A program made the translations under genes and the position numbers. DNA of 64,000 bases, from the NCBI RefSeq assembly GCF_000771225.1, contig NZ_JDTZ01000010.1:1-64000 (forward strand), read 5' to 3'. Positions 1-64,000 of this stretch are shown here, one piece after another (position 1 is the first letter of the stretch; each line of letters starts with the position of its first letter). The notes under the pieces are model-generated. The model worked only from the letters and a program-made list of their open reading frames with translations, had not been told where the DNA came from and did no database searches. The stretch is from Bifidobacterium pseudolongum subsp. pseudolongum DSM 20099 (GTDB taxonomy: Bacteria > Actinomycetota > Actinomycetes > Actinomycetales > Bifidobacteriaceae).

Positions 1-24
1 AAGCCCACCCCAACCGGTGGGCTT
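1..24. terminator. Terminator-like hairpin
   Basis: A 9-bp perfect stem (1-9 with 16-24) around a 6-base loop lies at the window edge. It probably ends a gene outside the window. The remaining bases up to the insertion sequence at 214 hold no convincing gene, only AT-richer sequence with a loosely repeated stretch (about 28-57 and 82-110). Confidence 0.5.
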
Positions 25-205
25 TGCCATACCCACACCATACATATAAAGACCCGGAAGGCAACCAACCGGGGCCCTTCGCATACACACACCATATATA
101 AGGTATCCCCACACCACAGAAACACCTCCCCGAATCATTGACGCACCAACAGAGGTTTGTCATGCCAAGCGGTGTTATGCATGACCTTCGTCAGAGAACC
201 AGAGA

Positions 206-213
206 ACTAAAAG
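206..213. repeat. Target-site duplication, left copy
   Basis: The 8 bases actaaaag directly precede the left inverted repeat. The same 8 bases follow the right inverted repeat at 1616-1623. An 8-bp duplication is the usual size for ISL3-family insertion. Confidence 0.9.
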
Positions 214-1615
214 GGCTCTTCCCTTTTTAGTGTGTAAGGATGTCTTTGATTCTTCCGGAGTGGATGAGGCTTCGTTGGCGGTAGTGTTCGAAGTTGTCGA
301 ATCCCATGGCGATGCCGCGCAGGGTCTCGAGTCGGCCGTTGATGGCTTCGGTGGGTCCGTTGGACGAGTGTCGGTGCGTGAAGTAGGCCAGGATGTCGGC
401 GCGGCGTCGTTTCAACGTGCGCCCCAGGGATCGCAGCTCGGGGCAGCGGCGTGTGGCTGTCGGTTCGGCCAGCGCGTCGATGAGCGCGCCCATCATGCGT
501 CGGCCCCGGCGCGGGTCCTTGTGCCGGTAGCAGGCGATGATGCGCTGGTAGGCGCCGTGCGCCAGCCTCAGCGCGTCGTTGACGGGGCCGACGAGCAGTG
601 CGTCGACGCGTTCCCTCTGGCGTGGGGTGCGCAGCGAGGCGGTCTTGAGCAGGGCGCGCCGGCAGTCGTAGAGGCGTTCGCCCTTGACGCCGCGCCGGCC
701 CGTGGCCTCGCGTTGCAGGCGGCAGCGCACCATGGTGAGCCTGCCGGCAGCCAGATGCACGACATGGAACGGGTCGATGACCTCGACCGCCGTGCGCAGC
801 ATGCGGGCGGCGGCCTGCTTCCATCCGGAGAACGCGTCCATGGCCACGACCTCGACGCGGTCGCGGAAGCGTGCGCCCCGCGCTTCGAGCCAGTTCGCGA
901 ACGCTTGCGCCGAACGGCCCGGCACCATGTCCAGCAGTCTGGCCGGTCTGCCGTCGGCGCGCGGGGTCAGGTCGACGATCACGGTCACGTACCGGTCGCC
1001 GGATGCGCCGTGGCGCCACACGTGCTCGTCCACGCCGATGCGCGTCACCGCCCCGTACGGGTCGGATTCGGACAGGATCCGCATGCCGGCCGCGCGCACC
1101 GCCCGGTCCAGCGCGTTCCACGAGCAGCCCAGCGTGCGCGCGCACGCCGCCACCGACGCCGACTCCAACGCGACGCGGCGAAGCGCCCAGTCCACCGCGG
1201 CCCGCGACAGCAGCGTGCGTCCCGACGCCAGCGCCCCCAGGTCGTCGTGCCACATACGCGCGCACGCGACGCACTCATAGGAGCGCACCCGCACCTTCAG
1301 ATGGATCGCGTCCGATCCCAGGGGCACGTGCACGACGGTGCGTTCACGCGAGGTGCGCACCCGGCACATGCAGCCGCACGAGACACACGTCCGCGCCGAT
1401 TCGTCCCCCGTGTCGCAGCGGATCTGCCACACGCCCGAACCGTCCCCGCGACCAAGAAAACGCATGGACCGGGCGCGAAGACCCAACCGATCCAGCCCCA
1501 ACAGGCGCTGACCATCGAACACGCTAAAATCAGGGACAGGCCGTGCCCCATTCTTTTTATCATTCACACAACAAATGATGGAGCACGGCCCTTACACACT
1601 AAAAAGGGAAGAGCC
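214..1615 (-). mobile_element. Complete ISL3-family insertion sequence (1402 bp)
   Basis: The element is bounded by perfect 26-bp terminal inverted repeats (214-239 and 1590-1615, starting ggctcttccc) and flanked by an identical 8-bp target duplication. It carries one transposase gene that fills nearly the whole element. The stop codon of that gene lies inside the left repeat. No frameshift or truncation is visible, so it looks intact and fairly recent. The insertion point is at the base of the hairpin at 1621-1661; the duplicated bases supply the foot of that stem. Confidence 0.95.
227..1567 (-). CDS. ISL3-family transposase
   Basis: This DDE transposase moves the surrounding insertion sequence by cutting at the terminal repeats. 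The 446-residue product has an N-terminal zinc-finger-like cluster (Cys61, Cys64, Cys66, Cys68, then Cys99 and Cys102), a helix-turn-helix-like middle region, and a catalytic domain. Likely catalytic acids are Asp180 in GVDEHVWRHG, Asp244 in VAMDAFSGWK and Glu407 in NGPTEAINGR. The length is usual for the family. The reading frame is unbroken and ends within the left inverted repeat. A long open frame on the opposite strand is a GC shadow. Confidence 0.95.
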   Translation of the reverse strand: MNDKKNGARPVPDFSVFDGQRLLGLDRLGLRARSMRFLGRGDGSGVWQIRCDTGDESARTCVSCGCMCRVRTSRERTVVHVPLGSDAIHLKVRVRSYECVACARMWHDDLGALASGRTLLSRAAVDWALRRVALESASVAACARTLGCSWNALDRAVRAAGMRILSESDPYGAVTRIGVDEHVWRHGASGDRYVTVIVDLTPRADGRPARLLDMVPGRSAQAFANWLEARGARFRDRVEVVAMDAFSGWKQAAARMLRTAVEVIDPFHVVHLAAGRLTMVRCRLQREATGRRGVKGERLYDCRRALLKTASLRTPRQRERVDALLVGPVNDALRLAHGAYQRIIACYRHKDPRRGRRMMGALIDALAEPTATRRCPELRSLGRTLKRRRADILAYFTHRHSSNGPTEAINGRLETLRGIAMGFDNFEHYRQRSLIHSGRIKDILTH

Positions 1616-1623
1616 ACTAAAAG
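1616..1623. repeat. Target-site duplication, right copy
   Basis: This is the second copy of actaaaag, directly after the right inverted repeat of the insertion sequence. Its last three bases (1621-1623) are also the foot of the adjacent terminator stem. Confidence 0.9.
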
Positions 1624-1661
1624 GGCGTTGCCTGTAGATATACGCTACAGACAGCGCCCTT
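1621..1661. terminator. Terminator hairpin targeted by the insertion sequence
   Basis: A 17-base arm (1621-1637) pairs with 1645-1661 across a 7-base loop, with one G-U pair and one C-A mismatch. It lies just downstream of lepB, which is read leftward, and probably ends that transcript. The insertion sequence sits at its foot, and the target duplication restores the stem. Confidence 0.75.
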
Positions 1662-1696
1662 CATATATGTCCCGAATATATAGGAGCAGATCCTGT

Positions 1697-2362
1697 TCAG
1701 CGGGTGACGGACCAGTGTGAGAACGGCCAGTAGATCAGCTTGCTCACACCGGTGATGTTGTCCATCGGCACGGTTCCGGTGCCGTCAGTACCCACATCGT
1801 TGAGGTGGTAGCGCGAATCTGCGGAATTGGAGCGGTTGTCGCCGAGCACGAATACACGTCCTTCCGGCACGGTCACAGAAAACGGAATCTCACTGGGCGC
1901 CATGCCCTCCTGCAGATACGCGGATTCATCAAGTGGCTCGCCATTGACCATAATCGGCGCGCCATGGCCCGCGCACTCCACTGTGTCGCCAGGCATGCCG
2001 ATCAGCCGTTTGATTAGGATGTCTGAACGCTTCTTCTCATTCGAAGGCAGCCATCCGCCGGGATCCTTGAACGTGATGATGTCACCGCGTTCCGGTTTTG
2101 CAATCGTCGGTTTGACCACCATCACACGGTCGCCGACCCTGAGCGTGTTCTCCATGCTGCTCGACGGGATCTCGTACATCGTGAACACGAACATGCGCAG
2201 CAACACAACCACCACAATCGGCACGACAATCCACGGGAGATACTCCAGAATCATCCTGCCGACGCTGTGGTGTGGTTCCGGGGCGGTCTGCATGGCACCA
2301 TCAGTACCCGCAGCATCGGTCTTGGTGTGCGGTTCGTTATTGTGCGAATCGGAAGAAGTCAT
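1697..2362 (-). CDS. lepB: Signal peptidase I
   Basis: This membrane-bound serine protease removes signal peptides from exported proteins. The 221-residue protein has a short cytoplasmic tail rich in polar residues and one membrane segment at about residues 42-60. The catalytic Ser69 lies in IPSSSM, just past the membrane, and the general base Lys118 in IKRLIGMPGD; the C-terminal GDNRSNSADSR box is also present. The start at 2362 was preferred over one at 2431 because a gaggggc Shine-Dalgarno sequence lies about 7 bases upstream and the longer version adds no family sequence. It follows prs on the same strand but is separated from it by a hairpin. Confidence 0.92.
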   Translation of the reverse strand: MTSSDSHNNEPHTKTDAAGTDGAMQTAPEPHHSVGRMILEYLPWIVVPIVVVVLLRMFVFTMYEIPSSSMENTLRVGDRVMVVKPTIAKPERGDIITFKDPGGWLPSNEKKRSDILIKRLIGMPGDTVECAGHGAPIMVNGEPLDESAYLQEGMAPSEIPFSVTVPEGRVFVLGDNRSNSADSRYHLNDVGTDGTGTVPMDNITGVSKLIYWPFSHWSVTR

Positions 2363-2467
2363 TGGTGCGCCCCTCAGGCCCAGACCCCCAGCGGGAACGG
2401 GATATTCGACGTTTGCATACTGACACAACATGGTAGCAGCCCTGCGCCGCCGGCCATAGATATGGCA

Positions 2468-2506
2468 ACGCGCGGGCGCACAACATTCACAGGTGCGCCC
2501 GCGCGT
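2468..2506. terminator. Terminator hairpin after prs
   Basis: A perfect 14-bp GC-rich stem (2468-2481 with 2493-2506) has an 11-base loop. It lies between the end of prs and the start of lepB on the minus strand. No long T tract follows. Confidence 0.65.
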
Positions 2507-2526
2507 CGCGGCGAATACCAGCGTGC

Positions 2527-3540
2527 TTACGCGTAGATATTGCGTGTGCGCATGTCTTCGGGCAGTCCGTTGAGCAGATTTGAAACGGAACGCGCCTCGA
2601 ACACCGAACGGATGCCGGCGGCGAGCAGCGGCGCCGCGGACAGCACCGTCATGTTCGGCAGACGCTTCTCTTCGGGGATCGGCACCGTGTCCATCAGCAC
2701 GATCTCCTTGGCGCCGCAGTCACGCAGGCGCTCGACGGCGGGTCCGGAGAGCAGGCCATGCGTGGCGACGAGCGTGACCGACTTGGCGCCGTGCTCATGC
2801 AGCGTGCGCACCGCCTCGGTGATTGTGCCCGCCGTGTCGATCATGTCGTCAATCACCACGCAGTCGCGGCCCTCGACATCGCCGATGATGCCGTGTGCGA
2901 CCGCATGGTTGGGGCGCGTTGTGTCGCGCGTCTTGTGGATGAACGCAAGCGGCAGTCCACCCAGCTTTGCGGCCCACTGTTCGGAGACTTTGATACGGCC
3001 TGCGTCAGGCGAGACAATCGTCGTGTTGTCAAGCGGCAGACGGCTGCGCATATAGTCGAGCAGCACGGGCAGCGCGGTCAGATGGTCCACGGGGCCGTTG
3101 AAAAAGCCCTGCTCCTGTGCGGCGTGCAGGTCGACGGTCATGATGCGGTCCGCGCCGGCCGCCGCGAACAGCGTGAACATGAGTTTCGCGGTGATCGGCT
3201 CACGGCCCAGATGTTTCTTGTCCTGACGTGAATATCCCAGGAACGGCGCCACAACCGTGATTGAGCGTGCCGACGCGCGCTTGGCGGCATCGATCATGAT
3301 GAGCTGTTCCATGATCGCCTTGTTGATCGGAGTCGTGTGCGCCTGCATGATGAACACGTCGGCGCCGCGCACGGGCTCGGTGAACCGCACATACATCTCT
3401 CCGTTGGCAAAGTCGTACGCCGTCGTTGGCAGTACTTCGGTCCCGAGATAATGGGCGGTCTCCTCAGCCTGCTCGGGGTAGGCGCGGCCCGTGACAAGTG
3501 CAAGACGTTTATCGGGTGTGCCTTCGAGAACTGCAGACAT
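2527..3540 (-). CDS. prs: Ribose-phosphate pyrophosphokinase
   Basis: This enzyme makes PRPP from ribose 5-phosphate and ATP for purine, pyrimidine, histidine and tryptophan synthesis. The 337-residue protein shows the class I signature: YSRQDKKHLGREPITAK at about 103-119, the metal-binding DLHA (His139) and the PRPP-binding loop VVIDDMIDTAGT at 228-239. The start at 3540 follows an aaaggcg Shine-Dalgarno site; an upstream in-frame ATG at 3741 would add 67 residues of non-family sequence. It is divergent from rpsF, leaving about 220 bases for both promoters. Confidence 0.95.
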   Translation of the reverse strand: MSAVLEGTPDKRLALVTGRAYPEQAEETAHYLGTEVLPTTAYDFANGEMYVRFTEPVRGADVFIMQAHTTPINKAIMEQLIMIDAAKRASARSITVVAPFLGYSRQDKKHLGREPITAKLMFTLFAAAGADRIMTVDLHAAQEQGFFNGPVDHLTALPVLLDYMRSRLPLDNTTIVSPDAGRIKVSEQWAAKLGGLPLAFIHKTRDTTRPNHAVAHGIIGDVEGRDCVVIDDMIDTAGTITEAVRTLHEHGAKSVTLVATHGLLSGPAVERLRDCGAKEIVLMDTVPIPEEKRLPNMTVLSAAPLLAAGIRSVFEARSVSNLLNGLPEDMRTRNIYA

Positions 3541-3721
3541 TGTTCGCCTTTCAAACTGCGTTCGGATGCCCGTGAATCGAGCATATTCACTATAGCAATG
3601 TGCGTGTATGTGCGGGCCTTGCGTGTCCATTCCGGCGGGTACACTGGCACAGTTGCCCGCGTACTCCGGCTGCACCCGCAGTCCGTGTGAATGTAGGGGC
3701 ACAACGCATACACACTCCTGT

Positions 3722-3761
3722 CGCGGAAAGTCCGCGGCCAACAGTCCGAAGGAGGTGGGTG
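3722..3761 (+). promoter_or_regulatory. Possible S6:S18-type leader before rpsF
   Basis: A small hairpin (cgcgga 3722-3727 with tccgcg 3731-3736) is followed by ccgaaggagg and the rpsF start. Many bacteria have an RNA motif at this spot that binds the S6:S18 complex and feeds back on the operon. Position and a CCG-containing segment are suggestive, but I could not verify the conserved fold. Confidence 0.3.
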
Positions 3762-4049
3762 ATGTCTGCGCATAACTACGAACTGATGTTCATTGCCGAT
3801 CCTGAGATGGATGACAACGGCCTCAAGAAGCTGACCGATCAGCACATGGAAATCGTCACCAAGGAAGGCGGTTCCGTCAACAACATCGATATTTGGGGTC
3901 GCCGCAAGCTCGCATACGAGATTGACGGCAAGACCGAAGGCAACTACGTTGTGGTGACGTATTCCTGCGAGCCGGCCACGAGCGACGAGCTCGACCGTGT
4001 GCTCAACCTGAACGAATCCATCGTTCGCACCAAGATTCTTCGCAAGTAA
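3762..4049 (+). CDS. rpsF: 30S ribosomal protein S6
   Basis: S6 binds 16S rRNA with S18 in the platform of the small subunit. The 95-residue protein starts MSAHNYELMFIADPEMDD, typical of the family, and contains the conserved YEIDGKTEGNYVVV stretch. The ATG at 3762 sits behind a strong ggaggtgg Shine-Dalgarno sequence; longer in-frame starts lie upstream without such a site. It is the first gene of rpsF-ssb-rpsR-rplI, the standard order, in which S6, SSB and S18 are co-transcribed. Confidence 0.97.
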   Translation: MSAHNYELMFIADPEMDDNGLKKLTDQHMEIVTKEGGSVNNIDIWGRRKLAYEIDGKTEGNYVVVTYSCEPATSDELDRVLNLNESIVRTKILRK

Positions 4050-4090
4050 GACCACTGCGGCATTGGCACGCATACGTTGGAAGGAACGTT

Positions 4091-4696
4091 ATGGCAGGTG
4101 AAACGATTATCACCATCGTGGGCAATCTGACCCGCGACCCGGAACTACGTACCGTGGGCAGTGGCTCCACGGTCGTCAACTTCACGATCGCGTCATCGTC
4201 CAGGCAGTTCAACCGCAACACGAACCAGTGGGAGGACGGCGACACGCTGTTCCTCAACTGCTCGGCGTGGGATTCGGCCCGCAACTCGCTGGCGTCGAAC
4301 ATCGCGAACTCGCTGTCCAAAGGCATGACGGTCATTGCACAGGGCCGGCTCACCCAGCGTTCCTACCAGGCACAGGACGGTTCTCAGCGAACCGTTGTGG
4401 AGCTGCGAGTGGACGACATTGGCCCATCGCTGCGCCGCGCCACGGCCCAGGTGAATCGACAGTCGTCGAGCTCCGGTTTCGTGGGCAACCAGCAGCAGGG
4501 CGGGTTCAACGGCGGTTACCAAGGCGGAGCAGGCTATGCCGGCGGTGCCAGTGGCTTCGGTGCGCAGGGCGCGCCGCAGCAGCAGGCACAGGCACCGGTC
4601 TCCGACCCATGGAACAGCGCCGAACCCTCCGGATCCAGCTTCGGCTCCTTCGGCACCTCCGAATTCGGCGGTGAATCCGACGAGCCGGAATTCTAA
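4091..4696 (+). CDS. ssb: Single-stranded DNA-binding protein
   Basis: SSB coats single-stranded DNA during replication, repair and recombination and recruits partner proteins. The 201-residue protein has an N-terminal OB fold (about residues 1-110; begins MAGETIITIVGNLTRDPELR). A Gly/Gln/Ala/Ser-rich linker follows, and then an acidic tail, ESDEPEF, which stands in for the usual DDDIPF protein-docking tip. The ATG follows ggaaggaacgtt. It lies between the two ribosomal protein genes whose products bind together, the usual arrangement. Confidence 0.97.
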   Translation: MAGETIITIVGNLTRDPELRTVGSGSTVVNFTIASSSRQFNRNTNQWEDGDTLFLNCSAWDSARNSLASNIANSLSKGMTVIAQGRLTQRSYQAQDGSQRTVVELRVDDIGPSLRRATAQVNRQSSSSGFVGNQQQGGFNGGYQGGAGYAGGASGFGAQGAPQQQAQAPVSDPWNSAEPSGSSFGSFGTSEFGGESDEPEF

Positions 4697-4763
4697 GACG
4701 TATCGCGCGCGTAACGCCGCACCCCACAACATATTGAACAGTATTCGTTAAGGAGACAAATAG

Positions 4764-5012
4764 ATGTCACGCAAGAGGCCGCAGCCGCCGGTCAAGCCGT
4801 TTAAGAAGAAGCCGAACCCGCTCAAGGCCGCCAAGGTCACCGAGATCGATTACAAGGACGTCGCGCTGCTGCGCAAGTTCATCTCCGATCGCGGCAAGAT
4901 CCGCTCCCGTCGCATCACCGGTGTGACCGTGCAGGAGCAGCGCGAGATCGCCAAGGCGATCAAGAACGCCCGTGAGATGGCTCTGCTGCCGTATGCGACT
5001 ACCGGCCGCTGA
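4764..5012 (+). CDS. rpsR: 30S ribosomal protein S18
   Basis: S18 partners S6 on the small-subunit platform. The 82-residue protein contains the family core, including [18 protein letters not shown] and [19 protein letters not shown]. The N-terminus is rich in Lys, Arg and Pro. No zinc-binding Cys cluster is seen, so this is the Cys-free form. A clear aaggagac Shine-Dalgarno site precedes the ATG. rplI follows 19 bases downstream. Confidence 0.97.
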
Positions 5013-5031
5013 GTTCTGAGGAGGAGACGAA

Positions 5032-5478
5032 ATGGCTAATACCAAGGTTATTCTCAAGAAGTCCGTCACCGATTTGGGCCACGCAGGCGACATCGTCGAG
5101 GTCAAGAACGGCTACGCCCGCAACTACCTGATCCCGCAGGGCCTCGCATTCGCATGGTCCAAGGGTGCCGCCGCCCAGGCGGAAGCCATGAAGCGCGCTC
5201 GCCTGGCCAAGGCTGTGGCGACCCGTGAAGGCGCTGTCGAAGCCAAGGGCATCATCGAGGGCATCGCCGTCGAGATCCCGGCCAAGGTGTCTGAGTCCGG
5301 CAAGCTGTTCGGTGGCATTTCCAACGACCAGATTGCCAAGGCCCTCGCCGACAAGGTTGCCGTGGATCCGCGCGCAATCACCGTCGAGAAGATCCAGACC
5401 CTCGGCGAGTTCCCCGCCACCGTGGCGCTCCACCCGGAGATCTCCGCGAACTTCTTCGTGAAGGTCGTCGCTGAGTGA
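5032..5478 (+). CDS. rplI: 50S ribosomal protein L9
   Basis: L9 binds 23S rRNA near the L1 stalk and helps keep the reading frame. The 148-residue length is normal. The N-terminal rRNA-binding domain carries the signature [20 protein letters not shown] at about residues 17-36. A helical connector rich in Ala and Lys follows, and then the C-terminal domain. The start follows gaggagacgaa. It is the last gene of the operon; a perfect 13-bp terminator hairpin lies 73 bases after its stop. Confidence 0.97.
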
Positions 5479-5551
5479 CCCCGCGTTGAAGATCGTATGA
5501 CCGTATGATCTTCCCATCAGACCGATTACCAGTCTGAGCTTAAGCATTTGG

Positions 5552-5583
5552 AAGGCCCCTGCAGTTCGCGCTGCAGGGGCCTT
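5552..5583. terminator. Terminator after rplI
   Basis: A perfect 13-bp stem (5552-5564 with 5571-5583) has a 6-base loop and is followed by ctgt. It ends the rpsF-ssb-rpsR-rplI transcript. From here to tRNA-Lys (about 250 bases) I see no gene. Confidence 0.85.
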
Positions 5584-5834
5584 CTGTATGCATGGATTGG
5601 GGCCGTACGGTGGCCGGATTGCATGCTTCGGCGTGTCGTTTGTGAAGATAATGGCCGTTGTGGTGGATTATCCGCGCGATCATGTCTGTGCTGGGCGCGT
5701 TTGGGGCACATGTGGCCTAGTGGCACAAAATGCCCAAAATCGTTGGAATCGCAACGATTTCCCATTTGCGACACGCCGAAGGTTGCGAAGATGCAGAATC
5801 TGAGTATATTTATCACTCGGTTCGCAAAACCAAC

Positions 5835-5908
5835 GCCCCTTTAGCTCAGTTGGTTAGAGCAGCTGACTCTTAATCAGCGTGTCCAGGGTTCGAATCCCTG
5901 AGGGGGCA
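5835..5908 (+). tRNA. tRNA-Lys (anticodon CTT)
   Basis: A 74-base cloverleaf: acceptor arm gcccctt pairs with agggggc (5901-5907), discriminator A at 5908, anticodon stem gctga/tcagc around a loop with CTT, and T-arm sequence ggttcgaatcc. The genome supplies acc after the acceptor stem. A terminator follows directly. Confidence 0.97.
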
Positions 5909-5913
5909 CCCGC

Positions 5914-5948
5914 GAGAAGCCTCGGTCGTGTATCGGCCGGGGCTTCTC
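5914..5948 (+). terminator. Terminator after tRNA-Lys
   Basis: An 8-bp stem (5914-5921 with 5941-5948), extendable by inner G-C pairs, follows the tRNA by 5 bases. A few T residues follow. Confidence 0.65.
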
Positions 5949-6138
5949 TCGTATTTCGCCCGCGGAGCCCTATGCCTCCATGCCCTTTCTTTCGAGTGGA
6001 CGACCCGCCATTGCCCATGGTGGGCGCTACACTCATACCGGTTCCCACGCATTCCCATACGGGGTGAACCATGCAATCCATCCATCAGAGAAGATTATTC
6101 AAACCATCTTGCATACGCATAGAAAAGGCTGAAGAGCA

Positions 6139-6873
6139 GTGGAATACTCGTTGTTTACGCGGTTGGCGGCGGAGTTCGTCGGCACCGCGGTGCTGATGAT
6201 CTTCGGCAATGGCGCAGTGGCCAATGTCGAATTGAAGAATACGAAGGGGCATAACGCCGGCTGGATCAACATCGCCATGGGCTACGGCTTTGGCGTCATG
6301 TTCCCCGTGCTGATGTTCGGCGGTGTCTCCGGCGCGCACATCAACCCGGCGATGACGCTCGCGCAGGCCGTCAACGGCATGTTCCCCTGGAGTGAGGTCC
6401 TGCCGTACATCTGCGCGCAGATCCTCGGCGCGGCGGTCGGCCAGCTCATCGTTTACATCTGCTATTACCCGCACTACAAGGAGACGGAGAGCGCGGAGGC
6501 GATTCTGGGCACGTTCTGCACGACCGATGCCTATGCGACGCGGCGCAACTACTTCATCAACGAATTCATCGGCACGATGCTCCTCGTCCTTGGCGCGTTG
6601 TGCTGCCTCGAACTGCAGTGGGGTAGGACGAACTACGCGGCCGCATCGATCGTCGTCGGCTTCATCGTCTGGGGTCTTGTCTGCTCGCTCGGTGGTCCGA
6701 CCGGCCCCGGCCTCAACCCGGCACGCGACCTCATGCCCCGTCTGCTCCATCAGATCCTGCCGATCCCGCACAAGGGGTCGTCGCGTTGGAACGAAGCGTG
6801 GATTCCGGTCGTGGCTCCAATCTTCGGCGGCATGCTCGGCTGCTGGCTGTTCAACGTGCTGTTCGCTATCTGA
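6139..6873 (+). CDS. Aquaglyceroporin (MIP family glycerol/water channel)
   Basis: This membrane channel passes glycerol and possibly water or other small solutes. The 244-residue protein has the two half-helix motifs of the family, NPA at 69-71 and NPA at 193-195. The second is followed by Arg-Asp (NPARD), which is typical of glycerol facilitators rather than strict water channels. Six hydrophobic segments are expected from the hydropathy pattern. The start is a GTG at 6139 with a gaagag sequence close upstream; this start is the least certain part. It is single-gene: a hairpin follows and tRNA-Lys lies upstream. Confidence 0.9.
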   Translation: MEYSLFTRLAAEFVGTAVLMIFGNGAVANVELKNTKGHNAGWINIAMGYGFGVMFPVLMFGGVSGAHINPAMTLAQAVNGMFPWSEVLPYICAQILGAAVGQLIVYICYYPHYKETESAEAILGTFCTTDAYATRRNYFINEFIGTMLLVLGALCCLELQWGRTNYAAASIVVGFIVWGLVCSLGGPTGPGLNPARDLMPRLLHQILPIPHKGSSRWNEAWIPVVAPIFGGMLGCWLFNVLFAI

Positions 6874-6890
6874 TTTCCGTTATTGCACCC

Positions 6891-6920
6891 ACAATCCCCG
6901 GCCTGCACGCCGGAGATTGT
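6891..6920 (+). terminator. Terminator after the aquaglyceroporin gene
   Basis: An 11-bp stem with one C-A mismatch (6891-6902 with 6909-6920) lies 17 bases after the stop codon and is followed by cgttta. Confidence 0.65.
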
Positions 6921-6988
6921 CGTTTATAAGGGTAATTGGATATACTCGCCGTACTGCACCAATTTGCCAGCTTGAGTGAGGATATCCG

Positions 6989-7870
6989 GTGAGCACTACC
7001 CGCAGTCCGCGACGTCATGCGCGCGCACGCCGCCGGCGAATCTACCGCATCCGCCGCGCCGTGGTGGCCTGCGCGTGCCTGCTGCTCGTGCTCGGTGTCA
7101 CGCTCAGCACGCGCGGTTCGTTGCGCGCGCTGAACGCGCTCCACGCGCAAGCCGGCTCGGGCATATGGTCGTCGGCGATGAGCCCCTACCGCGCGCCGGC
7201 GCGCAATGCGAGACCCTCGCCGTCGGAGGAGGCGCAGTCGCCGGCCGGCGACGAGCGCGCACAGCGGCAGCAGCAGGAGGTCGCCGCGCTCGAGGCGCCG
7301 CTGACCGACGACGCGCGCGCCGAGATATACGCGAAAGCCAAGCAGACCGCGGTCTCGAGCGGCGCGTTGCCGACGCGCATGACATACTGCATCGCGTCGC
7401 GCGGCGACGTCGGCCCGGTCGACAGTTTCGCCAACACCGTCTACCGCGTGCTCAACGACGTGCGCGGCTGGCCCCGCGCGGGCGTCGTGTTCGCGCAAGG
7501 GCAAGACGGCCAGTGCGATGTGACGATCACACTCGCCGAGACGAAGGAGCTGCCCTCGTTCGCCGCCGGCTGTTCCGAGGAATACAGCTGCCGTGTGGGC
7601 GCTGACGTCATCATCAACAAGACCCGCTGGGACGGCGCTGTGCAGCACTGGTTCGACGCGGGCGCCACCCTCGCGCAGTACCGCACGATGGTCATCAACC
7701 ACGAAGTGGGCCATGCGCTCGGACACATCGACAACGAAACGCCGTGCGGCGGCAACAAACAGGCCGCGCCGCTCATGCAGGAACAATCGATGTTCCTCAA
7801 GGAATGCTCGCCGAACCCTTGGCCGCTCGACAGCGAACTGTGGAGCACATTCGTGGGGTCGGAGCCGTAA
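6989..7870 (+). CDS. Secreted DUF3152 family protein with zinc-protease-like motif
   Basis: The 293-residue protein starts with a very Arg-rich N-terminus, followed by one hydrophobic segment at about residues 24-42, so it is exported or membrane-anchored. The C-terminal half matches the actinobacterial DUF3152 family. It carries HEVGH at 238-242 and a further His246 (HEVGHALGH), the pattern of a zinc-binding metzincin-like site. Four Cys residues in the domain may form disulfides. The substrate is unknown. The GTG start follows gagtgagg. Its stop codon abuts the gluQ start codon, so the two are probably co-translated. Confidence 0.8.
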   Translation: MSTTRSPRRHARARRRRIYRIRRAVVACACLLLVLGVTLSTRGSLRALNALHAQAGSGIWSSAMSPYRAPARNARPSPSEEAQSPAGDERAQRQQQEVAALEAPLTDDARAEIYAKAKQTAVSSGALPTRMTYCIASRGDVGPVDSFANTVYRVLNDVRGWPRAGVVFAQGQDGQCDVTITLAETKELPSFAAGCSEEYSCRVGADVIINKTRWDGAVQHWFDAGATLAQYRTMVINHEVGHALGHIDNETPCGGNKQAAPLMQEQSMFLKECSPNPWPLDSELWSTFVGSEP

Positions 7871-8947
7871 ATGACCGGTCGTTTCGCGCCCACCCCGTCG
7901 GGCCGCATGCACATGGGCAACGCGTACGCCATGCTCGCCGCGTGGCTGTCCGCGCGCGCCCGGCACGAACGGATCCTGTTGCGCATCGAAGACATTGACG
8001 CCCCGCGCGCGGTCCCCGACGCCGACCGCTGGATCATGGATGATTTGGCATGGCTCGGCCTGGATTGGGACGGCGAGCCGGTCTACCAGTCGCAACGGCT
8101 CGACCTGTACGAGGAGGTCTTCGCGCGCCTGCGCGACATGCCGGCGGGCCCGCTGTACCCGTGCTTCTGCTCGCGCGCCGAGATCCGCGCCGCAAGCGCC
8201 CCGCAGGAGGGCGACCGCTTCATCGTCTACCCCGGCGCATGCCGCCGGCTCGGGCGGTCCGACCCGGACGGGGTCGCCCGGCGTCTGACCGATGGCGCCC
8301 GCCATTCGTGGCGTTTCGCCGTGCCCCCCGCCGGCGCGCCCGACGGCCTCGTGTCCTTCACGGACCGCGTGTACGGTCCACGGCGCTTCGACTTGGGCGC
8401 CGACCTGGGCGACGTCGTCATGCGCCGCTCCGACGGGCTGTTCGCCTACCAGTTCGTCGTCACCGTCGACGACCTGCTCATGGGCGTGGACGACATCGTG
8501 CGCGGCCGCGACCTGCTGCGCTCGACCGCGCTGCAGGAACACGTGCGCGCCCTCCTGCTCGACATGGGGCTCGCCAACCGGAATCGCCCGGCCGCGCGCC
8601 CCGCCTATGCGCATCTGCCCCTCCTCGACGACGCTGCCGGCGTGCGTCTCGCCAAGCGCGAACATGCGCCCGATCTGGGCGCGCTGCGCGCGCAAGGCGT
8701 TCGCCCCGAGCAAATCATCGGCTACTGCGCTTGGGCGCTCGGCCTGACCGACCATCCGCGGGCGATGGAGGCCGCCGACGCGCTCGCGCTCTTCTCGTGG
8801 GACGCCGTGCGCGCCCACGTCGACGCGACCGACGCTCGGAGCGACGCCGACGGGACCGGCGGCCGCGTCGGGGATGACGACCGGTCCGACGGCCGCGCCG
8901 ACGTGCGCGTGCCCGACGACCTGCCCTCCCTCCTCCTGCGCCTCTAG
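7871..8947 (+). CDS. gluQ: Glutamyl-Q tRNA(Asp) synthetase
   Basis: The family attaches glutamate to queuosine in the anticodon of tRNA-Asp. It is a glutamyl-tRNA synthetase catalytic core without an anticodon-binding domain. The 358-residue protein begins [16 protein letters not shown], the HIGH-type motif. It has the RIEDIDAPR segment of the glutamate site, and a KMSKS-like stretch near [15 protein letters not shown]. Only Cys residues in the CFCSR segment remain of the zinc site. The C-terminus ends in a low-complexity Asp/Arg-rich tail. The ATG directly follows the stop of the DUF3152 gene. Confidence 0.88.
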
Positions 8948-8974
8948 CCCGAGTTCCTCCCTCTCCTGCATAGA

Positions 8975-9008
8975 ATAGAAATCGGTCGCTCATACGTCCG
9001 ATTTCTAT
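8975..9008. terminator. Terminator after gluQ
   Basis: A perfect 11-bp stem (8975-8985 with 8998-9008) has a 12-base loop, 27 bases after the gluQ stop. Confidence 0.65.
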
Positions 9009-9102
9009 GGAGCGGGTCCGCATCGTGCGACATATGTGACGCGACGCGCGCCGTGCGGTATCGTAAGCCCATAGGTGAGGAAGTGGAAAGGTGGGATCCG
9101 TC

Positions 9103-9948
9103 ATGACCGCGTACATGGACCACAAGGACTTGGCGAACGAGACGATCGAGGAGGGGCGCGCCCGTGACATCGCGGACAACGTGCACCGCGTGCTCGACCG
9201 CATCGCCGCCCAGGAGGCGGCGAGCGGACGCCAGGAGGGATCCGTCACGCTTCTGGCCGCCACGAAGACGCGCGACGTGGGCGAGATCATGGCCGCGATC
9301 GACGCCGGCGTGCCCATGATCGGCGAGAACCGCCCCCAGGAGATCGTCGCCAAAATCGACGGCCTGCGCTACGCATGCGCCCAACGCGGCGTCGTGCTCG
9401 GCGCGAGCGACGTCGAAACCGTCGAAAGCCTCGCGCAGACCGACGACCCCGAGGCCCTCACGCGCCTGCCCGTGCATCTCATCGGCCAGCTGCAGAGCAA
9501 CAAGATCGGCAAGATGCTGCCCGACGTGAACACGATCGAATCCGTCGACACGCTCGCCCTCGGAGAGAAGATCGCCCGCCGCGCCGCCGCGCGCGGACGC
9601 GCCGTCGGCGTGCTCCTCGAGGTCAACGAATCCGGCGAGGAGACGAAATCCGGCTGCGCGCCCGACGAGGCCTTCGAACTGGCCCTCGAACTCGCCTCAC
9701 TCGAGGGGCTCGAACTGCAGGGGCTCATGACCGTCGGCGCGCATGTCGACGACGAACGCCGCATCCGCGCCGGCTTCGCGCATCTGCGCGACATGCGCGA
9801 CCGCGTGCGCGACTCCGGCGCCGAAGGCACCGCCTCGTGCCGCGAACTGTCGATGGGCATGAGCGGCGACATGGCGCTCGCGATCGACGAGGGCGCGACG
9901 ATCGTGCGCATCGGCACCGCGATCTTCGGCCCGCGCGACTTCGTCTGA
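9103..9948 (+). CDS. YggS-family pyridoxal phosphate homeostasis protein
   Basis: These PLP-binding proteins have the fold of alanine racemase's barrel domain but no known catalysis; they buffer PLP and amino-acid pools. The 281-residue product shows the PLP lysine at Lys55 in LLAATKTRDV, then IGENRPQEI, HLIGQLQSNKI, LLEVNESGEETKSG and the C-terminal SMGMSGDMALAIDEGATIVRIG (split as SMGMSGDM plus the following phosphate-binding loop). I placed the start at the ATG at 9103 because aaaggtgg lies 8 bases upstream; a GTG at 9091 is in frame. A palindromic hairpin follows. Confidence 0.9.
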   Translation: MTAYMDHKDLANETIEEGRARDIADNVHRVLDRIAAQEAASGRQEGSVTLLAATKTRDVGEIMAAIDAGVPMIGENRPQEIVAKIDGLRYACAQRGVVLGASDVETVESLAQTDDPEALTRLPVHLIGQLQSNKIGKMLPDVNTIESVDTLALGEKIARRAAARGRAVGVLLEVNESGEETKSGCAPDEAFELALELASLEGLELQGLMTVGAHVDDERRIRAGFAHLRDMRDRVRDSGAEGTASCRELSMGMSGDMALAIDEGATIVRIGTAIFGPRDFV

Positions 9949-10014
9949 CCCCGCGTCCGGCTCGTCCCGTGCGCGCGATGGGGGCGCGTTGCGGTGTATG
10001 GCGATTTCGTGCGG

Positions 10015-10040
10015 ATTCCATCCCCTCGAGGGGATGGAAT
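10015..10040. terminator. Perfect 26-bp palindromic terminator
   Basis: The 26 bases form a perfect palindrome centred on ctcgag. It lies about 65 bases after the YggS-family gene. A second possible hairpin (10081-10087 with 10096-10102) ahead of a run of six T at 10110 precedes the sortase gene. Confidence 0.75.
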
Positions 10041-10167
10041 GCTTGCGCTCGGCCCCCCGTCTGGTAAGCTCCCATGGCGAGGGGCGCCCATCCGCGCGCC
10101 CCGCGGACGTTTTTTCGTCGTGTCTCACACGGCAATGGGGACCGCAATCATCGGGGTGAGGACGAGC

Positions 10168-11178
10168 ATGCGCAGGAACCGTAGGACCATCACGCAGGAG
10201 CCGCAGGGCCCATGGACGCCGCCGACCTTCCGGGAGGCGACGGACATCGAGGACGTCGTGCGCCTGCGCCGTTCGCTGCGCCGGCGCATGATCGCGATGC
10301 GCGTGCTCACGGTCGTGCTCATCACCGCGGCCGTCATCGTCGGCGCCACGCCTTTCGTGCTCCAATGGAACACGGCGCGCGTCCTGTCCTCGCAAAGCCG
10401 CACGGTCGAACGGCGCGTGCTCGGCTGGCCCTACCCGCAGGCGGAGAACCGCCTCAAGGACGCCCACGCGTACAACGAGCGCCTCGCCGCGAGCGGCCAG
10501 CCGATCCTGGGCGAGGCCGTCGACCCCTTCGCGAGCGTGGCCGGCAGCTCGCACGTCACGGACAAGGACACGTCCGCCGCGAGCCAGGACGAGGAGTACC
10601 AGTCGCTGCTCGACACGGGCGGCGGCGTCATGGGCTCGATCATCATCCCGAAGATCAGCGTGGACCTGCCGATCCACCACGGCACCTCGGAACAGGCGCT
10701 CGCCTCGGGCGCCGGGCATCTGTACGGCTCGAGCCTGCCGGTGGGCGGCGATTCGACGCTGTCGGTGATCACGGGGCACCGCGGTCTCGTGGCCGCGCCG
10801 ATGTTCACGCGCCTCGACGAGATGAAGGACGGCGACTACTTCTACATCGACGTGATGGGGGAGAAGCTGGGGTACATGGTCGACCGCATCACGGTGATCG
10901 ACCCGGACGACACCTCGCAGCTGCACGTCGTGCCCGGCGAGGACCGCGTCACGCTCATGACGTGCACGCCCTACGGCGTGAACACGCAGCGTCTGCTCGT
11001 CTCCGGGCACCGCGTCTCGATCCCCTACCCGGCGCCGAATCCGACCGAGGTGCATGACGGGCGCACATGGGGTGTCCTCGCCGCGATCGCGACGCTGCTG
11101 CTCGGCCTGCTGCTGTGCGCGCTGACCTCGAAGCGACGCGGACGCCCGATGCGCATGCGGCATGCGAGCGCAAGATAA
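10168..11178 (+). CDS. srtC: Class C (pilus) sortase
   Basis: The transpeptidase polymerises LPXTG pilins into a fibre. The 336-residue protein has an N-terminal membrane segment (about 46-66), a sortase domain and a C-terminal membrane segment (about 300-322). Catalytic residues are His204 (TGHRGL), Cys266 (LMTCTPYG) and Arg275 (NTQR). A DPF tripeptide at 119-121 matches the lid motif that covers the active site in pilus sortases. The start at 10168 follows ggggtgaggac; upstream in-frame ATG codons would add 58 unrelated residues. It precedes the two pilin genes but is separated from them by a 13-bp hairpin and about 380 bases. Confidence 0.93.
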   Translation: MRRNRRTITQEPQGPWTPPTFREATDIEDVVRLRRSLRRRMIAMRVLTVVLITAAVIVGATPFVLQWNTARVLSSQSRTVERRVLGWPYPQAENRLKDAHAYNERLAASGQPILGEAVDPFASVAGSSHVTDKDTSAASQDEEYQSLLDTGGGVMGSIIIPKISVDLPIHHGTSEQALASGAGHLYGSSLPVGGDSTLSVITGHRGLVAAPMFTRLDEMKDGDYFYIDVMGEKLGYMVDRITVIDPDDTSQLHVVPGEDRVTLMTCTPYGVNTQRLLVSGHRVSIPYPAPNPTEVHDGRTWGVLAAIATLLLGLLLCALTSKRRGRPMRMRHASAR

Positions 11179-11237
11179 TGCGCGTGCGGAAGCGGAATAA
11201 TGCATAGGTAATTACACGCGCGAAGATGCGGATGATG

Positions 11238-11268
11238 ACGGCCCGTCGGGGGATTCCCGGCGGGCCGT
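11238..11268. terminator. Terminator between sortase and pilin genes
   Basis: A 13-bp stem with one G-U pair (11238-11250 with 11256-11268) lies 59 bases after the sortase stop. The rest of the 377-base gap is AT-richer and must hold the promoter for the pilin genes; I could not fix its boxes. Confidence 0.75.
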
Positions 11269-11555
11269 GTCCGTATTGTGGGATTATGCGACAGGACCCT
11301 TGGCATCGTTGGGAACGCCATGGTCAGATGGGCTCGATTTGCGGGAGGGGGTTGTATTTTCACAAAAAATTCACAGTGCGATGAAGGGGATACTTCAAGG
11401 GGGTGACTTTGGCTTCAATCAAAGGCTTGTCGGTATATTGAGGGTGAAATCGCCCTCTTCTGGAGTATAGACAATCGATTTTCGCTCTTGTAGGCTCGGG
11501 GAAAGAACGATTTTTCTATGCCAAAGTTTGGAGAGATTCGGAGGGGAACACACTC

Positions 11556-14297
11556 ATGAGAGGACCAAAACGCCTTCTCGCGCGCCATGGCGCGCAAGCC
11601 GATGAAGAAAGGAACGGCCGGACGCCGGTGCGCAAACTCGTCGCCACGTTTTGCGCCGTCGCGATGAGCGTCGGCATGGCCGGCGTGAGCATGTCCGCCT
11701 ACGCCGACGACCAGCAGCCGGCCGAAGACGCCACGACCACCGTGGAAGCCACCCCGGAGGTCCAGCCCTCCGAGGACGCCACCGTGGATGCGCAGCCGGA
11801 AGTCGACGCGACGGATGCGCATCCTGAAGCGATCACCACCGACGCCCCGGCGGTCGCCGCCGTCGGCGACGCCGCACCGACCGCCGATGGAGACGCGCCT
11901 GATTTCAGCAAGAAGGTCAAGTATAACGACGACGGCACCTACACGCTGAGCATGAACGTGTCCGGCAAGGGCGGTGAGACCACCGGTACGACTGTGACCC
12001 CGCTGGATATCGCGCTCGTGCTGGACGTGTCGGGAAGCATGGCGTGGCCATCGGAGAAGATCGATAGCGCAGCCATTGACACATCAGAGACCTATAAGAT
12101 TTATAGATACAATACTTATGTGACTGTCTCCTACAGGAACGGAAACTGGAGGACGCAGTCGGGTAGAGTCGTAGACCCAGCTACCGATCAGTTTTACAGC
12201 AATGACACGCGTCTTGCCGTTCTTCAGTCTTCTATTGACAATTTTTTGACTAAGGTCAATACCAAGAATGGAGAAATAAGTGAAGCCGGTAAGAAGATCC
12301 AAGTCTCTCTTATCACTTATGCTAACGATGGTATCATTAATCAGACTCTGACCTCTGATGTTGGTGTCGTGAAGACGGCAGTTCGGAAGCTGAATGCTGG
12401 TGGTGCAACTAATGCCGCTGCAGGCCTGAATCTGGCTCATACGGCGTTGACAGGGTCGGGCGCGCGGTCTGATTCGCAGCGCGTAGTGATTTTCTATAGC
12501 GATGGTCAGCCGACAACGAGTAACTCTTTTTCTCCAGCTGTGGCTAGTAGCGCCATTAATTATGCGCATACGCTGAAGACGGACGATAAGGCTACCGTCT
12601 ATTCCATCAGTGCGGATCCCGACGCTACTACAACCGGTACTACCAATACCGACCTGTTTATGAGCTATGTATCATCAAATTATCCCGGTGCGAGGGGTGT
12701 TGACAGTCCGAGCACTAACAACTGGGCGACGCCTGGTGATCGTGGTCCTGGTGACTATTACACTGCCGTTTCCGGTGACGAAAGCCTTGACAACATCTTC
12801 GATGGCATCTTCAATGATATCACGAAGGGCAGTGTGTTCACGAACGTCTCCATGACGGACACCCTGTCGCAGTACGTGGAATTCGTGAATGCTGATGCGG
12901 CCAATTCCAATTATGGCGCCAGACTCGTCGTGCGTAACTCTGCCGGCGAAGAAGTGACGGATCTGACCGAGGTCGGACTGCCTACCGAGAGCCAAGAAAC
13001 ATACCAGATCACGTCGTCCGATGGCAAGACGGTTTCCATCGAGTTCCCGGCGGGTTATGCGCTGAGGGACGGGTTCACCTACTCGCTGGAATACCAGATC
13101 AAGCCGTCTGATATCGCTTACACCGAGTACGCCACGAACGGATATCCCAAGGCCCCAGAAGGCATCGGTGCCGACGGTACTGGTGACAGCTCCGCAGGTC
13201 AACCAGGCTTCCGTAGCAACAATGAGGCTCACATCTCCTATACGCCTCGCGTGGATGGTGTGGAACAGTCTGGGGTCATCGGTGCATTCCCCCATCCGGT
13301 GGTTCAGGTGCACTACACGCCGACCAAACAGACGCCCATTTCCGTCGAGAAGACCGTGGACGGCAACGGCACTTGGCGCGACGGCGACTCCTTCCGGTTC
13401 ACGATCGCGGCCCAGGACAATGCCCCGCTTCCCGCGAATGACTCTATCACGATCGGCAAGCCGAAGCCCGGCTCGTTGGCGACGGCGCAGTTCGGCACGA
13501 TCGAGTACACCGCGCCTGGTGAGTACAACTACACCGTGACGGAAACGCCCAATGAGCAGAACAAGCACTATGTGTATTCCAAGGCTGAATATGATGTGCA
13601 GGTCAAGGTCGTTCAGACCGGTTCCGATACGCCGCGAGCTCTCGAGATCGAGTCGGTTAAGTGGACCCAGAAGAAGACGGATGACGGTTCGAACGGCAGT
13701 ACCTCTGGAACCGTTATGCCGCTGAAGTTCACCAACACGGCAGCCACGGCCACGCTGGCCGCCAACACCGTCAAGGTCCAGAAGACCGTGAACGGCGCCG
13801 GTGCCAAGTGGGACAGCTTTGGCTTCCAGATGACTCCGGTCTCCGCTCCCGAATCCGTCACTCCCGGCGAGACTCTGATCACGACCGTCACGACGGACAG
13901 TCCGGATCTGCAGGCCGGTTTCGATGAACTCACCTTCGACACGCCGGGTACCTACACCTACCGCGTGACCGAGGTGAAGCCGGACAACGCCGCCGGATTC
14001 CAGTACTCCCAGGCCTCCTATCTCGTGACCGTCACCGTGGAACAGGCTGCTGACAACAGCCTAACCGCTACGGCGGCCGTCACTCAGGAGAAGGACGACA
14101 ACGGAGCCGTCAAGACCGGTACGGTGACGGGCGCGCTGCCCTTCACCAACACCTGGGTCGCGGTGTCCAACCTGCCGTTAACCGGTGAGGGCGGGGCGAC
14201 CCCGATGCTCTGGCTGGCCATCGGCGGCGGACTGGGCGCCCTCGCGCTCCTGGCCGCGGGCGGAGCCGCCATCTGGCGCAAGCGTCGCCTGATCTGA
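11556..14297 (+). CDS. Pilus tip adhesin with von Willebrand A domain, LPLTG anchor
   Basis: A 913-residue surface protein, probably the minor or tip pilin that binds host or matrix targets. It has a long Arg-rich signal peptide ending near residue 50 (MSAYADD). A Thr/Glu/Asp/Ala-rich stretch follows to about 115, and then a VWA domain with the metal site DVSGS at 157-161. Two pilin isopeptide domains start near residue 593 (EKTVDGNGTW) and 737 (QKTVNGAGAKW). LPLTG lies at 873-877, followed by a hydrophobic helix and the RKRR tail. SD ggagggg precedes the ATG by about 10 bases. The stretch from about 12060 to 12760, inside the VWA domain, is distinctly AT-rich and uses rarer codons than the rest, which suggests replacement by recombination. 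Confidence 0.92.
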   Translation: MRGPKRLLARHGAQADEERNGRTPVRKLVATFCAVAMSVGMAGVSMSAYADDQQPAEDATTTVEATPEVQPSEDATVDAQPEVDATDAHPEAITTDAPAVAAVGDAAPTADGDAPDFSKKVKYNDDGTYTLSMNVSGKGGETTGTTVTPLDIALVLDVSGSMAWPSEKIDSAAIDTSETYKIYRYNTYVTVSYRNGNWRTQSGRVVDPATDQFYSNDTRLAVLQSSIDNFLTKVNTKNGEISEAGKKIQVSLITYANDGIINQTLTSDVGVVKTAVRKLNAGGATNAAAGLNLAHTALTGSGARSDSQRVVIFYSDGQPTTSNSFSPAVASSAINYAHTLKTDDKATVYSISADPDATTTGTTNTDLFMSYVSSNYPGARGVDSPSTNNWATPGDRGPGDYYTAVSGDESLDNIFDGIFNDITKGSVFTNVSMTDTLSQYVEFVNADAANSNYGARLVVRNSAGEEVTDLTEVGLPTESQETYQITSSDGKTVSIEFPAGYALRDGFTYSLEYQIKPSDIAYTEYATNGYPKAPEGIGADGTGDSSAGQPGFRSNNEAHISYTPRVDGVEQSGVIGAFPHPVVQVHYTPTKQTPISVEKTVDGNGTWRDGDSFRFTIAAQDNAPLPANDSITIGKPKPGSLATAQFGTIEYTAPGEYNYTVTETPNEQNKHYVYSKAEYDVQVKVVQTGSDTPRALEIESVKWTQKKTDDGSNGSTSGTVMPLKFTNTAATATLAANTVKVQKTVNGAGAKWDSFGFQMTPVSAPESVTPGETLITTVTTDSPDLQAGFDELTFDTPGTYTYRVTEVKPDNAAGFQYSQASYLVTVTVEQAADNSLTATAAVTQEKDDNGAVKTGTVTGALPFTNTWVAVSNLPLTGEGGATPMLWLAIGGGLGALALLAAGGAAIWRKRRLI

Positions 14298-14310
14298 CCG
14301 CCATATCCTT

Positions 14311-14340
14311 CCGCGGCCGAGGTCCCATCCTCGGCCGCGG
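14311..14340. terminator. Perfect GC-rich hairpin between the pilin genes
   Basis: A perfect 12-bp stem (14311-14322 with 14329-14340) has a 6-base loop, 13 bases after the tip-pilin stop. No T tract follows, so it may only reduce read-through or protect the mRNA 3' end. Confidence 0.65.
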
Positions 14341-14432
14341 CCCCTCCGCCCGCACGGGCGAAGCGACAACTGAAGAGACAAGATGTAGTGCAATGACTCA
14401 ATGCAGTGTGAAGGGACGTTGCACGCAATGTT

Positions 14433-14468
14433 CGGGAGCCGCACGGCTTTCCGCCCACACGGCTCCCG
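14433..14468 (+). promoter_or_regulatory. Hairpin just before the backbone pilin ribosome site
   Basis: A 9-bp perfect stem (14433-14441 with 14460-14468) ends 27 bases before the backbone pilin start. Together with the hairpin at 14311 it could set the ratio of tip to backbone pilin by attenuation or RNA processing. That role is inference. Confidence 0.4.
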
Positions 14469-14495
14469 GCGCACACCATAGAGAAGGAAACAACC

Positions 14496-15971
14496 ATGAA
14501 TCTCAAACGAGTATTCGCAGGTGTCGCCGCAGCCGCGACGATGCTCGGCGGCCTGGCCCTCGGCGCCGCAACCGCCACCGCGGCGGATGCCACGGCCAAT
14601 ACCATCACCATCAATGGTGACGTCAACGGACGTGAGTTCACCGCTTACCTGCTCGGTGAGTACACGAACCCCGTCGTGAGCAACAGCGCCGTGACGTCGG
14701 TCGATTTCAATCAGTCCACAGCTTGGAAGAACCCGTCCATCGCGGCAGCCGCGCAGACCGCGGCCGCGGTGGCCCCGGCGACCACGATTCCAGACCAGTA
14801 CAAGGGCAATGAACTCGCGTGGATCGCTTCGCTGAGCCAGACCGGCGACGCCGCGCGTCTGCGCGCATTCGCTGACGCGTTGCGTGCGGCAACGTCGAAG
14901 CCCGCGCCGTCCACCACCGTCACAGGTGCCGATGGAACGGCCGTCATTTCGGGCCTCACCCCCGGTTACTATCTCGTCACTGACGGCGACGGTGCGCCCA
15001 TCTTGGTCGGCACGAACATCATCGCCGACGGCACCGTCTACACCACGTTGAACGGCGCAACGCTGGCAACCGCCTTCGCGAAGCCCACCCAGCCCACCAA
15101 GCCCGGCAAGGAAGTGGACGGCGACACCCAGGGCACCGTTTCTCTGGGCGACGTGCTGACCTATACCATCACCGGCGTGATCCCGGGCAATCCCAGTGGT
15201 ACTGAACTGAAGATGAAGTTCAAGGATGTGGCTTCCAAGGGCCTGACGCTTCCGTCGACCACGGATGGCTTCGAGGTGAGGATCGGCGGTGCAGTCTACA
15301 ACGCGTATACGCTGACGCAGACCATCGACGCAAACACCAAGGAGACCACGACCGAGTTCGACCTCGGTGATGTGAAGGCATTCGCCGGCCAGACCGTGAC
15401 GATCACCTATAACGCGACGGTCAATGAGGATGCGGTGGATAAGGTGAACAACACCGCGTATGTGTACGATCCGTACACCGGCCAGTACGTCGAAGAAGGA
15501 ACCCCTGTCGAGAACAAGCTGTACTCCTTCGACTTCACCAAGCAGGATGCCGACGGCAACGCGCTTGCAGGCGCTGAGTTCACGATCTCCGGCGATAACA
15601 TCGATGAGGATTACACCGCCAATGGCGGCGTGACCACCGTCACGTCGGGCACCGACGGCAAGGTGACGTTCAAGGGCCTTGCGGCCGGCGAATATACCGT
15701 CCAGGAAACCAAGGTCCCGAACGGTTTCCTGCAGAACGTGAAGCCCGAATTCACCGTCACGATCGACGCGGAAGGCAATGTCACCTTCGGTACGGACGTA
15801 TGGGGTCTGATGAAGGACGGAGTCGTCAAGAACGTCAAGTCTGTCACCCAGCTGCCGCTCACCGGTGCGGCGGGCATCACGATGCTCATCGTCGTGGCCC
15901 TCCTGCTTGGTGGTGCCGCTGCTCTGATCGGCGTGCGTTCCCACAGCCTCAAGCGTCAGCTGACCGCCTGA
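14496..15971 (+). CDS. Major (backbone) pilin, LPLTG anchor
   Basis: This protein should form the shaft of the pilus. The 491-residue product has a signal peptide of about 29 residues. An N-terminal domain follows, then an isopeptide-forming D2-type domain, starting near the KPGKEVDGDTQG segment whose Lys residues are candidates for the inter-subunit link. A CnaB/SpaA-like domain comes next, with the E-box YTVQET at 400-405 (Glu404). The LPLTG signal at 453-457 precedes a membrane helix and an SLKRQLTA tail. The Shine-Dalgarno agaaggaaa precedes the ATG. Codon use is the high-GC type of the rest of the window, unlike the middle of the upstream gene. Confidence 0.93.
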   Translation: MNLKRVFAGVAAAATMLGGLALGAATATAADATANTITINGDVNGREFTAYLLGEYTNPVVSNSAVTSVDFNQSTAWKNPSIAAAAQTAAAVAPATTIPDQYKGNELAWIASLSQTGDAARLRAFADALRAATSKPAPSTTVTGADGTAVISGLTPGYYLVTDGDGAPILVGTNIIADGTVYTTLNGATLATAFAKPTQPTKPGKEVDGDTQGTVSLGDVLTYTITGVIPGNPSGTELKMKFKDVASKGLTLPSTTDGFEVRIGGAVYNAYTLTQTIDANTKETTTEFDLGDVKAFAGQTVTITYNATVNEDAVDKVNNTAYVYDPYTGQYVEEGTPVENKLYSFDFTKQDADGNALAGAEFTISGDNIDEDYTANGGVTTVTSGTDGKVTFKGLAAGEYTVQETKVPNGFLQNVKPEFTVTIDAEGNVTFGTDVWGLMKDGVVKNVKSVTQLPLTGAAGITMLIVVALLLGGAAALIGVRSHSLKRQLTA

Positions 15972-15982
15972 GACCGGTAATT

Positions 15983-16008
15983 GGGCGCGGGTCGTCAGGC
16001 TCGCGCCC
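15983..16008 (+). terminator. Hairpin after the backbone pilin
   Basis: A 7-bp GC stem (15983-15989 with 16002-16008), 11 bases after the stop codon. No T run. Confidence 0.55.
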
Positions 16009-16124
16009 GTCTGCCGCCTTCGTTCCTCGCGGCACTGACTTTCGATCTGCGCCACACGCTTTTATCTCCGGCGTGTCGGTCATGCTCGTCAGATTCGGTC
16101 GCCTGTGGACGAAGGCGGGATAGG

Positions 16125-16160
16125 GGGCTCCCTGCAGGCATCAACGCCGGGGCCCTTTTT
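16125..16160 (+). terminator. Second terminator, with T tract, after the pilus locus
   Basis: A 7-bp stem with one G-U pair (16125-16131 with 16149-16155) is followed by five T. It is the most convincing intrinsic terminator for the pilin transcript. The remaining 200 bases to the next gene hold no gene that I can support. Confidence 0.65.
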
Positions 16161-16368
16161 CTCATGGTTGCGCGGTTCAGGCCGTATACGCACATGTGCG
16201 ATGCGCGATATTCGTAACATCATGATTGACATAGTGGGATACAATGGTGAGCTGTCAGCGTCTGACGGCCGCGGGCGTGGGCAAGAGTAGTTGGGTGCCT
16301 GCGCTGAGGGGCAGTGCATATACATCATGGCTGAAGAGGCCACGAGTGCTCGTGAGAAGGAGCTTACA

Positions 16369-16923
16369 ATGACGGCTGGCGGGGGTGGGGTGTTCAGCGC
16401 CGAAGAGATCGTATACCTGAAAACATTGCCGGCGGTTGCGGACGCCACACGGAATCGCATCATCTATGCCGAGTCATTCAAGGTCGACTGTGTGCTGAGG
16501 TACGCACAAGGGGAATCGCCGGTCCAACTATTCCGCGAGGCGGGTTTGGACCCATCGCTCATTGGATACAAGCGCATCGAATGTGCCATCGCACGGTGGC
16601 GCCGGCAGATGAATGTGGCAGTGACACCCGTGAAACGGACTCATGCCCGCCGTACCCATGCCGACGCAGCCAATCCACTCAGTGTCGCAGGTGGCGCCAC
16701 TTCGTTTGTGACACAGCCGGTTGACGCGCGCGGCGATATTCGGGATGTGCTGATTGCGCAGCAAGTGCGACGCATCGATGAGCTGGAGCGTCAAGTGGAT
16801 GCGCTGTCGCGCCGACTGCAATATTGTTCGGCACAGCACGATGCCGTTGGGGAACCCGGCGCTGAGGTGCCGGCTGCAGGCGGCTCCGACTCCATGGGCG
16901 CTTCTGACGGAACCGGAGCGTAG
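16369..16923 (+). CDS. HTH-containing protein of unknown function
   Basis: I do not recognise a characterised family. The 184-residue protein has an N-terminal region (about residues 10-85) that reads as a helix-turn-helix of the type found in transposase OrfA-like proteins: an AFK/SFK-like helix followed by ESPVQLFREAGLDPSLIGYKR. A predicted coiled coil follows at about 124-150 (QQVRRIDELERQVDALSRRL), and then a Gly/Ser/Ala-rich disordered tail. No catalytic domain is attached. The ATG at 16369 has gaaggag seven bases upstream; in-frame starts at 16291 and 16327 lack such a site. Its stop is 10 bases before the FAH gene start. Confidence 0.7.
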   Translation: MTAGGGGVFSAEEIVYLKTLPAVADATRNRIIYAESFKVDCVLRYAQGESPVQLFREAGLDPSLIGYKRIECAIARWRRQMNVAVTPVKRTHARRTHADAANPLSVAGGATSFVTQPVDARGDIRDVLIAQQVRRIDELERQVDALSRRLQYCSAQHDAVGEPGAEVPAAGGSDSMGASDGTGA

Positions 16924-16933
16924 ACTGGGGCAC

Positions 16934-17752
16934 ATGAGACTCGCACGTTTTTCCCAGGATGACACGCCCCGATACGCGTTTGTGCAGACCGACGAGGCGG
17001 ACGGCAATGATTATCTCGTGGTGCTCGACGGCTACCCGCTCGCCGGGCAGGTCAGCCCGACCGGCGAGCGCATTCCGCTCGACGCGGACGGCGTGCGCCT
17101 GCTCTCCCCGGTGATTCCCTCGAAGGTGTATGGGCTGGCCAAGAACTACGAGGCGCATGCCCAATACATGTATGAGCATGGGCAGTCCACGGTGGAGCAC
17201 GCGCCTGAAGAGATGGTGATCTTCATGAAGCCCTCGACGTCGGTGATCGGCCCCGACGACCCGATTGTGTACCCGCCGTGCTCGCGCGACATGAATTTCG
17301 AGCCGGAGGTGGCCGTGGTGATTGGCCGCATCGCCAAGAACGTGCCGGTCGAGCGCGCGATGGATTACGTGCTCGGCTTCACCTGCGTCAACGACGTGAC
17401 CCTGCGTGACCTGCAGCAGGGCGATCCGATGTGGACGCGCGCGAAGGGCTTCGACACCTCGTGCCCGCTCGGCCCATGGCTCGTGACGAAGGATGAGTTC
17501 GATTGGCGCGACGCGGCGATCTCGTTCTCGCTCAACGGCGAGGTGGTCGACAAGGCGAGCGGCACAACCGCGAACCTGATCCACGACATCCCTTCGCAGA
17601 TCGCGTTCATCTCGAGCTTCTCCACATTGCTGCCCGGCGACGTGATCCTGACCGGCACCCCGGACGCTTCCGGAAACCTTGTGCCCGGTGATGAAGCCGT
17701 GGTGCATGTGGAAGGCATCGGCGACTTGCGCAACGTCGTCGTCCGCGGCTGA
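16934..17752 (+). CDS. Fumarylacetoacetate hydrolase family protein
   Basis: Members hydrolyse or decarboxylate beta-diketone or acylpyruvate compounds with a bound Mg or Mn ion; the substrate here cannot be told from sequence. The 272-residue protein has a small N-terminal domain and the FAH core with VYGLAKNYEAH, VIFMKPSTSVIGPDDPI, and the metal pattern Glu-x-Glu (FEPE) followed 29 residues later by Asp in NDVTLRD. It ends with TGTPDASG, also typical. Only a weak Shine-Dalgarno site (ggggc) precedes the ATG, and the gene lies 10 bases after the HTH gene, so it may be translated by coupling. Confidence 0.88.
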   Translation: MRLARFSQDDTPRYAFVQTDEADGNDYLVVLDGYPLAGQVSPTGERIPLDADGVRLLSPVIPSKVYGLAKNYEAHAQYMYEHGQSTVEHAPEEMVIFMKPSTSVIGPDDPIVYPPCSRDMNFEPEVAVVIGRIAKNVPVERAMDYVLGFTCVNDVTLRDLQQGDPMWTRAKGFDTSCPLGPWLVTKDEFDWRDAAISFSLNGEVVDKASGTTANLIHDIPSQIAFISSFSTLLPGDVILTGTPDASGNLVPGDEAVVHVEGIGDLRNVVVRG

Positions 17753-17858
17753 GCCATTCCGCCATTCCCGCCGGCATTGTCATATCTGCGACCATATTCG
17801 CCATATCGGTGGCCCGTCGCACCCTATCCGCTGCAGGCGGGGCGCCCATCCGGCGATA

Positions 17859-17949
17859 TTCGCTGTTTTGGTCAGTGTATTCGCTGTTTTGGTCACAAAT
17901 CGGCCTAATTCGTGACCAAAACAGCGAATACACTGACCAAAACAGCGAA
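17859..17949. repeat. Perfect 38-bp inverted repeat built from four copies of a 15-16-base unit
   Basis: Arms 17859-17896 and 17912-17949 are perfectly complementary over 38 bases, with a 15-base spacer. Each arm contains two direct copies of ttcgctgttttggtca spaced exactly 21 bases apart (about two helical turns). It lies in the 474-base gap between the FAH gene and clpB. It could be a cluster of four operator sites, or a long RNA hairpin acting as a terminator. No T tract follows. Confidence 0.9.
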
Positions 17950-18089
17950 CACAGTGCCCGGCATCCATACGCCTCCTTGACGCGTGCTGTGCCGCTCTCC
18001 GGCTGAGCGCTGAAAACCAGTCTCCTCCCAACATCGCGCGCCACAATGGGCTGTAGATGGTCGATTGCGAAGCACATCATCATCATTTT

Positions 18090-18120
18090 CAAAACTTGAG
18101 CGAGATTCACTCAAGTTTTG
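18090..18120 (+). promoter_or_regulatory. HAIR-type operator (HspR binding site) upstream of clpB
   Basis: The sequence CTTGAGC-N7-ACTCAAG (18095-18115) matches the actinobacterial HAIR consensus CTTGAGT-N7-ACTCAAG except for one base. The flanks extend it to 11-bp inverted arms. HspR represses clpB and dnaK operons through HAIR sites, so clpB is probably derepressed on heat shock. HspR itself is not in the window. Confidence 0.85.
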
Positions 18121-18226
18121 GGAATACATGATCTGGATCGTTGGTTGACTATATCAGACAAACGAAGCCGCCGGCTCCGCGTGCGCAGCAGCAGCGCGAG
18201 ACCGGCGTGCACTGATGGAGGATGAT

Positions 18227-20908
18227 ATGGAACAAAAATTCACAACACTGGCTCAGGAGGCCTTGGGCGACGCGATTCAGAGCGCTTCGGCGGCCGGTAA
18301 CCCGCAGGTGGACCCGCTCCACCTGCTCGACGCACTGCTGCGTCAGGAAAACGGTGTGATTCGCGGCCTCGTCGAGCAATGCGGCGCGAACGCACAGCAA
18401 ATCGGCGCCGCCGTGCGCAACGCCCTCGTCGCGCTGCCGAGCGCTTCGGGTTCGTCGACCGCGCAGCCGCAGGCAAGTCGCCAGCTCACGCAGGCAATCG
18501 CTGCCGCCGAGAAGGCGATGAAAGAGATGGGTGACGAATACGTCTCCACCGAGCATCTGCTGCTCGGCATCGCCGAAGCCACACCGAACGAGGCCGCGAA
18601 GATCCTGAACACCAACGGCGTGACCGCCGACAAGATCCGCGAGGCGATCCCGCAGGTGCGCGGCGGCGCCAAGGTGACAAGCCCAGACGCCGAGGCCTCG
18701 TACAAGGCGCTCGAGAAGTTCTCGACCGACCTGACCGCGCGTGCGCGCGACGGCAAACTCGACCCGGTGATCGGCCGTGACCAGGAGATCCGCCGTGTGA
18801 TCCAGATCCTGAGCCGCCGTACCAAGAACAACCCGGTGCTGATCGGCGAGCCAGGCGTGGGCAAGACCGCCGTCGTGGAGGGCCTCGCCGAGCGCATCGT
18901 GGCCGGCGACGTGCCGAGCACACTGCAGAACAAGCGCCTGATCAGCCTCGACCTGGGGTCCATGGTGGCCGGCTCCAAGTACCGCGGCGAATTCGAGGAA
19001 CGCCTCAAGAGCGTGCTCGACGAGATCCGCAAGTCCGACGGGCAGATCATCACGTTCATCGACGAGATCCACACGATTGTGGGCGCCGGTGCGGCGGAAG
19101 GCTCGATGGACGCCGGCAACATGCTCAAGCCGATGCTGGCCCGTGGCGAACTGCGCCTGATCGGCGCGACGACGCTCGACGAATACCGTGAGAACATTGA
19201 AAAGGACCCGGCGCTCGAACGCCGCTTCCAGCAGGTGTTCGTGGGCGAACCGAGCGTGGAGGACACGATCGCGATCCTGCGCGGCCTCAAGCAGCGCTAC
19301 GAAGCACACCACAAGGTCACGATCGGCGACGACGCGCTCGTCGCGGCCGCGACTCTCTCGAACCGCTACATCACCGGCCGCCAGTTGCCCGACAAGGCGA
19401 TCGACCTCGTCGACGAAGCCGCGGCGCACCTGCGCATGGAGCTCGATTCGCAGCCTGAGGAGATCGACGAACTGCAGCGCAAGGTCACGCGCCTCGAAAT
19501 GGAGGAGATGCAGCTCAAGAAGGCCGAGGACCCGGCCTCCAAGGAGCGCCTCGCCAAACTGCAGTCCGAACTCGCCGACAGCCGTGAGCAGCTCGCGGGC
19601 CTCAAGGCCCGTTGGGACGCCGAAAAGGCGGGCCACAACAAGGTGGGCGACCTGCGCGCCAAGCTCGACGAAAAGCGCGTGGAAGCCGACAAGGCCACCC
19701 GCGAGGGCGATCTGGCGCGGGCCAGCCGCATCCTCTACGGTGAGATCCCCGCAATACAGAAAGAGCTTGCCGCGGCCGAAAGCGAAGCCGAAAAGGAAGC
19801 CGAGTTCGCGCACCAAAGCGAACCGATGGTCCCCGACCATGTGGACGCCGATTCGGTGGCCGGCATCGTCTCCGAATGGACCGGCGTGCCGGTGGGACGC
19901 CTGATGCAGGGCGAGAACGAGAAGCTGCTCAACATGGAGGAGTACCTCAACAAGCGTGTGATCGGCCAGCCGGAAGCCGTGCAGGCGGTCTCCGACGCCG
20001 TGCGCCGTTCGCGCGCCGGCATCTCCGACCCGAACCGCCCGACCGGATCGTTCCTGTTCATGGGCCCGACCGGCGTGGGCAAGACCGAGCTCGCCAAGGC
20101 GCTCGCCGACTTCCTGTTCGACGACGAGAAGGCCATGGTGCGCATCGACATGAGCGAATACATGGACAAGTCGTCCGTGTCCCGCCTGATCGGCGCCGCG
20201 CCCGGCTACGTCGGATATGAGGAGGGTGGCCAGCTCACCGAAGCCGTGCGCCGCCGCCCGTACTCGGTCGTGCTGTTCGACGAGGTGGAGAAGGCGAACC
20301 CCGAGGTCTTCGACATCCTGCTGCAGGTGCTCGACGACGGCCGCCTGACCGATGGACAGGGCCGCACCGTGGACTTCAAGAACACGATCCTGATCATGAC
20401 GTCGAACCTCGGCTCGCAGTATCTGGTCAACCCGGACCTGAGCGAACAGGAGAAGCGCGACGCGGTCATGAACGCGGTGCACACGCAGTTCCGCCCGGAA
20501 TTCGTGAACCGCCTCGACGAGCTCGTCATCTTCCACCCGCTCACCCGGCAGGAGCTTGGCAAGATCGTCGACCTGCAGGTCAAGCAGGTCGCCTCGCGCC
20601 TGACCGACCGCCGCATCACGCTCGACGTGACCGAAGCAGCGCGCGAATGGCTCGCCGACACCGGCTACGACCCGGCGTACGGCGCCCGCCCGCTGCGCCG
20701 CCTCGTGCAGACCGAGGTGGGCGACCAGCTGGCGCGCATGCTGCTCGCCGGCAAGGTCAAGGACGGCGAGACCGTGCTCGTCGACCATACAGGCGGCGAT
20801 CACCTCGAGCTTTCGGTGCACGAGATCAACCCGATGGACGGCGACACCAACCCGCTCGACACGGAAGTCAAGATTGACGGCCATGCCGACGCAAACGGCA
20901 CCAAGTAA
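18227..20908 (+). CDS. clpB: ATP-dependent disaggregase ClpB
   Basis: ClpB is a hexameric AAA+ chaperone that pulls apart aggregated protein together with DnaK. The 893-residue protein has the N-terminal Clp repeat domain (1-145), the first ATPase domain with Walker A GEPGVGKT at 207-214, a coiled-coil M domain (about 405-530, rich in Glu, Lys, Leu), the second ATPase domain with GPTGVGKT at 613-620, and a C-terminal D2-small domain. I chose ATG 18227 since ggagg lies 5 bases upstream; an ATG at 18215 overlaps that site. Regulation is probably by HspR through the operator at 18090-18120. Confidence 0.97.
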
Positions 20909-20931
20909 CCCCCGGGAGTGATCCCATCCTC

Positions 20932-20975
20932 GCGAACTGCGCAGGCGCGTCACCGCACGCACCTGCGCAGTTCGC
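20932..20975. terminator. Terminator after clpB
   Basis: A perfect 14-bp stem (20932-20945 with 20962-20975), 23 bases after the clpB stop. Confidence 0.7.
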
Positions 20976-21026
20976 ATATGGTCGCGTACAGTAGTCACTG
21001 TCCGTTATCAACATTGGGGGAGACCC

Positions 21027-22412
21027 ATGAGTCTGAATCTGTTCATCGCAGTGGCGTGCGGGGTCGCGGCAATACTGCTGACTGTAGCGACGGTCCGCTT
21101 CTTCTTCAGCGCGCGGCAGCCGCAGACGCAGGCCGCCTTCACAGACCAGCCGGCCGACGCGCACGCGAGCGCCGGTGACACGCTGCGCACCCGCCGTTCG
21201 GACAACCGCGAAAGCATCGAGCTGCTGACTCGCCAGCTGGTGGTGAGCGCCATACTGACGTTGCTCGTGCTGCTGCCGGCGCTTGTGCGCGCGCTGTACC
21301 CCAACGCTGTGCCCGACTGGATGGTCGACCCGTGGGTGCAGGCGATCATCATCACGCCGGTCATGTTCTATGGCGGCGCGCCGATCCATATCGACGGCTG
21401 GGACGCGCTGCTGCGTCGAATGCCGAACATGAACTCCCTCGCGTCGATCGGCACCATCGCCGCATACGCCTACGGCATACTTGTGTGCCTGTTTGAGGAT
21501 GCGCTGCCGCAGGCGATGCGCGAACCGTATTTCGACGTGACCGGCGTAATCGTCACACTCGTGCTGTTCGCGCGCTGGGCGGTGGACATGTGGCTGCCGC
21601 GGCGCCCCGCGTCACCATTGCAGGAGCGCGTGGACCGCGTCTCGCGCGTATGGGTGCCGATCACGATCCTGATCGCCCTGTGGACCTTCGTCTGCTGGCT
21701 CATCTTCGGCCCGCAGCCGTCGTTCACGCGCGCGCTGCTCATGGGCATCAGCGTGCTGATCATCGCATGCCCGGCGGCGCTCGGCTGGGCGGCGCCGCTG
21801 TCTGTGGGCGCGGCGCTCGACGACGCGCAGCGCTACGGCCTGACCGTGCGCACCACAAGCGCGCTGCAGCAGGCGAAAGACACCAGTGCGGTGCTCGTGG
21901 CGCGCGAGTTTGCGCCGAGCGCCGAGCAGGCCATCGCGCAGCTGAGCGGCACCGGCGTGTCGGTCGCTAAGGTTGATGCGCGGCGCACCGACGAGGCGGT
22001 GCATGCGCTCGTCGAACGCCGTGCCAATGGCGCGACCGTCATGTTCGTCGGCGATGGCAGTGAGGATGTGCGCGTGCGCGATGCGGCGAACATCGCCATC
22101 GCGTGCGTCGCGCTCGACAACCTGGAAGCCGCGCCGGTCCACGCTGATGTGATCGCCGCGCCGACCGACTTCGCGTGCGCGCTCAAGCTGATTCGCCTGT
22201 CGAAGGCGACCGTGCGCAACATCCGCGAAAACCTGTGGTGGGCGTTCATCTTCAATTTGGTGGGCATTCCGCTCGCCGCCGGCGTGCTCTACCCGTTCAC
22301 GGGCTGGGTGCTCAACCCCATGCTCGCGTGCGTGGCGATGATTCTCTCATCGATCTGCGTGGTGCTCAACGCCGTGCGTCTGCGCCACTGCAAGCTCGAC
22401 GGCGCATGGTGA
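21027..22412 (+). CDS. P1B-type ATPase-like membrane protein lacking the phosphorylation site
   Basis: The 461-residue protein resembles the membrane part of heavy-metal P-type ATPases: about eight hydrophobic segments, the membrane Cys-Pro site (IACPAALGWAAPLSVG, Cys248-Pro249), and a remnant of the hinge motif GDGSEDVRVRD at 342 onward. The DKTGT phosphorylation loop is replaced by QQAKDTSAVLVA, and the nucleotide-binding domain (about 200 residues) is missing. The GDGxNDxxAL hinge has lost its second Asp-Ala-Leu context. It therefore cannot pump by the normal cycle. The reading frame is open with normal codon use, so it is not a plain pseudogene; a binding, sensor or partner role is possible. 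The ATG follows gggggag. Confidence 0.75.
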   Translation: MSLNLFIAVACGVAAILLTVATVRFFFSARQPQTQAAFTDQPADAHASAGDTLRTRRSDNRESIELLTRQLVVSAILTLLVLLPALVRALYPNAVPDWMVDPWVQAIIITPVMFYGGAPIHIDGWDALLRRMPNMNSLASIGTIAAYAYGILVCLFEDALPQAMREPYFDVTGVIVTLVLFARWAVDMWLPRRPASPLQERVDRVSRVWVPITILIALWTFVCWLIFGPQPSFTRALLMGISVLIIACPAALGWAAPLSVGAALDDAQRYGLTVRTTSALQQAKDTSAVLVAREFAPSAEQAIAQLSGTGVSVAKVDARRTDEAVHALVERRANGATVMFVGDGSEDVRVRDAANIAIACVALDNLEAAPVHADVIAAPTDFACALKLIRLSKATVRNIRENLWWAFIFNLVGIPLAAGVLYPFTGWVLNPMLACVAMILSSICVVLNAVRLRHCKLDGAW

Positions 22413-22445
22413 GTTTTGACAAGCGGCAACGGTACGCTGGGCACC

Positions 22446-23066
22446 ATGAGTGAGGACACAGAATTCCGCAAGACGGGGAGCGCCGCGCCCAACTTCGCGA
22501 TGATGGAACCGCGCGACCAGCTCAAGACGCTGCTGCGCGAGCATATGCACGACAAGCCGTTCTCGGAGCTCGCGCCGGTGACCTTTGACCACCGTGGCGC
22601 CGCGCTGATCGGGCACATCATGCTCGACACGCTGGAAGAGCAGGGGTATTCGATCGAGGACTTCGACGCGGTGGGGGCGCTGACGGCGGCCGCTGTGCCG
22701 ATGGTGTGTTCACTCATACATGCCGCCGCCTCGCGCGGCGAGGATCTGGACGGGTTTGTGATGGACTTCGTGTACCCGGCGATCAAAGGCCCGTCGATTG
22801 CCGGCAAGCGTGTGATCCTCGTCGATTCATGGCTTTCCGAAAAATCGTATGTGCAGACCTCGTCGCTCGTGACGTTGCGCAACGGCAACGAGTTGAGCCT
22901 CGACTTCGGCATCGTCGACGCGCAGGGCGCGACCGTGGTGGCCGTGGCCGCGCTGATTGGCGGCGTCGACATGGAAGAGCCGACGCTCAAGATCACCGAC
23001 CCTGTGACCGGCGACGCACATGAGACGCCGTTCGTGGAGGTCTTCCACGAATCGGACCTACACTAG
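22446..23066 (+). CDS. Phosphoribosyltransferase-like protein with altered PRPP loop
   Basis: The 206-residue protein has the type I phosphoribosyltransferase fold pattern of orotate phosphoribosyltransferases: GHIMLDTLEE, then GALTAAAVPMVCSLIHAA, then a Lys/Arg-bearing strand GKRVILVDSWLSEKSYVQTS where the PRPP loop should be. True enzymes carry two acidic residues followed by Thr-Thr-Gly; here only Asp is kept and the Thr-Thr-Gly is gone. It may be a non-catalytic relative or a PyrE-like paralogue. The start lies 33 bases after the stop of the P-type ATPase-like gene, so the two are probably co-transcribed. Confidence 0.65.
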   Translation: MSEDTEFRKTGSAAPNFAMMEPRDQLKTLLREHMHDKPFSELAPVTFDHRGAALIGHIMLDTLEEQGYSIEDFDAVGALTAAAVPMVCSLIHAAASRGEDLDGFVMDFVYPAIKGPSIAGKRVILVDSWLSEKSYVQTSSLVTLRNGNELSLDFGIVDAQGATVVAVAALIGGVDMEEPTLKITDPVTGDAHETPFVEVFHESDLH

Positions 23067-23070
23067 GCCT

Positions 23071-23176
23071 CCGCGCACTTTTTCTGCCCTGACGAAAAAG
23101 TGCGCGGCCAATGAGGGGCTATGGCCAAAAGTGCGAACTGGGGCTTCCACTTTTTTCGGCGCGTCGAAAAAAGTGG
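23071..23176. repeat. Direct repeat copy 1 (106 bp), two terminator hairpins
   Basis: This copy is nearly identical to 24088-24194, differing by one substitution and one inserted A. It contains two strong hairpins: a perfect 14-bp stem at its start (ccgcgcactttttc with its complement) and a 12-bp stem at 23147-23176 (ccacttttttcg arm). Both have T runs inside the arms on either strand, so each can act as a two-way terminator. The pair of repeats encloses the gene at 23185-24000. Confidence 0.9.
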
Positions 23177-23184
23177 AAGAGCCC

Positions 23185-24000
23185 CTACCTCACCACTTTC
23201 TTCAATCCCATCAAATGATGTTGCTGCACAACAGTGCCATGGATAATATCCAGTAATTGTGCTGGGTTTCGGAAATCTTCCACTGTGACGTAGATGATCT
23301 GCCAGCCTCTTTTCATTAATTCATTATGTTTGTTCATGTCCCTGCGCATCTGATCCACGTTGGCATGGTATGCACCCTGATACTCAAAGGCGATTTTGAG
23401 ATCCGGGTATGAGATGTCGAGATAGCACGCCCTACCCTCGAGTTGCACGCGGAAGTTGGCCACGGGTTTTCCGAATCCATGACGGATGAGGAACTCCGCA
23501 AGCAGGGCCTCCTGAGGTGAGTCGGTGTTCTCGATGAGGAACGGGATGGCCTCCATGCATTTCCTCTTGCCATGAAACCCCTTGAGGACTGTTGCATATT
23601 CGATGATGTCGTCCAACGTACTCACCTTTCGTTTTCTGTCTCGGCACGTGAAGTTGGCGGCAATCATGATCAAGGTGGTCAGTGGGCAGTGTTGGGCCAT
23701 CTGCGCCCAGCACACTTCCGGCCGCACAACCTCAAATCCGTCCTCCATATAGGTGAGGAGCGGGCCGCTCCACAGATGTGCATTTACGCCTTGTGTATGA
23801 GGCCTCTCGTCACGTTGCTGCGCGCTGACATGGAGCGAGAGCGGCTCCATCGTGCTGTTGGGGGCCGGGCTCCCCCAATACTCGACGGCGGTGCGGTGTG
23901 AAAAGACCGGGGTGTGCTTCATGTGGGGAAGCACCAGCTTTATCTTGCTCCGGATGTGTGAATGCAGTCGGTGTGCGTCGTCTCTCATGAACGATTCCAT
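23185..24000 (-). CDS. Putative endonuclease, DUF559/Vsr-like C-terminal domain
   Basis: The 271-residue protein has an N-terminal part (about 1-120) resembling AbiEi-like regions of actinobacterial endonuclease-domain proteins (VFSHRTAVEYWGSP). The C-terminal PD-(D/E)XK-like domain carries SPQEALLAEFLIRHGFGKP, CYLDISYPDLKIAFEYQG and a final GWQIIYVTVEDF strand. Likely metal ligands are Glu in SPQE, Asp in YLDISYPD and Glu in FEYQG, where most relatives have EYDG. The ATG at 24000 follows aaggagccc. Its DNA is less GC-rich than its neighbours, and it runs opposite to them. The gene is bracketed by a 106/107-bp direct repeat, like a cassette. Substrate and role (defence, repair or mobile cargo) are unknown. 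Confidence 0.75.
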   Translation of the reverse strand: MESFMRDDAHRLHSHIRSKIKLVLPHMKHTPVFSHRTAVEYWGSPAPNSTMEPLSLHVSAQQRDERPHTQGVNAHLWSGPLLTYMEDGFEVVRPEVCWAQMAQHCPLTTLIMIAANFTCRDRKRKVSTLDDIIEYATVLKGFHGKRKCMEAIPFLIENTDSPQEALLAEFLIRHGFGKPVANFRVQLEGRACYLDISYPDLKIAFEYQGAYHANVDQMRRDMNKHNELMKRGWQIIYVTVEDFRNPAQLLDIIHGTVVQQHHLMGLKKVVR

Positions 24001-24087
24001 ATTGGGCTCCTTCCAAGGGGTAAAGGGCCAATGTATGGGTGCCGTCATGGCTGAGGCAATCTGAACAGGCATATGTGGTCGGACGGT

Positions 24088-24194
24088 CCGCGCACTTTTT
24101 CTACCCTGACGAAAAAGTGCGCGGCCAATGAGGGGCTATGGCCAAAAAGTGCGAACTGGGGCTTCCACTTTTTTCGGCGCGTCGAAAAAAGTGG
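24088..24194. repeat. Direct repeat copy 2 (107 bp), two terminator hairpins
   Basis: This is the second copy of the repeat at 23071-23176, with an a-for-g change in the first loop and one extra A. It ends 14 bases before the start codon of the next gene, so it also forms that gene's 5' region. Confidence 0.9.
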
Positions 24195-24208
24195 GTAAGC
24201 TGGGGCCC

Positions 24209-24979
24209 ATGCATGAGCCGAATCCAATCGATATCGCAGCCAAAGCCTCCGGTGAGCCCCTATTCCGCGAGGTCGGCGTAGGGCCATGGGAGCAGGCCCA
24301 CCCCGGCGAACCGCGCCCGGACGATCCGCGCTTCGATCCAGACCTGCTCGATGAAGGCGACCGCCGCAATGTGCTCGACCGTTACCGGTACTGGACGGTC
24401 GAGGCGATCAAGGCCGATCTTGACGCGCGCGGCAGACACCCATTCGAGGTGGCGGTGGAGAACTGGACCCATGACTTCAACATTGGCTCCATGGTGCGCA
24501 CGGCGAACGCGTTCACCGCGAACCGCGTGCACATCGTGGGCCCGCACAAATGGAACCGCAAAGGCGCGCTGATGACCGAGCTCTACCAGCACGTCGTCAA
24601 CCACCCTTCGATCCAGGACCTCGTGGACGACTGGCATACGCGCATCGCCGCCGAGCGTGCAGATGCCGAGCGGCGCATCGCCGAGCTTGAACTGGCGCCG
24701 GGCGACCGGCTCGAACAGGCCCGGCACGAGCTGCGCATGGCGCAGCACGCCAAGATCATCGCGCTCGACATCGTGCCCGGAGCGGTGCCGATCGAGACCT
24801 ATGATTTTCCCGAACGCTGCCTCATGCTCTTTGGGGCGGAAGGCCCTGGCCTGTCGCAGAAAGCCATCGACCTAGCGGATGACGTGGTGTACATCAGCCA
24901 GTTCGGTTCGGTGCGCTCGATCAACGCGGGGGCCGCGGCCGCCGTCTCGATGCACGCGTGGATCAGCCAGCACGCGTGA
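24209..24979 (+). CDS. SpoU/TrmH-family RNA 2'-O-methyltransferase
   Basis: It transfers a methyl group from SAM to a ribose in tRNA or rRNA; the target is not evident. The 256-residue protein has the SPOUT knotted fold signatures: NIGSMVRTANAFTANRVHIVG (motif 1, with catalytic Arg), then LMLFGAEGPGLSQKAIDLAD (motif 2), and SINAGAAAAVSMHAW (motif 3). An insert of charged helix (about residues 150-190) separates motifs 1 and 2. The ATG at 24209 follows ggggcc; no strong Shine-Dalgarno site is seen. The repeat copy directly upstream supplies its leader. Confidence 0.9.
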   Translation: MHEPNPIDIAAKASGEPLFREVGVGPWEQAHPGEPRPDDPRFDPDLLDEGDRRNVLDRYRYWTVEAIKADLDARGRHPFEVAVENWTHDFNIGSMVRTANAFTANRVHIVGPHKWNRKGALMTELYQHVVNHPSIQDLVDDWHTRIAAERADAERRIAELELAPGDRLEQARHELRMAQHAKIIALDIVPGAVPIETYDFPERCLMLFGAEGPGLSQKAIDLADDVVYISQFGSVRSINAGAAAAVSMHAWISQHA

Positions 24980-25022
24980 ACGAGGGTATGCACAGCCCCG
25001 CGCCCACTGGTAGCCTTGCTGA

Positions 25023-25832
25023 ATGATTGAGATACGGGGCGTTACCAAGACATTCGGCTCCAACCGCGTGCTGGACGATGTGAGCTTCGTAGCCGCGAAC
25101 GGCACGGTCACCGGATTCCTGGGGTCCAATGGCACCGGCAAGTCCACCACGATGCGCGTGCTGCTCGGCCTGATCACGCCCAACCGTGGCACCGCGCTCA
25201 TCGACGGCGTGCCGTACACGCGGCAGGCGAGCCCGATGAGCCAAATGCGCGCTGTGCAACCGTTCCGCTTATTCGTACCTGCGCTCGCTCGCCTACACGA
25301 ACAACATCGCGCGCGTTCGTGTCGACGAAGTCATGGACCTGACCGGACTCGCCAGTGTGCAGAAGACCAAGGCGGGCAAATTCTCGCTCGGCATGGGCCA
25401 GCGCCTCGCAATCGCCGCGGTGCTGTTGGGGAATCCGAGGAACCTCGTGCTCGACGAGCCGGTGAACGGCCTCGACGCCGAAGGTGTGAAGTGGGTGCGC
25501 GACCTGTGCCGCAACTGCGTGGCAGATGGGCGCGCGGTGCTGCTCAGCTCGCCCTTGATGAACGAAGTGGCGCTCACCGCGGACAATCTGGTGATCATCG
25601 GCGAAGCCCGCATCCTACGCACCGGTACCGTGGCTGGTTTTGTGAAGGAACATTCGCGCCACCTGCTGTCGGTCGCCACGCCGGACGCGGAGAAGATGCG
25701 TGCGATGTTCGCCGGATCGACACGTACCAATTCGTGCGCCAGCAGGTCTCGCTCGAACAGGCGTACATGGAACTGACCCACGGGCATGCGCGCTATGTGG
25801 CGGCGCAGCCGCGGAACGGAGGTGTGCGATGA
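25023..25832 (+). pseudogene. ABC transporter ATP-binding protein, frameshifted
   Basis: The N-terminal part reads MIEIRGVTKTFGSNRVLDDV with Walker A GSNGTGKS near residue 38. Around 25255-25272 the frame shifts by one, after which AYSYLRSLAYTNNIARV, LGMGQRLAIAAVLLGNP and the Walker B segment LVLDEPVNGLDAEGV continue in the second frame. Near 25715-25722 it shifts back and ends QQVSLEQAYMELTHGH in the original frame. The parts together make one ABC-2-type drug or bacteriocin exporter ATPase. Two frame breaks make it a probable pseudogene unless they are sequencing errors. Confidence 0.85.
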
Positions 25833-26312
25833 GCTCTGCGCAGATGGCAACCCAGCCGGCCGCCATGCCGTGCGCCGGGCCGTGCATGCATGGACCTTCG
25901 GCGGGTCGGTGCGTTCGGAATGGTGCAAGATGTGGAGCGCCTGTCCACGTATGTGCTGCTTGTGCTGTGGGTGGTGTTCTTCGCCGTCAACAGCCTCATG
26001 ATCGGCTGGCTCCTGGGCGTCATGGCCATGACGAGCGAATATTCGAGTCAATCCATCATCACATCGCTCACCGTGAACCCGCGGCGCGTGATGTTCATGA
26101 ACACGAAGGCGCTTGTATTGGTCCTGGTCACTTTCCTCGCCTCGTTCGTAGGCGTGCTGGTGGCGTGGGGCTGCGCGTGGCTCATGGTGCATGGCGCGTT
26201 TTCGTCCGGCGCGCAATCGTTCTCCAACAACATGGCTGCTGTCGAGATGGTCGGGTCAACCCGGCCGTTCCAGCCCACGTGGGGTTGGGTCGGTGCGATC
26301 CTCATGGCGTGA
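25829..26312 (+). pseudogene. ABC-2 permease remnant
   Basis: Starting at the ATG overlapping the end of the ATPase gene, pieces of a permease appear in three frames. One segment reads AWTFGGSVRSEWCKMWS, followed after a shift near 25940 by YVLLVLWVVFFAVNSLMIG and MTSEYSSQSIITSLTVNPRR. A stop truncates the remnant at 26312, well short of a normal six-helix permease. The codon and hydropathy pattern match the partner of the upstream ATPase. Both genes have decayed together. Confidence 0.75.
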
Positions 26313-26408
26313 CCATGGCCATCTAGGCGGCCGGCGTGGCTGTGACCGCCAAGCGGGACGTCAAGTAGCATACGGGCCTCGTCACATTTGGTTCGTATAG
26401 TAAGAGGC

Positions 26409-26705
26409 ATGACAACATTCACACGCGAAGAAATTATCCATCTGGGTGATCTGGCTCGCATTGCGCTCACCGACGAGGAAATCACTCGTATGCAGAGCGA
26501 GCTCAATGTGATCGCCGACGCCATCGACTCCGTGCAGGAAGCCGCCACCGCGGACGTGGAGCCGACTGCCAACCCCGTTCCGCTCGAGACATACCTGCGC
26601 CCGGACGTGCCGGTCACGCCGTTGCCGCAATCCGAAGTGCTGGCTGCCGCGCCCGCCACCGCCGACGGCATGTTCGTGGCGCCGCAGATCCTGGGGGAGG
26701 AGTGA
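26409..26705 (+). CDS. gatC: Asp/Glu-tRNA amidotransferase subunit C
   Basis: GatC is the small belt-like subunit that holds GatA and GatB together in the complex that converts Glu-tRNA(Gln) and Asp-tRNA(Asn) to the amides. The 98-residue protein begins [20 protein letters not shown] and continues with a helical N-terminal half and an extended Pro-rich second half (LRPDVP motif). The ATG at 26409 follows agaggc. gatA starts one base after its stop codon, so translation is probably coupled. Confidence 0.95.
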
Positions 26706-26706
26706 C

Positions 26707-28245
26707 ATGACCGATACCACTGAACTCGTCAAACTGTCCGCCGTGCAGATGGCGGAGAAACTGCGCGCCAAGGAGATCACGAGCCGTGACCTCGTCTCCG
26801 CGCAGCTCGACGTGATCGACGCCGCAGAGCCGTCGATCAAGGCGTTCCTGACCGTTTCAGGCGAAGCCGCCCTGGAGCAGGCGGACGCGTTTGACAATCT
26901 GCCTGACAGCGAGAAGGCCGAACTGCCCGAACTCGCCGGCGTGCCGATCGCGATCAAAGACATGATCGTGACGAAGGGCATCCAGACGACGGCCGCCTCG
27001 CGCATCCTTGAAGGCTGGATCCCGCCCTACGACGCGACCGTGATCGAAAAGCTCAAGGCCGCGCACATGCCGCTGCTCGGCAAGACGAACCTCGACGAGT
27101 TCGCGCAGGGCTCGTCGACCGAGCATTCCGCATACCAGAACACATGCAACCCGTGGGACGTCGAGCGTGTGCCCGGCGGCTCGGGTGGCGGTTCGGCCGC
27201 GGCTGTCAGCGCCTTCGAGGCCCCGCTTGCCCTCGGCACGGACACCGGCGGCTCGATTCGCCAGCCGGGCGCGCTGACCGGCACGGTCGGCGTCAAGCCG
27301 ACGTACGGCGGTGTCTCGCGTTTCGGCGCGATCGCCATGGCCTCGTCGCTCGACCAGATCGGCCCTGTGACGCGCACCGTGCTCGATTCCGCGCTGCTGC
27401 AGGAGATCATCGGCGGGCATGACAAGCGTGACTCGACGTCGATCCCCGAAGGCCCGCGCCCGATGGTCGCCGCCGCGCGCGAAGGCCAGCGCCGCGACCT
27501 CAAGGGCCTCAAGGTGGGTCTGGTGAAGGAGCTCAACGGCGAAGGCTTCCAGCCGGGTGTCGAAGCGCGCTTCCATGAGGCGGTCGACATGCTCACCGCC
27601 ATGGGCGCCGAGGTCGTGGAGGTCTCGTGCCCGAACTTCAAGTATTCGCTCGGCGCGTACTACATCATCATGCCGTCCGAAGTCAGCTCGAACCTGGCGC
27701 GCTATGACGGCATGCGCTACGGCCTGCGCGTCATGCCGCCGGAAGACGTGGCGCAGACGGCCGCGAACATGATGGCGTACACGCGCGAGGCCGGTTTCGG
27801 CGACGAGGTCAAGCGCCGCATCATCCTCGGCACCTACGCGCTTTCGGCCGGCTATTACGACGCATGGTACGGCTCCGCGCAGAAGGTGCGCACACTGATC
27901 ATCGACGACTTCAAGAAGGCCTTCGAACAGGCCGACGTGCTCGTCTCCCCGACGAGCCCGACGACCGCGTTCAAGTTCGGCGAGAAGATGGACGACCCGC
28001 TGGCCATGTACATGAACGACATCGCCACGATTCCAGCCAACCTCGCCGGCGTGCCCGCCATGAGCATCCCCGCAGGCCTGTCCGACGACGGCCTGCCGGT
28101 CGGCTTCCAGTTCATCGCGCCGCAGCAGCGCGACGAAGTGATGTACAAGCCGGCGGCGGCGCTCGAAGCCGCGCTCGAGGAGCGCTGGGGCGCGCCGATC
28201 TGGAGCTCGCTCAAGACGCCGTGGCTCGATGGACTGAACAAGTGA
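26707..28245 (+). CDS. gatA: Glutamyl-tRNA(Gln)/Asp-tRNA(Asn) amidotransferase subunit A
   Basis: GatA is the amidase subunit; it frees ammonia from glutamine. The 512-residue protein carries the amidase signature with the Ser-Ser-Lys triad at Lys84 (IAIKDM), Ser159 (VPGGSG) and Ser183 ([10 protein letters not shown]). The spacings of 75 and 24 residues equal those of well-studied GatA proteins. The start follows gggggaggagtgac, a strong Shine-Dalgarno site within the end of gatC. gatB follows 19 bases later. Confidence 0.97.
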
Positions 28246-28264
28246 AGGTGGCAGGAAAGTAATT

Positions 28265-29764
28265 ATGGCTGAACAACTCATGAAGTATTCCGAGGCCGTC
28301 AAGAAGTTCGATCCGGTCATCGGTCTGGAAACGCATGTCGAGCTGAGCACGAACACCAAGCTGTTCTGTCCGGCCCCGATCTCGTTCGGCGCGGAGCCGA
28401 ACACCGAGCTGACCCCGGTCAGCCTCGGCCTGCCGGGGTCGCTGCCGGTGATCAACGAGGCTGCGGTGGATTACGCGATCAAGCTCGGTCTTGCGCTGCA
28501 CTGCCAGATCAACGAGTGGAGCCAGTTCTCGCGCAAGAACTACTTCTACCCGGACATGCCGCGCGATTACCAGATCTCGCAGTACGACAAGCCGACGAAC
28601 GGCGAAGGCTACCTCGACGTGGAGCTTGAGGACGGCACCGTGTTCCGCGTGCCGATCGAGCGCGCGCACATCGAGGACGACGCCGGCAAGAACACGCACG
28701 TCGGCGGCGCCGACGGCCGCATCGAGGGTGCCGACCATTCGCTCGTCGACTACAACCGCGCGGGTGTGCCGCTCATCGAGATTGTGACGAAGCCGATCGA
28801 GGGCGCCGGCGACCGCGCGCCGGAGATCGCCGGCGCGTACATGCGCGCGATCCGCGACATCGTGCGCGCGCTCAACATCTCGCACGCGCGCATGGAACAG
28901 GGCAACATGCGCGCCGACGTCAATGTCTCGCTGCGCCGCAACCCGTCCGATCCGTTCGGCACGCGTTCGGAGACGAAGAACGTCAACTCGTTCCGCGGCA
29001 TCGAACGCACGATCCAGTACGAGATCCGCCGTCAGGCCGCGATCCTCGACAAGGGCGGCGAGATCCTGCAGGAGACGCGCCACTGGGACGAGGCCTCGCA
29101 GGCCACCGCCGGCGGCCGTGTGAAGTCCGACGCCGACGACTACCGCTACTTCCCGGATCCGGATCTGGTCATGCTGCACATCACGCCCGAACATGTGGAC
29201 GAGATCCGCAAGCAGATGCCGGAGATGCCGCGTGAGCGCCGCAATCGCCTCAAGGGCGAGTGGAACTTCAGCGACATCGAGATGCGCGACGTGGTCAACG
29301 CCGACGCGCTTGACCTGATCGAGGAGACCGTCAAGCTCGGCGCCACGCCGGCCGGCGCCAAGAAATGGTGGCTCGGCGAGCTGTCGCGCGAAGCCAACGC
29401 GAAGGGCGTGGCCCTCGAGGAGCTTGACATCACGCCGCAGGCTGTGGCCGATGTGGAGCGCCTGATCGCGGAAGGCAAGCTCAACGACAAGCTGGCCAAG
29501 CAGACCGTGGCGTTCGTGCTCAAGGGCGAAGGCACGCCGGAGCAGGTCGTGGAGGCCCATGGCTTCAAGGTCGTCTCCGACGATGGGGCGCTGCAGGCCG
29601 CCGTGCAGGAGGCGCTCGACGCGAACCCGGATGTGGTGGAGAAGCTCAAGGGTGGCAACATGAAGCCGATGGGCGCCATCATCGGCGCGGTCATGCGCGC
29701 CACGAAGGGCCAGGCGGACGCCAAGGCCGTCACGAAGATCGTCATGGAGAAGATCAAGGGCTGA
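28265..29764 (+). CDS. gatB: Aspartyl/glutamyl-tRNA amidotransferase subunit B
   Basis: GatB binds the mischarged tRNA, activates its side chain with ATP and receives ammonia from GatA. The 499-residue length is normal. The cradle domain shows [20 protein letters not shown] and the [10 protein letters not shown] stretch; [19 protein letters not shown] and [14 protein letters not shown] are also conserved. The C-terminal helical and YqeY-like tail ends near [11 protein letters not shown]. The start follows aggaaag. A strong terminator with eight T follows the stop by 26 bases, closing the gatCAB operon. Confidence 0.97.
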
Positions 29765-29790
29765 GCGCGCGTGCGCGTGACCGCCTGACT

Positions 29791-29840
29791 GTGTGCCTGC
29801 CCGGGGCCGTGCGCCCTGGGCAGGCACACCTGTTTTTTTT
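29791..29840 (+). terminator. Strong intrinsic terminator after gatB
   Basis: A perfect 12-bp stem (29791-29802 with 29818-29829) with an inner G/C stem, then a run of eight T at 29833-29840. Confidence 0.93.
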
Positions 29841-29935
29841 GGCGTATATCCGGCGTTTGTTCGACGACCTCTTAGCATACAATGGAAAGATTGGAGGATG
29901 TGGGATTCTCTGATGACAGGATTAAAGGAATGATC

Positions 29936-30973
29936 ATGGTTGAGACAGACGACCGTCTGCAGGGGGAACAGGACCGCCCGCGGGAGCTGCCCGCGCGCAT
30001 TGACATACCCGATATCAGAGGGGAAATGGTGTATCTGCGCCCTGCCACGCAGCAGGACCTGGAGAAGATGGACGCCATAGACGCATACGTGAACGCCTCG
30101 GGGCTCACCGGCAAGGACCGCGTGGCCGAGCGCGCCGCCGTGCACGCGTGGGTGCTGCGTTCGGAGGCCTGGGCCAACGGCACCGACGCCGGCAGCGGCA
30201 TCGACGACCCCGAACAGCGCCGCACAATCGCGTGGTCGTTGATGACCACGCCCGACGACTGCGAAAGCGAGACGGTCGACGCGCAGAGCGCGACCGAGTT
30301 CCTCGGCATGATCTTCCTCATCGACATTGACGGCTGGGCGCGTTCGGCGCGCATCCAGGTGATCCTGGGCAAGGATTACCGCGGGCGCGGCTATTCGCGC
30401 GACGCGATGCCGCGCGTCATGACGTACGGGTTCGCCGAACCGCCGGAGGGCTTGGGGCTGCACCGCATCTGGGTGGCGGTGCCCGAAAAGAACACGCGGT
30501 CATACTCCGTCTACCAGTCGCTCGGCTTCGTGCCGTCGGGCGTCTCGCGCCACGCACTGTGGGACAACCGCCTCGGCAAATACCAGGACCTCAACGTGCT
30601 CGACACGCTCGACGACGAATTCGATCCGGTGCGCGCGATGGACGCGTTCGGCATGCACGTCATCACGTCGAACCCGGGCATGGAGAAGGCGCTTTCGCAG
30701 CATGAGCACACGCTCGCGATCCGCAAGCAGCAGCTGCTCGCCGAATCCGGCGCCGTCATGGAGCCGGACGCGCAGGGCGACACAACAGACAAGGCGGGGA
30801 TCGGCGAGCGCATGCGCTCCGATTCCGAGCGCATCGCGCAGGACGCGGTCGAATCGGAGAACACGTGGCCGTACAATTCGGCGGAGCGCAACACGTCGAA
30901 GAAGGCGTGGTGGCGCACGTTGGGCCACGACCGCATGAAGCGCCGCGCGCACACCGACGCCGACGACCAGTGA
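29936..30973 (+). CDS. GNAT-family N-acetyltransferase
   Basis: The family moves an acetyl group from acetyl-CoA to an amine, as in ribosomal-protein N-acetylation. In this 345-residue protein the GNAT fold spans about residues 20-220: RGEMVYLRPATQQDLEKM strand and helix, the acetyl-CoA loop YRGRGY at 148-153, then GLHRIWVAV and NTRSYSVYQSLGF. About 110 further residues form a charged C-terminal tail without a known domain. I put the start at 29936 after attaaagga; ATG codons at 29882 and 29930 are also in frame. The DUF2469 gene follows 24 bases later. Confidence 0.85.
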   Translation: MVETDDRLQGEQDRPRELPARIDIPDIRGEMVYLRPATQQDLEKMDAIDAYVNASGLTGKDRVAERAAVHAWVLRSEAWANGTDAGSGIDDPEQRRTIAWSLMTTPDDCESETVDAQSATEFLGMIFLIDIDGWARSARIQVILGKDYRGRGYSRDAMPRVMTYGFAEPPEGLGLHRIWVAVPEKNTRSYSVYQSLGFVPSGVSRHALWDNRLGKYQDLNVLDTLDDEFDPVRAMDAFGMHVITSNPGMEKALSQHEHTLAIRKQQLLAESGAVMEPDAQGDTTDKAGIGERMRSDSERIAQDAVESENTWPYNSAERNTSKKAWWRTLGHDRMKRRAHTDADDQ

Positions 30974-30997
30974 GAGCAAGGACACCAAAAGGACACC

Positions 30998-31309
30998 ATG
31001 AGCGCAGAAGACCTCGACAACTATGAGACGAACGCCGAACTCGCGTTGTACAAGGAATACCGCGACGTGATCAAGCTGTTCACCTACGTCGTGGAGACCG
31101 AGCGGCGGTTCTATCTGGCGAACAAAGTGGATTTCAACGTGCGTTCGGCAGGGCAGGACGTGTATTTCGACGTGCGCCTGACCGACGCATGGGTGTGGGA
31201 CGTGTACCGTTCCAGCCGCTTCGTCAAGAACGTGCGCATCGTCACGTTCAAGGACGTGAACGTGGAGGAAGTACAGAAAAGCGACATCGACATTCCCGAA
31301 GGAATGTGA
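30998..31309 (+). CDS. DUF2469 family protein
   Basis: A 103-residue protein conserved in actinobacteria, usually without a known function and often beside rnhB in other genomes (not here). It begins MSAEDLDNYETNAELALYKE and has YVVETERRFYLANKVDF, FDVRLTDAWVWDVYR and a C-terminal acidic end. It has no signal peptide or membrane segment. The ATG follows aaaggacacc. It is probably co-transcribed with the GNAT gene. Confidence 0.85.
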   Translation: MSAEDLDNYETNAELALYKEYRDVIKLFTYVVETERRFYLANKVDFNVRSAGQDVYFDVRLTDAWVWDVYRSSRFVKNVRIVTFKDVNVEEVQKSDIDIPEGM

Positions 31310-31502
31310 ATCCGTCAGCCTACACCGAACTGGCTGGGACCAATGGTCATGCCACGCCTTACAATCGTAAGGTGAAATCCAACGATGCGCCGTCTTGTGT
31401 GGCGTTTTCAAGCCAGGTTCGCCGGCAATCCCCGCAAATCACCATGGTGTCCATGACCATAGGCCGCCGGCGGCCACTGTGAACCTAAAGGAGTGCAACA
31501 GC

Positions 31503-33092
31503 GTGTCTGAGAAGGAATCCGTAGTCATCATCGGCGGCGGCCCCGCCGGGCTGACTGCCGCTTGGGAACTGATCAAGGATGGGGGCGCCGCGCGCTACGA
31601 CGTGACGGTGCTCGAGGAAAGCCAGGAGTTCGGCGGCATCGCGCGCACCGTACGCCACAACGGCAACCGCATGGACATCGGCGGCCACCGTTTCTTCTCG
31701 AAAGACGACCGCATCATGCAGTGGTGGGCGCAGACGCTGCCGCTGCAGGGCGCGCCGTCGTACGACGACAAGAAACTGGGACGCAGCCATGAGCTCGAAC
31801 CGGGTGGGCCGGACCCGGAGAAGACCGACAAGGTGATGCTCAAGCGGCACCGTGTCTCGCGCATCTTCTGGAACAAGCATTTCTTCGACTATCCGATCTC
31901 GCTCTCCGCGTCCACGCTCAAGGCGATGGGCCCGCGCATCACGGTGGAAGCCGGGTTCTCGTACCTCAAGTCCGTGTTCCACAAGCTGCCGGAAGACAAC
32001 TTGGAGAACTTCTACATCAACCGCTTCGGCCGCAAGCTCTACTCGATGTTCTTCGAGGGATACACCGAGAAGCTGTGGGGACGCCACCCCTCCGAGATCT
32101 CGGCGGATTGGGGCTCGCAGCGCGTCAAGGGCCTGAGCATCATGGGCGTGCTGAAGAACGCCGTGCAGAAGCTGCTGCCGAAGAAGCGCAGCAACGCCGA
32201 AGTGGAGACGTCGCTCATCGAGGAGTTCTGGTACCCCAAGCTCGGCCCCGGCCAGCTGTGGGAGACCGTCGAACAGAACTGCGTGGACGCGGGTGTGACC
32301 GTGCTCACCGGCGCCAAGGTGGTGGCGATCCACCGCGAGAACGGCGCGATCTCCTCGGTCGACTACGAAGACGCCGAAGGCAAGCGCACCACACTCAAGG
32401 CCGACCAGTTCATCTCGTCGATGCCGGTGAAGGACCTTGTGGAAGCGCTCGACACCGAGCAGGACCCGGCGCCGCGGGACATGGTGGCCGTGGCCAAGGG
32501 CCTGCCATACCGCGACTTCGTGACGGTGGGCATCCTCGTCAAGCGCCTCAAGCTCAAGAACACGACCGACATCCCCACGCTTGGCAACCCGCCGATCGTG
32601 CCGGACTGCTGGATCTACGTGCAGGACCCGGGCTACAAGGTGGGGCGCCTGCAGATCTTCAACAACTGGAGCCCCTACCTCGTCAAGGACGTCGACGACA
32701 CCGTGTGGATCGGCCTCGAATACTTCTGCGAGGAAGGCGACGACTTCTGGAACATGACCGACGAGGAGGCCACGCGCTTCGCCATCAAGGAGCTCACCCG
32801 CATGGGTGTGATCAACGGCGCCCACGAAGTGCTCGATGCACACCGCGAACGTGTCAAGAAGGCCTACCCGGCCTATTTCGACACCTACGACCAGATGCCG
32901 GAACTCGTGGAGTACCTCGATTCCTTCGGCAACCTGTATTGTGTGGGCCGCAATGGCCAGCACCGGTACAACAACATGGACCATTCGATGGCCACCGCCA
33001 TCGAAGCGGTGGGCAACATCAAGGAACACCGGACCTCGAAGCGGAACGTGTGGTCCGTCAACACTGAAAAGTCCTACCACGAATCCAAATGA
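31503..33092 (+). CDS. FAD-dependent oxidoreductase (amine oxidase / UDP-galactopyranose mutase-like)
   Basis: The 529-residue protein starts with a Rossmann dinucleotide site, VVIIGGGPAGLTAAWEL, followed by the GGIARTV and MDIGGHRFFSKDD segments seen in protoporphyrinogen-oxidase and UDP-galactopyranose-mutase relatives. A C-terminal FAD-contacting patch reads LYCVGRNGQHRYNNMDHSM. Actinobacterial homologues are often tied to cell-wall sugar or carotenoid chemistry, but the substrate cannot be set here. The GTG start at 31503 has aaaggag eight bases upstream; an earlier in-frame ATG at 31395 lacks one. Two hairpins follow the stop. Confidence 0.82.
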   Translation: MSEKESVVIIGGGPAGLTAAWELIKDGGAARYDVTVLEESQEFGGIARTVRHNGNRMDIGGHRFFSKDDRIMQWWAQTLPLQGAPSYDDKKLGRSHELEPGGPDPEKTDKVMLKRHRVSRIFWNKHFFDYPISLSASTLKAMGPRITVEAGFSYLKSVFHKLPEDNLENFYINRFGRKLYSMFFEGYTEKLWGRHPSEISADWGSQRVKGLSIMGVLKNAVQKLLPKKRSNAEVETSLIEEFWYPKLGPGQLWETVEQNCVDAGVTVLTGAKVVAIHRENGAISSVDYEDAEGKRTTLKADQFISSMPVKDLVEALDTEQDPAPRDMVAVAKGLPYRDFVTVGILVKRLKLKNTTDIPTLGNPPIVPDCWIYVQDPGYKVGRLQIFNNWSPYLVKDVDDTVWIGLEYFCEEGDDFWNMTDEEATRFAIKELTRMGVINGAHEVLDAHRERVKKAYPAYFDTYDQMPELVEYLDSFGNLYCVGRNGQHRYNNMDHSMATAIEAVGNIKEHRTSKRNVWSVNTEKSYHESK

Positions 33093-33116
33093 ACTCATGA
33101 CTCGGCGGCCGGCGGC

Positions 33117-33146
33117 GCGGGGCCTCCATGGGGAGGAAGGCCCCGC
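33117..33146 (+). terminator. Terminator after the FAD oxidoreductase gene
   Basis: A perfect 9-bp stem (33117-33125 with 33138-33146), 24 bases after the stop. Confidence 0.65.
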
Positions 33147-33203
33147 ACGCCGCTCGCACGGCGGGCATAGCGCGCCGTACAGTCGCCGTTCCGTTGTACA
33201 GTA

Positions 33204-33239
33204 GGGGAATGTCCGGCGGAACAATGCCGGACATTCCCC
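33204..33239. terminator. Perfect 14-bp hairpin in the rho leader
   Basis: Arms 33204-33217 and 33226-33239 pair perfectly around an 8-base loop, about 95 bases before the rho start. No T tract follows. It may be a second terminator for the upstream gene or a leader structure of rho. Confidence 0.5.
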
Positions 33240-33332
33240 AAATTGACGACGGCATCGTCTGATGCTTGTTCGTACAACTCTTTGCTCAGCCATGGCGATC
33301 TCCATGCATGGCCAAAGAAAGGCACAACTCAA

Positions 33333-35231
33333 TTGGCAACAACCTCAAACCTAGACGAGATGAAACTCCCGGAGCTCAAAGAGCTGGCCAAGCAACTGGG
33401 CCTGCGGGGCGTCTCCACCATGCGCAAGGGCGATTTGATTGCAACGCTGCAGGCCGCCCGCAGTGGCGGCGAAGCCCCGGCCGGAGTGACCGTGCGCGCC
33501 CCCAAGGCCGCGAGCGCCGCCGCCCCGGCCACTCCAAAGCAGGAACAGCCTGCGCCGGCCGCCACACAGAAGGCCAAGGAGCAGGCTTCCGCACCGGAAC
33601 CGGCTCAAGAAGAGGCCCCGGCCCCACAGAGCAACATGGAGATGAAGGTCACTGCGCGCCGCGTGCGCAAGCGCCGCGGCACGAATGCGCCGGCCGCCGA
33701 CCACGCCGATGACGCCGCAGCGAACAAGGCCGCCGACGACCTGCTCAGCACGCTCGACCTGCACGGCGACGCCCAGAAACCGAACCGCCGCAACACCGAC
33801 GCCCGCCTGCGCCGCGGCCGCCACGCCGCCGACGTGGACGAGCAGCCGCGCCACCGCCGTGCCGAACAGCGCGAGGTGCCGCAGGACCTCGACGAGATCC
33901 TCGACTCGCTGCCCGTGCACAAGCACGCCGACCACGAATCCTCGAACACGCGTGGCGAGGCGCAGCGCCGCGGCCGCAACCGTGCGAACAACGAGCGCAA
34001 CGAGCGCGGCAACGAGCGCGACAACAATCGCCGCAACAAGAACCGTGACAACGACAAGCGCGACGAACAGCCCGCGGACCTGGTGCCTGTGGCCGGCATC
34101 GTCGACGTGCTCGATTCGTACGCGTTCATCCGCACATCCGGCTATCTGCCCGGCCCCAACGACGTGTATGTCTCGATGGGGCAGATCAAGAAGTACGGCC
34201 TGCGCAAGGGCGACGCCGTCAAAGGCTCGATCCGCACGCCGCACGAAGGCGACCGCCGCAACCAGCGCCAGAAGTTCGTGCCGCTGCAGTCGATCGACTC
34301 GATCAACGGCATGAGCGTTGAGGAGGCTTCGCGCCGCCCGCAGTTCAGCAAGCTCACGCCGCTCTACCCGAATGAGCGCCTGCGCCAGGAAACGACGCCG
34401 AACCGTCTGACCGGCCGCCTGATCGACATCGTCGCGCCGATCGGCAAAGGACAGCGTGGTCTGATCGTCTCGCCACCGAAGGCAGGCAAGACGATCACTT
34501 TGCAGAACATCGCGAACGCGATCGCCACGAACAACCCCGAAGTGTATCTGATGGTCGTGCTCGTGGACGAACGCCCCGAAGAGGTCACCGACATGGAGCG
34601 CACCGTGCAGGGCGAGGTCATTTCGTCGACCTTCGACCGCCCGGCCTCCGACCACACGACGGTGGCCGAACTCGCGATCGAACGCGCCAAGCGCCTTGTG
34701 GAACTGGGGCAGGACGTGGTTGTGCTGCTCGATTCGATGACGCGCCTGGCCCGCGCCTACAACATCGCGGCGCCGGCTTCGGGCCGTATCCTTTCGGGTG
34801 GTGTGGACGCGCAGGCGCTCTACCCGCCGAAGAAGTTCTTCGGCGCCGCCCGCAACATCGAAAACGGCGGTTCGCTCACGATCATCTCGTCGGCGCTTGT
34901 GGAGACCGGCTCGAAGATGGACGAAGTGATCTTCGAGGAGTTCAAGGGCACCGGCAACATGGAGCTGCGCCTGAGCCGCGAGCTCGCCGACAAGCGCATG
35001 TTCCCGGCTGTCGACATCAACGCTTCGGGTACGCGCCGCGAAGAGCTGATCACCGACCCGCAAGAACTGCCGGTGATCTACCGCCTGCGCCGTCTGCTCG
35101 GCGGCCTCGAGCCCGAGCAGGCGTACCAGACGCTCGTGCCGCGCCTCAAGAAGACGATGACGAACCACGACTTCTTCAGTGCGCTCGTCCAGCAGGGCGG
35201 CGGTGCGATCAACGGCAACACCGACCACTGA
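33333..35231 (+). CDS. rho: Transcription termination factor Rho
   Basis: Rho is a ring-shaped RNA helicase that stops transcription of untranslated RNA. The 632-residue protein has an N-terminal Rho_N domain (about residues 5-45: [19 protein letters not shown]). A long disordered insert follows, rich in Ala, Pro, then Arg, Asn and Asp (about 50-250), which is usual in actinobacteria. After it come the OB-fold RNA-binding domain ([20 protein letters not shown]) and the ATPase with Walker A PPKAGKT at 381-387, [15 protein letters not shown] and the Q-loop region. I chose a TTG start at 33333 with aaagg 11 bases upstream; the first internal ATG at 33360 would trim nine residues. Confidence 0.95.
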
Positions 35232-35248
35232 TCCGCACCCACGCACGG

Positions 35249-35294
35249 CATATGGGGGCGCTTCCCGTGCTGTACGGGAAGCGCCCCCCATATG
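35249..35294. terminator. Terminator after rho
   Basis: A 19-bp stem with one bulged C (35249-35267 with 35275-35294), 17 bases after the stop. Confidence 0.8.
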
Positions 35295-35436
35295 CATGTC
35301 GGTGCGACACATCGCGCGCATGTGCCGCGCGCTTTTGGGCGATTGGCGTATCGGCCCATGGCGTAGGGCGGCGTGCCCGCACGCGCCTATTGTGGAAAGA
35401 AGACTTGACGAAGTCATTCTGGAAGGCGTGTGAACA

Positions 35437-35892
35437 ATGACGGACCATGAAACCGATGCATGTGTGCTAGACAGCAAAGACCGCATCATCCTCGATTCCC
35501 TTGAACACGATGGCCGCATGACGCTCGCGCAACTTGCCGCCGCAACCTCACTTTCCGTGTCAGCCACACAGTCGCGCGTGCAGAAACTCGAGCACAAGGG
35601 CGTCATCACCGGCTACAAGGCGATTCTCGACCACGAGAAAAGTGGACAGCCGGTGAGCGCATATATCTCGCTCACCCCGCTCGACTATGCTGAGGCGCCG
35701 GTGATCCCTGAAAAACTGCGCGACGTGGACGGCATCATCTCGTGCGACGCGGTCTCCGGCTCATCGAACTACCTGCTGATGGTGCGCGTGGCGTCGACGC
35801 GGGAACTCGAAACGCTGCTCAACACCATCCATGAAGCGGTGCCGGTCAGCACCGACACGACGATGGTGTTACGCCGTTATTTCGCGAAGTGA
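35437..35892 (+). CDS. Lrp/AsnC-family transcriptional regulator
   Basis: A small DNA-binding regulator that senses an amino acid. The 151-residue protein has an N-terminal winged helix (about 12-65: KDRIILDSLEHDGRMTLAQLA, then SVSATQSRVQKLEHKGVITGYKA). The C-terminal RAM ligand-binding domain contains CDAVSGSSNYLLMVRV, and the protein ends in TTMVLRRYF. Its target cannot be read from the sequence; chorismate mutase starts 25 bases downstream, so aromatic amino acid metabolism is a possible theme. Confidence 0.92.
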   Translation: MTDHETDACVLDSKDRIILDSLEHDGRMTLAQLAAATSLSVSATQSRVQKLEHKGVITGYKAILDHEKSGQPVSAYISLTPLDYAEAPVIPEKLRDVDGIISCDAVSGSSNYLLMVRVASTRELETLLNTIHEAVPVSTDTTMVLRRYFAK

Positions 35893-35917
35893 ACCCCGCC
35901 GCGGTATGCTCAACACC

Positions 35918-36316
35918 ATGACTACTGAACACCATGAACCATGCGCGGACGGCGAAACGGTCATCGATTCCGAAGGCGACTGGCGCGACGCCGAAACCAA
36001 GCAGATCGTGCAGCGCATCGAAGTGCTGCGCCAATCCATCGACAACATTGACATGGCCATAGTGGCGTTGCTCGCCGAACGGTTCAAAGCCACGACGCAA
36101 GTGGGGGTGCTCAAGGCCGAAGCCGGGTTCGCCCCAGCCGACTACACGCGCGAGGAATACCAGATCGACCGCCTGCAGCGGATCGCGCAAGGCGCCGGCC
36201 TCGACCCGCAGATCGCGCTCATGTACAAGGAATTCGTGGTGACCGAAGCCAAGAAACGCCACAAGCGCATCGCGGACGCCGGCGACGACCCAGGTGTGCT
36301 CGACATCTTCGCCTGA
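35918..36316 (+). CDS. Chorismate mutase (AroQ type)
   Basis: The enzyme converts chorismate to prephenate on the way to phenylalanine and tyrosine. The 132-residue all-helical protein shows the AroQ pattern: EVLRQSIDNIDMAIVALLAERF (as EVLRQSIDNID plus AIVALLAERF), then KATTQVGVLKAEAGF and DYTREEYQIDRL, and the C-terminal YKEFVVTEAKKRHKRI. Arg and Lys in these helices line the active site in relatives. An earlier ATG at 35906 is also in frame; neither has a strong Shine-Dalgarno site, so coupling to the regulator upstream is likely. Confidence 0.88.
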   Translation: MTTEHHEPCADGETVIDSEGDWRDAETKQIVQRIEVLRQSIDNIDMAIVALLAERFKATTQVGVLKAEAGFAPADYTREEYQIDRLQRIAQGAGLDPQIALMYKEFVVTEAKKRHKRIADAGDDPGVLDIFA

Positions 36317-36358
36317 ACTCACCCATCGATATCAAGAGACACGAACGGAGACCACACC

Positions 36359-38356
36359 GTGCACAGGAATCTGCGACGCATCTGCGGCGCCACCCTGAGC
36401 GTGGCGCTCGCGGCTGCAGTGCCCGCGGTGTCGGCAACCGCCACACCGCTGCCCGGCCGGCAGCTCGAGGCCCAGGACGCCGCAGCGAGCTTCACCGGGC
36501 ACGACGTGTTCACCACGGCCGAGGTCATCGACGCGCGCCGCTTCTACATCGCCCCACGCGGCAGCGAAGGCGCGATCGAGCACATCTCCACCGACACGCC
36601 GCTGCCGTGGACCGTGAGCGTGGACTACACGCTCGACGGGCCGAGCGCCAGCGGCGCACAGGTGCGCGGTGCGCGTGGCCTCGTTGGCGTGCATGTGCAC
36701 GTGCAGCCCAACGCCGCAGCGCAGGGCGACATGCAGCGGTTCGCACGCCAACTGCGCCCTGTCGTCGTGTTCACGCTCCCCACGCGCGACTGCGCCGACA
36801 TCAGCGCCGACAATGGTGTCTCACTCAGCCAGTCGGGGCAGCGCACCGTGGTGGCGGCCACTGCGGACCCCGGTGAAGCCGTCGACTTCCGCGTATACGC
36901 GGAAGTCGCGCGGTTCTCGATGAGCCCAGTCGTGCTCGCCGCGCTATCCGCCGATTCGCCCGACCACTATGCCGATGTGCTGCGCACGCTCGCCGCGCAA
37001 TCCGGGCGCCTGACCGCGTCGGTCAACAATGATACGGCCGCGCAGGGCGCCGACGGCGCACACGCCGAACTGATCGCCACACTCACCACGCTGCGTGACC
37101 AGGAGCGTGCGCTCGCCAAATCGGCGATCGCCGAGCAGACCACACAACACAGCCGCGCGTTCCACGAGTACATGGCCGCCTACGTCGGCTCGTACACGAC
37201 CCATCTGTCCGGTTCGATCGGCACGAAGACGCAGCTCGGCGCACTTATGGGCACCGCCGGCGAACTCAAGGGGGATACGCCGCTCGCGCACGCGGTGACC
37301 GGTTTGGCCACCGCCGTCAACGCGCTGAGCGACGCGCACCAGCACACCGGAGCCGCGGACGAAGTCGACCGGATCATCCAACGGATCCGCCAGCAGGGCA
37401 CGCAGGGGCTCTCCGAGGAGCTCAAGAAAACCGCTGGCGAGCAGACGCGCCTCGGCGCCAAAGAGTACAGCGCGGGCCAATCGCAGCTTTCGCAGGCCAT
37501 GATTCCGTATTCCATGGCGTACACCGACGCCTACACCGCGCATCTTGACACGCTTGCCGGCGGCGATGTCGGCGCCGCCGCGCAGTTCCAGCAGCAGGCG
37601 ATCGAACAGACGAACGCCGACAACACCACCGACCCGAATCTCAGTGGGAATATGCAGAACGTGAACGCGGCGATGGATACGCTCGCCGCCGCGCGCGAGC
37701 ACACCGGCGCCGGCAGTGCCGCACGGCAGATCATGCTGCGGTTCTCGGGGCGGTTCGGCGGCGATTCGGCCGGCGCGGACGGCGTGGAGCCGATCAACAA
37801 GCTGCAGCCGGCGTTGCGGCATTCGCCGCTCGCCCAGCAGGCGTACCGCGACTGGTACGCGCATTCGATCGGCGGCCGCGCGGAGATGCTGCGCGCGAAA
37901 CGCATCGCCGACGCGCGCGCCGCGGAACGGCAGGCGCGCTCGGCGAACGGCGGCGATGACATGTCGACGCTCGTCAGCGCTTCGAACGACGACGCCTCGG
38001 CCGATGTGGCGAAATACGCGGGTTCCGTCACGACATCGCTCGGCGGTGGCACAGCCGCGACCACGCAGGGAAGCGGTAGCGACACGCACACGAACAGTGA
38101 CGGGGCGATTCCCGAAAGTGAACGGCTCGCCACCCAGCTGGGGTATTCCGGATTGGCGAACCACCAGCTGATCGTGCCCAGCGCGCAATACCTCATCGAC
38201 GAGACCGTGCAGATTGGGGCGATGGCGCCGGCGCTTTCTGCCGCGGCCGACGCGATGGGCGCCAATGGCGCGTTGGGGCGGCAAGTGGCCGCATCCGGCG
38301 GGGAGGCCTCGTTGTTGGACTCGCGCATGGTGATCGTCACGAACCCATTGCGCTGA
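36359..38356 (+). CDS. Large secreted protein with internal duplication, function unknown
   Basis: I do not recognise a family. The 665-residue protein has a clear signal peptide (about 1-28: Arg-rich, then Ala/Val-rich) and no membrane anchor or LPXTG motif at the C-terminus, so it is probably released or held non-covalently. Two related blocks of about 80 residues occur at about 266-343 and 381-462. Each runs from an AYxxxYxxHL helix to an A-x-EHTGA or HQHTGA segment ending in a helix. The rest is Ala, Gln and Asp-rich helix with a Thr/Ser/Gly stretch near 560-585. The start is a GTG after cggagac. Codon use is normal for the window. Confidence 0.75.
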   Translation: MHRNLRRICGATLSVALAAAVPAVSATATPLPGRQLEAQDAAASFTGHDVFTTAEVIDARRFYIAPRGSEGAIEHISTDTPLPWTVSVDYTLDGPSASGAQVRGARGLVGVHVHVQPNAAAQGDMQRFARQLRPVVVFTLPTRDCADISADNGVSLSQSGQRTVVAATADPGEAVDFRVYAEVARFSMSPVVLAALSADSPDHYADVLRTLAAQSGRLTASVNNDTAAQGADGAHAELIATLTTLRDQERALAKSAIAEQTTQHSRAFHEYMAAYVGSYTTHLSGSIGTKTQLGALMGTAGELKGDTPLAHAVTGLATAVNALSDAHQHTGAADEVDRIIQRIRQQGTQGLSEELKKTAGEQTRLGAKEYSAGQSQLSQAMIPYSMAYTDAYTAHLDTLAGGDVGAAAQFQQQAIEQTNADNTTDPNLSGNMQNVNAAMDTLAAAREHTGAGSAARQIMLRFSGRFGGDSAGADGVEPINKLQPALRHSPLAQQAYRDWYAHSIGGRAEMLRAKRIADARAAERQARSANGGDDMSTLVSASNDDASADVAKYAGSVTTSLGGGTAATTQGSGSDTHTNSDGAIPESERLATQLGYSGLANHQLIVPSAQYLIDETVQIGAMAPALSAAADAMGANGALGRQVAASGGEASLLDSRMVIVTNPLR

Positions 38357-38379
38357 CTGCAGTCGTCCATCGCATATCG

Positions 38380-38422
38380 ATGAGGGGCGGGGTGGTGCAC
38401 ACGGCACCACCCCGCCCCTCAT
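38380..38422. terminator. Perfect 19-bp bidirectional terminator
   Basis: Arms 38380-38398 and 38404-38422 pair perfectly around a 5-base loop, between the convergent secreted-protein gene and valS. Confidence 0.93.
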
Positions 38423-38444
38423 GCATCTGGACCGGGCTTGCGGC

Positions 38445-41207
38445 TTACTTCGCCTTCGGCTTCTTGGCCGGCGGCTCGCCGAGCTCGCTTTCGGCGACGA
38501 CGATTGTCTCGGATTCGTCGCCTTCGGGCTCTTCGACGTTGGACTGCAGCTTGTTGACCACTTCGATCGCGCGTTCGAGCGAGAAGTCGCCGATCACGCG
38601 GCCGGCTTCGGCGATGTCGCTCAGCGCGGCGCGAATCGAGGCGCGCACATCGTCGCTCACCGCGAGGCGCACACGTTTGATCGGCGTCTTCATCGAGACC
38701 TTGGCCTTCGATTTGATGCCGCGCAGCGCGGCGAGTGTCGCGCCCGCATGCGCCAGAATGTCGGGCGAGACGTTGAACGCGGCCGTGGCGTACGCGAGCG
38801 GCTTCGGCCATGGCGCGGTGTGCACCGAGCCTTCGCCGGCGTGCATCCAGCTCCACACCTCTTCCGTGGAATACGGCAGGTACGGGGCGAGCAGGCGTGC
38901 GAACGCGTCGAGGCCCATGCCGAGCGTGGTGCGCGCCGAGAGCACCGCCGCCTCGCTCGGCGTATTGCCGGTGGCGTCGGCCGTGCCGTAGGCGCGGTTC
39001 TTGACGAGCTCGATGTAGTCGTCGCAGAACTGCCAGAAGTAATTCTCGATGACTTCGAGCGCCTTCGAGTGCTCATAATTGTTCAGGTAATCGGTGGCCT
39101 GCTTGACCACGAGCGACATCTTGGCCATCGCCGCGCGGTCGAGCGGCTCGGTCACGTCCTGGGGGCGCCACGTGGCCGTCGCGCCCTGCGTCACATGGTG
39201 CTGCTCGTCCTCACGGCCAATCGCGAGCGCGAACTTGGTGGCGTTGAGCAGTTTGATCGCGAGCCTGCGGCCGATCTTCATCTGGCCTTCGTCGTAGGTG
39301 GCGTCGAGGCCCAGTCGTGCGGACGCGGCCCAATAGCGCACCGCGTCGGCGCCGTATTTCTCGATCGGCTCGTTCGGTACCACGACGTTGCCCTTGGACT
39401 TCGACATCTTCTTGTGGTCCGGGTCGAGGATCCAACCGGAGAGCGTGGCGTTGGCCCACGGCAGGCAGTTGTTTTCGAGCTGTGCGCGGTCGATCGTGCT
39501 GAACAGCCAGGTGCGGATGATGTCCTGGCCCTGCGGGCGCAGGTCCATCGGGAACGTGGAGGCAAACAGCGCCTCGTTGTCGTCGCCCGGCTCACCCCAG
39601 CCGGTCACAATCTGCGGGGTCAGCGACGACGTGGCCCAGGTGTCCATGATGTCGGGTTCGGCCATGAAGCCGCCAGGCTGGTTGCGCTGTTCCTCGGTGT
39701 AGCCGGCCGGCACGTCGGTCGTCGGGTCGATCGGCAGCACGTCTTCGCTCGGCGTGATCGGGTTCTCGTAATCCGGCTCGCCATCCGCGTTGAGCGGGTA
39801 CCACAGCGGGAACGGCACGCCAAAGAAGCGCTGGCGCGAGATGAGCCAGTCGCCGTTGAGGCCGTGCACCCAGTTCTCGTAGCGCACGCGCATGAAGTCG
39901 GGGTGGAAGTTCAGCTCCTTGCCGCGCTCGATGAGCTTGGCGTTGAGCACCTTGTTGGTGCCGCCGTTCTGCAGGTACCACTGGCGTGACGTGACGATTT
40001 CGAGCGGCTTGTCGCCCTTCTCGTAGAAGTTCGTCATACGCGTCGTCGGCTTCGGCTCGCCGTCCATGTCGCCGGATTCACGCAGCGCGTCCACCACGAT
40101 CTTGCGCGCGGAGAACGTTGTCTTGCCTTCGATCTGCTCGAAGAGCGCCTTGCCGGCGGCGTCGGTGATCCAGTCGGGCATGTCCATGACGATGCGGCCG
40201 TTGCGCTGGATGATCGAACGCAGCGGCAGGTGCAGGTCGCGCCACCACTCCACGTCGGTTTGGTCGCCGAACGTACAGCACATAGCGATGCCGGCGCCCT
40301 TGTCCATCTCGGCCGCCGGATGGGCCAGGATCGGCACCTTCACGTTGAACAGCGGCGACGTGACCATCTTGCCGAAATACGGCTTGTACCGCTCGTCGTC
40401 GGGGTGCGCGATCAGCGCCACGCACGCGGGCAGCAGTTCGGGTCGCGTCGTCTCGATGTAGATCGGTGAACCGTCTTCGAAACTGAACGCGATGCGGTGG
40501 TAGAAGCCTGGGTATTCACGCGATTCGAGCTCCGCCTGCGCCACGGCCGTCTGGAACGTCACGTCCCACAGGCCCGGCGCATCCTGCTGGTATGCCTCGC
40601 CGCGCTCCAGATTGTGCAGGAACGCCTTCTGCGCCACGCGCTGCGCGTGGTCACCGATCGTGTGGTAGGTGCGCGACCAGTCGATCGACAGGCCGAGCTC
40701 GCGCCAGAGTTCCTCGAAACGCTCCTCGTCCTGCGCGGTGAGCTTTTCGCACAGTTCGATGAAGTTGCGCCGCGAGATCGGCACCTGATCCTTCGCCTGG
40801 ATCTTCTTGCCCTCGGTGCCTTCGAACGGCGGCTTGAAGTCGGGGTCGTACTTGAGCGAGGTGTCCACGCGCACGCCGTAGTAGTTCTGCACGCGGCGCT
40901 CGGTGGGTAGGCCGTTGTCGTCCCAACCCATCGGGTAGAAGACGTGGAAGCCGTTCATGCGCTTGAAGCGCGCGATGATGTCGGTATGCGTGTACGAGAA
41001 CACATGGCCCACGTGCAGCGAACCGGACACGGTCGGCGGCGGAGTGTCGATCGAGTAGACGGCGCTGCGCTCGCCGGGATTGTCGAATGTATAGGTGCCG
41101 TCGGTGTCCCAGATGTCGCGCCACTTGGATTCAAGCCCGTCCACGCCCACACGGTCGGGCAGGGGGGTGAGATTGGCGCTGATGGAGATGTCTTCGCTAT
41201 CAGTCAT
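38445..41207 (-). CDS. valS: Valyl-tRNA synthetase
   Basis: The class I synthetase charges tRNA-Val. The 920-residue length is usual. The HIGH motif appears as HVGH at 65-68 in SGSLHVGHVFSYTHTD, and KMSKS at 600-604. An editing domain, which removes mischarged threonine, lies between them, and an anticodon-binding domain and C-terminal coiled coil follow. The tail (about 890-920) is rich in Glu, Lys and Pro. The ATG at 41207 is preceded only by a weak gacgggt. No T-box-like leader fits in the 71-base gap to the upstream substrate-binding protein gene. Confidence 0.97.
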   Translation of the reverse strand: MTDSEDISISANLTPLPDRVGVDGLESKWRDIWDTDGTYTFDNPGERSAVYSIDTPPPTVSGSLHVGHVFSYTHTDIIARFKRMNGFHVFYPMGWDDNGLPTERRVQNYYGVRVDTSLKYDPDFKPPFEGTEGKKIQAKDQVPISRRNFIELCEKLTAQDEERFEELWRELGLSIDWSRTYHTIGDHAQRVAQKAFLHNLERGEAYQQDAPGLWDVTFQTAVAQAELESREYPGFYHRIAFSFEDGSPIYIETTRPELLPACVALIAHPDDERYKPYFGKMVTSPLFNVKVPILAHPAAEMDKGAGIAMCCTFGDQTDVEWWRDLHLPLRSIIQRNGRIVMDMPDWITDAAGKALFEQIEGKTTFSARKIVVDALRESGDMDGEPKPTTRMTNFYEKGDKPLEIVTSRQWYLQNGGTNKVLNAKLIERGKELNFHPDFMRVRYENWVHGLNGDWLISRQRFFGVPFPLWYPLNADGEPDYENPITPSEDVLPIDPTTDVPAGYTEEQRNQPGGFMAEPDIMDTWATSSLTPQIVTGWGEPGDDNEALFASTFPMDLRPQGQDIIRTWLFSTIDRAQLENNCLPWANATLSGWILDPDHKKMSKSKGNVVVPNEPIEKYGADAVRYWAASARLGLDATYDEGQMKIGRRLAIKLLNATKFALAIGREDEQHHVTQGATATWRPQDVTEPLDRAAMAKMSLVVKQATDYLNNYEHSKALEVIENYFWQFCDDYIELVKNRAYGTADATGNTPSEAAVLSARTTLGMGLDAFARLLAPYLPYSTEEVWSWMHAGEGSVHTAPWPKPLAYATAAFNVSPDILAHAGATLAALRGIKSKAKVSMKTPIKRVRLAVSDDVRASIRAALSDIAEAGRVIGDFSLERAIEVVNKLQSNVEEPEGDESETIVVAESELGEPPAKKPKAK

Positions 41208-41278
41208 ACCCGTCAGTCTAAAAAGCTACTGTGACATCACCGCGCGTGCGTTCCGCTCTAGAAAAACCGCGGAACCGC

Positions 41279-42799
41279 CTACGCGCGCACGTGCGCGAGC
41301 GGCAGGCGCCACCCGGTCAGATCCACCGGCAGTCCCTGCACATGCGACTGGGCCGCCACCACGTCCTTGCCCGTGTACAGCCACGCACTCGCCGCGTCCT
41401 GGCCCACGATCCGGTCGAATGCGCGCAGCTGCTCGCGGTACGACGCGAAGTCGGTCTGCGCGAGCGCCTTCGCGTACTGTTCCTGCGCCGCGCCGTTCTG
41501 GTAGCCGAACATCGCGCTGCCGTCCACGAACCGCGTGTAGTCGTGCGGGTCATCCATCTCGATCAGGGCGCACGTATAGTCGCCGGTCTCCACGCGCGAG
41601 GCGAGTGTCGCTGCATTCACCACTTCGAGCGAGACCGGCAGGGGGATCGCCGCCATCTCGTCCACGATTTGCTGCGCCAAATCGCGGTGCGCGTCGTCTG
41701 CGAGCAGTGTGAACGGCGTGAAATAGCCGGCCGCGAAATACGAGCGCATCGACTGCGCGCGCGCCAGGTCGAAGGGGAACAGCGCGTTGAGGTCCTCATA
41801 CCCGGGCTGCAGTTGCGAAATCGGCCCGCTCAACTGTTCTTTCGCGTCCGGCTGCGTGCGCGCGATCTGTGCCGCGTCGATTGCGAAGCGCGTGAACCGG
41901 CGTACCTGCTCGTCGGAGAACGGGCTGCTGCCGGCGTTGTTGAACGCCACGAGCGTCTTGCGCGTGCTGACGCCGTCGCGCACCTGCACGCCGTCGAGTT
42001 TCGCGAGCTCGCCGGCTGCCTGCGCGCCCTGCGGAAGCGCCACGTCGAGCGAACCGTCGCGCATGCCGTTCACGAGCGCCTCGTCGCTCGGCATGTACCG
42101 CAGCGTCACGCGCGCCAACGCCGGCTTGTCCTGCCAATAGTGCTCGTTGCGTGTCAGTTCGATTGCGTCATCGGTGAACGCGGAGACGGCGAACGGTCCC
42201 GAACCGTACGATTGCCGCGTAAAATCGGCGTTCTGCGCGTTCGGGTTGACGATGACGCCCGCGCGCCCGGCGAGCGCCTCGAGCAGGCGCGGGTTCGGCT
42301 CGTGCAGTGTGATCACGACGGTCGTCCCGTCGGGGTTCTCCACGCTCGCCACATGCGCCAGCCCGTCCGCGCCCACCTGCTTGTTCTGGATCGTGCGCTG
42401 CAGCGAGGCGACGACGGCGCTCGCGTCGAGCGGGCTGCCATCGGCGAATGTGGCGCCTGCGCGCAATTGGAACGAGTAGCGCAGGCCGTCGGTCGACTCG
42501 CTCCAGCGTGCGGCCACGTTCGCGCTGATCGCGCGTTCACCGTCCATCGTGACGAGCGTCTGGTACACGTTGTCGATGAGCGCCTGCTCCACCGCGCGTT
42601 CACTGTTCGTGCAGATGTCGAGCGATGTCGGCTTGTCACGCAAGCCGACGGTGATGTGCGCGCCCGGGCGGCCGCCGAACGGCGAGCCGCCGTGCGGGCG
42701 CAGCAGCAGGAACGCGCCACCCGCGGCGAGCGCAAGCACGGCGAGCACCACGGTGAAGACGATCCATGGGCGGGCAGATGAACGGTTGCAATCGGTCAT
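41279..42799 (-). CDS. Family 5 extracellular solute-binding protein (peptide ABC type), membrane-anchored
   Basis: The family delivers oligopeptides or other solutes to ABC importers. The 506-residue protein has one N-terminal membrane segment (about 12-33) and no lipobox Cys, so it is held by the helix. Family features include TSLDICTNSERAVEQALIDN, YQTLVTMDGE, LRYSFQLRAGATFADG, and YGSGPFAVSAF. No permease or ATPase gene lies nearby, so it is an orphan component or works with a distant transporter. It starts 11 bases after nth and lies upstream of valS, so it is likely part of one transcript. Confidence 0.88.
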   Translation of the reverse strand: MTDCNRSSARPWIVFTVVLAVLALAAGGAFLLLRPHGGSPFGGRPGAHITVGLRDKPTSLDICTNSERAVEQALIDNVYQTLVTMDGERAISANVAARWSESTDGLRYSFQLRAGATFADGSPLDASAVVASLQRTIQNKQVGADGLAHVASVENPDGTTVVITLHEPNPRLLEALAGRAGVIVNPNAQNADFTRQSYGSGPFAVSAFTDDAIELTRNEHYWQDKPALARVTLRYMPSDEALVNGMRDGSLDVALPQGAQAAGELAKLDGVQVRDGVSTRKTLVAFNNAGSSPFSDEQVRRFTRFAIDAAQIARTQPDAKEQLSGPISQLQPGYEDLNALFPFDLARAQSMRSYFAAGYFTPFTLLADDAHRDLAQQIVDEMAAIPLPVSLEVVNAATLASRVETGDYTCALIEMDDPHDYTRFVDGSAMFGYQNGAAQEQYAKALAQTDFASYREQLRAFDRIVGQDAASAWLYTGKDVVAAQSHVQGLPVDLTGWRLPLAHVRA

Positions 42800-42810
42800 G
42801 GTCCCCGAGT

Positions 42811-43557
42811 CTAGCGGGCCCGGCGGCCTGCCGCGCGCGGCCGGCGGCGTTTGCGCATGGCCACGGCCTCGCGTTCGGCTTCGAGTTCCAGAAAGTGCGC
42901 GGCGCTCGGGCAGCTGCGCCGCAGCGGGCAGCGTGTGCAGTCGGGCCGGCGCGCCATGCAGATGTTACGGCCGAAGATGATCAGCCGGTGGGACAGGTCG
43001 GTCCATGTGTCGGGCGGGAAGCACGCGGTGATCTCGCGTTCGATGTCTGTGGGCGAAGCGTTCGGTTTCATCCAGTCGTCGCGCCAGTGCAGGCGTGCGG
43101 TCACGCGGATCACGTGGGTGTCGACGGGGAACGATGGCTCGCCGAACGCGTTGCCGAGCACCACGTTCGCGGTTTTGCGCCCCACGCCGGGCAGAGCGGT
43201 CAGCGCATCCATCGATTCCGCGACCTGCCCGTTGTTGGTGGCCACGAGCGCCTGCGCCAGTTCGATGATGTGCTTGCTCTTCATGCGGTAGAAGCCCAGC
43301 GGGCGGATGATGCGCTCCACGTCGGTGATGTTGGCGGCGGCGAGTTCCTGCGGTGTCCCGTACGCGGCGAAGAGCTCCGGGGTGACCTGGTTGACGCGCT
43401 TGTCGGTCGTCTGCGCGCTCAACACGGTGGCCACAAGCAGCTGGAACGGCGAACCGAAGTCAAGCTGGCATTCGACAACGGGGATGAGCTCGCACAATGC
43501 CGCATATTCGCGGTGCATGCGCGCGGTGCGCGCGCGTTTCGATTCGGTTGCCATCAT
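42811..43557 (-). CDS. nth: Endonuclease III (DNA glycosylase/AP lyase)
   Basis: It removes oxidised pyrimidines and nicks abasic sites in base-excision repair. The 248-residue protein has the helix-hairpin-helix LPGVGRKTA with catalytic Lys128, and catalytic Asp146 in FPVDTHVI; the 18-residue spacing equals that of E. coli Nth. The 4Fe-4S cluster is present as Cys200, Cys207, Cys210 and Cys216 (C-x6-C-x2-C-x5-C). The start at 43557 follows gggaagg; a second ATG follows directly. The gene overlaps no neighbour and lies 72 bases after glnR. Confidence 0.95.
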   Translation of the reverse strand: MMATESKRARTARMHREYAALCELIPVVECQLDFGSPFQLLVATVLSAQTTDKRVNQVTPELFAAYGTPQELAAANITDVERIIRPLGFYRMKSKHIIELAQALVATNNGQVAESMDALTALPGVGRKTANVVLGNAFGEPSFPVDTHVIRVTARLHWRDDWMKPNASPTDIEREITACFPPDTWTDLSHRLIIFGRNICMARRPDCTRCPLRRSCPSAAHFLELEAEREAVAMRKRRRPRAAGRRAR

Positions 43558-43629
43558 GATCCTTCCCGCGGCTTCCGCCACTGCCTGCAAGCGTACTCGC
43601 CGTGCCGTGGACGGCAACCGTGGGGCCTG

Positions 43630-44385
43630 TTATTTCTCGGCGGGGGAATGTTCGGCGGCCTCTTTGGCCTGCTCCTGCGCCTCGTCGTCTTCCGGCGGGT
43701 CGAAGCGGTAGCCCACGTTGCGCACGGTGCCGATCACATGCTCGTATTCGCCGCCGAGCTTGGCGCGCAGACGGCGGATGTGCACGTCGACCGTGCGCGT
43801 GCCGCCGTAGTAGTCGTAGCCCCACACCTCCTGCAGCAGCTGCGCGCGTGTGAACACGCGGCCAGGATGCTGCACCAAGTACTTGAGCAGTTCGAATTCC
43901 TTGTAGGCCAAGTCGATGGGGATACCGCGCAGATTCGCGGTGTAGCCGTTGGTGTCCACAATGAGCTCGCCCGAGCGAATCAGGCCGTCCTCCTGCGCGT
44001 CGGCCTGCTGCGCCGTGCCATTTGTGGCCACAGTATAGGTGTTGCGGCGCTCCGAAACAAGGCGCAGGCGGCCCTCCACCTCGGCGGGGGAGGCGCTCGC
44101 CACAATCACGTCGCTTACACCCCACTCCGCATTGACTACGGTGAACCCGCCCTCGGTCAGGATGAGCAGGATCGGCATGGTCAGGCCCGATGCGTGGATC
44201 ATACGGCACAGCGTTTTCGCGTTCGCCAAGTCGTCGCGGCCGTCGAGCAGCAGGATCGTCTGCTCGGGCATCTTCACCAGGCTCGCGGCATCCATAGGCA
44301 GCACGCGCACACGGTGCGACAACAGCGCGAGCGACGGCAACACGGTCGCCGGATCGGGGGAAGTGGTCATCAAGGTCAGATCCAT
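43630..44385 (-). CDS. glnR: GlnR-like orphan response regulator of nitrogen metabolism
   Basis: In other actinobacteria GlnR controls ammonium assimilation and glutamine synthetase genes. The 251-residue protein closely follows the known GlnR pattern: a receiver-like N-terminal domain with PEQTILLLDGRDDL (Asp48 near the usual phosphorylation position), ILLILTEGGFTVV and AEWGVSDV. The OmpR-type winged helix follows: DLAYKEFELLKYLVQHPGR, then LLQEVWGYDYYGGTRTVDVH and a C-terminal GTVRNVGYRFDPP. There is no histidine kinase gene nearby, as expected for an orphan regulator. The start at 44385 has aaagggg about 10 bases upstream. Confidence 0.9.
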   Translation of the reverse strand: MDLTLMTTSPDPATVLPSLALLSHRVRVLPMDAASLVKMPEQTILLLDGRDDLANAKTLCRMIHASGLTMPILLILTEGGFTVVNAEWGVSDVIVASASPAEVEGRLRLVSERRNTYTVATNGTAQQADAQEDGLIRSGELIVDTNGYTANLRGIPIDLAYKEFELLKYLVQHPGRVFTRAQLLQEVWGYDYYGGTRTVDVHIRRLRAKLGGEYEHVIGTVRNVGYRFDPPEDDEAQEQAKEAAEHSPAEK

Positions 44386-44661
44386 CACGCTCATACCCCT
44401 TTGGTTTTCGGTTCGGCGTCGGTCCCGCGGCGGCGCTCGGCGGCATGCACGTCACACCGCTTCGGCCATAGTGTAGTGGGTTCCAGTCTAACGGCGCAGC
44501 CGTATTTCGCGATGAGAACGCGCGGGTGAGATGATTGGCGGTGGCGGCCTGCATGTGTGGGGCGGCGGCGTTGTGATGGGGCGAGACTAGTGTGGTGCGC
44601 ATATGGACGCCGCCGCGCCCAGCGCTGCAGGCAACACCCCCAAGGTTCGAAGGTGACGATC

Positions 44662-45393
44662 ATGACCGAAACCCAATCCGTTCCCCAGCCGCACAGCGAC
44701 ATGCGCGCCCAGGCGCCGCAGCGCCCCTTCGCGTGGCCCCTCGCCGTGCAGGTGGCCGCATATGTGGTGCTCGTCGGGCTCGCTTGCCTGCCCGGCAGTG
44801 GCGCCGTCTCGTCGTCCACATTCTCGGTCACTGGGTTCGCGGTGGCGGCGATCATCATGATTTTCGCGTTCTTCTGCCCGTTGCGCGACGGCGTGCCCGG
44901 GCGTGTGACTGCCATAGTGCTCGGATTCGTGGCCATGGTGTGCGCGTCCACGCCGTTTTTGGGGCAGTTCGTGTTCGCACGGCATGACGCGCAGTATATC
45001 AGCGCTGCCGCTTGGTGCGCGGGCGTGGCCGGCCTGCTCGTGGTGCTCGTCGTCGCGGCGTTCATCCGCCAGATGGCGCGTCCGAAACGCACCGATATGA
45101 TCGTGCAGCTTGCGCACATGGTCACCGACGGCGTGGCGTCGATCGCCGCGTCCGGCTGGTGCTTCCTGCCGATGCTCTTCCATGAGGCCTCTGCGCCCGA
45201 CGTGTGGCGCATCGTCTGCGTGGCCGTTGTGGTGGTTGGGGCGGTGGCGCTCGCCGTGGTGTCACGCCTGTGGTACCGCGAGGCCCAGCCGCTGCCGGGC
45301 GCGCGCGCGGCGTGGGTCGGATTCGGATTGCTGCCCGTAATGCTGACGGGCGCTTTGGTTGGTATCGCCGCTTTGGTAATGTGGCTCGTGTAA
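44662..45393 (+). CDS. Multi-spanning membrane protein, function unknown
   Basis: The 243-residue protein has about seven hydrophobic segments: around 25-48, 51-72, 79-97, 110-135, 150-170, 179-200 and 215-243. It has no recognised motif. The ATG follows gaaggtgac. It is divergent from glnR and separated from ppa by two hairpins, so it stands alone. A nitrogen link through GlnR is only a guess based on position. Confidence 0.65.
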   Translation: MTETQSVPQPHSDMRAQAPQRPFAWPLAVQVAAYVVLVGLACLPGSGAVSSSTFSVTGFAVAAIIMIFAFFCPLRDGVPGRVTAIVLGFVAMVCASTPFLGQFVFARHDAQYISAAAWCAGVAGLLVVLVVAAFIRQMARPKRTDMIVQLAHMVTDGVASIAASGWCFLPMLFHEASAPDVWRIVCVAVVVVGAVALAVVSRLWYREAQPLPGARAAWVGFGLLPVMLTGALVGIAALVMWLV

Positions 45394-45435
45394 TCGTTCA
45401 GCGATGGCCGATTGCCTCTCGAGATAAGGAACTAA

Positions 45436-45471
45436 TGGGCCCCGTCGAACCACATGGTCCGGCGGGGCCCA
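45436..45471. terminator. Terminator between the membrane protein gene and ppa
   Basis: A 9-bp stem (45436-45444 with 45463-45471) with further pairing inside. It serves convergent genes. Confidence 0.7.
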
Positions 45472-45482
45472 CCGCATAGGGG

Positions 45483-45505
45483 GGTGTGGTCCGCCGGACC
45501 ACACC
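45483..45505. terminator. Second hairpin, end of ppa
   Basis: A perfect 10-bp stem (45483-45492 with 45496-45505) with a 3-base loop, 8 bases past the ppa stop on the minus strand. Confidence 0.7.
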
Positions 45506-45512
45506 ATGTGCC

Positions 45513-46034
45513 TCAGTCGTTCACGTCCGCGTCGTGCTCGGCGGCCTGCTTCTGGGCGAGGCGTTCGCGGGATTCCTTGATTTCCTTCTCCGCGGTGGCG
45601 GCATCCGCCCAGTAATCGCCGGGCATGACCTCCTTGCCCGGTTCAAGGGCCTTGTACTGCTCGAAGAAGTGCTTGATCTCGGCTTTGTGGAACTCGGAGA
45701 CGTCGGCGATGTCCTTGATGTTGTCGTAGCGCACATCGGCCGGCACGCACAGCACCTTGTCGTCGCCACCCTCTTCGTCGACCATGTGGTACAGGCCCAC
45801 GGCGCGGCATTCTACGATGCAGCCCGGGAACACCGAATCCGGAAGCATCACGAGTGCGTCGAGCGGATCGCCGTCTTCGCCCAGGGTGCCGTCGATGTAG
45901 CCGTAGTCATCCGGATAGCCCATCGCGGTGAACAGCGTGCGGTCCAGGAACACGCGGCCTGAAGCCTGGTCCACTTCGTACTTGTTCTTCGATCCGCGCG
46001 GAATCTCCACAACGACGTTGAAGGTCTCTGCCAT
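45513..46034 (-). CDS. ppa: Inorganic pyrophosphatase
   Basis: It hydrolyses pyrophosphate to phosphate and pulls biosynthetic reactions forward. The 173-residue protein has the family I core: [18 protein letters not shown], then [21 protein letters not shown] with the metal-binding Asp cluster, and [12 protein letters not shown] (here [15 protein letters not shown]). The C-terminal tail is Glu and Ala-rich. The ATG at 46034 follows aaggag by 8 bases; an in-frame ATG at 46079 lacks such a site. Confidence 0.96.
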
Positions 46035-46121
46035 GGTAATTCTCCTTAGGGTTGAGTTGATACCCCTACAACCATACACCGCGCATACGCCGCGAGGTGT
46101 ATGGTATGCGCCCGGTCGAGC

Positions 46122-48287
46122 TCAGTCTTCAACGCTCAGGATGTGCGCCACGTCGGCCCACGGGGCCAGCGAGACGAAGTTGTCCCAGCTCCAGTCGAAC
46201 GTGCGGTCGGTCAGCAGGTCGCGCACGCGGTACGTGCGGTCGACCGGCAGCCCAAGCGCGTTGAGGTCCACATGGATCGACGACTGCTGCTCGTGGTAGC
46301 AGTCGAGATTGACCACGATGAGCAGTGTGTCGGGCTTGCCGTCCGCCGTGTACTGAGCCGGTGTCTGGCGTGCGAAGGCGACGATCGCCGGGTTGGCGCT
46401 GGGCAGAACGGTCAGCGTGTGGTAGCTGTGCGTGGCCGGGTGTCCGGCGCGGATGCGGTTGAGTGCGGTGAGCAGTTCGGCGATGCCGTAATCCACGGCG
46501 CTGCTCCAGTCTCGGATCCGGACTTCGGCGCCGGGCGTGGAAGCGCCGTCCGCGGCCACGTTGGTATCCATCAGCTCGTAGCCGCTGGTGATGCCCCAGC
46601 TCGGCGAGCCCATCGCGGCGAGCACCGCGCGCACGGCGTGGCCGGCCACGCCGTTGTCGCGCAGGTAATCGCTGGGCACGTCGGGTGTGGCGGGCCAGAA
46701 CGTGTTGTGCTGGTAGAAGCCGCCTTCGCCGTTGGTCTCCGTGAGGAACGCCTCGAGCTCCTCCTTCGTGTTGCGCCACGGGAAATAGCTGTGGTTCTGC
46801 GTGAAACCGGCGTAGGCGAGCGCGCGCACGAGCGCCGGGCGGCTGAACGCCTCGGCGAGGAACAGTGCTTCGGGGTGCTTCTTCGTGACCGCCGCTAGCA
46901 CGTCCTGCCAGAAGCGCGCCGGTTCGGTCTGCGGCTCGTCGATCTGGAACGCGGTCACGCCGGCCCCGATCCACACGTCGATGATGCGTTCGACCTCGCG
47001 TTCAAGGCCGGTCAGGTCGTTGTCGAAGTCGAGTTCGTAGAATGGTTCGGGATTGCCGTGCTCGTCGAGTGCGTGCACGAACGAGCCGTCGGCGTTTCGG
47101 CGGAACCATTCGGGGTGCGCGGCCACCCACGGGTGGGCGGGTGCGCAGCGCAGCGGTAGGCCGAGGGCCACTTCGAGCCCGAGCTCATGCGCGCGTGCGC
47201 AGAAGGCCTTGAAATCGTCCATCGAACCAAGCTCGGGGTCCACGGTGTCGTGGCCGCCGGCCGCGGTGCCGACCGCGAACAGGCGCGCGTCCGGCGCGCT
47301 GTGGTCGATGGGGAAGACGGCGGGCAGGTAAGCGATGGTGAAGCCTTCGCTTTTGGCGCGCTCAAGTCCGCTGATGGCGGTGCGCAGCGTGCCGGGCACT
47401 GTTTCGCCGCGTTCGTTGACGGTGGCGCCTTCGGAGCGGGGGGAGAACTGGTACCACGCGCTGCAGCTCGACTTGGGGCGTTCCACGTGGAACACGCGGT
47501 CGCGGCCCGCGGTCAGTCCGTCGCGCAGCGGATTGGTGGTGTGCAGGGCCTCGATCTCATCGATCTGCGCGATGGCGAGGCGTTCGGCGGCGGGGATCGT
47601 CGCGTCGAGCATCTGCTTGGCGGTCTCGCGCAGCATCTTGCGCTGTGTGGCGTCCAAGCCGGCGTCGCGCGTGGCGGCCCAGCGCGTGAGGATCTCGGAG
47701 CCGCGCACGATCGCGCCTTCGGCGTCGGCACTGCCGGCGTCGGCGTTCACTCGGGCGGTGGCGTCACGCACCCAATCGGTGTAGGTGTCGGCCCAGCCTT
47801 CAATGGCGACCTTCCAGTTGCCGAGCTGGCCGAGCACGTCGGCGAAGCCGTCGTCCCACGGCGCCAGGTCGGTGGGGGAACCGGCCTGCAGCATGGCGGT
47901 CCAGATGTCAAGGCCGGCATTGGCTTGGGTCATCGGCACGCGGGCCATCACGCGGCCGCGCGGGTTCTTCAGTACGGCGGTCGCGCGCACGGTGGCGCGG
48001 CCTTCGAGGAACACCTGTGCGCTCACGGTGAAAGGTTCGCCGAGCTCCACGCGGGCGGGGAACACGGCATCCTGCGCGTCGGGGCGCACATCAAGGATGT
48101 TGACGCGGCCGAACAGGTTCGGCTCCTTGGCGGCGATGGGTGTGGGCGGCATGGCGCCCGAAGCCTTCGCGGAAGTCTTGGTACGGCTCTTGGCGGCGGT
48201 GCGCGGTTTGCGCGCGGTGCGGGTTGCTGTGGTGGATTGGTCCTGAGTGCGCTCTTCGGCGCTGGTGGTTTCTCTCATGGCTGCCAT
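46122..48287 (-). CDS. glgE: Maltosyltransferase GlgE (maltose-1-phosphate dependent)
   Basis: GlgE extends alpha-1,4-glucan chains with maltosyl units from maltose 1-phosphate (GH13_3). The 721-residue protein has a Thr/Lys/Arg-rich N-terminal tail of about 50 residues, a beta-rich domain and the GH13 barrel. Predicted catalytic residues are Asp450 (FQIDEPQTEP), Glu479 (LFLAEAFSRP) and Asp536 (ATPDVP). Their spacings of 29 and 57 equal those I recall for the Streptomyces enzyme. Some contacts differ from the usual form: the RKGRNN-type loop is replaced by DHSAPDARLFA and ALQCAP by PLRCAP. No other GlgE-pathway gene lies in the window. The start codon has no clear Shine-Dalgarno site. Confidence 0.85.
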   Translation of the reverse strand: MAAMRETTSAEERTQDQSTTATRTARKPRTAAKSRTKTSAKASGAMPPTPIAAKEPNLFGRVNILDVRPDAQDAVFPARVELGEPFTVSAQVFLEGRATVRATAVLKNPRGRVMARVPMTQANAGLDIWTAMLQAGSPTDLAPWDDGFADVLGQLGNWKVAIEGWADTYTDWVRDATARVNADAGSADAEGAIVRGSEILTRWAATRDAGLDATQRKMLRETAKQMLDATIPAAERLAIAQIDEIEALHTTNPLRDGLTAGRDRVFHVERPKSSCSAWYQFSPRSEGATVNERGETVPGTLRTAISGLERAKSEGFTIAYLPAVFPIDHSAPDARLFAVGTAAGGHDTVDPELGSMDDFKAFCARAHELGLEVALGLPLRCAPAHPWVAAHPEWFRRNADGSFVHALDEHGNPEPFYELDFDNDLTGLEREVERIIDVWIGAGVTAFQIDEPQTEPARFWQDVLAAVTKKHPEALFLAEAFSRPALVRALAYAGFTQNHSYFPWRNTKEELEAFLTETNGEGGFYQHNTFWPATPDVPSDYLRDNGVAGHAVRAVLAAMGSPSWGITSGYELMDTNVAADGASTPGAEVRIRDWSSAVDYGIAELLTALNRIRAGHPATHSYHTLTVLPSANPAIVAFARQTPAQYTADGKPDTLLIVVNLDCYHEQQSSIHVDLNALGLPVDRTYRVRDLLTDRTFDWSWDNFVSLAPWADVAHILSVED

Positions 48288-48587
48288 TGTAGGAGCATGA
48301 ACGAATGAATGGCGTTACAGAGGTGTAAACGGTTCCGCTATTTGGGCTTTTATATGGAACGAATGTGGATAATCCGTGCAGTAATTAGGCGCTATGTGGA
48401 TGGGTTGTTTGCTCCTCCACACCACACTGTATCCACATTTCGGGATTCCTTCGGCCGTCCGACCACACCACCCCTTCCCGCTTTCGTCCCAAGGGCTGCG
48501 GCGCCATGCTCGATGGCACATGCATCGGGCCCCGCAACGGAGCGGGCCGCCCATGGATTTGGCAATGGAGCTACGGAAAGGATTATC

Positions 48588-50555
48588 ATGACGGCATATG
48601 GCACACAACAACCCCGGCCAGCGGAACCGTTGCACAGGCGGTTCCTCGCGGCATTGGCGGCCTGCGTGGCGGTGGCATTGGCCTTGGCGGCACCATGGAG
48701 TGCGGCGGTGGCCGCGCCGGGCGAAACATTGGCCACGGCCAAATCCGAGGACTATTTCCTCTATACACACAACGGTTCCACCTATTGGATCGGCCCGATC
48801 GGTTACGATTCGGCAGGCGGACGATACTACTGCATCGAGCAAACCAGACCCACGAGCCTGCGGGTCAACGCGGTCTCGCCACTGCCCGATTCGCCGCAAA
48901 ACCGGCGGATCGCGGCACTGCTGCGCAAATACCAGCATGTGCACAACAGCGACTACACACAGACGGCGCTCGCAATCATCGTGCACGACGCGTTCGATGA
49001 CACGACCGGCAGCGCGGGGTGGGGCGCGAACCGCGAGACACTGCGGCAATACCCGCGGTTGTTCGAGCGGGTGGACGAACTGCTCGCCGAAGCGCCGCAG
49101 CTCGTACCGGAGACGATGACGGCGGAACTGGAGTACGACCCCGTCACGCGCACCGGCAATGTCCGCCTGCATATCCGCAACGGCAATGGAGGGACAGTGG
49201 CCGGCGTGCCATTCACCCTCACCATCGACGGACCGGCGCGCTTCGGCAACGGGTCGACCACGGTCACCGGCACATCGGGTGACTATACGACCGTCATCAC
49301 ATGGCACGCCACCGGCGATGGCCCGGTGACCGTGACCGGCAGCGCGACCGTGCCGTCCATCGACCGCATCATCAGCACCCAAGACATGGTCACGCTCGGC
49401 GGCGGCCATATGCAGGCGATCGACGAGGTCACCATACCGGTGCGCTATTCATTCAACCCCACAATCACCACGCGGACCTCACCCAAATCAATCGACACCG
49501 GCGCGCCGGTGACCGACGACGTGCAGGTCAGCGCATTGTCTGGCAGCGGCGCATGGCCACGCGGCGCGCAAATCCACGCACGCGGCTGGTATTTCGGCGG
49601 TCTGCCCATACACGCGTTGGGGGAGCGGTATGTGCCCAACGCGCACGCCGCCGCGCCCGAATTCCTCGAGCAGCTGGCGCGCACCGGCTACGAGCCGTGC
49701 GCGTTCGCCGAAGCCACATTCGATTCCAGCGGGCAGACAGTGCATGTGCAGGGCATGCGCGAGCCGGGTTCGGACGAACCCTACCTCGCCGAACATGGCG
49801 GATTCGGCACATGGGTCTGGGCGATCGAACGCGAACGGCAGAGCAGTGACGTGCGCGCATTGCTCACGGGCGACGTGATCACCCCATTCATGGAGCCGAA
49901 CGAAACGCACGCCGTGCGCGCACCGCTCACCGTGGCGTCGCGCGTCGTGGAATCCACCGTGCAGCCGGGCGCGCAGATCGCCGACGTGATACACGTCAGT
50001 GGATTCCCGGACGAGCACGGCGACTGGGCCGGCAGCGACGAGCACGGCATAGACACCGACGCGCCATTTGCACAGGTGCGCGTGTGGTGGGCCGACAGCG
50101 CATACGAACCCGCCGACGCGCAGGAGCCGGAAGAAGACGACCACCACACACTCATCGGCACATGGGAATACGAGGCCGTCAACGGTGAAATCCATGTCGG
50201 GGCAGGGGCGCCGGACGCATATGGCGAGCCTGTGGAGATCCTCGCAGAAAGGCCCGGCTGGTACGTGTTCGTCTGGGAATTCGCCGGAGACGGCCGTGTC
50301 CAGGACGCCACCAGCTCATACGCCGACCCGCAGGAACGCGTGCGGGTGCAGATGGAACCCGTGCCACAGAGCGTCCCCGAAGCCACGCCGGAGCCAGAGC
50401 GGAAGCCCGAAGCCGAGGCGCCGCGCTCGCAGGCGCCGGCGCTCGCCGCAACCGGCGTGAGCAATGCATGGCCCATCACCTTGGGGCTGCTCACATTGCT
50501 CGCGGCGGTGATCCTCGTGATCCGGCACAAGCGGGAGCTCGAAGACGGGGATTGA
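48588..50555 (+). CDS. Surface protein with LAATG sorting signal
   Basis: The 655-residue protein has a signal peptide (about 1-43, ending AAVAAPG). An N-terminal Cys-containing region (about 60-170) resembles thioester/isopeptide-type adhesin domains: YWIGPIGYDSAGGRYYCIEQ is followed by a YTQTALAIIVHDAF helix. Several beta-rich immunoglobulin-like stretches follow, then a Pro/Glu-rich wall-spanning segment and LAATG at 619-623 before a membrane helix and RHKRELEDGD. LAXTG signals are the type used by class E sortases, unlike the LPLTG pilins in this window. The ATG at 48588 follows ggaaaggatt. Upstream bases 48288-48587 are noncoding and AT-richer; no gene is supported there. Confidence 0.8.
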   Translation: MTAYGTQQPRPAEPLHRRFLAALAACVAVALALAAPWSAAVAAPGETLATAKSEDYFLYTHNGSTYWIGPIGYDSAGGRYYCIEQTRPTSLRVNAVSPLPDSPQNRRIAALLRKYQHVHNSDYTQTALAIIVHDAFDDTTGSAGWGANRETLRQYPRLFERVDELLAEAPQLVPETMTAELEYDPVTRTGNVRLHIRNGNGGTVAGVPFTLTIDGPARFGNGSTTVTGTSGDYTTVITWHATGDGPVTVTGSATVPSIDRIISTQDMVTLGGGHMQAIDEVTIPVRYSFNPTITTRTSPKSIDTGAPVTDDVQVSALSGSGAWPRGAQIHARGWYFGGLPIHALGERYVPNAHAAAPEFLEQLARTGYEPCAFAEATFDSSGQTVHVQGMREPGSDEPYLAEHGGFGTWVWAIERERQSSDVRALLTGDVITPFMEPNETHAVRAPLTVASRVVESTVQPGAQIADVIHVSGFPDEHGDWAGSDEHGIDTDAPFAQVRVWWADSAYEPADAQEPEEDDHHTLIGTWEYEAVNGEIHVGAGAPDAYGEPVEILAERPGWYVFVWEFAGDGRVQDATSSYADPQERVRVQMEPVPQSVPEATPEPERKPEAEAPRSQAPALAATGVSNAWPITLGLLTLLAAVILVIRHKRELEDGD

Positions 50556-50661
50556 GCCGTGTCACGCTGTCAGAGGGAGCGGGGCCGCGGCTGAGCGCGC
50601 GACAGTAAGATACGTGGTAGCTAGGAACACACGCGCCCGCATGGCGCAAACAGAGGATGAC

Positions 50662-52170
50662 ATGAGCACGAAGACACAAGCACCGCGCACCGCCCAGCAG
50701 GCCGGCTCCACGCGGCAGGACGTTCAGCTGCCTGCCCGGTTCGACTGGGCGCAGGTGGCGCGGCACGTCCTGTTCGCGTGCCTGTGCGGTGTGGCATGCG
50801 GGTTCGCGTCGATCGTGCTGTGCCTGTTCGTGGGCGCGGCGCGCCACCTCTTCGAACGCGCTCCGTGGCTCATCTGGCTGCTGCCGGTGATGGGCGTCAT
50901 GCAATTGCTCATGTACAAATGGTGGAAACTGCCGCTCAACCTGACGACGGACGCGGTCATCGAGAAGATGCGCGCAGGCGACCATCTGAGCGCACTGCTC
51001 GCGCCGGGCATCCTGTTCTCCACGGGCATGACGATCATGGCCGGAGGTTCGGTGGGCAAGGAGGCCGGCGCCTTGCAGATCGGCGCAAGCCTGGGCTCAA
51101 CGATCGCCAGGCCGTTCCGCCTGCACAACATCCTGCGCCGCGAGAACCACGACGACACCTACGAAATCAACCGTTACATCGCGTCGACCGGCATGGCCGC
51201 GGCGTTTTCGGCACTGTTCTTCGCCCCGTTGGGTTCGTGCATGCTCGTGCTCGAGCTCATGCGGTTCACGCAGCTGCAGTATGTGGTCTCCATGCTCATC
51301 GCATGCTTCATCGCCTTCCTCATCTCCAATCATTTCGGCATCGGGGACGTCATCAGCACCGTGCCTGTGCCGTCGGTCTCATGGCGCGTCATCGGCGCGT
51401 GCATCGTCGTCGGCATCGCCGCGGCCGTGGCGGGCAGTGTGTTCGCCATCGCCATACGCCTGCTGCAGGCGCTCACCATGCGCATCCGGCGCAATTATTA
51501 TGTATGGGTGATCGCGGGTGGCCTGTTGTTCGCGGCGCTCGTCAGCATGTTCGGCTGGTGGCGTTTCACCGGTTCGGGCGGCATGATGCTCAACGATGTG
51601 CTCAACATGCCCGACCTGTCGTTCGACTTCGCCATCAAGATGCTGCTGACCGTGCTGTGCCTCGGCATGTGGTTCAAAGGCGGCGAGATCATGCCGTCGT
51701 TCTGCATCGGCGGCCTGCTGGGCTCGGCCTGCTTCGCCATGACCGGCATCGAACCGCTGTTCGGCGCGGCACTCGGTTCGATCTGCTTCCTCGCGGCGTT
51801 CAACCGCTGCCCGATGTCGGCGGTGCTGCTGGGCTGTGAGATTTTCGGATGGGGCATGTTCCCGTTCCTCGCAGTGGGTGTGGCCATTGCATTCCTCTTC
51901 GGCTACCCGGTGGGCATGTATGGGGCGAGCATCGATGTGCTCGCACGGTCGGGCTGGCATCGATTCTTCTCCAATGTCCGCGCCGCCGTGGCGAGCAATG
52001 AAGTGCATGATGATGCCGGATTCACCGATTTCGTGATGGCCGCCGCCACGGCGTTGCATCATGTCGCCGGTTCGGCTGAGCTGGCCGCGCAAAGCGAGGC
52101 GATTCGCGAACAGCGCCGCCGCACGCGCCACAACGAGGAACAACATAGCGCTGAGCATAAAATACGCTAA
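50662..52170 (+). CDS. ClC-family chloride channel/antiporter
   Basis: The family moves chloride or fluoride, some by exchange with protons. The 502-residue protein has about 10-12 membrane helices. The second conserved stretch reads GGSVGKEAGALQIGASLGS (family GKEGP), and the third FCIGGLLGSACFAMTGIEP corresponds to the GxFxP region, though the Phe-x-Pro is replaced. The C-terminus lacks CBS domains. Hence it is a divergent member and ion preference is not predicted. The ATG at 50662 follows gagga; an ATG at 50641 is also in frame. It lies 74 bases before oxc. Confidence 0.85.
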   Translation: MSTKTQAPRTAQQAGSTRQDVQLPARFDWAQVARHVLFACLCGVACGFASIVLCLFVGAARHLFERAPWLIWLLPVMGVMQLLMYKWWKLPLNLTTDAVIEKMRAGDHLSALLAPGILFSTGMTIMAGGSVGKEAGALQIGASLGSTIARPFRLHNILRRENHDDTYEINRYIASTGMAAAFSALFFAPLGSCMLVLELMRFTQLQYVVSMLIACFIAFLISNHFGIGDVISTVPVPSVSWRVIGACIVVGIAAAVAGSVFAIAIRLLQALTMRIRRNYYVWVIAGGLLFAALVSMFGWWRFTGSGGMMLNDVLNMPDLSFDFAIKMLLTVLCLGMWFKGGEIMPSFCIGGLLGSACFAMTGIEPLFGAALGSICFLAAFNRCPMSAVLLGCEIFGWGMFPFLAVGVAIAFLFGYPVGMYGASIDVLARSGWHRFFSNVRAAVASNEVHDDAGFTDFVMAAATALHHVAGSAELAAQSEAIREQRRRTRHNEEQHSAEHKIR

Positions 52171-52244
52171 GCGCTTTCCTTGAATCGAACCAGCGTGAAC
52201 AACCTTAGAATCGGGGTAGCAACGTTCCGATAGGAGGAAAGTTC

Positions 52245-54017
52245 ATGACTGACGAAACAACAACCACCCAGGCTCCGGAGCAGAATCTCACCGATTCGCC
52301 GCACTACCTGGCCCAGACGCTCATGGCGAACGGCATCAAGAACATGTACGGTGTCGTCGGCATCCCGGTGACCGATTTCGCGCGTATCGCGCAGGGCATG
52401 GGCATGCGCTACATCGGCATGCGCCACGAGGAGGACGCGGTCAACGCAGCCGCGGCCGAGGGCTTCCTGACCGGCAAGCCGGCCGTGGCATTGACCGTCT
52501 CCGCCCCAGGCTTCCTCAATGGGCTCGCCGCCATGCTCGAGGCCACCACCAATGGTTTCCCGGTCATCATGATCGGCGGTTCCTCGACCCGCAACGTCGT
52601 CGACATGCACGAAGGCGAATACGAGGGCCTCGACCAGATGAACTACGCGAAGGCCTTCTGCAAGGAATCCTTCCGCATCGACAAGATCGAGGACATCCCG
52701 CTCGCCGTGGCCCGCGCCATGCACATCGCATGCTCCGGCCGCCCGGGCGCCGTCTACATCGACTTCCCGGATGACGCCGTGGCACAGACGATGGACAAGG
52801 ATGAGGCCGCGGCCAAGCTGTGGACCGCGAACCAGCCGAACCCGGTCATGCCTCCGGCGCAGGCGTCGATCGACGAGGCACTCAAGCTGCTGAGCGAAGC
52901 CAAGAACCCGCTCATGCTCGTGGGCAAGGGCGCCGCGCTCGCGCAGGCCGAAGACGAGCTGCAGGAGTTCGTCTCGAAGACCGACATCCCGTTCCAGCCC
53001 ATGTCGATGGCCAAGGGCCTCATCCCGGACGACGACCCGCATTGCACCGCCAGCGCCCGTGGTCTCGCGCTGCGCACCGCCGACGTGGTGCTGCTCGTGG
53101 GCGCCCGCCTCAACTGGATGCTGAACTTCGGCGAAGGCAAGGAATGGAATCCGAACGTCAAGTTCATCCAGATTGAGATTGACCCGAACGAGATCGAGAA
53201 CGCACGTCCGATCGCGTGCCCGGTCGTCGGCGACATCAAGTCCGCCATGACGATGCTCAACGCCGGCCTTGAGAAGACCCCGTTCAAGGCATCCCAGGAG
53301 TGGCTCGGCGCCATTCAGGCCGACTCCCAGAAGAACGACGAGAAGTTTGCCGCGCGCCTCAACTCCGGCAAGGTGCCGATGGGTCATTACGACGCGCTCG
53401 GCGCGATCAAGAAGGTCTACGACCAGAACAAGGACGTCATCCTCACCAACGAAGGCGCCAACACGCTCGATGACTGCCGCAACATCATCGACATCTACCA
53501 GCCCCGTCACCGCCTTGACTGCGGCACGTGGGGCGTCATGGGCTGCGCCGTCGGCTATTCGATCGGCGCCGCTGTGGCGACCGGCAAAAAGGTGCTGTAC
53601 ATCGGCGGCGACTCCGGTTTCGGATTCGACGGCATGGAAGTCGAAGTGGCATGCCGCTACAACCTGCCGATCACCTTCGTGGTGCTCAACAACGGCGGCA
53701 TCTACCGTGGTGATTTCGAGAACCTCGGCAAGGACGGCGACCCCTCGCCGCTCACCCTGACCTACGACGCCCATTATGAGAAGATGATCGAGGCGTTCGG
53801 CGGCAAGGGCTATTACGCCACCACGCCGGATGAAGTCGAGCAGATGGTCGGCGAGGCGGTCGCCTCCGGCAAGCCGAGCTTCGTGCATGTGCAGCTCGCT
53901 GACTACGCCGGCAAGGAATCCGGCCACATCAGCAACCTCAATCCGAAGCCGGTCGTGGGTCCGCTCGCGACCTCCGAGGTGACCTCTGACCCATACATCG
54001 AAGGCGCACATATGTGA
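52245..54017 (+). CDS. oxc: Oxalyl-CoA decarboxylase
   Basis: It converts oxalyl-CoA to formyl-CoA and CO2 with thiamine diphosphate, using up a proton. The 590-residue protein has the three domains of TPP enzymes. Glu62 in MRHEEDAVN is the predicted cofactor-activating glutamate, and GEYEGLDQMN aligns with the active-site Tyr region of the Oxalobacter enzyme. The TPP-binding segment starts GDSGFGFDG at 455 and ends with Asn482-Asn483. The ATG follows taggaggaaa. The AEC carrier gene follows by 108 bases; frc, the partner enzyme, is convergent downstream. Confidence 0.95.
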   Translation: MTDETTTTQAPEQNLTDSPHYLAQTLMANGIKNMYGVVGIPVTDFARIAQGMGMRYIGMRHEEDAVNAAAAEGFLTGKPAVALTVSAPGFLNGLAAMLEATTNGFPVIMIGGSSTRNVVDMHEGEYEGLDQMNYAKAFCKESFRIDKIEDIPLAVARAMHIACSGRPGAVYIDFPDDAVAQTMDKDEAAAKLWTANQPNPVMPPAQASIDEALKLLSEAKNPLMLVGKGAALAQAEDELQEFVSKTDIPFQPMSMAKGLIPDDDPHCTASARGLALRTADVVLLVGARLNWMLNFGEGKEWNPNVKFIQIEIDPNEIENARPIACPVVGDIKSAMTMLNAGLEKTPFKASQEWLGAIQADSQKNDEKFAARLNSGKVPMGHYDALGAIKKVYDQNKDVILTNEGANTLDDCRNIIDIYQPRHRLDCGTWGVMGCAVGYSIGAAVATGKKVLYIGGDSGFGFDGMEVEVACRYNLPITFVVLNNGGIYRGDFENLGKDGDPSPLTLTYDAHYEKMIEAFGGKGYYATTPDEVEQMVGEAVASGKPSFVHVQLADYAGKESGHISNLNPKPVVGPLATSEVTSDPYIEGAHM

Positions 54018-54125
54018 TCGATGCCTGATATGGGGCGGCAGGGTACGCCGCGGCCCTACTGACGTCATGGCCGCGGCGCCCCATCGCCCTGGGCATCCGC
54101 CATCGAAGAGAAGAAAGTTTTCATC

Positions 54126-55229
54126 ATGGTACAGATTTTGGTTAACGACATCATCCCGATCATCGTCATCATGGCGTTGGGATATGTCTGCGGCAAGCTC
54201 AGCTATTTCGACGACGATCAGCGACAGGGCCTCAACAAGGTCGTGCTCAACATCGCACTGCCGGCCGCATTGTTCATCTCCATCGTCAAGGCGACCCGTG
54301 AGGAGCTCGCCCAAGACACCACACTGACGATCCTCGGATTCGTCGGCATCATCGTCATGTTCATGCTCAGCTACTACCTGTGTCGCCTCATGTTCAAGCA
54401 CAGCATCCAGGAAGCGGCCGTGTGCGCCCTGATCGCCGGTTCGCCGACGATCGGCTTCCTCGGCTTCGCCGTGCTTGATCCTATCTATGGCGACACCGTG
54501 AGCACCAACCTCGTCATCGCGATCATCTCGATCGTGGTGAACGCCGTGACCATCCCGATCGGCATGTATCTGATCAACCTCGGCCAGGCCAAGGACCGCG
54601 CCAAGCTCTCCGCCGCAGTCACCACGACCGCCAAGGGCGAAGTGACGGTCAAGGAGCCGAAGGCCGACGTGGCCGTCGACCCTACCAAAGACGCCACGAA
54701 AGACAAGAACGCCGAAGTCATGGTCTCCAAGTCCTCCAACATGGGCAAGAAGAAGAACAGCAACCTCGCCGCGCTCGTCAACGCGTTGAAGCAGCCGGTC
54801 TGCTGGGCCCCGTTGCTCGCCATCGTGCTCGTGCTCATCGGCGTGCGTGTACCTGACCAGGTGGCCCCGACCTTCGACCTGATCGCCAAGGCGAACTCCG
54901 GCGTGGCCGTGCTCGCCGCTGGTCTGGCGCTTTCGACCGTCAAGTTCTCGCTCGGTTGGGAGACGATTTGGAACACCTTCTACCGCCTGATCCTGACCCC
55001 TGCCGCGTTCCTCGGCATTGGCCTGCTGTGCGGCATGGGCCACGACGTCAACAAGCTCTCGATGCTTGTCATGGCCGTCGCGCTCCCGCCGGCGTTCTCC
55101 GGCATCATCATCTCGAGCCGTTACAACATCTACGTCAAGGAAGGCGCCTCCACGACAGCGGTTTCGACCGTTGTGTTCGCCGTCACCTGCCTGCTGTGGA
55201 TCTGGCTCGTGCCGCTGTGTGTCCACTGA
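54126..55229 (+). CDS. AEC-family permease, probable oxalate-locus transporter
   Basis: The auxin efflux carrier family includes malonate and malate transporters. The 367-residue protein has about ten membrane helices in two halves. A long charged cytoplasmic loop (about 158-215) rich in Ala, Lys, Asp and Thr separates the halves. Its place between oxc and frc suggests it brings in oxalate or exports formate, a role OxlT fills in Oxalobacter; no OxlT-like gene is seen. That assignment is inference. The start follows agaagaaag. A strong terminator follows. Confidence 0.82.
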   Translation: MVQILVNDIIPIIVIMALGYVCGKLSYFDDDQRQGLNKVVLNIALPAALFISIVKATREELAQDTTLTILGFVGIIVMFMLSYYLCRLMFKHSIQEAAVCALIAGSPTIGFLGFAVLDPIYGDTVSTNLVIAIISIVVNAVTIPIGMYLINLGQAKDRAKLSAAVTTTAKGEVTVKEPKADVAVDPTKDATKDKNAEVMVSKSSNMGKKKNSNLAALVNALKQPVCWAPLLAIVLVLIGVRVPDQVAPTFDLIAKANSGVAVLAAGLALSTVKFSLGWETIWNTFYRLILTPAAFLGIGLLCGMGHDVNKLSMLVMAVALPPAFSGIIISSRYNIYVKEGASTTAVSTVVFAVTCLLWIWLVPLCVH

Positions 55230-55258
55230 TGGTGCGCTAAACGGTATCCATCATCTTG

Positions 55259-55291
55259 GGGCTCCCCGCCACATTGGCGGGGAGCCCTTTT
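55259..55291 (+). terminator. Terminator after the AEC permease gene
   Basis: A perfect 13-bp stem (55259-55271 with 55275-55287), 3-base loop, then four T. It ends the oxc-permease transcript. Confidence 0.92.
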
Positions 55292-55308
55292 GTGCTGGGA
55301 GCCTCTTT

Positions 55309-55425
55309 GCTACGGGTAGTGCTCTGCCAATTTCTACATCACTAAAAACCTTGGTTTTTCAACGATTGTACGTGGTTGTTACCCAAGGAGGCACTACCCG
55401 TAGCAGAAAGAACACTACCCGTAGC
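55309..55425. repeat. Three copies of a 13-14-base motif (inverted and direct)
   Basis: gctacgggtagtgc at 55309-55322 is exactly the reverse complement of 55391-55404; a 13-base copy of the same unit lies at 55413-55425 in the same direction as the second. They lie past the end of the permease gene. They may be regulatory sites or a remnant of a mobile repeat. Confidence 0.8.
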
Positions 55426-55582
55426 GGCGGGGCTGATGCGTACGCTGAATTCGCCGTTTATGCCACCGCCATGGACGCGGACATCGATGTCCAGCCACCA
55501 ACAGCCATATCACCCTCGATTGACGGCACTCGGTGTCTAGGCTCAGCAATCTACGTCCATCTCAAGCCGCTGCGATGGACTT

Positions 55583-55653
55583 CCATGGTTGACCTTAGAC
55601 ACCTACAGCTGTGCAGAGCAATTCCGGCGACAAACCATGGTTGACCTTAGACA
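55583..55653. repeat. 19-bp direct repeat ending in ttagaca
   Basis: ccatggttgaccttagaca occurs at 55583-55601 and 55635-55653, spaced 52 bases. The ttagaca core is shared with repeats on the far side of frc (57306 onward). No gene is supported in 55292-55712. Confidence 0.8.
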
Positions 55654-55712
55654 TGCACAGCCATCCCGAGTGAACGGCGGCATTGCCGTGGCTAATCCTT
55701 ATGACTATATAT

Positions 55713-55758
55713 ATGAATGGTGCCTGTGCACCACCACGGATGCACAGGCACCATTCAT
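55713..55758. terminator. Terminator at the end of frc
   Basis: A perfect 18-bp stem (55713-55730 with 55741-55758), 10-base loop, flanked by AT-rich DNA (tatatat on the far side for minus-strand transcription). Confidence 0.9.
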
Positions 55759-55786
55759 TATAGGAAGAGTCGGTCAGACTGACGGA

Positions 55787-57121
55787 TCAGTCGTTGGCCG
55801 GGGCGGCCACAAGGTCCGCCTTGACGCCATCGTTGCCGCCGATGACGCCCTTCTCCGCGAGCTCCTTGATCTGGTCCTCGGTGTAGCCGAGGGAGGTCAG
55901 GATCTCCTCGTTGTTCTCGCCGAGCTTCGGTGCACGCTGGTAGTCAGGCGTGTAGTTGCTCAGCGTGAACGGCATGCCGATCGTCTTGAACGTGCCACGG
56001 GCATCGCCCTGGTCGATCGTGATGAGCGTACCGTCGGAGTTCAGGTCGGGGTCGTTCTCGAGCTCGTTCCAATCGAGCACCGGGCCGACCGGGACGCCCT
56101 TCGCACCGAGTTCCTTGGTCAGCGTGTACTTGTCGTACTGCATCGTGTACTGCTCAACGCGCTTGTACACTTCCTGCTTGTGCTCGTCGCGCGCGTTCGG
56201 CGTGCTGAACTTCGGATCGGTGAGCCAATCCTGGAAGCCCATAGCGTTGCAGAAGTTCTCGAAGCCCTTCTGCGACTGCTGGATCACGATGTACACGTAC
56301 GCGTTCGGGTCGGTCTCCCAGCCCTTCGCACGGTAGCACCAGCCGAGCACGAGGCCACCTTCGGCGTTGGCCGCACGCGGAATCGCCTTGCCGAACTTGT
56401 AGCCCGGATAGCAGTCGTAGTACGACAGCTGATGCAGATGGTCGAGGATGAGCTGATCACGCAGCTTGATACGGCACAGGTTGAGCACCGCGTTTTGCAT
56501 GGACTGGTAGACGAAGACGCCTTCACCCGTGCGCTCACGCTGCAGCAGTGCGGTCAGGATGCCGATGAGCAGGTGCATGCCGGTGTTCGAATCACCGAGC
56601 GCCGCGCCGGACTGGGTCGGGATGTTCTTGTCGCCTTCCCACCAGCCGGTCGTGGAGGCCGCGCCGCCCGCGCACTGCGCGACCGGCTCGAAGGCCTTGA
56701 CATGCTCGAAGCGGCTGCCCCGGTTGAAGCCTTTCAGCGAAGCCATGATCAGCTTCGGGTTGATCTTGTGGACCTCGTCCCAGCCGAAGCCGAGCTTCTC
56801 CACGTCGCCAGGGCCGATGTTCTCGACAAAGACGTCGGCGTCTTTGAGCAGATCGGTCAGGATCTTCTTGCCTTCCGGATCCTTCATATCCAGCGTGATC
56901 GACTTCTTGTTGGCGTTGAGCTGCAGGAAGTACAGCGAATAGGAGCCGTCGACATCATTCATCTCGTTACGGGTCGGGTCGCCGCCCTTGACCTTCTCGA
57001 GCTTGATGACTTCTGCGCCCAGCCAAGCCAGCATCTGGGTGCACGAAGGGCCAGACTGCACCTGGGTCCAGTCGATGACCTTGATGCCCGCAAGAGGGGC
57101 GGTGTTAGTAGCGTCAGCCAT
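55787..57121 (-). CDS. frc: Formyl-CoA:oxalate CoA-transferase
   Basis: It swaps CoA from formyl-CoA to oxalate, supplying oxalyl-CoA to Oxc. The 444-residue length is usual for class III CoA-transferases. It begins with the APLAGIKVIDWTQVQSGPSC region, and the catalytic Asp is Asp177 in SGAALGDSNTGMH. The glycine loop of the Oxalobacter enzyme (GGGQPG, from memory) is GGLVLG here, so it keeps two Gly and lacks the Gln. The ATG at 57121 follows aaggag by 8 bases. It converges on oxc and the AEC permease gene and ends in its own terminator. Confidence 0.93.
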   Translation of the reverse strand: MADATNTAPLAGIKVIDWTQVQSGPSCTQMLAWLGAEVIKLEKVKGGDPTRNEMNDVDGSYSLYFLQLNANKKSITLDMKDPEGKKILTDLLKDADVFVENIGPGDVEKLGFGWDEVHKINPKLIMASLKGFNRGSRFEHVKAFEPVAQCAGGAASTTGWWEGDKNIPTQSGAALGDSNTGMHLLIGILTALLQRERTGEGVFVYQSMQNAVLNLCRIKLRDQLILDHLHQLSYYDCYPGYKFGKAIPRAANAEGGLVLGWCYRAKGWETDPNAYVYIVIQQSQKGFENFCNAMGFQDWLTDPKFSTPNARDEHKQEVYKRVEQYTMQYDKYTLTKELGAKGVPVGPVLDWNELENDPDLNSDGTLITIDQGDARGTFKTIGMPFTLSNYTPDYQRAPKLGENNEEILTSLGYTEDQIKELAEKGVIGGNDGVKADLVAAPAND

Positions 57122-57291
57122 ATGAACTCCTTAAATATAGATATATAGCCAGTCAGCTTCAATATACGCAGTTCATCCAATTGTCCTAAGCGATTCAGCT
57201 ACTGGGCTGAACTATTCAGCTTGCCGCCATAAATGCGTTATGTGCGCGCTGGTTTGTGCGCGATATCGACTGCGAAGATGGCCATGGAGGT

Positions 57292-57470
57292 GGCTGTGGA
57301 TCTCTGCTCCCTAGACACCAACGGTCACGTGGGACATAATCGATGCTCGTCGGTGTCTGCCCACCAGACATGGACACCCATATGGAGTGCAGTTGATGGC
57401 TGTGGATGTCGGCTCCTTAGACACCAACGGTCATGTGGGGTGTGGCTGATGACTGTCGGTGTCTAGCTGC
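57292..57470. repeat. Tandem pair of imperfect 106-bp units with hairpins
   Basis: A unit starting ggctgtggat repeats at 57292 and 57398. Inside, the 28-base stretch 57306-57333 recurs at 57412-57439 with two changes. In the second unit, 57418-57434 pairs with 57449-57465 over 17 bases with two mismatches. The tagacacc core is shared with repeats near 55538-55653. No gene is seen between frc and the tRNA (57122-57572). Confidence 0.8.
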
Positions 57471-57533
57471 CAGCCGCGGCCGGCTGTTGCCAGCCCCAAC
57501 AGCCATCAATCGCCTTTGACATCCGCTGCAAAC

Positions 57534-57565
57534 AAAAAAGCTGGGAACCTTATGGTTCCCAGCTT
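57534..57565 (-). terminator. Terminator after tRNA-fMet
   Basis: A perfect 12-bp stem (57538-57549 with 57554-57565), 4-base loop, then a T run on the minus strand. It lies 7 bases past the tRNA. Confidence 0.93.
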
Positions 57566-57572
57566 GTGCTAG

Positions 57573-57646
57573 TAGCGGGGCAAGGATTTGAACCTTGGAC
57601 CTCTGGGTTATGAGCCCAGCGAGCTACCGAGCTGCTCCACCCCGCG
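57573..57646 (-). tRNA. Initiator tRNA-fMet (anticodon CAT)
   Basis: A 74-base cloverleaf read leftward. It has initiator features: the first base C does not pair with base 72, and the anticodon stem has three consecutive G-C pairs (GGG opposite CCC) around the CAT loop. The acceptor is CGCGGGG with CCCCGC. The terminal CCA is not encoded (CTA instead). Confidence 0.95.
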
Positions 57647-57790
57647 CCGGCTGTTTTTGAACAGCTCTATTAAGCATACTCAGATGCAGCGTTATGTCAA
57701 TACTCGGCGTGTCGCGCCATATTCCACCATTCGGTCCGCGCAGTGAACACTTGCCGGGCGCTCGTCAGGCGCGCGCAGATAATGAAGAGC

Positions 57791-58825
57791 ATGCCTATCA
57801 AGATTCCCGGTGGCCTGCCTGCGCGCGCGATCCTCGACTCCGAGCGCATCTTCGCGCTCGAAAAGCCCGAGGCGGAACGCCAGCGTGTGCGCCCGCTCAA
57901 GATGGTGATCCTCAACCTCATGCCCAAGAAGATCGAGACGGAGACGCAGTTGCTGCGCCTGATCTCGAAATCGCCGCTGCAGGTCGAGATCGACTTCATG
58001 AAGACGAGCACGCACGAATCGACGCACGTGAGCGCGGATCACCTGGTGAAGTTCTACGAACCGCTTGAGTCGTTCGCGGACAATTATTACGACGGCCTGA
58101 TCGTGACCGGCGCACCGGTGGAACACCTGCCGTTCGAGCAGGTGGACTACTGGGACGAGTTCCGGCGCATCCTCGACTGGGCCGCAAGCCACGTCTTTTC
58201 CACGATGTACCTGTGCTGGGGCGCGATGGGCGCGCTGCGCCACCGGTATGGCGTACGCAAAGTGGACCTCGACGAGAAACTGTTCGGCGTGTTCCCGCAG
58301 TTCCTGCAGGACGAATACTGCTTCCTCACCAACGGCTTCGACGAGATCGCGCTGCAGCCGCATTCGCGCGTCGCGGGTGTCGACGAACGCGACATCGCGG
58401 CACGCCCCGAACTGCAGGTGCTGACGTGGGGTCCCGAGTCCGGCCCCGGCCTGATCTCCACGCGCGATTTCAGCGAGGTGTTCGCGCTCGGCCACTGGGA
58501 GTACGGCAAATATACGCTCGCAGAAGAATACGAGCGCGATATGAAGCGCGGACTGACAAACGTGCCGTTTCCGTGCAATTACTTCCCCCACGACGACCCG
58601 CGGATCGCACCGCTGTTCTCGTGGCGCGCGCACGCGAACCTGCTGTGGCGCAACTGGATCAACTGGGTGTACCAGATGACGCCGTACGACCTGACCGAAG
58701 TCCCCGGATTGCGCGCGCAGGGCAAGCTCGGCACCGACCATGTGGTGCGCCATGCGCCATGCCCGCCGCGCGAAGACGGCTTCCGCCCGTTCCTCGACGA
58801 CGGCTACGGGCTCATCGTTCGCTAA
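57791..58825 (+). CDS. metA: Homoserine O-acyltransferase, MetA family (predicted acetyltransferase)
   Basis: It activates homoserine for methionine synthesis. With the start at 57791 the residues fall on family numbering: Cys142 in MYLCWGAM, His235 and Glu237 in ALGHWEYG. Residue 111 is Glu in TGAPVEH; in this family Glu111 favours acetyl-CoA and Gly111 succinyl-CoA. So the product is predicted to be O-acetylhomoserine despite the MetA fold. The 344-residue length is slightly above the E. coli enzyme (309). Another ATG at 57782 would break the numbering. Confidence 0.93.
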   Translation: MPIKIPGGLPARAILDSERIFALEKPEAERQRVRPLKMVILNLMPKKIETETQLLRLISKSPLQVEIDFMKTSTHESTHVSADHLVKFYEPLESFADNYYDGLIVTGAPVEHLPFEQVDYWDEFRRILDWAASHVFSTMYLCWGAMGALRHRYGVRKVDLDEKLFGVFPQFLQDEYCFLTNGFDEIALQPHSRVAGVDERDIAARPELQVLTWGPESGPGLISTRDFSEVFALGHWEYGKYTLAEEYERDMKRGLTNVPFPCNYFPHDDPRIAPLFSWRAHANLLWRNWINWVYQMTPYDLTEVPGLRAQGKLGTDHVVRHAPCPPREDGFRPFLDDGYGLIVR

Positions 58826-59046
58826 GAGCGACCGATACGCTCCCCGTTGCGCCAGATGTCCACTGGCGAGCCAATAATCACGTTGCGACGAGTTCTGAAG
58901 GAACCGTGAAGACGAGAAGATGAACAACGACACGCCGGACGCGCGCAGCGAGACGCGGCTGCGTCTTGCATGGAAATCTTGCCGTCACATTCGCGGAACA
59001 ACTTGGATTAGACTAACAGCAGAACATTCGGATTCAGGAGGCATGA

Positions 59047-59859
59047 ATGGTTGATGTATTCGCCGCGGGCGCAGCCACGCTTGCAGAGGCATCGATGGAA
59101 ATGCCAAGCATTGAAGACTTTCTTCCCCCGGAGATTCTGTTCGAGGGCACCCCGTTCGCCATCAACCGCATCATCTTTGTGCGCATCCTCGCCACGGTCA
59201 TCATGCTGTTGGTGCTCGGCATCACCGCGGCGCGCGCGAAGCTGATCCCAGGCCGCTGGCAGAGCGCGGTGGAGTGGGTCATCGATTTCGTGAAGAACGA
59301 CATCGTGTACCAGGTGATGGGCGAAGTGCGCGGCAAGCGCTATGTGCCGATGATCACCACCGTGTTCCTCACGCTGCTCGTTTTCAACCTGTGCGGCGAG
59401 GTCCCCGGCATGAACATCGCGGCGAGCGCGACGATCACCTTGCCGCTCGTGTTCGCCATGTGGTGCTTTGTGCAGTATTGGATTGCCGGCATCCGCGAAA
59501 AGGGCCTCGGGCACTTCCTGCGCGACGAGCTCTTCCCGAAGGGCGTGCCGTGGCCGATCTACATTCTGCTGAGCCCGATCCAGCTGCTTGAGCTGCTGGT
59601 GATCCGCCCGTTCTCGCTGACGATCCGACTGTTCGCCAACATGGTTTCGGGCCATTTGATTCTTGCGCTGTGCCTTTCGGCCACGCAGTATTTCCTGATC
59701 GACGTGGTGAACAAGGTCATGATGCCGTTCGGCGTCGTCACCTTCGCAGCGGGTCTGTTCATGTACCTGTTCGAGGTGCTTGTGGCGTGCCTGCAGGCCT
59801 ACATCTTCGCGATCCTGACCACCGCGTACATCAACATGAGCTATCCGGAGATCGACTGA
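59047..59859 (+). CDS. atpB: ATP synthase subunit a
   Basis: Subunit a provides the proton half-channels next to the c-ring. The 270-residue protein has five or more membrane helices; the helix LLVIRPFSLTIRLFANMVSG carries the essential Arg, and a later one the GVVTFAAGLFMYLFEVLVA segment. The ATG follows caggaggc. It starts the operon atpBEFHAG; no atpI gene precedes it, and about 220 noncoding bases lie upstream. Confidence 0.96.
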   Translation: MVDVFAAGAATLAEASMEMPSIEDFLPPEILFEGTPFAINRIIFVRILATVIMLLVLGITAARAKLIPGRWQSAVEWVIDFVKNDIVYQVMGEVRGKRYVPMITTVFLTLLVFNLCGEVPGMNIAASATITLPLVFAMWCFVQYWIAGIREKGLGHFLRDELFPKGVPWPIYILLSPIQLLELLVIRPFSLTIRLFANMVSGHLILALCLSATQYFLIDVVNKVMMPFGVVTFAAGLFMYLFEVLVACLQAYIFAILTTAYINMSYPEID

Positions 59860-59873
59860 CCGCCGGCCAATAA

Positions 59874-60146
<273 letters not shown>

Positions 60147-60204
60147 TCGAACGGATCTGAGACACGAAGCAATTCCAACCAGGACATGAAAGGAGGAGGG
60201 CATC

Positions 60205-60732
60205 ATGGTGACCATGGCCGCCGAAGGCGTTGATTTGTTCATCCCCAAGGTCTATGACATCGTGTGGTCGCTGATCATCCTGTTGATCGTGGCCGCGTTC
60301 TTCTACAAGTTCTTCCTGCCGAAGTTCCAGTCCATATTCGATGAACGCGCCGCGAAGATCGAGGGTGGCATCGCCAAGGCGGAGCAGGCCCAGAAAGACG
60401 CGGACGAAGCGAAGAAGAAGTACCAGGCCCAGCTGAGCACCGCCCGCGTGGAGGCTTCCAAGATCCGTGACGATGCGCGCGCCGAGGCGTCGCACATCAT
60501 CGCCGACGCGCGTTCGCGCGCCGAGACCGAGGCCGCGCAGATCACGGCGAACGCCCAGCGTTCGCTGGAATCGCAGCAGCAGAAGGCCATGGTGAGTCTC
60601 AAGGGTGAAGTCGGCACGCTGGCGACTTCGCTCGCTGAGAAGATTCTTGGTTCCGAACTCAAAGACAGCGCCATGCAGTCGGACATGATCGACCAGATGA
60701 TCTCCGACATGGAGCAGGGCGAGAACAAGTAG
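60205..60732 (+). CDS. atpF: ATP synthase subunit b
   Basis: Subunit b forms the outer stalk that holds F1 still. The 175-residue protein has one N-terminal membrane helix (VWSLIILLIVAAFFYKFFLP, about 18-37) followed by a long Ala/Glu/Lys/Arg-rich coiled coil, with a C-terminal part that meets subunit delta. The ATG follows aaaggaggaggg. Confidence 0.96.
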   Translation: MVTMAAEGVDLFIPKVYDIVWSLIILLIVAAFFYKFFLPKFQSIFDERAAKIEGGIAKAEQAQKDADEAKKKYQAQLSTARVEASKIRDDARAEASHIIADARSRAETEAAQITANAQRSLESQQQKAMVSLKGEVGTLATSLAEKILGSELKDSAMQSDMIDQMISDMEQGENK

Positions 60733-60762
60733 CGCCAATCCGCAAGGAAGGGAGGTGACCAG

Positions 60763-61596
60763 ATGCGAGGAGAGGCATCACGAGTGGCCGATCGCGAATC
60801 GCGTGATTCGTTTGCCGCGAAACTGCGCGCATCCGGTGACGACGCCTGGCAGATCGGCGACGAACTGTTCGGCATCACCTGCACGCTCGACCATAATCCG
60901 CGTCTGCAGCGCGCGCTGACCGATCCCGGCCGGCCCGTGGCGGACAAGGTGAAGCTGCTCGACGAGCTCATCGGCGGCAGAGTGCAGCCGATGACGATGG
61001 AAATCATGACCGATCTCGTCTCGCGCAGCTGGAGCCGTGCGTACGACATCGACAACGCCGTGGAGGACTTCGCGGTGGACGCGATGATGTACCAGGCAGA
61101 CAAGGACGGTGTCACGCTGCGTGTGTCCATCGAACTTGCCGAACTGCAATCCGCGCTGCTCAACCTGCCGGTCGTCCGCGCGGACCTGTCCAACGCGGAC
61201 AGTCCGATTCAGGCCCGGTACGACCTGCTGCACGCGCTCATCGGCAACGGGAACTTCAACAAGATCACGGTCAGGCTCGCCACGCACAGCACGCGCAACC
61301 CGCGCAACCGCCGTTATCTCGAGACGATCCAGTGGCTCATCAACAAATTCTCCCGGCATATGGGCGAATCGATGGTCACGGTGACCACCGCGGCGCCGCT
61401 GACCGACGCGCAGTCCGAACGACTCGCGCAGATCTATTCGAAGAAGGTCGGGCGCCCCGTGCACATCCACTCTGTCGTCGACGAGACGGTCATGGGCGGC
61501 ATGCGCATTCAGGTGGGCGATGAAGTCACCGACAACACGGTGATCGCGCAATTGCAGAATCTCAAGCGTAAGGTGAAAGCCGGAACCAACGACTGA
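60763..61596 (+). CDS. atpH: ATP synthase subunit delta
   Basis: Subunit delta joins the outer stalk to the top of F1. The 277-residue length is longer than the E. coli subunit (177) but usual in actinobacteria. The N-terminal half is divergent. The C-terminal half has the family stretch ending RPVHIHSVVDETVMGGMRIQ and VTDNTVIAQL. The ATG follows gggaggtgacc. Confidence 0.94.
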   Translation: MRGEASRVADRESRDSFAAKLRASGDDAWQIGDELFGITCTLDHNPRLQRALTDPGRPVADKVKLLDELIGGRVQPMTMEIMTDLVSRSWSRAYDIDNAVEDFAVDAMMYQADKDGVTLRVSIELAELQSALLNLPVVRADLSNADSPIQARYDLLHALIGNGNFNKITVRLATHSTRNPRNRRYLETIQWLINKFSRHMGESMVTVTTAAPLTDAQSERLAQIYSKKVGRPVHIHSVVDETVMGGMRIQVGDEVTDNTVIAQLQNLKRKVKAGTND

Positions 61597-61672
61597 CGCC
61601 GCAGCGCGTCATGCAGGCCCCGCGCCGCGCGCGGACCGCAAGCGAATGTATACACAACACTAAGGAGTGATC

Positions 61673-63334
61673 ATGGCAGAATTGACCATTGATCCCGCCA
61701 CGATACGCAAGGCGCTCGATGACTTTGTCGATTCGTACAAGCCATCCGACACGCCGACCCAGGAAGTGGGCCACGTCGCCACCGCTGGTGACGGCATTGC
61801 GCACGTGACGGGACTGCCTGGTTGCATGGCTAACGAGCTGCTGACCTTCGAGGACGGCACCCTTGGCCTGGCGTTCAATCTGGACGCCCGCGAAATCGGC
61901 GTGGTTATCCTCGGCGATTTCGTCGGCATCGAAGAGGGGCAGGAAGTGCGCCGCACCGGCGAAGTGCTTTCGGTGCCGGTCGGTGACGGGTTCCTGGGCC
62001 GTGTCGTCGACCCACTGGGCAACCCGATCGATGGCCTTGGCGAGATCAAGAGCGAAGGCCGCCGTATCCTCGAGGCGCAGGCGCCCGACGTGATGCACCG
62101 CCACCCGGTCGATGAGCCAATGTCCACCGGCCTCAAGGCGATCGACGCGATGACGCCGATCGGCCGCGGCCAGCGCCAGCTCATCATCGGCGACCGCCAG
62201 ACGGGCAAGACCGCCATCGCGATCGACACAATCATCAACCAGAAGACGAACTGGGAGTCCGGCGACCCGAAGAAGCAGGTGCGTTGCATCTACGTGGCCA
62301 TCGGCCAGAAGGGCTCCACGATCGCCTCAGTCAAGCAGAGCCTCGAAGAGGCCGGCGCCATGGAATACACCACAATCGTGGCCTCCCCGGCGTCCGATTC
62401 CGCAGGCTTCAAATACATCGCCCCGTACACCGGCTCGGCCATCGGCCAGCACTGGATGTACCACGGCAAAGACGTGCTCATCGTGTTCGACGACCTGTCG
62501 AAGCAGGCTGAAGCGTACCGTTCGATCTCGCTGCTGCTGCGCCGCCCGCCGGGGCGTGAAGCGTACCCGGGCGACGTCTTCTACCTGCATTCGCGCCTGC
62601 TGGAACGCTGCGCGCGTGTCTCCGACGATCTGGGCGGCGGTTCGATGACCGGCCTGCCGATCGTCGAGACGAAGGCGAACGACGTCTCCGCGTACATCCC
62701 GACGAACGTGATCTCGATCACCGACGGACAGATCTTCCTGCAGTCCGACCTGTTCAACGCCGGCCAGCGCCCCGCAGTGGACGTGGGCATCTCGGTTTCC
62801 CGAGTTGGTGGCGCCGCGCAGACGAAGGCGCTGAAGAAGGTCTCCGGCACGCTGAAGATCTCGCTGGCACGGTACCGCTCGCTTGAATCCTTCGCCATGT
62901 TCGCGTCCGACCTGGATGCAGCGTCGAAGGCCCAGCTCAACCGGGGCGCGCGCCTGACCGAGCTGCTCAAGCAGCCGCAGTTCTCGCCATACTCGATGGA
63001 GCAGGAAGTCGTTTCGGTGTGGGCCGGCACGAACGGCAAGCTCGACGATCTGGAGATCGTCGACGTGCTGCCGTTCGAACGCGGCCTGCTCGAATACGTG
63101 AGCAGCAACACCGACATCCTCAAGACCATTCGCGACACCGGCGATTTCACCAAGGAGACCGAAGCGGCCCTCGACAAGGCCGTGAACGCCTTCCGTGAGA
63201 CGTACGTCACCAAGGCCGGCAAGCCGCTCGTCGACAAGAAGCCGGTGCCGAAGGGCGCCACGCCGGTCGACCAGGAGCAGATCAAGGCCCAGAGCCGCAA
63301 GGCGCCTGCGGCCAAGAGCGCAGAAAAGAAGTAA
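61673..63334 (+). CDS. atpA: ATP synthase subunit alpha
   Basis: Alpha forms the F1 hexamer with beta and binds nucleotide at non-catalytic sites. The 553-residue protein has Walker A GDRQTGKT at 173-180, the [19 protein letters not shown] segment, and the signature [20 protein letters not shown]. The last 45 residues are a Lys/Ala-rich extension. The ATG at 61673 follows aaggag by 5 bases; a GTG two codons upstream overlaps that site. Confidence 0.97.
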
Positions 63335-63337
63335 CCT

Positions 63338-64000
63338 ATGGCATCGCAACTCGCATTAAAGAGCAGAATCGTTTCCACGGGTTCATTGGAGAAGATCTTC
63401 AATGCCCAGGAGATGATCGCGGCTTCGCACATCGCGCAGGCCCGTGAGGTGGCGCTCAACGCGAAGCCGTACACTGATGCGATTTTCGATGCCGTCCAGA
63501 CACTGGTATCTCACTCCCATATCGCGCATCCGATCGTCAGGAAGGAAGAAGACAACCCTCGTGTTGCCGTGCTTGCCCTGACGGCGGACCGCGGTATGGC
63601 CGGCGCGTACACTTCGTCGATCATTCGCGAGACCGAAGATCTGCTCAACCGACTGGAGGGGGCAGGCAAGGAGCCGGAACTGTTCGTCTATGGGCGCCGC
63701 GGTGTGTCGTACTACAAGTACCGCAACCGCCCCTTGGCACAGACGTGGGAAGGCGATACCGAGAAGCCTGGCGTCGAAGTCGCAGACGCAATCTCGCGCG
63801 CCCTGCTGGACGCGTACATGACACCCGCCGACAACGGCGGCGTCTGTGAGCTCTACATCGTGTACACCGAGTTCATCAACATGGTGGTGCAGAAGGTGCG
63901 CGTGCTGCGCATGCTGCCCGTGGAGATCATCAAATCCGATGAGCATGCGGCGGGCGGTCCGGACATGCTGGAGTCACAGCATGTGATGCCGCTGTATTCG
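63338..64000 (+). CDS. atpG: ATP synthase subunit gamma (partial, runs off the window)
   Basis: Gamma is the rotating shaft inside F1. The 221 residues visible start with MASQLALKSRIVSTGSLEKI and the long helix of the N-terminus. The middle domain includes VLALTADRGMAGAYTSSI and ELFVYGRRGVSYYK. The C-terminal helix lies beyond the window. It starts four bases after the atpA stop, with no clear Shine-Dalgarno site, so translation is probably coupled. atpD and atpC are expected next. Confidence 0.95.
   Translation, partial: MASQLALKSRIVSTGSLEKIFNAQEMIAASHIAQAREVALNAKPYTDAIFDAVQTLVSHSHIAHPIVRKEEDNPRVAVLALTADRGMAGAYTSSIIRETEDLLNRLEGAGKEPELFVYGRRGVSYYKYRNRPLAQTWEGDTEKPGVEVADAISRALLDAYMTPADNGGVCELYIVYTEFINMVVQKVRVLRMLPVEIIKSDEHAAGGPDMLESQHVMPLYS

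Follow-up and report, generated by a model that had tools for sequence, protein, structure and literature searches.

A predicted AbiEi-like/EDxHD nuclease gene between near-identical hairpin repeats in Bifidobacterium pseudolongum: a candidate REPtron-like unit

Among described systems, RAYT/TnpA-REP genes with their REP/REPIN sequences combine a single gene with palindromes that both flank it and are dispersed (PMC3733652, PMC8049555, PMC8266576), and the RAYT genes are reported as inherited in place (PMC8049555). Two further described groups are relevant: the EDxHD homing endonuclease family, which includes I-Bth0305I (PMC3943268), and the large multidomain conflict protein MTES_1575, the namesake of Pfam family PF18741 (PMC3710099). 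The gene considered here lies in a 64-kb stretch of B. pseudolongum DNA (the window). Similar to REPtrons, this gene and others of its family are flanked by palindromes, the palindromes have dispersed copies, and the genes appear to be inherited in place. The main differences are the enzyme, which is an EDxHD/Vsr-type nuclease rather than the HUH Y1 transposase of RAYTs, and the repeats, which in the family span 25–219 bp (mostly >50 bp) and in one type, that of locus L302, contain repeated arms. A transposase search that covered PF01797 (HUH Y1) only matched none of 15 palindrome-bearing genomes and 5 of 14 control genomes. The REPtron features found are the flanking and dispersed palindromes, the window's own type being sparse, and the HUH Y1 transposase was found in none of the 15 genomes. 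Because its enzyme is unrelated to RAYTs, the locus is not a member of the RAYT family and would at most work like one.

The reading that we favour, with somewhat better than even confidence, is that the window contains a REPtron-like unit, in which an AbiEi-like/EDxHD nuclease unrelated to the RAYT enzyme is accompanied by its own flanking and dispersed palindromes. In such a unit, the nuclease would recognize its own palindrome and nick or cut it, and the palindrome would then be copied or converted between sites, which would keep the two flanks alike and seed the dispersed copies. This role would be the one that RAYT/TnpA-REP is thought to have for REP/REPIN, carried out by an unrelated enzyme. 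We infer that the nuclease binds, cuts or spreads the palindromes; the observed link between them consists in their association, in the dispersal and polymorphism of the palindromes, and in the sharing of palindromes within subfamilies.

The nuclease gene is on the minus strand (positions 23185–24000, 271 residues; the longest open reading frame extends to 24072) between two plus-strand neighbours, one at 22449–23066, which is matched in 112 of 112 genomes of the genus, and a SpoU-family RNA methylase gene at 24209–24979. These neighbours form the left and right edges of what is here called the slot. Two direct repeats, neither assigned to a strand, bracket the gene: R1 on its downstream side (23070–23176) and R2 on its upstream side (24087–24194). 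A single substitution and an indel of 1 base separate the two repeats (98% over 108 positions in blastn). Each contains two strong hairpins, with CACTTTTTTC/GAAAAAAGTG-type arms in R1, that fold on either strand at -44.5 to -49.0 kcal/mol and bear T/A runs. R1 and R2 score 112.3 and 115.9 bits, respectively, with a covariance model in whose training set both copies were included. The GC content is ~0.52–0.58 at the nuclease gene and mostly 0.62–0.70 in the surroundings. A preliminary description of this DNA had noted near-identical direct repeats with one substitution and one indel, two strong two-way hairpins in each repeat, and a gene opposite to its neighbours and lower in GC, all of which are confirmed.

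The first hairpin of the repeat has no further copy within the 64-kb window when up to three mismatches are allowed. Elsewhere in the genome, blastn yields short partial matches at three places, and the covariance model finds four further places above 40 bits. The repeat is nearly private to its gene and, with four further places only, is not the common genome-wide terminator that had been named as an alternative. In a broader form of this explanation, the function of the repeats, as paired two-way terminators, is to isolate a cassette of one gene; gene conversion keeps them alike, and recombination between them can remove the cassette. The T/A runs and the strong folding in both directions agree with this proposal, as does the presence, in the B. 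pseudolongum clade, of similar elements next to ordinary genes (phosphoglucose isomerase, trmD/rimM, ribonucleotide reductase and aldo-keto reductase). In the window's species, the dispersed set is small, with several places common to several genomes, and such a sparse, partly common set fits old terminator elements as well. The proposal is at odds with the four further places in the genome, with the flanking palindromes of some relatives, such as L021, that have no T-run, and with the survey of the slot described below, in which none of 77 other loci showed a single repeat. It also leaves without account the large dispersed families and the limitation of palindrome sharing to close proteins. 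We consider it unlikely, and a common terminator as the sole explanation was rejected, the element being sparse in the genome and not general across the family. The elements of the window may double as two-way terminators in B. pseudolongum. Insulation from outside transcription, as proposed in the preliminary description, is possible in the window but does not by itself account for the layout, since the family includes palindromes without T-runs (L021) and dispersed copies.

To assess the occupancy of the slot, the surroundings of the right-hand neighbour were surveyed at 80 named loci. The gap is no larger than 478 bp in 76 of these, one locus (L115) contains another gene, and three contain the nuclease gene, namely two strains of B. 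pseudolongum subsp. globosum and B. cuniculi. The gene stands out as a discrete unit, and it is missing from the slot in most species. Both repeats lie beside the slot gene in both globosum strains, and repeats are found on both sides in all four genomes that have the gene at the slot. In B. cuniculi, whose slot orthologue has 46% protein identity, a hairpin element is present on each side, the two copies being in direct orientation, 81% identical and largely unlike the window's repeats in sequence; a covariance model that was constructed with B. cuniculi left out detects these two flanks with E values of 6e-6 and 2.5e-5. The same model finds nothing at E ≤ 0.01 in the remaining 77 slot loci, and no site with a single repeat was found among them. 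The preliminary description had proposed that recombination between the repeats could add or remove the gene, with one repeat left without a gene as the site to look for. With both repeats in four of four gene carriers and no single repeat in 77 loci, the survey did not bear this proposal out, and gain or loss by that route is unproven. Other cargo between the same repeats had also been anticipated. In genome G058, two window-type elements in opposite orientation, ~4 kb apart, bracket the ribonucleotide reductase genes nrdF, nrdE and nrdI, and the same spacing is observed in three genomes (G058:C20:47908-52127, G000:C12:473021-477276 and G111:C12:45812-50022). This is an inverted pair of elements around ordinary genes and does not amount to an exchange of cargo at the slot itself. 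L115 (B. simiarum) was rejected as alternative cargo: its 2.2-kb gap is occupied by another gene (DUF5648, CAP domain), and no long direct repeats surround this gene. In seven Bifidobacterium loci (L095, L099, L103, L135, L138, L142 and L144), a family open reading frame lies a few kilobases downstream of spoU, a region that the nuclease family may favour.

The start of the nuclease gene is probably the ATG at 24000 rather than the codon at 24072. A Shine-Dalgarno-like GGAAGGAG precedes this ATG, and its assignment is favoured by two further strains: strain 2093B has an in-frame TAG immediately upstream of the corresponding ATG, the upstream part is out of frame in LMG 11569, and the 271 codons from the ATG are intact in the window, 2093B and LMG 11569. 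The dN/dS values of 0.11–0.15 among three orthologues (0.06, 0.07 and 0.15 for the neighbouring spoU) indicate that the gene is maintained under purifying selection.

The AlphaFold2 model of the 271-residue protein has a mean pLDDT of 94.2. Foldseek alone gives no match under an E value of 0.001 for this model, the best being the catalytic domain of I-Bth0305I at 6e-3. With VIA-align, this domain (3r3p_A) is also the best solved-fold match of the nuclease domain (Z 12.3, rmsd 2.6 over 95 residues), followed by a putative endonuclease from Neisseria (3hrl, Z 11.5) and Vsr (1cw0, Z 9.1). Residues 18–156 resemble residues 57–195 of AbiEi from S. agalactiae (Z 9.5 over 127 residues). Four residues, Glu164, Asp195, His212 and Asp221, are invariant across 58 family sequences, in what we take to be the order that gives the EDxHD enzymes their name. 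The fold matches bear out a protein composed of an AbiEi-like domain and a predicted EDxHD/Vsr-type nuclease, as the preliminary description had suggested in naming an AbiEi-like N terminus and a DUF559/Vsr-like nuclease. Apart from the shared catalytic fold and the invariant Glu, Asp, His and Asp, the locus differs from I-Bth0305I in that the gene is intergenic between two intact neighbours, is fused to an AbiEi-like domain, and has palindromes on both sides. AbiEi is the antitoxin of a type IV toxin-antitoxin system, and the window protein differs from it in carrying its own nuclease domain; no toxin family, AbiEii included, is found in either of the two neighbours, which are the SpoU methylase and a protein with no match over the cut-off.

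Profile searches of the window protein against Pfam and NCBIfam yield weak matches only. The match to PF18741, the DUF559-type MTES_1575 Vsr-like nuclease family with its large, multidomain namesake, is under the cut-off (E 6e-4, 20.3 bits). Family matches are present in at least 69 of 99 genomes searched, including the window's own. The family is chiefly chromosomal, as judged from the matches in 1 of 50,697 phage records and 5 of 72,556 plasmid records, all with <60% identity, and phage or plasmid cargo was rejected on the same counts. A role in defence had been suggested earlier; it is without support, as no PADLOC model matches the window protein (0 families at E ≤ 1). An insertion sequence or transposon with terminal inverted repeats was also rejected: the window has direct repeats and a nuclease-type protein, and the absent sites of the L302 type, described below, are imprecise.

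Matching flanks are common in the family. For each gene, ~450 bp upstream was compared with ~450 bp downstream at a threshold of E < 1e-5, which was chosen after a first look at 33 loci; the result also holds at 1e-10. A matching pair is found in 46 of 112 family loci versus 5 of 520 non-family control genes at E < 1e-5, and in 35 of 112 versus 3 of 520 at E < 1e-10. The 112 loci, which are part of the family matches listed, comprise 30 first-listed loci (15 positive), 80 further matches (29 positive) that for the most part follow the ranking, the final ones having been chosen from across genomes, and the loci of LMG 11569 and B. cuniculi, which were known to be positive before their inclusion. 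The controls were 548 open reading frames, of which 28 were removed as family members; an earlier control set gave 9 of 344, several of these being the nuclease family itself. Controls with at least 100 bp of non-coding DNA on both sides are positive in 3 of 146 cases. Thinning of the family to <60% identity leaves flank pairs at 37 of 83 loci. By group, pairs are present at 35 of 100 loci within the genus and 11 of 12 loci from other families of the order; the controls taken from the regions of these 12 loci are positive in 1 of 59 cases. The remaining 66 of the 112 loci lack a pair at E < 1e-5. Self-complementarity is seen in 34 of 46 upstream elements when 20 bp of padding are added, versus 34 of 448 random 150-bp windows. 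The elements are close to the gene, with the downstream copy a median of 14 bp past the stop codon. Tandem gene duplication as the origin of the similar flanks was rejected, since none of the 46 positives has a coding duplication on both sides.

Different protein subfamilies bear different palindromes. A palindrome type is common to 10 of 1035 locus pairs, each with at least 56% protein identity versus a median of 30%. Among positive pairs with at least 45% protein identity, 10 of 33 have the palindrome type in common, and L200 and L205, with 87% protein identity, do not. Judged from these sequence comparisons, either the palindromes would change faster than the proteins or the link between gene and palindrome would be loose. 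Regions from different species that surround palindrome-sharing loci are alike over most of 18–19 kb (tblastx matches, whatever their order), so the nuclease gene seems to be inherited in place rather than mobile. GTAG, the tag at one end of REP palindromes, is by eye present in some palindrome types (L302, L226 and L201) and absent from others, including that of the window. The palindromes of L009, L225, L226 and L302 have unrelated arms, but by eye they often agree in a centre resembling AAtGGCGGAAT or the complement of this sequence; this may be a shared signal for recognition or origin. A known structured RNA was rejected in the five loci scanned; the single Rfam match, in the L021 palindrome, is to a plant miRNA model and falls short of the gathering score, and it was taken as chance.

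Dispersed copies of 14 palindrome types were counted by hand as places listed beyond the two flanks in the own genome, with at most 40 candidates scored per genome, and range from at least 1 to at least 35. The highest counts are those of L225 (at least 35), L219 (at least 34) and L302, which in G058 occupies at least 31 places (at least 29 besides the flanks), with at least 13 in G111 and at least 10 in G000. Lower counts are observed for L265 (at least 17), L005 (at least 12), L201 (at least 10), L017 (at least 9), L009 (at least 8), L021 (at least 5), L226 (at least 4), L023 (at least 2), and L006, L026 and L262 (at least 1 each); 4 of the 14 types have one or two further places among the matches listed. 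The L267 palindrome is of the L021 type and was not counted apart. For the window type, G000, G058 and G111 have 4, 6 and 4 places, respectively, that exceed 40 bits and are distinct from the flanks, 7 of these 14 places having been used in building the covariance model, which reaches at most 37.3 bits in four comparison genomes. Among the matches listed, it is often the two flanks that resemble each other most, except in the L302 and L265 types; the L302 flanks are 74% alike, and a flank and other copies are up to 77% alike over the full length, again among the matches listed.

Copies of the L302 type are mostly 141–167 bp long with repeated arms, and 16 of 20 fetched copies have at least two arms in each direction. 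No exact L302-type arm lies outside the elements in the fetched loci (32,320 bp in total). Since 9 of the 20 copies are within a frame that runs for at least 100 codons without a stop, it is not claimed that all copies are intergenic. A short DUF559-like gene (L307, L310 and L313, at G000:C20:22152, G111:C6:68904 and G058:C5:37811; open frames of 172–176 codons) has L302-type palindromes within ~1 kb in all three genomes, and may be the partner of the palindrome where the L302 gene is absent.

AbiEi binds inverted repeats in its own promoter. The palindromes might likewise be binding sites of the AbiEi-like domain, such that the protein is an autoregulated regulator and the dispersed copies its regulon, an explanation with which the AbiEi-like fold (Z 9.5) and the placement of palindromes near the gene and elsewhere in the genome agree. 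We regard this as quite improbable: autoregulation does not need a copy near the stop codon, a repressor does not need a conserved nuclease active-site pattern, and the length and repeated arms of the L302-type copies, some of which vary between close relatives, do not fit it.

This variation was followed in G058, G000 and G111. The whole L302 unit of G058 (~1.45 kb) is missing from both G000 and G111; in its place, these genomes have 190 bp that show no match to it. The empty site contains no single palindrome, which contradicts loss of the unit by recombination between the repeats, as such recombination would leave one. Among ten L302-type copies of G058 compared, L341 and L350 are found in neither relative, L349 is missing from G111 and present in a shortened form in G000, and L343, L344 and L347 are common to at least one relative; the outcome for L342, L345 and L348 is ambiguous. 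The absent sites of this type are imprecise, and that of L350 keeps half an arm. At the L346 site, G058 has an L302-type palindrome, G000 has another open reading frame of 336 residues, and G111 has the same spacing. The 336-residue frame (L367:1088-2098) is AbiEi/DUF559-like by eye with no Pfam match at 0.01, and three tandem GAATTgTACGCA...TGCGTACAATTC palindromes lie directly downstream of it.

Two relatives lack the L302 unit, and the best solved-fold match is the I-Bth0305I catalytic domain (Z 12.3). Both facts are consistent with a further explanation, in which the palindromes are moved by something else and the nuclease gene, a free-standing gene of homing type, has them as its target and travels with them. 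We judge it improbable, as no HUH transposase was found in 15 genomes (PF01797 search only), the palindromes are common to closely related proteins only, which a passenger would not require, and the likeness of the gene regions between species is unlike frequent homing.

Returning to the REPtron-like reading, a more general proposal would be a second enzymatic origin of REP/REPIN-like repeats, with AbiEi-EDxHD nucleases in Actinomycetales each maintaining and spreading a private palindrome family, several per genome, independently of HUH transposases. We advance this tentatively, at somewhat less than even confidence. If true, the REPtron-like lifestyle would have arisen more than once, bacteria without RAYTs would have a candidate enzyme for their repeats, and a role would be suggested for the widespread DUF559-type gene group. 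The preliminary description knew of no account of the arrangement, and our literature search, mostly outside subscription journals, likewise found no description of palindrome-flanked DUF559/AbiEi nucleases. Beyond the right edge of the slot, the frame of an ABC-transporter ATPase (window positions 25023–25832) seems by eye to be broken near 25260, with the rest continuing in another frame at 25333–25776, and appears to be a pseudogene or a sequencing error.
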